A stretch of DNA of 26,085 bases from a virus. The notes under the pieces are model-generated. The model was not told the DNA's origin. It did no database searches and worked only from the letters and a program-made list of their open reading frames with translations. Of the stretch, positions 1 to 26,085 are shown one piece after another. Location of the stretch: positions 1 through 26,085 of IMG/VR virus record IMGVR_UViG_3300021364_000392; one strand, written 5' to 3'. A program made the translations under genes and the position numbers. How positions within the stretch are numbered: position 1 is the first letter of the stretch; each line of letters starts with the position of its first letter.

Positions 1-1
1 A

Positions 2-214
2 CGCGGCGATAGAGAGCTTAGCAAGTTCGATGGGGGAGTATCAGACAGTGGTGAGGGTCGTTGGACTGTTCACGCTGCTGTGGATCTTGGCGTACCCGCT
101 CCTGTTATCAGCAGTGCGTTGTGGGCACGTTTTGAGTCGCGCCGTCTGGGTGCTTTCACAGCCAAGGTTTTGAATGGAATGAGAGCTATGTTTGGTGGTC
201 ATGACGTTCGCTGA
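2..214 (+). CDS. gnd: 6-phosphogluconate dehydrogenase (decarboxylating), C-terminal part
   Basis: Oxidises 6-phosphogluconate to ribulose-5-phosphate with NADPH formation in the pentose phosphate pathway. Only the last 70 residues lie in the window, in the frame beginning at base 2. Seen: an RGDRELSKFDGG stretch, then SGEGRWTV, the conserved substrate-side signature of the family, then an AAVDLGVPAPVI helix and a C-terminus ending FGGHDVR before TGA at 212-214. The gene continues leftward out of the window. It sits directly upstream of zwf, so two consecutive oxidative pentose phosphate enzymes are carried together, a known cyanophage arrangement thought to supply NADPH and ribose for dNTP synthesis during infection. 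The identity rests on the SGEGRWT motif and on the context. Confidence 0.9.
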   Translation, partial: RGDRELSKFDGGVSDSGEGRWTVHAAVDLGVPAPVISSALWARFESRRLGAFTAKVLNGMRAMFGGHDVR

Positions 215-332
215 TGTCCTTCTTTGGGGAGCAATACCCTTTTTACTATCCACAATATATTTCGGGATACGAAAGGGTGAAAATAACTACTACGAAACAG
301 ACAAGTATGATGGAAACGGAACCGCTCACTAA
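201..332 (+). CDS. Small single-span membrane protein nested between gnd and zwf
   Basis: A 43-residue open frame starting at ATG 201 inside the gnd end and stopping at TAA 330-332 inside the zwf start. Residues 6-23 (VLLWGAIPFLLSTIYFGI) form one hydrophobic span, followed by a positively charged RKG and a polar tail rich in Asn, Tyr and Asp. That layout is typical of a small inner-membrane protein and resembles the mini-genes just downstream of zwf. No strong Shine-Dalgarno is visible, so translation would be coupled to gnd. It is inferred to be real because this frame, rather than the N-terminal extension of the zwf frame, gives a protein-like sequence in 214-306. Function unknown. Confidence 0.5.
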   Translation: MTFADVLLWGAIPFLLSTIYFGIRKGENNYYETDKYDGNGTAH

Positions 333-1644
333 TCAAATAGTAATCTTCGGTGCTACTGGAGATCTGGCAAAGAAAAAACTAATCCCTGCTCTGTATAAAC
401 TACACCAAAAAGATTTACTTCCGAGTAATCTTGTGATTGTAGGAACATCTCGTCGCGAGATCGCAAAGCAATCGTGGGTAGAATCTTTGGGAGAATATCC
501 CGAAGACTTTAACCATCGTCTGGATTGGATTAGCACTGATCTGGATAATCCAGAGTCATTGAAAAATCTACCAGACGCAGATGATTCAACTTACTTCTTA
601 TCCGTACCCCCAGAACGATATGAGAATGCTATCATCAATCTCAAAGAAGCAGGACTCCTCAACAACCCAGAACTCTCGCGTGTTGTTATTGAGAAACCCT
701 TTGGGCACGATCTTAAATCTGCTAGTGCTCTACAGTCTGTGGTGGAGCGACATCTACGCGAGAAACAAGTATATCGCATTGACCATTATCTTGGCAAAGA
801 TACTGTTAATAATATTCTTGCCACTCGGTTTGGGAATATACTTCTGGAACCACTTTGGAATCGCGAGTACATAGAAGAGATTCAGATCTTTGCAACTGAG
901 ACTATTAGTTGTGATGGTCGTTCTCAATACTATGAAACTGCTGGTGCAGTTCGTGACATGTTACAGAATCATATGCTTCAGGTTCTATCATTGATTGCAA
1001 TGGAAGCACCATGTCGTATGGATGCTAAGGAAATTAGAAGAGAAAAAACTAAAGTTCTTGCTGCTACTCGTTTAGGGGAGGATTTAATTTGTGGACAATA
1101 CTCGGGGTATCGTGATGAAGAGGGCGTTGATCCTAACAGTGGCACTCCTACCTTCGTTGCTGGTACTTTATACTGTGATAACTGGCGTTGGAAGGGAGTT
1201 CCTTTTCGCTTCCTGACTGGCAAAAAAATGCCATATGCATGTGTAGAAGTTGTTATTAAACTCAAAGAACCACCGCTAAAATTATATGAAGGAGAGATCA
1301 ACGATAGGATTGTTATTCGTTTACAACCTAATCCTCATTTGGATATTAGTATTGACATCAAATCTCCTGGTCTTGGCGATGAAGTTGAACTTGCTACACT
1401 CACACACTCCTATCCACAGGACAGAGCAATAGATGGTTATGAAAAACTTCTTTATGATGCTATCAATGGTGATCAATCACACTTTGTTCATTCAGAAGAA
1501 GTAATGGAATCTTGGAGAATCGTTAATGATCTTCTCTGTACGGGTGATTCTTGCCCAATTCGCACTGTTCCTTATATCTACACTGGTGGATGGGGACCAC
1601 AGCATAAAGTAGACTTTATTACTAAGTGGGATTATCCAGCATGA
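307..1644 (+). CDS. zwf: Glucose-6-phosphate 1-dehydrogenase
   Basis: First enzyme of the oxidative pentose phosphate pathway: glucose-6-phosphate to 6-phosphogluconolactone with NADP reduction. From ATG 307 it is 445 residues, somewhat shorter than bacterial enzymes of about 490-510. The NADP-binding GATGDLAKKK is at residues 15-24, EKPFG at about 129-133, the substrate/catalytic RIDHYLGKD at about 157-165, and VPFRFLTGKK and YIYTGGWGP near the end, so it looks intact. The frame is open upstream to an ATG at 214, but the added 31 residues are Tyr/Phe-rich, fall before the normal Rossmann start and overlap a better small ORF. I therefore prefer 307 (or 310); no strong ribosome-binding site settles it. 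Follows gnd directly; its stop overlaps the next ATG (ATGA). Confidence 0.93.
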   Translation: MMETEPLTNQIVIFGATGDLAKKKLIPALYKLHQKDLLPSNLVIVGTSRREIAKQSWVESLGEYPEDFNHRLDWISTDLDNPESLKNLPDADDSTYFLSVPPERYENAIINLKEAGLLNNPELSRVVIEKPFGHDLKSASALQSVVERHLREKQVYRIDHYLGKDTVNNILATRFGNILLEPLWNREYIEEIQIFATETISCDGRSQYYETAGAVRDMLQNHMLQVLSLIAMEAPCRMDAKEIRREKTKVLAATRLGEDLICGQYSGYRDEEGVDPNSGTPTFVAGTLYCDNWRWKGVPFRFLTGKKMPYACVEVVIKLKEPPLKLYEGEINDRIVIRLQPNPHLDISIDIKSPGLGDEVELATLTHSYPQDRAIDGYEKLLYDAINGDQSHFVHSEEVMESWRIVNDLLCTGDSCPIRTVPYIYTGGWGPQHKVDFITKWDYPA

Positions 1645-1730
1645 TAAGCACCGTATTCATTTTTACATTTATCCTTCTACTTACAGTAGGAATGGAAATC
1701 ACATGGTCAGTTAAAAATCATAAACTATGA
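1641..1730 (+). CDS. Tiny membrane peptide (29 aa)
   Basis: Starts at ATG 1641, overlapping the zwf stop as ATGA, and ends at TGA 1728-1730, which overlaps the next start in the same way. The peptide is almost one hydrophobic helix (STVFIFTFILLLTVGMEITW) with a basic VKNHKL end, so it would be a one-span inner-membrane peptide with a positive tail. Reality is inferred from the two ATGA couplings and the hydrophobic pattern. Function unknown. Confidence 0.6.
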   Translation: MISTVFIFTFILLLTVGMEITWSVKNHKL

Positions 1731-1885
1731 CACATGTACAATTATTTGTGAGAGCAGTGATGAATACCCCATGGTGTTTAGGTGTCATGGGGTTCATGTT
1801 AGTTTTCGTTCCCATCATTGGTATGCATCTTGTCCATAAATATGGATGGGAGCACTGGGAACCGTTCTCCACCAAGCACAAATGA
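1727..1885 (+). CDS. Small membrane protein (52 aa)
   Basis: ATG 1727 overlaps the previous stop (ATGA) and TGA 1883-1885 overlaps the following ATG. Residues 15-35 (centred on LGVMGFMLVFVPIIGM) are a clear transmembrane helix; the C-terminal part is aromatic and basic (HKYGWEHWEPF). Part of a translationally coupled run of mini-genes between zwf and the nuclease. No family recognised. Confidence 0.6.
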   Translation: MTHVQLFVRAVMNTPWCLGVMGFMLVFVPIIGMHLVHKYGWEHWEPFSTKHK

Positions 1886-2049
1886 ATTCAGATGAGAAGA
1901 GAGAGTTCTATAAAGGACTCAGAGAAAGAATTAAACAATTAAGAATGGGTCATTTGTTTGAAGAACCTTGTCCCATGTATGAACCTGAATGGGATGAAGA
2001 TCTTTGGGATTGTAGATTAAGTTACGATCACGACGAGGAAGATGTCTAA
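1882..2049 (+). CDS. Small acidic soluble protein (55 aa)
   Basis: Begins MNSDEKREFYKGLRERIKQL at ATG 1882, which overlaps the preceding TGA. A longer in-frame start at 1846 exists but would overlap the previous gene by 40 nt with no benefit. The N-terminal half is a charged amphipathic helix; the C-terminal half is acidic with several Trp and two Cys. No membrane span. The acidic tail codons GAC GAG GAA GAT contain GAGGAAG, which serves as the Shine-Dalgarno of the next gene at ATG 2042. Function unknown. Confidence 0.6.
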   Translation: MNSDEKREFYKGLRERIKQLRMGHLFEEPCPMYEPEWDEDLWDCRLSYDHDEEDV

Positions 2050-2254
2050 AACAATTATTTTAATTGGATGTTTTTTGCCATTAATTATTATCTACATAGT
2101 AATGAAACTTGCTGTGTGGGTATCTGCCGTTAATGCTGAACAGGATTATGTCAGAAAAGAACCTTTACGAGAACGAGGACCCTTCGTGGCAAATGCATAT
2201 GCTGATGTTGATGAAGAGGAAGAGGAATATGGAGATCGCACAGACTATAGATGA
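2042..2254 (+). CDS. Small membrane protein with acidic tail (70 aa)
   Basis: Residues 4-28 form one transmembrane helix (IILIGCFLPLIIIYIVMKLAV), followed by a charged region and the acidic stretch DVDEEEEEYGD. The start at ATG 2042 overlaps the end of the previous gene by 8 nt and has GAGGAAG just upstream, a good ribosome-binding site. The run of Glu codons (GAA GAG GAA GAG GAA) acts as the Shine-Dalgarno for the next start at 2229. Function unknown. Confidence 0.65.
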   Translation: MSKTIILIGCFLPLIIIYIVMKLAVWVSAVNAEQDYVRKEPLRERGPFVANAYADVDEEEEEYGDRTDYR

Positions 2255-2372
2255 AGCACTCTATGAGTGGTACTCAGAACAAGAAAGAGATGTTCCTGGA
2301 TGGAAACGAAAAGATCCTGATTGGTGGATTGAATACCTAGATAGTCTTGGAATTGATCCAAGAAATCCATGA
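2229..2372 (+). CDS. Small soluble protein (47 aa)
   Basis: ATG 2229 is preceded by GAAGAGGAAGAGGAAT, a purine-rich ribosome-binding site, and overlaps the previous gene by 26 nt. The protein starts MEIAQTIDEALYEWYSEQER and has an aromatic PGWKRKDPDWWIEYLDSLGI segment; no membrane span. The longer in-frame ATG at 2109 gives an unlikely Met/Leu/Arg leader inside the preceding gene. It ends at TGA 2370-2372, overlapping the next ATG as ATGA. Function unknown. Confidence 0.6.
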   Translation: MEIAQTIDEALYEWYSEQERDVPGWKRKDPDWWIEYLDSLGIDPRNP

Positions 2373-2569
2373 ATTTGTTTTTACGCCCGCTAGAAGATGT
2401 AAATGATGTCACCTGGAGTATCATCTGGTGCATGATTATTCTTCTAGCGGGCGTTGCTTATTACATATATACAATTATGAAATTAGCATACGAGGAACTA
2501 GAAGATGGGAGCAATGACACCCCCGAACAGGAAGAGTTGTTACAACTTCAGAGTGACGAAAATAAATAG
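2369..2569 (+). CDS. Small membrane protein (66 aa)
   Basis: One transmembrane helix at about residues 17-37 (SIIWCMIILLAGVAYYIYTI), then an acidic, Gln-rich cytoplasmic-type tail. The start overlaps the preceding stop (ATGA). Its last 65 nt overlap the nuclease gene, and its EELEDG codons carry GAGGAA 10 nt before the nuclease ATG. A perfect 15-bp inverted repeat lies inside the coding sequence. Function unknown. Confidence 0.62.
   Translation: MNLFLRPLEDVNDVTWSIIWCMIILLAGVAYYIYTIMKLAYEELEDGSNDTPEQEELLQLQSDENK
2383..2454 (+). repeat. Perfect 15-bp inverted repeat inside a small membrane-protein gene
   Basis: ACGCCCGCTAGAAGA at 2383-2397 is the exact reverse complement of the bases at 2440-2454, with a 42-nt loop. 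It is GC-rich against an AT-rich background and is not followed by a T run, so a terminator is unlikely. It could form an mRNA hairpin holding the middle of the gene, or be a protein-binding site. Confidence 0.6.
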
Positions 2570-2963
2570 AGTCGTAGACGGAGACACGATTGATGTCACA
2601 ATTGATCTCGGTTTTGACTTATATAAAAAAGAAAGAGTACGAGTTGCTGGTGTGGACACGCCAGAAAAAAGAACGAGAGACTTAGAAGAAAAGGAGCTTG
2701 GAAAAGATGCAACCAACTGGCTCAAAGAAAAACTGGAAAGTGCGGTGGCTGGTGATGATGATCTTGTTATCAGGACTGAACTTGTTGGTGGCGTTGGGAA
2801 ATATGGGCGTCTTCTGGGTTGGCTTTACATTGGGGACGCAGAGTTGTCCCTTAATGAACAAATGATCACCGAAGGGTATGCATGGGCATACGACGGTGGC
2901 ACTAAGCAAAAGAATTTTGAAGAACTTAGAGAAATCAGAAGATCAAAAGGAACTTTAATTTAA
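2505..2963 (+). CDS. Staphylococcal-nuclease-like endonuclease (thermonuclease, SNc domain)
   Basis: Predicted calcium-dependent phosphodiesterase of the SNase family acting on DNA or RNA, 152 residues. The SNc domain spans nearly the whole protein: VVDGDTID (calcium-side aspartates, about residues 23-30), RVAGVDTPE (residues 46-54, matching the Arg35/Asp40/Thr41/Glu43 region of the staphylococcal enzyme) and KYGRLLGWLY (residues 99-108, matching Arg87). No signal peptide, so it probably works inside the cell, perhaps in host DNA breakdown or repair. ATG 2505 was chosen because GAGGAA lies 10-13 nt upstream; ATG 2514 is the alternative. It ends the mini-gene run; a late promoter follows at 2990. 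Confidence 0.88.
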   Translation: MGAMTPPNRKSCYNFRVTKINRVVDGDTIDVTIDLGFDLYKKERVRVAGVDTPEKRTRDLEEKELGKDATNWLKEKLESAVAGDDDLVIRTELVGGVGKYGRLLGWLYIGDAELSLNEQMITEGYAWAYDGGTKQKNFEELREIRRSKGTLI

Positions 2964-2989
2964 AGTTCATGGCAAACTATAGTGCTCTA

Positions 2990-2997
2990 TATAAATA
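2990..2997 (+). promoter_or_regulatory. T4-type late promoter (TATAAATA)
   Basis: Exact TATAAATA, the T4 late -10 element recognised by the phage sigma (gp55 type). No -35 is expected. A start about 6 nt downstream would leave a leader of about 10 nt before ATG 3014. It precedes the three exported-protein genes, placing them in the late class. Confidence 0.75.
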
Positions 2998-3013
2998 AAG
3001 TTGAACACAAAAC

Positions 3014-3529
3014 ATGAGAATAATGAAAAAAGCAATTATTGCTTTTGGAATGTTACTGATGACCGCAAGTGCAGCAAATGCTGGCGGAATTGTTACTAAG
3101 CACGCATCCAGTGTTCAACTAACTGTTGATGCTGCTCGTTCAACTGCTACAAGAATCGGACATTCAATGTCCATCGCTGGCAATGGTGTAAATACTACGG
3201 ACGGCACCACTACTGGAGTTGTTGGTAACTCTGTACTGATGACCAGTGATGGTTTCACTGGTGCTTCCAGTGTAGTCACAGCATCTCAAGCAACAGATGG
3301 TGATGCTTTCTCCTTCTCTGCTACATACAATCAAGGTGATGCTATTCCTGCCTCTGCTGCTACCACAGGTGCAATTCCCAACTTCGGAAATGTTACTTCT
3401 TATACAGCTGGAACCGCTGGATCACTAGCGGGTACGATTGATAATGCTCACACAATGGCATTGACTGCTGGTGGTGCTGGTACTGTTGCCACAGGACAAT
3501 TCGTGACCGAGATCACTGTTATTGACTAA
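3014..3529 (+). CDS. Exported Gly/Thr/Ser-rich protein with signal peptide
   Basis: 171 residues. MRIMKKAIIAFGML followed by MTASAANAG is a classical Sec signal peptide with likely cleavage after ANA (about residue 23); a second Met at residue 4 could be the start. The mature part is low in charge and rich in Thr, Ser, Gly, Ala and Val, a beta-rich composition as in fibres or surface-layer proteins. No catalytic motif seen. Expressed from the late promoter at 2990. It could be a virion surface protein or a protein sent to the host periplasm; the sequence alone does not say which. Confidence 0.75.
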   Translation: MRIMKKAIIAFGMLLMTASAANAGGIVTKHASSVQLTVDAARSTATRIGHSMSIAGNGVNTTDGTTTGVVGNSVLMTSDGFTGASSVVTASQATDGDAFSFSATYNQGDAIPASAATTGAIPNFGNVTSYTAGTAGSLAGTIDNAHTMALTAGGAGTVATGQFVTEITVID

Positions 3530-3544
3530 TGGGAGGTCTTAGTT

Positions 3545-4012
3545 ATGGTTTTCCGAATCCCACTGGTTGCCGTTGCTCAGATTGTAGCGGCACCAGTTTT
3601 TGCAACTGTTGCTCTCACTGCTTTGTTTTCTGGGCGAGTAGAGGCAGTTCCAGTAGTACCGAATTTCTCACAGGGCTCAATGACGAGTCACACAGAAACA
3701 ACTCAGAAAATAACTGAGACTATAAATTCAATGGATTACAACACTGGATACCAATATTCTGCTACAGGATCTGGTGTTACAGTCAATGGAAATTTATCTC
3801 CAGGAACTGGAGCAACTAATGTAACTATAGATGGAGTGACATCATCATGGACTGGAATCACAAGCAAACCAGCATTCACACAGACGACACCAGGAGCAGC
3901 GTTTCAGTTCACAGAAACGTACAAAGGTCCTGGTCTGAGCAATCAAACAATTATTCAAAGAACAACAGAAGTCACAAGCGTAACCGACACTACAAGTATC
4001 TTCTCGCAATAG
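3545..4012 (+). CDS. Exported or membrane-anchored Thr-rich protein
   Basis: 155 residues. The start ATG 3545 has GGGAGG about 9 nt upstream. Residues 4-30 are a long hydrophobic stretch (IPLVAVAQIVAAPVFATVAL) ending near VEAVP, a signal sequence or N-terminal anchor. The rest is polar, Thr/Ser/Gly-rich and beta-like (GVTVNGNLSPGTGATNVTI), similar in style to the preceding gene, with only 15 nt between them. Likely coexpressed late. Function unknown; a structural or envelope role is inferred. Confidence 0.72.
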   Translation: MVFRIPLVAVAQIVAAPVFATVALTALFSGRVEAVPVVPNFSQGSMTSHTETTQKITETINSMDYNTGYQYSATGSGVTVNGNLSPGTGATNVTIDGVTSSWTGITSKPAFTQTTPGAAFQFTETYKGPGLSNQTIIQRTTEVTSVTDTTSIFSQ

Positions 4013-4749
4013 GTCTTAGTTTTGCATTCCCATCTACCACTTTGGCAGAAACTGTTGGCGGGGTCTCTGCTACCGCTTCTCCTGTTGCTAATAGTAGTGG
4101 TAGCGTCACAAACCAAGCAATTCAAGTGTTGCAAGGTCCATATATTACGAACACATATGGGGGCGGGATCCAGTGCCAGGGTCCCACACTAAACTTAACG
4201 CCATATGTAACTGGAACAGCATCAGCTTCTAAACCATATGAACCATACTATTGGGATCCAGTATATGATATCAGTGATATAGACGATGATGGATTGATTG
4301 ATAATCCTGGCGATGTTCTTTTCAGAAAGAAAACTAGAACAGGACAGAAAGATAATTATAGTCTGGGTATTGGTTTCTCTGCTACATGGTCCAGACCATT
4401 AGATAAGAAACTACAAGAACAATGTAAGGAAGCTGCTGCAACACAGATTGAACTACAGAAACAACTTACTGCTAATAAAAGATTAGACTTTGAGATTGCG
4501 AGACTCAAGAATTGTGGTAATTTAATTAAGGAAGGGATTAGTTTTCATCCCAAGAGTCCTATGTATAAAGTATGTGCTGATGTCGTAGTGAGAGATGTAA
4601 CTTACATCAAACCTCACCGACATACTATCCCTTCTTCTTCTGACTCTTCGCCGCAACAGAACGAAGCTTTGCAATCGCTTCATTCCTCAGACGCTGCTCT
4701 GCTCGGCGCTCCCTTACAGACTCAACCTTTGGTTTCTTCCCACGAATAG
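3847..4749 (+). CDS. Exported protein with misplaced or non-standard start
   Basis: The open frame has a signal peptide (YLLAIGLSFAFPSTTLA then E) at residues 51-67, followed by a polar mature region, an acidic DISDIDDDGLIDNPGD segment (calcium-binding-like) and a helical part with conserved-looking Cys. The only ATG upstream of the signal peptide is 3847, which would add a basic, non-hydrophobic leader fully inside the previous gene and overlap it by 166 nt. No ATG, GTG or TTG lies near the signal peptide. An ATA at 4009-4011 overlaps the previous TAG stop. The true start is therefore unresolved and probably near 4000. The last 42 codons overlap the opposite-strand gene ending at 4625. Confidence 0.6.
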   Translation: MDWNHKQTSIHTDDTRSSVSVHRNVQRSWSEQSNNYSKNNRSHKRNRHYKYLLAIGLSFAFPSTTLAETVGGVSATASPVANSSGSVTNQAIQVLQGPYITNTYGGGIQCQGPTLNLTPYVTGTASASKPYEPYYWDPVYDISDIDDDGLIDNPGDVLFRKKTRTGQKDNYSLGIGFSATWSRPLDKKLQEQCKEAAATQIELQKQLTANKRLDFEIARLKNCGNLIKEGISFHPKSPMYKVCADVVVRDVTYIKPHRHTIPSSSDSSPQQNEALQSLHSSDAALLGAPLQTQPLVSSHE

Positions 4750-5464
4750 CAGCAATCTTTTTCATAACTTTCTTCACTGTTGGTTTAATTACTTTCAGTA
4801 GTATGTCCGCAAAAGGTTTTGCTAACAATGCAGATGTGGTGGCAACCACAGCAATACCCCCAGTGGTGATTACGGTCGCCGTTGGGGGTAATCCATTTAT
4901 AGCCTGCTGAATAATTGGAACATCTTCAACCACTCTGATACACTGAGTTCCATCTAACTCATATCCAGTAACAACTTTTCTACCACTATCAAAAATAAAT
5001 CCAACAGGTTCTTCCTTTAACTGTTTATTAGTAGGACATTGAACTTTAGCAGTTGAAGGAGGAACTACTGGCGGTCCTTCGGTCTTAGGAACTTCTGGTG
5101 TCTGTTGTGTTTCTTCTTTTTTAGTTTTATCTCTGGTATCAACTCCAGAAAATTTATCTTTTCTAGTTGGAACAAGGTTCTCTGGTTCATACTGAATAGG
5201 ATTAAATGATGGCATAGATCCATCACAAAATACTAACATCCCATTATCATCATCGTCTATAAGTTTTTCATTCCTGGGATTGTTTGATTCATGTGCCTCA
5301 ACACATCCAGGAATATTGACAATAGGAAGACCAATATCAAGTGTCACGGGTGGATTGATCGGAAGAGCAGTCGGATACTGCTTAGTCCAATCTGGTATTT
5401 CAATATCCTGAATACTGATATCTCTAAGGTTTATAGTGTTTAATCTAATCTCCCTAATTTCCAT
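4625..5464 (-). CDS. Uncharacterised protein with C-terminal hydrophobic region and basic tail
   Basis: 279 residues from ATG 5464, which overlaps the upstream TGA as TGATG; a TTG two codons earlier is less likely. N-terminal beta-like repeats (IREIRLNTINLRDISIQDI), a Pro-rich charged middle (about residues 110-140), a hydrophobic alternating segment (VITTGGIAVVATTSALL, about 197-213) and a strongly basic helical C-terminus rich in Lys and Arg ending KSQKKKG. It is the last gene of the leftward operon and has no visible terminator; its 3' end runs 125 nt into the convergent gene. No family recognised; a virion or membrane role is possible. Confidence 0.75.
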   Translation of the reverse strand: MEIREIRLNTINLRDISIQDIEIPDWTKQYPTALPINPPVTLDIGLPIVNIPGCVEAHESNNPRNEKLIDDDDNGMLVFCDGSMPSFNPIQYEPENLVPTRKDKFSGVDTRDKTKKEETQQTPEVPKTEGPPVVPPSTAKVQCPTNKQLKEEPVGFIFDSGRKVVTGYELDGTQCIRVVEDVPIIQQAINGLPPTATVITTGGIAVVATTSALLAKPFADILLKVIKPTVKKVMKKIAAIRGKKPKVESVRERRAEQRLRNEAIAKLRSVAAKSQKKKG

Positions 5465-6096
5465 CAGCAATCATTAAGAGCACTACCAATTTCAGATCCA
5501 ACAGTTTCTCCTACTTGTTTACCAAGAAGAGTTGCCCATCCTGCAGCTAACCAACCAATGTATGGAATGTTCATTACAGCAGGAACAAGAACTCCAGTGC
5601 TAATTGCGGTTCCTGCCATTGCACCTTGTGATCGTGCTCCAGCGTCCGCGATCAAACACTCTACGTCCTTTGCAGACTTTCCCTCGCTGTCTACTGCAGC
5701 GCCTCCTAGGTTGCGTGTGCCCTCTCTAGTATATTCATCACGGCGATACTCGGTTCGCTGCTCAGTTCCTCCGCCAAAGAGTCCTTTTTTGTTTCTATCA
5801 ACATCCAAAGATCTTTCTGATTCCAATACTTTGGGATCATCTGCACGATATTCAATTGTATAACCTTCTTTCCCTGCAGTAATCTTATAAGAAGAGTATG
5901 GACCGCGAGGGATATTAATTGTGGGGACTTGTCTAACTGGTGGTTCTCTTTTAATTAGATGTCCAAGAACACCAATATGTGCCACTGCAATCAAACCACC
6001 AAGACCAACAGCAGTCCACTTTAAATACGATCTGTTTGGTTTATCCATAGTTTCCTCCTCTGGAATTGGTGGTAGATTGAGTGATCTTCTGGGCAT
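5464..6096 (-). CDS. Membrane protein with Gly/Ala-rich C-terminal segment
   Basis: 210 residues. A transmembrane helix follows the basic MDKPNRSYLK (residues 28-47, WTAVGLGGLIAVAHIGVLGH). The middle is charged (about 60-130), and the C-terminal third is Gly/Ala-rich with hydrophobic stretches (GAMAGTAISTGVLVPAVMNI; GWLAAGWATLLG) that could insert into membrane. An internal ATG at 6048 has a near-ideal GAGGAGG site 6 nt upstream and gives a 194-residue form. The upstream ATG at 6096 has no Shine-Dalgarno but is coupled to the previous stop. Either or both may be used. Function unknown. Confidence 0.72.
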   Translation of the reverse strand: MPRRSLNLPPIPEEETMDKPNRSYLKWTAVGLGGLIAVAHIGVLGHLIKREPPVRQVPTINIPRGPYSSYKITAGKEGYTIEYRADDPKVLESERSLDVDRNKKGLFGGGTEQRTEYRRDEYTREGTRNLGGAAVDSEGKSAKDVECLIADAGARSQGAMAGTAISTGVLVPAVMNIPYIGWLAAGWATLLGKQVGETVGSEIGSALNDC

Positions 6097-6098
6097 GA

Positions 6099-6341
6099 TC
6101 AGAATGGAATAGGACCACCAGTTTTTTCTGGAAGTGCTGGAACTTCAGGAATTTCAGGCATTGCAGAGTCCAGTAATCCAGGGAGAGCACTAGTGATACC
6201 CTCAGCAATTACTTCAGCAAGTCTTTCTTTAGCTTGCTCTTGCCATGCTTCTTGATTCATGTAAACATAAACACCACCACCGATGATGGCAGCACTAGTC
6301 AGACCAGATAACAGAGCGATAACATTAATTACTTTTTGCAT
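6099..6341 (-). CDS. Small membrane protein (80 aa)
   Basis: N-terminal hydrophobic helix (VINVIALLSGLTSAAIIGGGVYVYM, residues 4-28; signal-anchor-like), then an amphipathic helical part (AWQEQAKERLAEVIAEGITS) and a Pro-rich end (PEIPEVPALPEK). The start overlaps the preceding stop (TAATG). Member of a run of coupled small membrane-protein genes. No family recognised. Confidence 0.72.
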   Translation of the reverse strand: MQKVINVIALLSGLTSAAIIGGGVYVYMNQEAWQEQAKERLAEVIAEGITSALPGLLDSAMPEIPEVPALPEKTGGPIPF

Positions 6342-6643
6342 TACTTCTTTGGCTCCACAGCGGAAACTACAGGGGGTTCTTCATTTTTCTTTTTAGCAGA
6401 TGCACCGCTACCACCACCCGACTTAGCAGGAGACAGTCCGAACGCAGCTAAAGATCCAGAAAACACGGATGCGATGAATGTGGGATCAAAATCTAAAATC
6501 TTTTGACCATTTGGAAGTCTAACGTAACTGAATGTCAGGAGAGAGGCAGACCATATAAGTACAACTACTTTCACTAAATTACCAAGAACTTCACTCTTAT
6601 CATCATCGTCTTCCTTCTCTACCTTAGGCTTAGTATCAGCCAT
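6341..6643 (-). CDS. Small membrane protein (100 aa)
   Basis: Charged N-terminus (KPKVEKEDDDDKSEV), a transmembrane helix at about residues 22-40 (LVKVVVLIWSASLLTFSYV), a second weaker hydrophobic stretch (FIASVFSGSLAAFGL, about 56-70) and a Lys/Pro tail. A late-promoter-like CTAAATA lies 22 nt upstream. First gene of the leftward membrane-protein group. Function unknown; a holin-like role cannot be excluded or shown. Confidence 0.72.
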   Translation of the reverse strand: MADTKPKVEKEDDDDKSEVLGNLVKVVVLIWSASLLTFSYVRLPNGQKILDFDPTFIASVFSGSLAAFGLSPAKSGGGSGASAKKKNEEPPVVSAVEPKK

Positions 6644-6663
6644 ATGTAGAATGCAAGGCTCTT

Positions 6664-7359
6664 CTATTTAGTAATATAACCTTCTTCCATTAACCACTTC
6701 TTGGTTAATGGTGTTGGAGGATAAACTTTCCACATCTCACCTGCTGCACATGCATCCAATGCTTTGGCAGTCATACCTTCGGTGCGTCCTGCCCATCCTG
6801 CTTCTGCCTCCCAGGGCACAGCAGACTTGGGATATGTGCGCTTTGCCATTACACGCCAGACCATAGGCACTTCTTCTTCAGGTTTGATAATAGCAATCAA
6901 ACTATTCTTGATTGTACCTGCCATGCAATCTTGTGCGGCGTGCCAACCTTCGTGGCGTGTGACACTCATAAGTATATTTTGACGATTCATAAATGACTCG
7001 TTCAAATAAAAGTTATTACTAACAGTATGATATACTCCACGATGTCCTGGTGGAAAATACTTCTCATCTGCTAGAAATACACCAACTCCGATGCGATCAA
7101 AAGCTTTGATAATACTGTTGAATTCGTCAGCAACAGAACTAAAATCGCTATCGGGATACTCGCGAGTAATATCACTGATACTTTTGATTCGTCTAACATT
7201 ATCGGTACACTCCCCGACGATTAAACATCCCAAGGAATCCATGGTGCGATACCCTTTAATGTGACCCCTAGTATGATCTGCCATAACAGGAACTGTCATA
7301 CTGTGAGCAGCACCAAAAAGTGCTCCAGCAAGAATGGCATTCCAAAGATTGTTACTCAT
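6664..7359 (-). CDS. Exported putative zinc metallopeptidase (HEGWH)
   Basis: 231 residues. N-terminal signal sequence (LWNAILAGALFGAAHSM, then VPVMAD), so the mature enzyme would act in the periplasm or outside. RHEGWH at residues 135-140 is an HExxH zinc-binding motif on a predicted helix; the downstream AEAGWAGRTEG (about 184-194) could give the third, glutamate ligand. Six cysteines sit in the mature part. No known family name can be assigned from sequence alone. Possible jobs are host wall or envelope protein cleavage at lysis, or processing of the other exported phage proteins. The start overlaps the stop of the nuclease gene (ATGA). Confidence 0.75.
   Translation of the reverse strand: MSNNLWNAILAGALFGAAHSMTVPVMADHTRGHIKGYRTMDSLGCLIVGECTDNVRRIKSISDITREYPDSDFSSVADEFNSIIKAFDRIGVGVFLADEKYFPPGHRGVYHTVSNNFYLNESFMNRQNILMSVTRHEGWHAAQDCMAGTIKNSLIAIIKPEEEVPMVWRVMAKRTYPKSAVPWEAEAGWAGRTEGMTAKALDACAAGEMWKVYPPTPLTKKWLMEEGYITK
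6665..6671 (-). promoter_or_regulatory. Late-promoter-like element (CTAAATA)
   Basis: ACTAAATA on the - strand, one base off TATAAATA, overlapping the stop codon of the metallopeptidase gene (ACT AAA TAG). The predicted start at about 6659 lies 16 nt before ATG 6643. Confidence 0.45.
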
Positions 7360-7694
7360 GATTTACCCTCAAATAATTGTATAAAGTATTCAGCGTCAAC
7401 TACTACCAGAGGTTTCTTACCATTTTTTTTGATAACAACAATTGGTTCGTAATCACCGCAGTTGGAAGCAGACTGTTCGTATGCCTCCCAGATATTTAGT
7501 TTCTCCACATTCTTGCATTCTATGCTATGTGGAAACTTTTGACGTGCTGCTCGCGCCATAATTAAATCTTCTCCACCAGCACCCATGCTACGAGATTCAA
7601 TATCCTCAGGATGAATGTCTAGTGCTTCAATAAGTTTATCTCTCACCCACTGTTGCAACCGTCTGCCTTTTGCTTTCGCAGACTGTGCCTTCAT
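7356..7694 (-). CDS. Small PD-(D/E)XK nuclease, Holliday-junction-resolvase-like
   Basis: 112 residues. SRSMGAGGEDLIM at 34-46 supplies the metal-binding Asp43 and HSIECKN at 56-62 gives the E-x-K (Glu59, Lys61); WEAYEQS at 69-75 matches the helix after the catalytic core. Basic N-terminal helix (KAKGRRLQQWVRDKL) probably contacts DNA. The fold is that of small phage resolvases and VRR-NUC-type nucleases; role in branch resolution before packaging, or in repair, is inferred. Its ribosome-binding site (GGGGG, 7704-7708) lies in the 3' arm of a hairpin, suggesting late-only translation. Confidence 0.78.
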   Translation of the reverse strand: MKAQSAKAKGRRLQQWVRDKLIEALDIHPEDIESRSMGAGGEDLIMARAARQKFPHSIECKNVEKLNIWEAYEQSASNCGDYEPIVVIKKNGKKPLVVVDAEYFIQLFEGKS

Positions 7695-7698
7695 ACAA

Positions 7699-7728
7699 AA
7701 ATACCCCCATCATAAGATGAAGGTATTT
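7699..7728 (-). terminator. Hairpin with U run: terminator and/or ribosome-site lock before the nuclease gene
   Basis: On the - strand AAAUACC UU CAUC (7728-7716), loop UUAU, GAUG GG GGUAUUU (7715 loop side to 7699): 13 pairs including two G-U pairs, followed by UU, giving five U in a row. The two pairs that are G-U in the - strand RNA are A-C mismatches in the + strand RNA, so the structure is for leftward transcription. It ends the primase-nrdAB transcript and also buries the GGGGG ribosome site of the gene starting at 7694. Confidence 0.7.
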
Positions 7729-7730
7729 AG
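7724..7730 (-). promoter_or_regulatory. Late-promoter-like CTAAATA inside hairpin 5' arm
   Basis: CTAAATA at 7730-7724. Using T4 spacing the transcript would start near 7718, so it would lack nearly all of the 5' arm of the hairpin and leave the ribosome site open. Motif differs from TATAAATA at one base of seven. Confidence 0.45.
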
Positions 7731-7731
7731 A

Positions 7732-7923
7732 CTACATCAGTGGGTCATCCCACGGATCTGGTATTTCCATTTGATTGCCTGCAGAATAAATGCTTCTGCT
7801 AGACTGGTCGGTCCCAGTCTCAGGACCTGCCAGTGACTCTCTGGTAGATCTGGATCTGCCAGTGCTTTCCTTTTCCACTCGGGCATCATAGTTGAAAACC
7901 AGCGAAAGTATCTTTTTTAACAT
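7732..7923 (-). CDS. Small protein downstream of nrdB (63 aa)
   Basis: ATG 7923 lies inside the nrdB 3' end (38-nt overlap), with GGAGGA 11 nt upstream, so the start is well supported. MLKKILSLVF is a short hydrophobic/basic N-terminus, followed by an Arg/Ser/Thr-rich stretch (STGRSRSTRES) and an acidic end (EIPDPWDDPLM). No Cys pair, so it is not a glutaredoxin, which is often found next to nrd genes. Function unknown. Confidence 0.65.
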   Translation of the reverse strand: MLKKILSLVFNYDARVEKESTGRSRSTRESLAGPETGTDQSSRSIYSAGNQMEIPDPWDDPLM

Positions 7924-9067
7924 CTTGCTTGATTCCTCCTACAATGTAACTTTCAACTTCAGTTTCCTGAGGAGCAACCTGAAGACCCTTAGATGAGATC
8001 CAATGCTCTGTCCAGGGCAGAGGATTGTTCTTTGCAGGAATATCAAACATAGGTTTGATACCAATCGCTTTCATGCGACGGTTAGCAACCCACTCAACGT
8101 ACTGAGTTAAAAGTTTAGCATTAAGACCGATCATGGATCCATCTTTGAACAGATACTCCGCCCATGCTTTCTCTTCAGTCACCGCTTTCTGGAAAGTTTC
8201 CTTTACCCATTCCTCTTCTTCTTTGGCGATCTGAAGCATGTCTGGATCGTCTCCTTGATTCCATTTATTGATAATGTTCTGTGTAAGAACAAGATGTTGG
8301 TTTTCGTCTCTTGCGATGAGAGAGATGATTTTAGCGGATCCCTCCATGAGCTTAAGCTCTCCAAAAGCAAACGAGCAGGCGAACGAGACATAGAATCGGA
8401 TTCCTTCCAGGATGTTGACATTCATTACAGCGCGATAGAGTTTGCGCTTAAGTTCATACAAAGTATACTGGGCAGATGGTACACCGTCAAGGTTATGCTG
8501 CCACATGTTGCTGCTTCCATACATTTGTGCTTCATTAATGAAGTCATTGTATGCCTCAGTAACACTCTCTGCCCGTGAGAGGATCATCTGATCGTCTAGA
8601 ATGGTGTCAAAAATTTCAGAGGGGTCTGCATATACATTTTTGATAATGTATGTGTAGGAGCGACTGTGAATCATCTCCATGAATCCCCATACTTCCATAC
8701 ATGCTTCCAGTTCAGGAAGAGAGCAATATGGAATGAATGCCATACCAGGACCACGACCCTGAACCGAGTCAAGAAGAATCTGATACTTAAGATTGCTTGT
8801 GAAGATGTGCTTTTGTTCTGGACGCAAACTCTGATAATCAGCGCGATCTTTCTGTAGCGATACCTCTTCGGGACGCCAGAAGTATCCTAATTGTGTCTGT
8901 GTGAGTTTATCAAACACAGGATACTTGTAAGAATCGTAACGTTGAATGCCCAAAGGAGCACCGAAGAACATCGGTTGTTTCTTTGAATCAACTTTACCTT
9001 TATTAAAAACTGTCATTCCTTTGACATCAACGTCATCGGAAAGGGTCTTAAATTGCACAGCTGTCAC
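7886..9067 (-). CDS. nrdB: Ribonucleotide reductase class Ia, beta subunit
   Basis: Holds the di-iron tyrosyl radical cofactor and passes the radical to NrdA. 393 residues from GTG 9067. Ligands fit the E. coli R2 spacing: Asp100, Glu131, His134, Glu221, Glu255 and His258, with the radical tyrosine Tyr138 in SRSYTYI. The GTG start overlaps nrdA by 20 nt and has GGAGGAAG 6-7 nt upstream, supplied by the acidic nrdA tail codons. An ATG at 9013 (MTVFNKGKVD) gives the usual N-terminus of the family but has only an adjacent AAGGA; both are possible. Works with NrdA in the cytoplasm, making dNDPs for phage DNA synthesis. Confidence 0.95.
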   Translation of the reverse strand: MTAVQFKTLSDDVDVKGMTVFNKGKVDSKKQPMFFGAPLGIQRYDSYKYPVFDKLTQTQLGYFWRPEEVSLQKDRADYQSLRPEQKHIFTSNLKYQILLDSVQGRGPGMAFIPYCSLPELEACMEVWGFMEMIHSRSYTYIIKNVYADPSEIFDTILDDQMILSRAESVTEAYNDFINEAQMYGSSNMWQHNLDGVPSAQYTLYELKRKLYRAVMNVNILEGIRFYVSFACSFAFGELKLMEGSAKIISLIARDENQHLVLTQNIINKWNQGDDPDMLQIAKEEEEWVKETFQKAVTEEKAWAEYLFKDGSMIGLNAKLLTQYVEWVANRRMKAIGIKPMFDIPAKNNPLPWTEHWISSKGLQVAPQETEVESYIVGGIKQDVKKDTFAGFQL

Positions 9068-11366
9068 AGGCTTCTTCCTCCGTGGGTGATGAACTTAAAA
9101 TACTTTCTACTAATTTTTGTGCTGCTAACTTGTTATTGTCCTCCTTATACTCGTCGGTCTTGATGTCATAAGTGTTCTGGTAGTACGAGGTTTTCCAACC
9201 ATACTTGTAAGTGGTAAGAAAATCTTGTGCCATTACAGATACAGGAACTTCATTATCATCATAGTGTTCTGGATTATAACTCCAGTTACCTGAGATTGCC
9301 TGATCAAAGAACTTTTGAATCACTGCAATACATTTAATGTATCCAGCGTTAGAACTCATCTCCCAAAGCAATGTGTAATTATTCTTCAGCGTGGTGTACT
9401 GAGGAACAATCTGCTTAAGAGGTCCCTTCTTTGATTTCTTAATGGACAAGAAATCACGGGGTGGTTCAATTCCGTTTGTGGCATTTGACACAACGGAACT
9501 GCTCTCTGAAGGCATCTGTGCGGACAGTGTTGAGTGCCGTAATCCGTGTTCCAGGATAGACTGTCTAAGACTCTCCCAATCATAGACATAAGTTGGTTCT
9601 ACTAGTTCGTCAATGTCGCTCTTATATGTATCAATTGGAAGAATTCCATCAGAATACTTAGTACGATCAAAGTATTCACATGCTCCCTTCTCTTTAGCAA
9701 TCTCATTAGAAGACTTAAGAAGGAAGTATTGGAATGCTTCTGTCAACTTATGGATCTCAGTCAATGCATCTGGATCCTCATAACTATAACCGTTCTTGGC
9801 AAGATAATGTGCCAAACCAATATAACCAATACCAAGCGAACGACGTGCCTTCGTAGAGCGTTCTGCAGCGATTACAGGATACTTCTGATAGTCAATCAGT
9901 TCTTCCAGACCACGGACAGAAAGATCACAGAGATCTTCCAACTCTTCAATGTGACGAAGTTTACCAATATTGACAGCAGAAAGAATGCACAGAGCAATCT
10001 CTCCCTCAGGATCATCAATATGACTCAGAGGTTTAGTGGGAAGTGTAATCTCTTGACAGAGATTAGACATGTTAACTTTATCCTTGAATGAAGAATGACT
10101 GTTGCAGTGGTCAATGTTCATGATATAAACACGACCAGTCTCTGCTCTCTCCTTCAGGAGGTCCAGAATGAGTTCTTGAGCTCCGATAGTTTTTCTTGGA
10201 ATAGAGTCATCTCGTTCATAACCCATATACATGTCGTCAAATCCAGGAGTACCAAAAGCATCGTACAAACCAGGAACGTCGTGCGGACTGAAGAGGGAGA
10301 TCTCTCCATTCTGAATGAATCGCTCGTAGAAGAGTTTGCTGATTTGGATTGAGTAGTCAAGTTTTCTGACACGATTATCTTCTGATCCTTTATTGTTCTT
10401 CAGAACAAGAATGTCTTCAATTTCCTGATGCCAGATCGGAAAGTGGACAGTTGCTGATCCACCACGGATTCCATTCTGGGTGCAGCATCGTACAGTTGAT
10501 TCAAACTTTTTAAGGAAAGGAATAACACCAGTGTGCTGTACTTCTCCGCCTCTGATTTTACTGTTGATGCCACGGATTCTGCCTGCGTTGATACCAATAC
10601 CAGCCCTCTGTGCGACATAACGACCGATGGCCATATCAGAAGTAAAAATACTATCCAGGGTGTCGTCAGAATCAACCAGAACACAAGACGCGAACTGACG
10701 TAGAGGAGTTCTGACTCCTGCCAGGATTGGTGTTGGGACATTTATCTTATGCTTTGAGATTGCGTCATAATATCTCTTCACATAATCCAAGCGAGTTTCC
10801 GCTGGATAATCTCCGAAAATTGTTGCAGCAACTAAGATGTAAGCATACTGAGGAATCTCAAAAATCTTATTGTTGCTTCTATCTTGTACAAGATATTTAT
10901 CTACAACTTGACGGAGACCAGCATAAGTGAAAAGATAATCACGACCGTGATCAACATATGTATTGATCTTATCCCATTCTTCAGAAGTGTACTTTACATA
11001 CAGTTGTGAATCATAGATGCCAGCATCAACACCAGCTTTCACATGATCCTTCACTGAAGGGAAACCATGCTTCCATTCTGGTCCAAGAACTTCTTTATAC
11101 AGACCAAATAAAAGCAACCGTGCTGCAACAAACTGATAGTTAGGATTATCAAGACTAATCAAATCACTAGCAGAACGAATCAGAATCTCCTGAATCTGTT
11201 CTGTGGAGATGCCATCAAAGAATTGAATACCAGAGTTCATTTCTACCTGACTCGCAGAAACTCCAGAGAGTCCACCACAAGCACAGTCCACCATGCTATG
11301 GATTTTTTCTAGATTTAAAGATTCAATTCCCCCGTCTCGTTTTACTACTTTGATTCCGTTGCTCAT
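9048..11366 (-). CDS. nrdA: Ribonucleotide reductase class Ia, alpha subunit
   Basis: Reduces ribonucleoside diphosphates; 772 residues, normal for the class. An N-terminal ATP-cone (about 5-95) is present, so dATP/ATP control is probably kept. The substrate-site cysteines are Cys228 (FASCVLVD) and Cys460 (ALCILSAVN); the radical Cys437 and catalytic Glu439 and Asn435 are in SNLCQEI. The C-terminal CDSC pair is the swinging thiol that takes electrons from thioredoxin or glutaredoxin. ATG 11366 overlaps the primase stop (ATGA). The EEEACDSCAI tail also encodes the nrdB ribosome site. Confidence 0.96.
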   Translation of the reverse strand: MSNGIKVVKRDGGIESLNLEKIHSMVDCACGGLSGVSASQVEMNSGIQFFDGISTEQIQEILIRSASDLISLDNPNYQFVAARLLLFGLYKEVLGPEWKHGFPSVKDHVKAGVDAGIYDSQLYVKYTSEEWDKINTYVDHGRDYLFTYAGLRQVVDKYLVQDRSNNKIFEIPQYAYILVAATIFGDYPAETRLDYVKRYYDAISKHKINVPTPILAGVRTPLRQFASCVLVDSDDTLDSIFTSDMAIGRYVAQRAGIGINAGRIRGINSKIRGGEVQHTGVIPFLKKFESTVRCCTQNGIRGGSATVHFPIWHQEIEDILVLKNNKGSEDNRVRKLDYSIQISKLFYERFIQNGEISLFSPHDVPGLYDAFGTPGFDDMYMGYERDDSIPRKTIGAQELILDLLKERAETGRVYIMNIDHCNSHSSFKDKVNMSNLCQEITLPTKPLSHIDDPEGEIALCILSAVNIGKLRHIEELEDLCDLSVRGLEELIDYQKYPVIAAERSTKARRSLGIGYIGLAHYLAKNGYSYEDPDALTEIHKLTEAFQYFLLKSSNEIAKEKGACEYFDRTKYSDGILPIDTYKSDIDELVEPTYVYDWESLRQSILEHGLRHSTLSAQMPSESSSVVSNATNGIEPPRDFLSIKKSKKGPLKQIVPQYTTLKNNYTLLWEMSSNAGYIKCIAVIQKFFDQAISGNWSYNPEHYDDNEVPVSVMAQDFLTTYKYGWKTSYYQNTYDIKTDEYKEDNNKLAAQKLVESILSSSPTEEEACDSCAI

Positions 11367-12343
11367 ACTTTTTTCCAGGCGTTTAATTTGAGGTTTGCTT
11401 CTAGTCCTTGGTAGATATTTGATTCTACCACACTCTGAACGTCGTGTCCAGACAATGCCATGTCATTGAGATCCTTCTCTCTTACTGAACTTGGCCAGAT
11501 CACAATCTTATTTCCTTTGTCAATTAAGTTTTCATACTTAGATACGATTTCTTTGTTTCTTGGTTCGTTGTCCAAAACATAAACAAGGTCACTGTAGTCA
11601 GTGCTATCCATGGTAACATCAGATCCACACATGGCGATGGAGTTTGATAAGAATAGGGAATCAAATGGTCCTTCGGTGACATAGACAGTTTTAGATTTTT
11701 GTACTCTATCTAACCCAAAAATCTTTGGGTAGTTCTTATTTAAAATTGTGGTGATATATCTCAACTTAGAATTCTTTTCTAAGGATCTTCCCTGATACCC
11801 GAAAACCTTTCCGTCATCTGATATTAGGGGGATGATAATTCTAGATTCTTTGACATTATTACTGAGTTTTGCCCAAGCATTAAAGTCCTCTGCGTAGTAG
11901 AATATTGAGAAAAATTTCTCTGGTATTTGTCTTTGAGAGAGGTACAGTTTTGCTGTGTGTGTAGTATTTAGAATTGAGACTTTTTTAAGATCTGAAAAAA
12001 TACTTTTGTCAAAGTTTGGTGACGGAAGTTTGAAATCAGGTTCTGGTGTGTTACTTCCTTTGCCTGTGAGACCGTCCTTATATCGCTCCAGAACGTACTC
12101 ATCATGTAAAAGGGTGTTGTGATCCTTCAGGAAATTTGAGAGGGTTCTGCCGACGCCACAGTTGTGGCATTTGAAGAAGAAGTCATTACGTTTGCGATAA
12201 AAATAACCCCTGGTTTTGTTGCGATTCTTTGACGAATCACCACAGTAGGGGCATCTGAATGTATAAAGATCTGTCTTCTTCTTTGAAAATTTAATTAACT
12301 GAGGAGAAACTAGATTGATGTACTTAGCATCAAGAAAGCTCAT
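11363..12343 (-). CDS. DNA primase, T4 gp61-like
   Basis: Makes RNA primers for lagging-strand synthesis with the gp41 helicase. 326 residues. An N-terminal zinc ribbon has CPYC (Cys31, Cys34) and CHNC (Cys59, Cys62); a Toprim domain has TEGPFDSLF (Glu224, Asp228) and VYVLDNEPRNKE (Asp258, Glu260). The order zinc finger then Toprim matches gp61 of T4. It starts at ATG 12343 inside the previous gene (14-nt overlap) and is followed by nrdA with a 4-nt overlap, so primer and dNTP production are coupled. The helicase partner is encoded at 19762-21150. Confidence 0.92.
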   Translation of the reverse strand: MSFLDAKYINLVSPQLIKFSKKKTDLYTFRCPYCGDSSKNRNKTRGYFYRKRNDFFFKCHNCGVGRTLSNFLKDHNTLLHDEYVLERYKDGLTGKGSNTPEPDFKLPSPNFDKSIFSDLKKVSILNTTHTAKLYLSQRQIPEKFFSIFYYAEDFNAWAKLSNNVKESRIIIPLISDDGKVFGYQGRSLEKNSKLRYITTILNKNYPKIFGLDRVQKSKTVYVTEGPFDSLFLSNSIAMCGSDVTMDSTDYSDLVYVLDNEPRNKEIVSKYENLIDKGNKIVIWPSSVREKDLNDMALSGHDVQSVVESNIYQGLEANLKLNAWKKV

Positions 12344-12767
12344 GCTGTAAGACTACTTCATTTGCAGTCATACTAACAGAATTACTGGGTGGTGTCAAGA
12401 CTTTAATGATCGGTGGGACCACTTGTAACACTGCCACAAGGGTAGCAAGAACAGCACCAGCACCAATCACAAACTTAGCATTGGCATCTACTTTCTTTTG
12501 AAGAGCAGACACTCTGCTGTGGATAGTTTCATTATCCTTTTCATGCCTTACTTTCATCTCTTCCAACATACCGATAATCAATTTGTCTGCCCTCTCGCTT
12601 TCATCTAGTCTATTCTCATGACGCTCTAAAATCACAGCAATCTTATTACTGTTTTCCGAGATAGTCCCGACTGCCTTTTCAAGTTTGTCAAGCATCTCTT
12701 TGGAGAGATCTTCATAAATGCTGAGTTTGGATTCAAGAACCGCTAATTTTTGAAGACCGAATGCCAT
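12330..12767 (-). CDS. Coiled-coil protein with one C-terminal membrane span
   Basis: 145 residues. Residues 5-95 are heptad-rich coiled coil (LESKLSIYEDLSKEMLDKLE and following), then one transmembrane helix at about 97-121 (FVIGAGAVLATLVAVLQVVP) and a short polar tail. The layout resembles XhlA-like and other phage tail-anchored coiled-coil proteins, but no specific family can be claimed. It lies directly upstream of primase with a 14-nt overlap. Confidence 0.72.
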   Translation of the reverse strand: MAFGLQKLAVLESKLSIYEDLSKEMLDKLEKAVGTISENSNKIAVILERHENRLDESERADKLIIGMLEEMKVRHEKDNETIHSRVSALQKKVDANAKFVIGAGAVLATLVAVLQVVPPIIKVLTPPSNSVSMTANEVVLQHELS

Positions 12768-12768
12768 C

Positions 12769-13524
12769 TTACATATTGTTCGGATTGAACTGCATCACCT
12801 TCAGGAAGTCTTCAACGCTCTTGTTCATGAGGAAACGATACATATCCTGACGGGCAGGATCAAGTCCCTCAAAGGTAGCGACCATTCTCTTAGCAACATC
12901 AGTGTTGACTCTAAGTGAACGACCGTCTCTAAACTGAACGTGACCTTCTACTTCTTGATTGCCATAAGTAGATTCCTGAGCAAGTTTCATCAGGGTGCCA
13001 AGAACTTCTACTCCAGGTGCCTGGGTGCCTGCTGCCTCTTCAATAGATTCTTTCTGAGTCTGAAGTCTCTTATTCTTATCTGATGCCTTCTTTCTGAAGT
13101 CCGACAGACGTGCCTTCATCAGGGTATCCATTTCTTTGGTCTTATTACCCATCTTCTCTTTGGCATCTTGTGCCTTCTTCTGAACTTCTCTTTGTTTGTT
13201 CAGTTTCTTTTGTTGGGCAATTTGTTTCTGAGCACGTTCAGTGTCAGAGGTTCCCTGTTGTTTCTCGTCTGCCTCAATAATGTGTTGTTCTTGTGCCATT
13301 TTTTTCTTTGCCCTCTTGTCTCGGTTGGATAGGATACGGTTTACAAGTTTACGACCTGCTTTAGTTCTACCATCATACTTTTTTTTCTTCTTTTTACTCG
13401 CAGGAATACCAGGAGGTTCATGTGCTGGAGGTAGTGCTAAGTTAGCACCAGTCCCTACTGACATAGTAGGTTCCTCCCACATGGAGTATCTTGCTTGTTG
13501 TAGAAGTTTTCTGATGTTTTTCAT
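12769..13524 (-). CDS. Lys/Gln-rich, highly charged helical protein
   Basis: 251 residues. The N-terminal part has a PPAHEPPGIP segment and a poly-Lys run (SKKKKKKYDGRTKAGRKL), followed by a long charged helix (about 75-165, many Lys, Gln, Glu; coiled-coil or single alpha-helix). A more ordinary globular C-terminus follows (GHVQFRDGRSLRVNTDVAKR; FLKVMQFNPNNM). Basic region suggests nucleic-acid binding or scaffold contact. No family recognised. The start overlaps the upstream stop by 4 nt. Confidence 0.7.
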   Translation of the reverse strand: MKNIRKLLQQARYSMWEEPTMSVGTGANLALPPAHEPPGIPASKKKKKKYDGRTKAGRKLVNRILSNRDKRAKKKMAQEQHIIEADEKQQGTSDTERAQKQIAQQKKLNKQREVQKKAQDAKEKMGNKTKEMDTLMKARLSDFRKKASDKNKRLQTQKESIEEAAGTQAPGVEVLGTLMKLAQESTYGNQEVEGHVQFRDGRSLRVNTDVAKRMVATFEGLDPARQDMYRFLMNKSVEDFLKVMQFNPNNM

Positions 13525-13883
13525 ATCTTATTTAGTTCTTCTAAACACTTACAGTCAGATTCTACCTCAGACATATAGTTTGGTGGTAGTCTGTCCAGAT
13601 ATTCTAAAAAAGATTTGAGAACTGGCCAACAATTACTTTCAATCTTATAGAATAAAAGAGGAACTGTGGCATCATTGAATACATTAAACAGAATAATCAT
13701 ATGATTAAGTATTAAATGATGCTTAAGTATACCACTATTCAGATACTTTCGTATCAATTTTTTGACATACTTAAACCTTTTCAGGTCTTCATCAAATTCC
13801 TCTTTCGTTGTGCAGTGTGGATTGTTGTAATATTTAATCGCAAAGAAGATATAGTTATCTTCATTCAGTTCATCAAATCTCAT
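13521..13883 (-). CDS. Uncharacterised helical protein (120 aa)
   Basis: Starts MRFDELNEDNYIFFAIKYYN; mostly helical with hydrophobic HHLILNHMIILFNVF in the middle and a Cys-containing acidic C-terminus. The composition (Phe, Tyr, Ile, Asn rich) is unlike its Lys-rich neighbour. No membrane topology is certain. It begins 8 nt after the Ig-domain gene stop without a clear Shine-Dalgarno, so it is probably translated by coupling. Function unknown. Confidence 0.7.
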   Translation of the reverse strand: MRFDELNEDNYIFFAIKYYNNPHCTTKEEFDEDLKRFKYVKKLIRKYLNSGILKHHLILNHMIILFNVFNDATVPLLFYKIESNCWPVLKSFLEYLDRLPPNYMSEVESDCKCLEELNKI

Positions 13884-13890
13884 TTATTCA

Positions 13891-14490
13891 TCAGGCGACA
13901 GTAAGGGTAGCAGCGTCGGAGGTTACGTCAGTAGAAGCACCAGTGTTGGAAACAACGACTCTGTACTGATATGTATCCAGTCCAGTAGAGTCTGAAATGT
14001 CCAGAGTGCTTGCAGTTGTGCCACTGTAGACACCAGCTTCAGCAAGATTGGCGAAGGTAGTGCCACCATCAGTAGACTCTTGCCACTGGAAGGTCAGTGT
14101 TCCACCAGCAGGTGTTGTGCTAGCAGCAACTACAAACTGAGCAGCGGCAGGAGCAGTTACGCTAGCAGCAGCTGGTTGAGAATCAATAGCGATTGTGTAA
14201 TCTGCTGCGATTGCGTCGTCTGGCTGAGTCTCATTAGCGTTGAGATCAGGACCAGTGATGAATGCTAAGCACTCAGCTTTGGTGCGAGTAACGCTGCCCT
14301 GTGCATAAGTGTGGAAGTTCCACCAACCAGGACCATTAATTCCTCTTGCTTTGTTCTCAGCAAGTGCTGCTTCCTGTTCGTCAACAAAGACTACAGTCAT
14401 ATCACTGCTAGCACTGGCAGGACCATTGCCGCGAGTAGCTTCAACTTTAGTCTTGTTTGCGTTGGAATCAGTTCTTCCGTATAACGCCAT
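13891..14490 (-). CDS. Ig-like-domain protein, probable virion surface protein
   Basis: 199 residues. Residues 1-75 form a distinct domain (MALYGRTDSNANKTK, GPGWWNFHTYAQG, AECLAFITGP). Residues 105-199 look like an immunoglobulin-like fold: TLTFQWQESTDGG (the core Trp), then YSGTTASTLDIS and YQYRVVVSNTGAS (the Tyr corner). Ig domains are common on capsids and tails of tailed phages and help weak surface binding. It follows an exact TATAAATA late promoter with AGGGAA as ribosome site, which fits a structural gene. Confidence 0.8.
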   Translation of the reverse strand: MALYGRTDSNANKTKVEATRGNGPASASSDMTVVFVDEQEAALAENKARGINGPGWWNFHTYAQGSVTRTKAECLAFITGPDLNANETQPDDAIAADYTIAIDSQPAAASVTAPAAAQFVVAASTTPAGGTLTFQWQESTDGGTTFANLAEAGVYSGTTASTLDISDSTGLDTYQYRVVVSNTGASTDVTSDAATLTVA

Positions 14491-14523
14491 GTGAATTCCC
14501 TATAAAGTTCGTTAATCTTTTTT

Positions 14524-14531
14524 TATTTATA
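14524..14531 (-). promoter_or_regulatory. T4-type late promoter (TATAAATA)
   Basis: Exact TATAAATA on the - strand, 33 nt before ATG 14490, lying directly after the U run of the upstream terminator. Predicted start near 14518; leader carries AGGGAA 7-8 nt before the ATG. Confidence 0.78.
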
Positions 14532-14554
14532 AAAAAAGGGGAGTCATGCTCCCC
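14531..14554 (-). terminator. Rho-independent terminator
   Basis: - strand GGGGAG (14554-14549), loop CATGA, CTCCCC (14543-14538), then seven U (14537-14531). It ends the leftward transcript of the 72-residue gene at 14579-14797. On the + strand the tail is A-rich, so it works leftward only. Confidence 0.85.
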
Positions 14555-14578
14555 AAAAAATCTAGTTGTGAGTTGATA

Positions 14579-14797
14579 TCACTCTTCTGCTGCTGGTTCT
14601 TCTTCTCTAGCAAGGATTGCTTTCTCAACAATCGCGAGGAGTTGATCGTCCATATCAGTCTTAGTCAAAGTAACTGCCTTCTTCAAGATAAGAAGACAAA
14701 GTTCAACTAACTTTTCTCCAAGTTCCTCGTTCTCAGGGATCTTGGCAACAGCATCAGAAACAATTTTGGATGCGAGTGGGAGTAAAAAGGCGAGCAT
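14579..14797 (-). CDS. Small helical protein with hydrophobic N-terminus (72 aa)
   Basis: MLAFLLPLASKIVSDAVAKI is hydrophobic to amphipathic; then ELGEKLVELCLLILKKAVTL is a second helix and the tail is acidic (REEEPAAEE). It could be a peripheral or membrane-associated helical hairpin; a holin-like role is only a guess. Own late promoter (14822-14829) and own terminator make it a one-gene transcription unit. Confidence 0.7.
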   Translation of the reverse strand: MLAFLLPLASKIVSDAVAKIPENEELGEKLVELCLLILKKAVTLTKTDMDDQLLAIVEKAILAREEEPAAEE

Positions 14798-14799
14798 TG

Positions 14800-14821
14800 G
14801 TTCATGGCATAGTGCATGAAC
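14800..14821 (-). promoter_or_regulatory. Hairpin touching the start codon of the 72-aa gene
   Basis: - strand GTTCATG (14821-14815), 8-nt loop, CATGAAC (14806-14800): a perfect 7-bp stem ending 2 nt before ATG 14797. It would block ribosome loading in a read-through transcript. The late promoter start, predicted near 14816, removes almost all of the 5' arm. Confidence 0.5.
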
Positions 14822-14970
14822 TATTTATTCTTATTTTTATGCTTCCATGCAGTTGCATAAGCAATAGATTTTTCGTCCTTCGTTAACTTACCATCCTTAG
14901 CATATCCTTTTTTGATATGCTTCACCATTCTTTCAAATTTTTTGCCAGGAGGTGCCTCCTCCTGACTCAA
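14821..14970 (-). CDS. Small basic protein with TTG start (49 aa)
   Basis: An open frame with no upstream ATG: TTG 14970-14968 overlaps the TGA of the gene above (TTGA), giving a start of LSQEEAPPGKKFERMVKHIK type and then GYAKDGKLTKDEKSIAYATA followed by WKHKNKNK. It is strongly basic and helical, of the sort seen repeatedly in T4-like cyanophage structural genes (recalled family pattern, not searched). The internal ATG at 14928 gives 35 residues. Its stop codon is part of the next late promoter. Function unknown. Confidence 0.6.
   Translation of the reverse strand: MSQEEAPPGKKFERMVKHIKKGYAKDGKLTKDEKSIAYATAWKHKNKNK
14822..14829 (-). promoter_or_regulatory. Late promoter (AATAAATA)
   Basis: AATAAATA on the - strand, overlapping the end of the small TTG-start gene (codons AAT AAA TAG). 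24 nt before ATG 14797. Confidence 0.65.
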
Positions 14971-15890
14971 TACTTTTTTGCTTTCTTGCTACCACCGTCA
15001 CAACCACAACCCTCATCTACTGTGGGGCAGCACTCTTTGCCGTGCTCAGGACAGTCAGTTCCTTCGGGAGTAGCATTACACTTTTTTGCTTCTTCAAGAC
15101 CCATCTCCTTACGCCAATCAGAACGCTCTTCCTTCTTCATTCCGATTGCTTTACCGATTGCCTTACGACGCTTCATCAGATACTTGTCTGAAGAATCCTT
15201 ATCACCGTCATTATCTACATCACCATCTTCCTTACCGACTGGATCAAGTTTTTTCTCATCAAGACCCTCTTCTTTAACGCAGTTAGGAACAACCTTACCG
15301 CCCTTGTTCTTCGTACCCTTTGCTTTATAACCATCCCAGCATTTGTCAGCACCAACATTCTTGCGTGCTTGCTTCATGCTGCCTTCAAAGATTCCGCCTC
15401 TAGAAAGATTAGCAACAGCAGCATCCATCAATGATGATGTGAACTCATCTGATACTTCCTGCTTGTTTTCAACTTCACCGTAGCACTCTCCTCCACTAAT
15501 ACCTGAGGCAGTACGTTTGATTAATGATTCTGAATAACTATCGTTGTACATTTCTTTCTGGGTACTTTTTCTTTTATTATTTATCATAGTAGACCATTCT
15601 GGAGTCTTGGTCTTGCCATATCTTTCCTTCTTCTGACCAGGAGTAAGATCCTGAAGATACTCTCTGGTCTCATCAGTGCCAAGTTCATGAACCTCACTGA
15701 TGTCAGAAATCCAACTTCTAAATGTCTTATGATTTTCATCTAAGCAGATGACATAGTTTGGTCCACGCCTGATAATAGTGCCGACCTGATCATTTCCATT
15801 ACGAACTTTCATCCCTTCTGGGAAGATCTCATCGTTATAATATTGTTCACGGATGTAAACCTTCTGAGTGTATTCTGAAAAGTTGTACAT
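14967..15890 (-). CDS. Multi-module protein: KOW/SH3-like N-terminus, EF-hand-like loop, Cys-rich tail
   Basis: 307 residues. Residues 25-70 (KVRNGNDQVGTIIRRGPNYV then ICLDE) resemble a KOW/SH3-like barrel. Residues 172-205 have KQARKNVGADKCWDGYKAKG and KGGKVVPNCVKEEG, a Cys-bearing module. Residues 222-237 (EDGDVDNDGDKDSSDKY region) are an aspartate loop as in EF-hand or dockerin calcium sites. The tail has six Cys at about 271, 280, 287, 288, 295 and 297, likely to bind metal or form disulfides. Late promoter 23 nt upstream. Structural role inferred; no enzyme motif seen. Confidence 0.75.
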   Translation of the reverse strand: MYNFSEYTQKVYIREQYYNDEIFPEGMKVRNGNDQVGTIIRRGPNYVICLDENHKTFRSWISDISEVHELGTDETREYLQDLTPGQKKERYGKTKTPEWSTMINNKRKSTQKEMYNDSYSESLIKRTASGISGGECYGEVENKQEVSDEFTSSLMDAAVANLSRGGIFEGSMKQARKNVGADKCWDGYKAKGTKNKGGKVVPNCVKEEGLDEKKLDPVGKEDGDVDNDGDKDSSDKYLMKRRKAIGKAIGMKKEERSDWRKEMGLEEAKKCNATPEGTDCPEHGKECCPTVDEGCGCDGGSKKAKKY

Positions 15891-15912
15891 TAATACTTAG
15901 ATTCTATCAAAC

Positions 15913-15920
15913 TATTTATT
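15913..15920 (-). promoter_or_regulatory. Late promoter (AATAAATA)
   Basis: AATAAATA on the - strand, overlapping the TAA stop of the nucleotidyltransferase gene at 15919-15921; 22 nt before ATG 15890. Predicted start near 15907. Confidence 0.65.
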
Positions 15921-16482
15921 ATTTAAAATTAGCAGGCAGATTGTTTGCAATCTCCTGCATCAATTTTTTGCAATCATTATCTCTCAGTGCAGTAGGAATA
16001 CCTTTCCTAAATGTAGTAAAATCTCCTGCTGCAGCAGCACGTCTCATCTTAGTTCCAGAGATAGCAAATGTATCACCATCAGCATCTCTACTGCCAGAGG
16101 ATTTAATCTCAATATTTCGGAAAGAAAAATCCTTTCCATTATATCTGTGTAGGAATTGCATAGCAGAAACTCTATCGGAACCTACAAGGAATACCACCTC
16201 ATCATATCCTGCCATCATAATGTCCTGCAAAATAGCAACAGGATCTCTAGGACCAGAGTAAATCTTTCCTTTATGTTCAGGAAAAGATAGATTCATATAA
16301 TGTAGTTTCCTATCAGGAGGAAGAGGATTACTTCCCTTCTTATCTACAGTCTGAGAAATGTAGATACGATAGTCATTAGTCCCTGCTGCTCTCTTTACGC
16401 CAGCAAAGTTTTCTTTATGTCCAGTGGTTGCTGGTTGAAATCTACCAAATGTAAAATAACAAGTCTTTCCGTCTAACGCCAT
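15919..16482 (-). CDS. Cytidylyltransferase-fold nucleotidyltransferase
   Basis: 187 residues. GRFQPATTGH (13-22) is the (H/T)xGH nucleotide-binding signature of the HIGH superfamily and ISGTKMR (141-147) is the ISxTxxR motif; VGSDR (100-104) fits the ribose-contact loop. Relatives include NMN and phosphopantetheine adenylyltransferases, so it transfers a nucleotide to a small phosphate substrate, perhaps NMN, but the substrate cannot be read from the sequence. It overlaps the ligase-like gene by 10 nt and is the third member of a coupled cassette under a late promoter. Confidence 0.82.
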   Translation of the reverse strand: MALDGKTCYFTFGRFQPATTGHKENFAGVKRAAGTNDYRIYISQTVDKKGSNPLPPDRKLHYMNLSFPEHKGKIYSGPRDPVAILQDIMMAGYDEVVFLVGSDRVSAMQFLHRYNGKDFSFRNIEIKSSGSRDADGDTFAISGTKMRRAAAAGDFTTFRKGIPTALRDNDCKKLMQEIANNLPANFK

Positions 16483-17666
16483 TGTTTCTGAAGAGTGAAA
16501 TTGTTGTACGCAAACTCAAGACGATTCACGAACTTAATCATGTCTCCGTCTTTATGCATAACATATCCTTCAGGAGTAGTTACTTTGTAACCCTTATCTG
16601 TCTGAACAAATGTCCTGAATGTTTCAAGTTTATCTAATTTATCTATAACCATTTGCTTCACTGCCTGCATTTCTTTATATAAGGCAAGCAAAGATTTAAA
16701 CTTATAGACATTATCTACAAGATATTTTTCACTTTGGTAAACAAGATTACGTTTCTTAGTAAGGTTTGCTGCTGTCTTAATCTTAGCAAGTTCCTTGCTA
16801 GTCTTAGCATGATAGAAGTTTGCTAGATCATATAGTGCTTCATCAACATTACTGATACTACGAGCATTTTTAATCTGATCATTAAAATATGGTTTCAAGA
16901 ATGTAGAAATGTGGAACTTCGCATCACCAGTACTACCACTTACACCAACTAATTCATCAAGAAAATCTCCACAGATACCACACATACGTTCAATCTTAGA
17001 AATATAATTATTAAATCTCACCATCTCTGCTCTATCAAATCCAACTTTATGCATTGGAGTATCATTTTTTACAACCAAAGCATCAGCAGAACCTTCAATG
17101 TTTGCACCAGCAAGTGCCTGCATAGATTGAAAATCTGTCCCAGAATAATGAGTATGAAAGACTACACCAATCTGAGCACGACCTGCTGCCTGCCCTATAG
17201 GATGATCTACTGGAATACCATATGTGATGGTGTTGGGTCTAAATGTATAAAGTTGCTCGCCATCAATAGTTTCCCTCTTCAAAGTAGACTTAGTAAATAA
17301 AAGATCTCCCTGGAAGATACCATTCATTCTAAGTTTTGAGAAATACTTCAAAGAAAATTTCAACTTCTCTGCAAGATCTCCTTCATAATAAAGATCAACA
17401 TCTTCTGGGGCATAGCAAATTTTAGGATTTTTTGCGAATACAGATTTAGTACCGACAAAAAACATACCAGTATTTGGATCCGTGCCACAGATAAGAGACG
17501 GTGCTCCATCCCATTTTGTTTGCATAAATCCAGCAGAATCCTGTTGTCCCAACATCTTGGTCAGTTCTTTGAGAAAAGATACTGCAGCAGCGCATCCCTC
17601 TGAACCATAGTTCAGCATCTCATCTTCCAAATGTTCTAAGTGTTTTAGTTGTGTTACGTTTGCCAT
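16473..17666 (-). CDS. DUF6267-type protein with ligase-like nucleotidyltransferase motifs
   Basis: 397 residues. The N-terminal half carries, in the right order, motifs like those of ATP/NAD-dependent ligases: TKWDGAPS (Lys51, Asp53, Gly54; motif I KxDG), FVGTKSVFAK (about 70-79), GIFQGDLLFT (116-125; place of the DGEL motif III) and EGSADALVVKND (191-202; motif IV EGxVxK with Lys200). The C-terminal half is helical and basic. The family assignment to DUF6267 is from memory of cyanophage proteins. Ligase or adenylyltransferase activity is inferred; Gln replaces the usual acidic residue before GDL. The start overlaps the preceding stop (TAATG). Confidence 0.7.
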   Translation of the reverse strand: MANVTQLKHLEHLEDEMLNYGSEGCAAAVSFLKELTKMLGQQDSAGFMQTKWDGAPSLICGTDPNTGMFFVGTKSVFAKNPKICYAPEDVDLYYEGDLAEKLKFSLKYFSKLRMNGIFQGDLLFTKSTLKRETIDGEQLYTFRPNTITYGIPVDHPIGQAAGRAQIGVVFHTHYSGTDFQSMQALAGANIEGSADALVVKNDTPMHKVGFDRAEMVRFNNYISKIERMCGICGDFLDELVGVSGSTGDAKFHISTFLKPYFNDQIKNARSISNVDEALYDLANFYHAKTSKELAKIKTAANLTKKRNLVYQSEKYLVDNVYKFKSLLALYKEMQAVKQMVIDKLDKLETFRTFVQTDKGYKVTTPEGYVMHKDGDMIKFVNRLEFAYNNFTLQKQWR

Positions 17667-18808
17667 TAGTCGTCGTATCCGTCTGAAGGAATGCTATAAA
17701 CAGTTTCCATATTGAACTTATATCCAGATTGCAACTTATCTGGCCAGGGGTCTGGACTTCCGCTCGTATCACGAATATTAAACTTAAGTTCCATCGCTGG
17801 GGTCTTCACTGTAATATCAACACGCTGCCCAGTTCCAGTCTTTCCACCATAGTGAACTATAACATTGTTCACAGTTGTTGATGAGTCACATATTTGTTTG
17901 GTCATAGGGAAATTTTTAATAGTATTTCCTCTCTCCTTATGTGTATAATGATACCCATAACCAATAGAACCACGAATCATACTCTGCAGCAATGTTCTAT
18001 TAAATTTAGGATTGTTGTCATTGCCACCACTAACAACTTCACCTTTATATGCTTCATTAAAGATTGCACAGAATCTTTCATTATCAATACCAAAAGTTTC
18101 TAGAATTTTCAATCCAGTTCTATTAGTAATATTTCCTGCTTGAATCTCATCTTTAGTAAATATTTTCTTAAGTCCTAAGTTAGACATCGTTGTTGTCCCA
18201 CCCTTCTTTAGTGAAAGATAGATGGTTCTATCTGCCTGCCCCTTACACTTTGTTTCTAATGTGAGGTCAGTAACGATGTGACCAATATCATAATTTGATG
18301 CCGTAGCTTCTCCGATCTTCCATCCATTGCCCTCAAATGAAATCGGTCTTGGTTTATTCTGAGGACCCTCATTAACCAAAACAAAAGAACAATCATCAAG
18401 ATTATAAGTCTTGATCAAATCAGCGATAAAATTTTTGTATGTATTATTGGAGTATTCACCAGTCTCAATCCAATCATTGAGTCCTCTTTCAAGTTGTTGT
18501 TCAAACAAGTTACCAGTATTTCCCGTCCCGCGATTTCCTCTACTACCATCACCCCAACTCATTTTGAGTTTAGTAATTTTTAATTTTCTCTTAAGTTCAG
18601 CAAGTGCTATATCATCCTTCAATGCTCTTGCAATTTTCACATTTGATTTATTTGTGGGATCAAATGCTAAAGGGTTTGGTAAAATATTTCCGTAGTTCTC
18701 ATTCAAATAATTCCACAGGCGAAGAGATTCTTTCGCCACAGGATCTTCCATATGCTTTACTGACTTTCCTGCTTCAGAAAAAGTTGATGGGATAAGATTA
18801 TATGCCAT
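17666..18808 (-). CDS. Restriction-endonuclease-like PD-(D/E)XK protein (putative)
   Basis: 380 residues. GNLFEQQLERGLNDW (99-113) looks like the leading helix with a Glu of restriction-type nucleases; IGHIVTDLTLETK (175-187) could hold the metal Asp181, and TIYLSLKKGGTT (196-207) the S-L-K version of the (D/E)xK motif. A C-terminal region (about 300-370) is beta-rich. Family not recognised, so nuclease activity is inferred from motifs. Late promoter and ribosome-site hairpin just upstream (18814-18837), AAGGGGG 7 nt before the ATG. First gene of a three-gene coupled cassette. Confidence 0.68.
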   Translation of the reverse strand: MAYNLIPSTFSEAGKSVKHMEDPVAKESLRLWNYLNENYGNILPNPLAFDPTNKSNVKIARALKDDIALAELKRKLKITKLKMSWGDGSRGNRGTGNTGNLFEQQLERGLNDWIETGEYSNNTYKNFIADLIKTYNLDDCSFVLVNEGPQNKPRPISFEGNGWKIGEATASNYDIGHIVTDLTLETKCKGQADRTIYLSLKKGGTTTMSNLGLKKIFTKDEIQAGNITNRTGLKILETFGIDNERFCAIFNEAYKGEVVSGGNDNNPKFNRTLLQSMIRGSIGYGYHYTHKERGNTIKNFPMTKQICDSSTTVNNVIVHYGGKTGTGQRVDITVKTPAMELKFNIRDTSGSPDPWPDKLQSGYKFNMETVYSIPSDGYDD

Positions 18809-18813
18809 TAAAA

Positions 18814-18830
18814 AACCCCCTTACGGGGTT
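18814..18830 (-). terminator. Hairpin with U run overlapping the ribosome-binding site
   Basis: - strand AACCCC (18830-18825), loop GTAAG, GGGGTT (18819-18814), then U (18813-18811) and UA before ATG 18808. It looks like a terminator for the early replication operon, and it also buries AAGGGGG, the ribosome site of the next gene. A transcript from the late promoter would start at about 18824, right after the 5' arm. Confidence 0.75.
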
Positions 18831-19359
18831 ATTTATTCGGAACAGCGAAGTTAAAATTGATTAGTAGTCTACACTTCTCATCAGAACATGTGAATCCAAC
18901 ATGCTCATGATGAGATTTAAATAAAACCATTCTATTTTCAACAGAATCTACTTCGGTGCCATCCTTAAATTTAGTGTATCCATTATTACTATTAACATAG
19001 TAAATTGCTGTCATACAATCGTAGTCAAAATCAACATGATAGTTTCCGAGTTGATAGTTTCCTTCTTCTCGGGGATTCAAATTTACTTTTGCACGATAGA
19101 GAATGATATGTCTATGCGTTTTAGCAAAGAGCATAGCAAACTTTTGTATGATGGGATCAATTTCAGGATAAAAGTTACTTGATATTCCTACATTAATATC
19201 ATAAAGCATATGAACAAATTGCCCACGCTCTTTGCTATCAGGAATTCCCCTCTCGGTGATGTTAGGACACCAACTCCAATACAATTTATCGTTAACTACT
19301 GAGGATAACTGTTCGTATTGGTGATGGGGTAAAAAATTATCAAGAACTTTTATCTTCAT
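18829..19359 (-). CDS. 2-oxoglutarate/Fe(II)-dependent oxygenase
   Basis: 176 residues. YHVDFDYD (107-114) supplies the HxD iron ligands (His108, Asp110); SHHEHVG (149-155) supplies the distal His (151 or 153); the 2OG-binding Arg is probably Arg164 in KCRLLINF. These match the double-stranded beta-helix core. The family hydroxylates proteins, nucleic acids or small molecules; the substrate is unknown. Such genes are frequent in cyanophages. Last gene of the early replication operon, with ATGA overlap to mazG. Confidence 0.85.
   Translation of the reverse strand: MKIKVLDNFLPHHQYEQLSSVVNDKLYWSWCPNITERGIPDSKERGQFVHMLYDINVGISSNFYPEIDPIIQKFAMLFAKTHRHIILYRAKVNLNPREEGNYQLGNYHVDFDYDCMTAIYYVNSNNGYTKFKDGTEVDSVENRMVLFKSHHEHVGFTCSDEKCRLLINFNFAVPNK
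18830..18837 (-). promoter_or_regulatory. Late promoter (AATAAATA) ending in hairpin 5' arm
   Basis: AATAAATA on the - strand, overlapping the stop of the 2OG oxygenase (AAT AAA TAA). With T4 spacing the +1 is 18824 (G), leaving a 15-nt leader that starts GTAAGGGGG and carries a free ribosome site. Confidence 0.7.
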
Positions 19360-19760
19360 AGATCGCCTGCTACTCGGTTTTCCGAGCGGTCAATACTGAA
19401 TGCTCCTTCGGGGTAACGGGCAGTCAGTTTTTCAAAGTTCATCTGAATAACTTCTTCAAGTGAAATGTCAAGACCCAGACATGCTTGAGAGACATACCAC
19501 ATGATGTCACCAAGTTCTCGTTTTAGATGAAAAAGATTTTCATCGTTAACAGGTTTGCCTTGGAAGACCATCTTCTTCACAATCTCAGTGAACTCACCTG
19601 CTTCAGCAGACATACCCACAGCAGCAGTCATCAGACGCTCAGTAGGGAAACCCTGCCCTTCAAGTTCTTGAAGGCGATAAATGAAAGCATCGTGGTCCTT
19701 ACTAGGATTAGAAGTAGTGCTATCTACAAACTCAACATACTTGTTAAGATCAATGGTCAT
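19356..19760 (-). CDS. mazG: MazG nucleotide pyrophosphohydrolase
   Basis: 134 residues from ATG 19760, one base after the helicase stop; the frame runs further upstream, but that would overlap the helicase. SAEAGEFTEI (51-60) and KRELGDIMWYV (80-90) form the E-x-x-E ... E-x-x-D metal site of all-alpha NTP pyrophosphatases. Hydrolyses (d)NTPs, and in cyanophages it was proposed to affect ppGpp or to favour breakdown of GC-rich host nucleotides. Expression with replication genes fits nucleotide-pool control. Confidence 0.93.
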   Translation of the reverse strand: MTIDLNKYVEFVDSTTSNPSKDHDAFIYRLQELEGQGFPTERLMTAAVGMSAEAGEFTEIVKKMVFQGKPVNDENLFHLKRELGDIMWYVSQACLGLDISLEEVIQMNFEKLTARYPEGAFSIDRSENRVAGDL

Positions 19761-19761
19761 A

Positions 19762-21150
19762 TCAATTAAAATTAAATTCAGTGAACTTCGCCTTGGATGT
19801 ACTTTGAGACTTGGCGATTTCCTCAAAGTCATATTGTTCCTGTCCAGAATCAACAATGTCGGTCTGAGCAGAATCCTCTACATCATACAATCTCATCTTG
19901 GATCTGTCAATACCCACGACAAATCTTTTGAACATGTTCAGATCGTTGTATCTGTTCTTGAGTTGTTTAACCATGATCTGGTTAATCGCTTCAAGTTCTT
20001 CTGAAGCAATAAGAGCGAACATGAAGTCTGCAGTAGCAGGTAGTCCAAAAGATTCAGAGGTATCAGTAAGATCAACATCAGTGCTGCCATACCCAGAACG
20101 AGTAGTCTGAGTGGCACTAACAATAGGGAGATCAAACTCAACAGCAAGACCTCTAAGTTCTTCCGCAATCGCTTTAACATAAGTGTAAGAATTAACTAGT
20201 GCTCCTTTGTATCGTGATGATGCACAGATGTTGAGGTAATCAATAAAGATGATGTCGGGCTTAAAACTCTTCTTAAGTGATAGATCATTGAGTAGTGCCT
20301 TAAAGTGATTAGAGTGTGCGGATGCTGTCGGATACTCTTTAATAATAAGTTTGCCATTAGTCTTCTGTGCTAGACGTGTAACTTTAGATTCAAATAATTG
20401 TTCTGGCAGATCTTCAATATCTTTGATATTTACATTAAGAAGGTTCGCGTCAATACGTTCAGCGATCTTCTCCTCTGCCATTTCCAGTGTGATATATAAG
20501 ACATTCTTGCCTTGAAGGAGTGACGCTGATGCCATGTGGCACATAAACAAAGATTTACCCACGCCAGTACCAGCAAGTGCCACGTTAAGAGTTTTATTAG
20601 GAATACCACCCTTCGTAATCTTATTGAAGAGTGACAGATCAAACGGAAGTTTGTTTTCATTTCTGTGATAGAACTCGTAACGATCTTCATAATCTTCTAT
20701 GTAGTCGTGTCCGATATGATCATCAAAAGAAACAGCGAGTGCTTCCTGCAGGATTGCAGGAATTGCATCAGGAGTTCTTTTATCATCTCCACCATCAGCA
20801 ATCTTCACACTATCCAGTAGTGCTAAGTAAACTGCACGTTGTTTACACCACTTCTCAGTGGAGTCCAGAATCCATTGACTGTCTACATCTGTGTTGTCAA
20901 TGTCTTGAATTTTTAGTTGTAACTCTTTATAAGAATCTTCATTCAAATCTTTACGATTATCAACCTCAATGCGAAGGACTTCTTTCGTTGGCGAATGACC
21001 ATACGAAACTACAAAATCATTGATGATATCAAAAAGAACTTTATCTGAATACTGAGTAAAATATTCAGACTTAACGTAAGGAATAACCTTACGCATATAA
21101 GTTTCATTGTTCAGAAGATTCTTTAAGATTGTACTCTCAATTACTTCCAT
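19762..21150 (-). CDS. Replicative DNA helicase, T4 gp41-like (DnaB family)
   Basis: Hexameric 5'-3' helicase that opens the fork and carries the gp61 primase. 462 residues from ATG 21150, which overlaps the uvsX stop (TAATG). Walker A AGTGVGKS at about 193-200, Walker B DIIFIDYLN near 300, and the sensor region ATQTTRSG near 345 are all present; the N-terminal 150 residues are the helical DnaB-like collar. Acidic/Gln-rich tail ends EFNFN. It lies between uvsX and mazG, as in other T4-like cyanophages. Confidence 0.93.
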   Translation of the reverse strand: MEVIESTILKNLLNNETYMRKVIPYVKSEYFTQYSDKVLFDIINDFVVSYGHSPTKEVLRIEVDNRKDLNEDSYKELQLKIQDIDNTDVDSQWILDSTEKWCKQRAVYLALLDSVKIADGGDDKRTPDAIPAILQEALAVSFDDHIGHDYIEDYEDRYEFYHRNENKLPFDLSLFNKITKGGIPNKTLNVALAGTGVGKSLFMCHMASASLLQGKNVLYITLEMAEEKIAERIDANLLNVNIKDIEDLPEQLFESKVTRLAQKTNGKLIIKEYPTASAHSNHFKALLNDLSLKKSFKPDIIFIDYLNICASSRYKGALVNSYTYVKAIAEELRGLAVEFDLPIVSATQTTRSGYGSTDVDLTDTSESFGLPATADFMFALIASEELEAINQIMVKQLKNRYNDLNMFKRFVVGIDRSKMRLYDVEDSAQTDIVDSGQEQYDFEEIAKSQSTSKAKFTEFNFN

Positions 21151-22163
21151 TAAGATCCGTAGCAGAACTCTTTTCGGGCGCACTCGTCAAGTGCTTGGAG
21201 GATTTCTGGAGTGAAATACTTCTCAGGATCTTTGTAGATAGCAGAAGGATATACATTACCATGCTCAGTCTTAACACGGTTACCCACACGCTCAAAGACT
21301 CCGTACTGTTGACCCAGTTCCAGTAGTCCGTAATACTTATCAAGACCTCGTTCGTCAAAAAATAACCTCGTTTCTACATCAGAGTTTTCTTTCGTAAAGC
21401 GAGACTTATGCGCTCTCACTTTAATAATGTTACCAACTTGCTCAGTACCATCCTTCTCCTTCTTCTTGGAGAGGAAGAGGATGCTAGAAGCAGCATACTT
21501 CAGACCAGTACCGCCGCCCATCTCCTTGGTGGGAACGTAGGCACCAACAACTTCGTAAGTGTGGTTAGTAACAATCAGGGGGATACCTGCTTGACCCAGT
21601 TTCAATGAAAGAATCCTAAAGATAGATTTAATCACCTGAGCACGGGTCATGTCACGGGTCTCCTTGCCGTCAGTAGCATCCTGCACTTCTTTAGTGGTGG
21701 ATAGCATACCCAGAGAGTCTAACACAAAAAGAAGCGGAGGGCGATCCTCCTTCTTAATCTTCATAAACTCATCAACCAATTTAATACTCTGAGTACGAAA
21801 CTCCTGAACCGTAGTCACAGGAACCAGACCAACTCGCTTCACATCAATGCCGCGAGTCTCCATCATGTCCTTAGAAATAGCAGACTCAGACTCAAAGTAA
21901 ACAACTTCTCCATCAGCATTCTGCTCAAGAAAATTCTTTACAATTGAGAGGGCGAAGAAGGTTTTACCTGTGCTGGACTCCCCTGCGAGGGCAGTGACTT
22001 TATTTTGTGGGAGACCACCAAAAATGCTCCCGCTACATAGAGCGTTGAGAATATAAGAACCAGTGTCCACAAACGAATCACAGTCCCCAGCGGCGATGCC
22101 TTCATCAACGATTGACGCAAATTCATTGTCTAACTCCTTGATAACTTTGTTAAGAAAACCCAT
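21150..22163 (-). CDS. uvsX: UvsX RecA-like recombinase
   Basis: Strand-exchange protein for recombination-dependent replication and repair. 337 residues, shorter than T4 UvsX (about 390). Walker A GESSTGKT at 61-68, Walker [12 protein letters not shown] near 145-155, and DNA-binding loop with [10 protein letters not shown] near 217-226. Two nt separate it from the gp43 stop upstream and its own stop overlaps the gp41 start, so the trio is one operon. Confidence 0.93.
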
Positions 22164-22165
22164 AA

Positions 22166-24658
22166 TTAAGAAAAGAAACTACTTAGTGAACCAGTACGCT
22201 CATGCTTCCAACCAATACATTCTAGCACAGACTTGAGAGGTTCTAGGAAGGACTTCTCAAACTGCTTTTGATAATCAATGTACTTATCAAGACCAAATTC
22301 TTTTGGAAGCGTGTTGAAGAATGAAATGATATTCTCACCGATAGGATTCGGTGTCTTCAAATAGATGAATTTGATCTTTTCTCCTTCTTGGATAAGAGGA
22401 AATCTATTAGTAACCTTGTGCTGGCGGAGATAGTGATTATACAATAATGCACCTCGGACAGCAATAGGTGTACCCTTCTTATAAATGTCTGTATAACTTT
22501 GGTAATTGCCAAGATTATTACAACCTCGCGGGAATGCAATATCTAGGTAACTTTGTTGACGAGTATCACGTTTGATCTGTGAAATATAATCAATCATGTC
22601 ATCGTTGTTACCCTCAATCATAATCTTATATGCTTTGAGAAGTTTGTCTCTGAAGTATGCAGGAGTAGAAGAACGTTGAGTTTCAAGTCCCATGATCTTC
22701 ATCTTGGGTTCCTTATAACGAACACCTTCACTATCAAATACATTGAGAATGTATCGCTTCTTAGCAGTCCAGATGCCACGGTTGGCGATGTTCTCTCGCT
22801 TCATAACCATCTTCTGCTGGTAAGCATTTACATACTGTGCCAGTTCTTTGTAGCAACTCTCAATATAAGTTTCAAGTTCCATCTTACAGATCTTATCAAG
22901 GAAATTGACAACCTTCTCATCAGACGGCGTTCCTCCCTTGAATACATTCTTGACCAGATCCCCCAAATCAAGATAGATGGAATCAGTATCCACAGCAATA
23001 ACATAATCCTTACCCTCAGTCTTTAGAATTTTTCCAAGATACTCATTCATCTTATTCTCAATCCAACGGATTGACAACTGTCCCGACAGAGTGATTGCTT
23101 CAGCATTCTCCAGTCGGAAGTATCTGAAGTATTCATTACCAATAGCGCCATAGGCACTATTGAGTTGAATCTTTCGTGCCATCTGAATATTATTATACTT
23201 GGCGATGTCCTTAATGAGTTGAGGATCTTTAGTATCTTCATACTCTTGCTTCGCCTTGAGCATCTTCTTCTTGTAGATAGTACGCTCGGTGTAAATTTTC
23301 TCCATCAACTTAGGGAGAAATCCCTGCTTCTCTGTGGTAAACAAAGTACCGTTAGGACAGATAGTGACGCCCTCAAGGGTGCTTGTATCAATCTCACGGT
23401 TGAGTAGTTTATCCACATTGATGCCGCTTACACGGTCATCTAGGAGGGTCTCAGGAGAGATGTTGTACTGCATGATGAGGTGCGGATACAGAGAGTTAAG
23501 GTCAAAGTTAACCACCCAGTCATAGATACCAGGCACAGGTTCTTTAACGTAAGCACCAGCATACTGCTGATCCTTTGTACTCTCAGTCTTCGGAGGAATG
23601 ACAATGTTCTCCTGTGTTAGGGCATCATAGATGATACTATCCCACATACGAACTTGATAGAACACATCCTCAAAGTTCACCTTCGCGTCATATGCCATGG
23701 TGACAGCAAGTTCAATCAATTTCATTTTGTCTTCCAACATGTCCACAAGTTCTACGTCATGGATGTTGTACTCAATAAACTTCTGCCAGTTGTTACGATA
23801 GAAGTCTTGGAAGTTTTCAAACTCACTGTGATCCAACTTCTGCTGACCGAGTTCAACAAAAGCAATGTGATCTAGACGATATGATTCCTGGTTGGTGTAA
23901 GTAAACTTCTGATACAGATCGTAGTAATCCAGAGTCGCTACACCAATGATGTCATAGTACAGTTTCTTCTGTCCCTTCACAAATAACTCACGCTCACGCA
24001 CAGAGTTCCATGGGGACATAGATCTCATGTGCTTAATGCTCAACACACGGTCAATGCGACGACAGATGAATGGCATATCAAAGAACTTGACGTTCCATCC
24101 AGTGATGATGTCAGGAGTTTTCTGTACCCAGTACTCAAGAAACTTACTCAGCAGTTCACGTTCATTCTGGCAATAGATGTAATGAACATCATCGCGAGAG
24201 TTTTGAAACTCACCACAACCCCAAGTGATAATTTTCTTACTAGTAAAATCTTTTACGGTAATACAAAGAATCTCCTCCCGTGCTTCTTGCACATTAGGAA
24301 ATCCATTCTCCGATGTAGTCTCAATGTCAAGCGACATGATATTAAGTTGACTGAAATCATAATCAACTTCTTTAGGATACTTACTCAGGATATACTGATA
24401 TAAGTATTTTGTATTACCGTAGATAGTAAAATTGTTTACATCTTCGTAAGTTTGAACAAACTCCTTCGCCTCTTTAATGCCACCAAGTTTGACGGGTTCT
24501 ACATAGTTGCCTTCAAGAGTTTTATATTTACTTTTTTTCTTAGAAGGAACGTAGAGAGTTGGAGAAAAGTCTTCTCTAACTTCAACTCTGTCACCTCCAC
24601 TAAAACCACGATACAGAATAGTATCGTTGATGATAGCAACATTAGTATAGAAATCCAT
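22166..24658 (-). CDS. DNA polymerase, family B, T4 gp43-like
   Basis: Replicative polymerase with 3'-5' exonuclease. 830 residues from ATG 24658; the upstream overlapping stop gives TGATG (a TTG one codon before is unlikely). Exonuclease: SLDIETT (Asp111, Glu113), Exo[14 protein letters not shown] near 186, Exo[13 protein letters not shown] near 297. Polymerase: DLNSLYP (386-392), KIQLNSAYG (496-504) and DTDS (557-560). The C-terminus SLSSFFS resembles the clamp-binding tail of T4 gp43. All catalytic residues are present in one uninterrupted reading frame (T4-like phages sometimes split it). Confidence 0.97.
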
Positions 24659-24909
24659 CAAGCAGTAGCATCACGATATAAGTTTAACAGACTATCCATG
24701 GGGTCAACGATAGTCAGGATATCAGAAGATCTAATCGGAATCTGTTTCTGATAACTCATGGGAACAAAGTTCTCAAGTTTCCACTCGGGAGCAAACCCAA
24801 GAATAAGTTTGGGGTTGATAAGAATACAATCAGGATCCTCATCAACACGTTCATCAATCTCCGAGATCAGATACTGATTTGTCTTCAACAGTAGCACTTT
24901 GACTGTCAT
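24658..24909 (-). CDS. Sm-like small protein B (83 aa), paralogue of upstream gene
   Basis: TVKVLLLKTNQYLISEIDER, INPKLIL, then WKLENFVPMSYQKQIPIRSS and DILTIVDPMDSLLNLYRD. It shares with the neighbour a LLK start, an I-x-E strand, a W-x-E-N turn, a hydrophobic strand ending in P and a C-terminal helix ending in Y. The beta-rich core suggests an Sm/Hfq-like or similar barrel, which is inference. ATG 24909 has GGAG 9 nt upstream and overlaps the neighbour by 56 nt; the stop overlaps gp43 start. Sits where T4 has regA, just before gp43. Confidence 0.68.
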   Translation of the reverse strand: MTVKVLLLKTNQYLISEIDERVDEDPDCILINPKLILGFAPEWKLENFVPMSYQKQIPIRSSDILTIVDPMDSLLNLYRDATA

Positions 24910-25225
24910 CTAATCTAACTCCAATTTTACGAACATAGTTTTCAATAATAGTTATGGTAGGTGAACATACCGTAACAACCCAATCATGAGGGACAAAAAA
25001 TTCTTCGTCAGCAGAGTTCTCAATCCACGGACGGAATACATAAGTCACTTCGGACTCAGAATCTTCCCCATCCCCTTCTGCGAGAAAAGTTACTCCAGTT
25101 TGTTCAACATATACTGGACGAATGAAAACCAGACTCACTGGTTTGTTTGTTTCTTTATCAAATACTTCTCTAATGTCAGCAATGATTTCATCGCCAGACT
25201 TCAGCAGAGCAAGTTGAAGCGCCAT
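24854..25225 (-). CDS. Sm-like small protein A (123 aa)
   Basis: MALQLALLKSGDEIIADIRE recalls the Sm1 pattern G-x-x-h-x-G/A, followed by IRPVYVEQ, an acidic loop (AEGDGEDSESEV), FRPWIENSADEEFFVPHDWV and a helix TITIIENYVRK. The tail (VRLDDSQSATVEDKSVSDLGD) is acidic and extends past the part shared with protein B. First gene of the early operon, with AGGAG 4 nt before its ATG and a sigma-70-type promoter at 25248-25276. RNA or DNA binding is inferred only. Confidence 0.7.
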   Translation of the reverse strand: MALQLALLKSGDEIIADIREVFDKETNKPVSLVFIRPVYVEQTGVTFLAEGDGEDSESEVTYVFRPWIENSADEEFFVPHDWVVTVCSPTITIIENYVRKIGVRLDDSQSATVEDKSVSDLGD

Positions 25226-25247
25226 AAACTCCTAGAATTCAACCCAC

Positions 25248-25276
25248 ATCATAGCATGTGGTCAGTCAATTGACAA
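25248..25276 (-). promoter_or_regulatory. Sigma-70-type early promoter
   Basis: - strand TTGTCA (25276-25271), 17-nt spacer, TATGAT (25253-25248) with an extended -10 TGC just upstream. Each hexamer differs from consensus at one base. Predicted start near 25241, 16 nt before ATG 25225. It would be read by host RNA polymerase and drives the replication operon; it overlaps the end of the upstream gene. CCACAT/ATGTGG around the -10 is a 6-bp inverted repeat (25244-25261) that could be an operator. Confidence 0.75.
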
Positions 25277-25972
25277 GCTAGCAACCTTAAGATTTCTAAG
25301 ATGTTCTGACAGTTTATCTAAGTACCCACGGTTACGGAGTTCTTTGAATACAAGATTCTCTACAGCAAACTCTCCACCACGTTGGATAGCAGAAGATCTC
25401 ATGTCACGCAGTTTCTCTTTAAGTTTCTCAAATGCGTCACGGTCGTCTGCTTTATTATCAATCAGGAAATCAATCTTCTCCATGTAATGACGAACCTTTC
25501 TTACGATATTAGGATCGCCAAGATTAACTTCCTCATATGATGGACGACGCAACCACAGACTGTTTACCAGGGAGAAAACTCCCTGACCCGAAGGGGTGGG
25601 ATCTCTTCTATCTTGGGCATAGAGTTCAACGTCGTGTCCATAAATTTGAATATCGTGGGTGAGAGCCCAGAGTTGCTTCTTGTCTCTAAGGTAATCGTCA
25701 ATAAGATCAGGGCAGTCAGCAATATCCTCTTTGGAGACAATAAGATGTAAGTCCAAGTCAGAATACTTAGTATAGTTGTAATTGGCATTTCCACCTACCA
25801 GAACGACATCAATAATAGCATTAGAAGGGATGTTTGCAAACTCTGCCCACTCGTCAGCAATGCGAAGCAGTCCCTCCCGAACTTCGGGTTTCATTGCCTC
25901 ACCTACCCAAAACTTAGAGTTCAGTTGATTGTTGTATCGGAGAGTAAGTTTTAGATCTCTATATGTTTTCAC
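25262..25972 (-). CDS. Pol-beta-fold nucleotidyltransferase (putative)
   Basis: 236 residues. VVLVGGNANYNYTKYSDLDL (57-76 region) is the GG-(S/N)-x-n-DxD signature (Gly60-Gly61, Asp72, Asp74), and HDVELY (113-118) may supply the third carboxylate. The C-terminal half is helical and charged (KIDFLIDNKADDRDAFEKL), giving a two-domain enzyme. The family covers tRNA nucleotidyl-, aminoglycoside nucleotidyl- and MNT-type enzymes; the substrate cannot be told. Exact late promoter TATAAATA upstream, so it is late, unlike the early gene block downstream. Confidence 0.72.
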   Translation of the reverse strand: MKTYRDLKLTLRYNNQLNSKFWVGEAMKPEVREGLLRIADEWAEFANIPSNAIIDVVLVGGNANYNYTKYSDLDLHLIVSKEDIADCPDLIDDYLRDKKQLWALTHDIQIYGHDVELYAQDRRDPTPSGQGVFSLVNSLWLRRPSYEEVNLGDPNIVRKVRHYMEKIDFLIDNKADDRDAFEKLKEKLRDMRSSAIQRGGEFAVENLVFKELRNRGYLDKLSEHLRNLKVASLSID

Positions 25973-25992
25973 ACTACTGACACGGTTTTAGA

Positions 25993-26000
25993 TATTTATA
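25993..26000 (-). promoter_or_regulatory. T4-type late promoter (TATAAATA)
   Basis: Exact TATAAATA on the - strand directly beside the stop of the partial gene at 26001. Predicted start near 25987, 15 nt before ATG 25972. No good Shine-Dalgarno is visible in the leader. Confidence 0.72.
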
Positions 26001-26084
26001 TTACATGATACATTTGAATATTTCGTATCTATAATCCCAATATTTTGCGTAATCACTATTGATTAATCCATTATTCCTATGAAA
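26001..26084 (-). CDS. Possible C-terminal end of a further leftward gene
   Basis: The only - strand frame open through the window edge: 27 residues including LINSDYAKYWDYRYEIFK, then TAA at 26003-26001. The aromatic, charged composition is protein-like and the stop abuts the late promoter as at other genes here. Short enough to be chance; identity unknown. Confidence 0.4.
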   Translation of the reverse strand, partial: FHRNNGLINSDYAKYWDYRYEIFKCIM

Positions 26085-26085
26085 C

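What the first reader, a model, noticed from the sequence alone, without database searches (positions are those of the whole stretch)
15919..18808. Late cassette: restriction-like nuclease, ligase-like nucleotidyltransferase, cytidylyltransferase-fold enzyme
Three coupled genes (1-nt and 10-nt overlaps) sit under one switchable late promoter. The first shows PD-(D/E)XK-like motifs, the second shows KxDG ... GDL ... EGxxxxVVK in ligase order, and the third has TxGH and ISxTxxR. Cut, seal or adenylylate, and nucleotide transfer together could form an end-processing, nucleic-acid repair, NAD-linked or anti-defence system. I do not know a described system of this make-up; this is the best candidate here for something new.
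Basis: partly seen in the sequence, partly recalled or inferred. Interest (0 to 1): 0.66.

Follow-up and report, generated by a model that had tools for sequence, protein, structure and literature searches.

The report
Phage nuclease, ligase-like, NMNAT-like gene trio
Three linked genes of a marine cyanobacterial virus encode a restriction-enzyme-fold nuclease, a ligase-fold nucleotidyltransferase and an NAD-enzyme-like protein; signals and published proteomics of relatives suggest the set is packed inside the virus head and delivered with its DNA, a combination I found described nowhere.

Summary
Three ORFs (A 17666-18808, B 16473-17666, C 15919-16482, minus strand) overlap by 1 and 10 nt. 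A's predicted structure matches type II restriction enzymes (HinP1I Z 10.2, MspI Z 8.7; D181, S199, K201 invariant). B and C are linked in 73/73 viral contigs and fused in some phages. The gene upstream of B is often REase-like but belongs to many unrelated families; some phages lack it.

New: N-termini of many B and C homologues, and some A-slot proteins, match the T4 capsid-targeting sequence (IPII/IPIII MKTYQEFIAEA): B 16/34, C 42/109, other ORFs 8/578. Published virion proteomics and record annotation place C in four phages' virions and the A-slot protein in one. I read the cassette as a head-packaged, probably injected nucleic-acid-processing kit. Packaging is inferred for this phage, whose A, B and C lack a clear signal. 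Substrates and purpose are unproven. A restriction-site-avoidance test did not tie A to a target site.

The parts
17666..18808 (-). Gene A, 380 aa: restriction-endonuclease-fold nuclease (phrog_8438); candidate active site E103, D181, S199, K201
   Evidence: AF2 pLDDT 83; HinP1I Z 10.2, MspI Z 8.7 and Foldseek E 1.3e-4; invariants
16473..17666 (-). Gene B, 397 aa: DUF6267 (PF19782), ligase-fold nucleotidyltransferase core (about residues 30-200 and 350-391) with a helical insert (about 211-344); motif I K51-W-D-G, III Q119-G-D, IV E366-G-Y-V, V K378-x-V-x-R
   Evidence: Pfam E 4e-120; AF2 pLDDT 87.8; ligases fill most of the top 40 VIA-align rows, best Z 6.9; invariants
15919..16482 (-). Gene C, 187 aa: NMNAT-like HIGH-superfamily nucleotidyltransferase (phrog_3041/395, T4-GC190 'cytidyltransferase'); T19-T-G-H22 and ISGTKMR
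   Evidence: profile match to MJ0541 NMNAT E 0.008; TIGR01526 NadR E 0.009, below cut-off
14967..15890 (-). Gene D, 307 aa: N-terminal domain found fused to C in other phages; C-terminal DVDNDGDKDSSDKYL module shared with D-type proteins of other phages, of which two are virion proteins
   Evidence: phrog_395/455 cross-matches; motif; D-type proteins in virions of S-SZBM1 and S-SCSM1
18809..18837 (-). AATAAATA (18830-18837, late-promoter-like) followed by a terminator-like hairpin CCCCGTAAGGGG-T6 directly before the ATG of A
   Evidence: sequence; site 18830-18837; number of such sites in the window near chance
13891..14490 (-). Head protein (phrog_613) downstream of D; the same-size, same-position gene product of S-SZBM1 (ORF136, 199 aa, 'virion structural protein') was seen in its virion
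   Evidence: Table 1 of PMC9146016; gene order

Best explanation
A-B-C(-D) is a conserved module of marine T4-like phages that encodes a head-packaged kit for processing nucleic acids. A is a restriction-endonuclease-fold nuclease. B has the core of the covalent nucleotidyltransferase (ligase/capping) superfamily and should load AMP on Lys51. C is a NadM-like enzyme that joins a nucleotide to a small phosphate, most simply making NAD+ from NMN and ATP. In many relatives the proteins carry a T4-type capsid-targeting peptide, would be cut by the prohead protease, and would enter the cell with the DNA. There they would act at once: A cuts host or rival nucleic acid (or damaged or branched phage DNA), B adenylylates or seals ends, and C keeps NAD+ available or recycles the NMN released if B uses NAD+. 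Shown: gene order, conservation, folds (predicted), signal enrichment, published virion detection in relatives. Inferred: packaging in this phage, injection, catalysis, substrates and purpose.
For: Fold of A: HinP1I, MspI, then HhaI, SwaI and Hjc. Fold of B: NgrRnl, Trl1, T4 Rnl2 and DNA ligases fill most of the top 40 rows, with motif residues invariant. C: GRFxPxTxGH-type and xSxxxxR-type motifs in nearly all; best solved relative is the NMNAT MJ0541. Linkage: C lies within 600 nt of B in 73/73 viral contigs and downstream in 21/31 marine genome contigs; 466 and 524 phage records hold B and C. Fusions: B-C in S-PM2 (591 aa) and in L133/L134; phrog_455 runs B-C-D. Capsid-targeting-like N-termini: B 16/34 and C 7/24 in the diverse set, C 42/109 overall, against 7/171 and 8/578 other ORFs (Fisher p 1e-9, 3e-4, 2e-29); T4 IPII and IPIII match the same pattern. 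Virion detection: C in S-SM1, S-SZBM1, S-SCSM1 and S-CREM2; S-SCSM1's record labels the A-slot protein, C and D 'virion protein'; the S-SZBM1 and S-SCSM1 C proteins carry the signal.
Against: A, B and C of this window have no clear targeting signal. B has not been reported in any virion in the data I could read; it is absent from the S-SZBM1 list and labelled hypothetical in S-SCSM1. Virion authors note possible carry-over of abundant proteins, and C was not detected in the S-PM2 virion. No A-like gene lies beside C in P-SSM2, or was found in S-PM2 or S-SKS1. Loss of restriction sites does not track A. B is not recognised as a ligase by sequence profiles.
Confidence: 0.45

Rival explanations
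1. The genes are an ordinary replication/repair set expressed in the infected cell and not packaged: B is the phage's own ligase (these cyanophages have no other), A a resolvase- or repair-type nuclease, C a helper that feeds NAD+. Virion peptides are carry-over.
For: The module sits beside polB, uvsX, gp41 and mazG, with gp61 and nrdA downstream. All 8 cyanophages tested lack ATP- and NAD+-dependent DNA ligase families. A's fold also resembles Hjc resolvases (Z about 5). Window proteins lack the targeting signal.
Against: Vibrio phage EniLVp02 and DLP_6 keep B although they encode an ATP-dependent DNA ligase. The targeting-like signal is strongly enriched on B and C. In S-SCSM1 a contiguous block of these genes is labelled virion protein.
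Confidence: 0.27
2. The module is NAD-centred counter-defence: C (with B) restores or traps NAD+ or a nucleotide signal, and A removes the trigger. It works like NAD+-rebuilding phage pathways but with other enzymes.
For: C is NMNAT-like. Physical fusion of a possible NAD+-using ligase-type enzyme with an NMNAT-type enzyme fits NMN recycling. Jumbo phages are reported to carry NMNAT-type NAD systems (PMC7824862).
Against: No NAD-specific residue or partner was found here; PADLOC finds nothing. C carries TxGH as in PPAT, so its substrate is open. NAD donor use by B is a guess.
Confidence: 0.15
3. A is a selfish or self-serving endonuclease with a changing recognition sequence, and B/C are neighbours only. 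The phage genome is purged of A's site.
For: The nuclease slot is filled by many unrelated families. The window has CCGG 0/21 and TCGA 1/57 of expected, and A resembles N^CGN cutters such as MspI and HinP1I.
Against: CCGG is also absent from S-PM2, in which no A was found. TCGA loss differs between phages whose A proteins are 87-90% identical. The slot is repeatedly beside B or C, not scattered.
Confidence: 0.08

Closest known systems
T4 internal head proteins (IPI, IPII, IPIII): capsid-targeting sequence, packaged and injected, very diverse (PMC3012670)
   Same: N-terminal pattern of many B and C homologues matches T4 IPII/IPIII; one variable slot beside constant partners; relatives found in virions
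   Different: Here the cargo are enzymes of at least three folds in a conserved operon; the window's own proteins lack the signal; injection not shown
HinP1I / MspI type II restriction endonucleases (PD-(D/E)XK)
   Same: Predicted fold over about 206 residues; D...xK core
   Different: Active-site variant is SxK; about 90 extra N-terminal residues; no methyltransferase in the cassette; own-site avoidance does not track it
Naegleria gruberi RNA ligase, Trl1, T4 Rnl2 and DNA ligases (covalent nucleotidyltransferases)
   Same: KxDG, QGD, EGxV and KxVxR in ligase order on a similar core
   Different: GD for GE, unusual motif V, large helical insert, no OB domain identified, no sequence-profile match
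NadM / NMNAT (MJ0541) and other HIGH-superfamily nucleotidyltransferases
   Same: GRFxPxTxGH and xS(G/A)(T/S)xxR motifs; best solved relative
   Different: TxGH as in PPAT; weak score; substrate unknown; phage records call it cytidyltransferase
Polyvalent proteins of phages, predicted to be injected (PMC5512222)
   Same: Several unrelated enzyme activities delivered together as early effectors
   Different: Mostly separate genes here; the cited survey did not mention this set in the passages I searched

Membership tests
PD-(D/E)XK type II restriction endonuclease (gene A) | REase core fold | tested here: met
   HinP1I Z 10.2 (206 aa, 3.8 A), MspI Z 8.7, Foldseek E 1.3e-4
PD-(D/E)XK type II restriction endonuclease (gene A) | D ... 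(D/E/variant)xK catalytic residues conserved | tested here: met
   D181, S199, K201 and E103 invariant in 35 sequences; E/D replaced by S
PD-(D/E)XK type II restriction endonuclease (gene A) | Cuts DNA at a specific site | not testable with these tools
   Needs an assay; indirect site-avoidance test did not track A
PD-(D/E)XK type II restriction endonuclease (gene A) | Cognate methyltransferase alongside (restriction-modification system) | tested here: not met
   No methyltransferase among the cassette genes or tested neighbours; S-RSM4 has one about 9 kb away
Covalent nucleotidyltransferase (ligase) superfamily (gene B) | Motif I KxDG | tested here: met
   K51, D53, G54 in 44/44
Covalent nucleotidyltransferase (ligase) superfamily (gene B) | Motifs III, IV, V in order | tested here: met
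   Q119-G-D121; E366-G367-x-V369; K378-x-V380-x-R382; variant forms
Covalent nucleotidyltransferase (ligase) superfamily (gene B) | Nucleotidyltransferase fold | tested here: met
   Top rows all ligases, Z 6.9-5.3, rmsd about 4.2-5.0, 155-185 residues; moderate, Z under 8; Foldseek alone only weak
Covalent nucleotidyltransferase (ligase) superfamily (gene B) | Recognisable by sequence profiles | tested here: not met
   No PDB or Pfam ligase hit; hhalign at control level
Covalent nucleotidyltransferase (ligase) superfamily (gene B) | OB or other ligase-type second domain | tested here: inconclusive
   Model shows a helical insert, no OB domain identified; the helical part was not searched alone
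NMNAT (gene C) | HxGH-type and ISSTxxR-type motifs | tested here: met
   TxGH and ISGTKMR
NMNAT (gene C) | Closest characterised relatives are NMNATs | tested here: inconclusive
   MJ0541 E 0.008; TIGR01526 and TIGR00482 below cut-off
NMNAT (gene C) | Makes NAD+ from NMN and ATP | not testable with these tools
   Needs an assay
T4-type internal head protein | N-terminal capsid-targeting sequence | tested here: inconclusive
   Enriched in homologues; not found in the window's A, B or C
T4-type internal head protein | Present in the virion | tested here: inconclusive
   Literature and record annotation for C, D and one A-slot protein in relatives; not B, not this phage
T4-type internal head protein | Injected with DNA | not testable with these tools
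   Needs an infection experiment; no data found for this family

The most novel reading that the evidence does not exclude
Marine T4-like phages load their heads with, and inject, a set of a rapidly exchanged restriction-type nuclease, a new ligase-superfamily enzyme (DUF6267) and an NMNAT-type enzyme; the last two work as a coupled NAD+-using pair in which C remakes the NAD+ that B spends. It would be an injected cut-and-process system not described before.
Probability: 0.2. Interest if true: 0.85.

Novelty: new variant of a known kind. Interest (0 to 1): 0.6.

Why it matters
B and C are found in most sequenced T4-like cyanophages, among the most abundant phages in the sea, yet B has no function and C is usually called a cytidyltransferase. 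If packaged, they would extend T4's small injected inhibitors to an injected enzyme kit, would explain why an NMNAT-like protein keeps turning up in cyanophage virions, and would open DUF6267 to direct biochemical test (AMP on Lys51; ATP or NAD+).

Tried and rejected
2) A's own restriction site visible as avoidance: the window lacks CCGG (0/21) and TCGA (1/57), but CCGG is also absent from S-PM2 where no A was found, and TCGA loss varies among phages with 87-90% identical A; rejected as evidence for A's specificity. 3) Upstream nucleases as one family: hhalign finds almost no similarity among families, and a loose D...[SEQ]xK regex is not informative (hits 37-75% of shuffles and 56% of control proteins). 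So outside the window family and its relatives 'REase-like' rests on my reading of the catalytic stretch, not on a test. 4) B as plain replacement DNA ligase: weakened by Vibrio and Stenotrophomonas phages that have both. 5) B vs ligase sequences by hhalign: no signal above controls. 6) A search for Rnl2 relatives in viral contigs gave nothing usable. 7) PADLOC: no hits. 8) Literature for DUF6267: none in the library; nothing found on capsid targeting of cyanophage enzymes. Plain Foldseek on B gave only weak NAD+-ligase rows among noise.

Full report
What is there. The window is a 26 kb fragment of a virus record close to T4-like cyanophages: megablast hits are almost all Synechococcus phages, and the neighbours are polB, uvsX, gp41, mazG, primase and other T4-type genes. 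Three overlapping genes on the minus strand are as described: A 380 aa, B 397 aa, C 187 aa, followed after a short gap by D, 307 aa.

Gene A. No Pfam family scores above cut-off. AlphaFold2 with 35 natural homologues gives pLDDT 83. Foldseek's only significant PDB hit is MspI (E 1.3e-4); VIA-align gives HinP1I Z 10.2 and 9.2, MspI 8.7, then Hjc, HhaI and SwaI, well above the unrelated rows. E103, D181, S199 and K201 are invariant. I take A as a restriction-endonuclease-fold nuclease with an SxK site; from memory, MspI and HinP1I also replace the acidic residue (by N and Q).

Gene B. It is DUF6267 (E 4e-120). With 44 homologues from viral and marine genome contigs the model has pLDDT 87.8. Foldseek against PDB is weak, but VIA-align puts RNA and DNA ligases in most of the top 40 rows (NgrRnl 6.9, Trl1 5.8, T4 Rnl2 5.3). 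Z below 8 alone would not be enough; the order of conserved motifs adds weight: K51-W-D-G, Q119-G-D, E366-G-x-V, K378-x-V-x-R. Two N-terminal histidines (H9, H12) are also invariant. A helical insert separates the two halves of the core. Sequence profiles do not see ligases, so B is at best a remote branch. Among viral predicted structures, after its own family, viral RNA ligases appear only as weak, non-significant rows.

Gene C. Called cytidyltransferase in phage records, its motifs GRFxPxTxGH and (I/M)S(G/A)(T/S)xxR and best solved relative (the NMNAT MJ0541, E 0.008) point to an NMNAT-like enzyme. Published work on S-SCSM1 (PMC9602691) and S-CREM2 (PMC10665884) already uses the NMNAT reading.

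Linkage. B is found in 466 and C in 524 of 50,697 phage records, mostly T4-like cyanophages. C follows B within 600 nt in 73/73 viral contigs with room for it, and in 21/31 marine genome contigs C lies downstream. These 73 are close relatives of the query, so they are not independent; the 31 genome contigs are the more diverse set. Vibrio phage EniLVp02_0207, annotated DNA helicase, is C by profile. B and C are fused in S-PM2 (591 aa in one database entry; the older record is split) and in L133/L134; phrog_455 spans B, C and the N-terminal domain of D. Upstream of B lies, in most full loci, a nuclease-like gene; among the 80 nearest viral contigs 53 are of A's family, 11 of phrog_1462 and 9 of the DLP_6 type. 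These families are nearly unrelated by profile comparison. Several carry a D...SLKK-like stretch, but I could not test their fold. In 56 fragments phrog_1462 sits before C with no B gene detected; in S-H38 and S-SCSM1 B lies elsewhere in the genome. No A-like gene lies beside C in P-SSM2, and none was found in S-PM2 or S-SKS1.

Head signals. Reading the N-termini I noticed MKSFxxFLxEA-like starts. The pattern [MVL].{1,2}[FY]..[FYH][LIVFM].E matches T4 IPII and IPIII (MKTYQEFIAEA), whose targeting sequence is known to direct proteins into the T4 head (PMC3012670). It occurs at the N-terminus of B in 16/34 and C in 7/24 of diverse marine loci and C in 42/109 overall, A-slot 6/29, against 7/171 and 8/578 other ORFs and 9/3706 internal windows. 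The pattern was chosen after seeing examples, and related loci are not independent, so the p values are indicative; the diverse subset guards partly against this. S-SZBM1 and S-SCSM1 C proteins, both detected by mass spectrometry, have the signal (MRFRQFIIEA, MKSFLQFLKEA). In the S-SCSM1 record the A-slot protein (phrog_1462), C, D and further proteins are neighbouring 'virion protein' entries. In S-SZBM1 (PMC9146016), C and D are listed while A and B are not. C (T4-GC190) was in the S-SM1 virion but not found in S-PM2 (PMC3037559). The authors of two studies warn of carry-over.

How it may work. Shown: order, conservation, predicted folds, signal enrichment, published detection of C, D and one A-slot protein. 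Inferred: packaging of the whole set, injection, activity. The simplest chain is that A cuts nucleic acid, B loads AMP on Lys51 and acts on ends, and C supplies or recycles NAD+. If B is NAD+-dependent, NMN is its product and C's substrate, which would explain the fusion; no residue tested here proves the donor. The eight cyanophages tested lack known DNA ligase families, so B may also be their only ligase-like enzyme.

Site avoidance. The window lacks CCGG and nearly lacks TCGA (0/21, 1/57 expected); a 193 kb relative has no TCGA at all (0/273), S-RSM4 no CCGG (0/135). I hoped this would reveal A's target, but the losses do not follow A. It remains an unexplained, strong feature.

Verdict. 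The finding is real and better than it looked in one way (wide conservation, head signals in relatives) and weaker in another (one motif wrong, promoter unproven, function open). I score it 0.6, as a new variant of the injected internal-protein kind, with a lower-probability, more novel reading as a coupled injected system.

Noticed in passing
window 1-26085; L237-L240 (S-RSM4); G016 (L261-L270): Switch-like loss of palindromic tetramers: CCGG 0/21 and TCGA 1/57 in the window, CCGG 0/135 in S-RSM4, TCGA 0/273 in a 193 kb relative; it does not track gene A.
   Followed up: partly
L087 (11 kb), L089 (12 kb): The DLP_6 and EniLVp02 stretches show no GGCC (0/34 and 0/37 expected).
   Followed up: no
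L088 3995-5774 (S-PM2): The S-PM2 record splits the B-C fusion into p141 and p142; another database entry has the 591-aa fusion.
   Followed up: partly
L089 7056-7943: EniLVp02_0207 annotated as DNA helicase is a C (NMNAT-like) homologue.
   Followed up: yes
L087 6682-8850: DLP_6 'cytitidyltransferase' carries a C-terminal ParB-like region after the HIGH domain.
   Followed up: no
S-PM2, S-SSM5, S-RSM4, P-SSM2, P-HM2, S-SKS1, S-H38, S-SZBM1 records: All eight cyanophage genomes lack PF01068 and PF01653 DNA ligases.
   Followed up: yes
window 15221 (minus); L088, L090, L091, L093: D[VI]DNDGD..SD.YL...RK module recurs in D-type proteins and their neighbours in several cyanophages; possibly a second head-targeting or calcium-binding module.
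   Followed up: partly
window 18829-19359: Gene upstream of A matches phrog_274 'DNA endonuclease V' but also weakly a 2OG-Fe(II) oxygenase family; probably misnamed.
   Followed up: no
L217 37629 (minus): S-SZBM1 has another 105-codon ORF with a targeting-like start MKSFKSFLSES, a candidate internal head protein.
   Followed up: no
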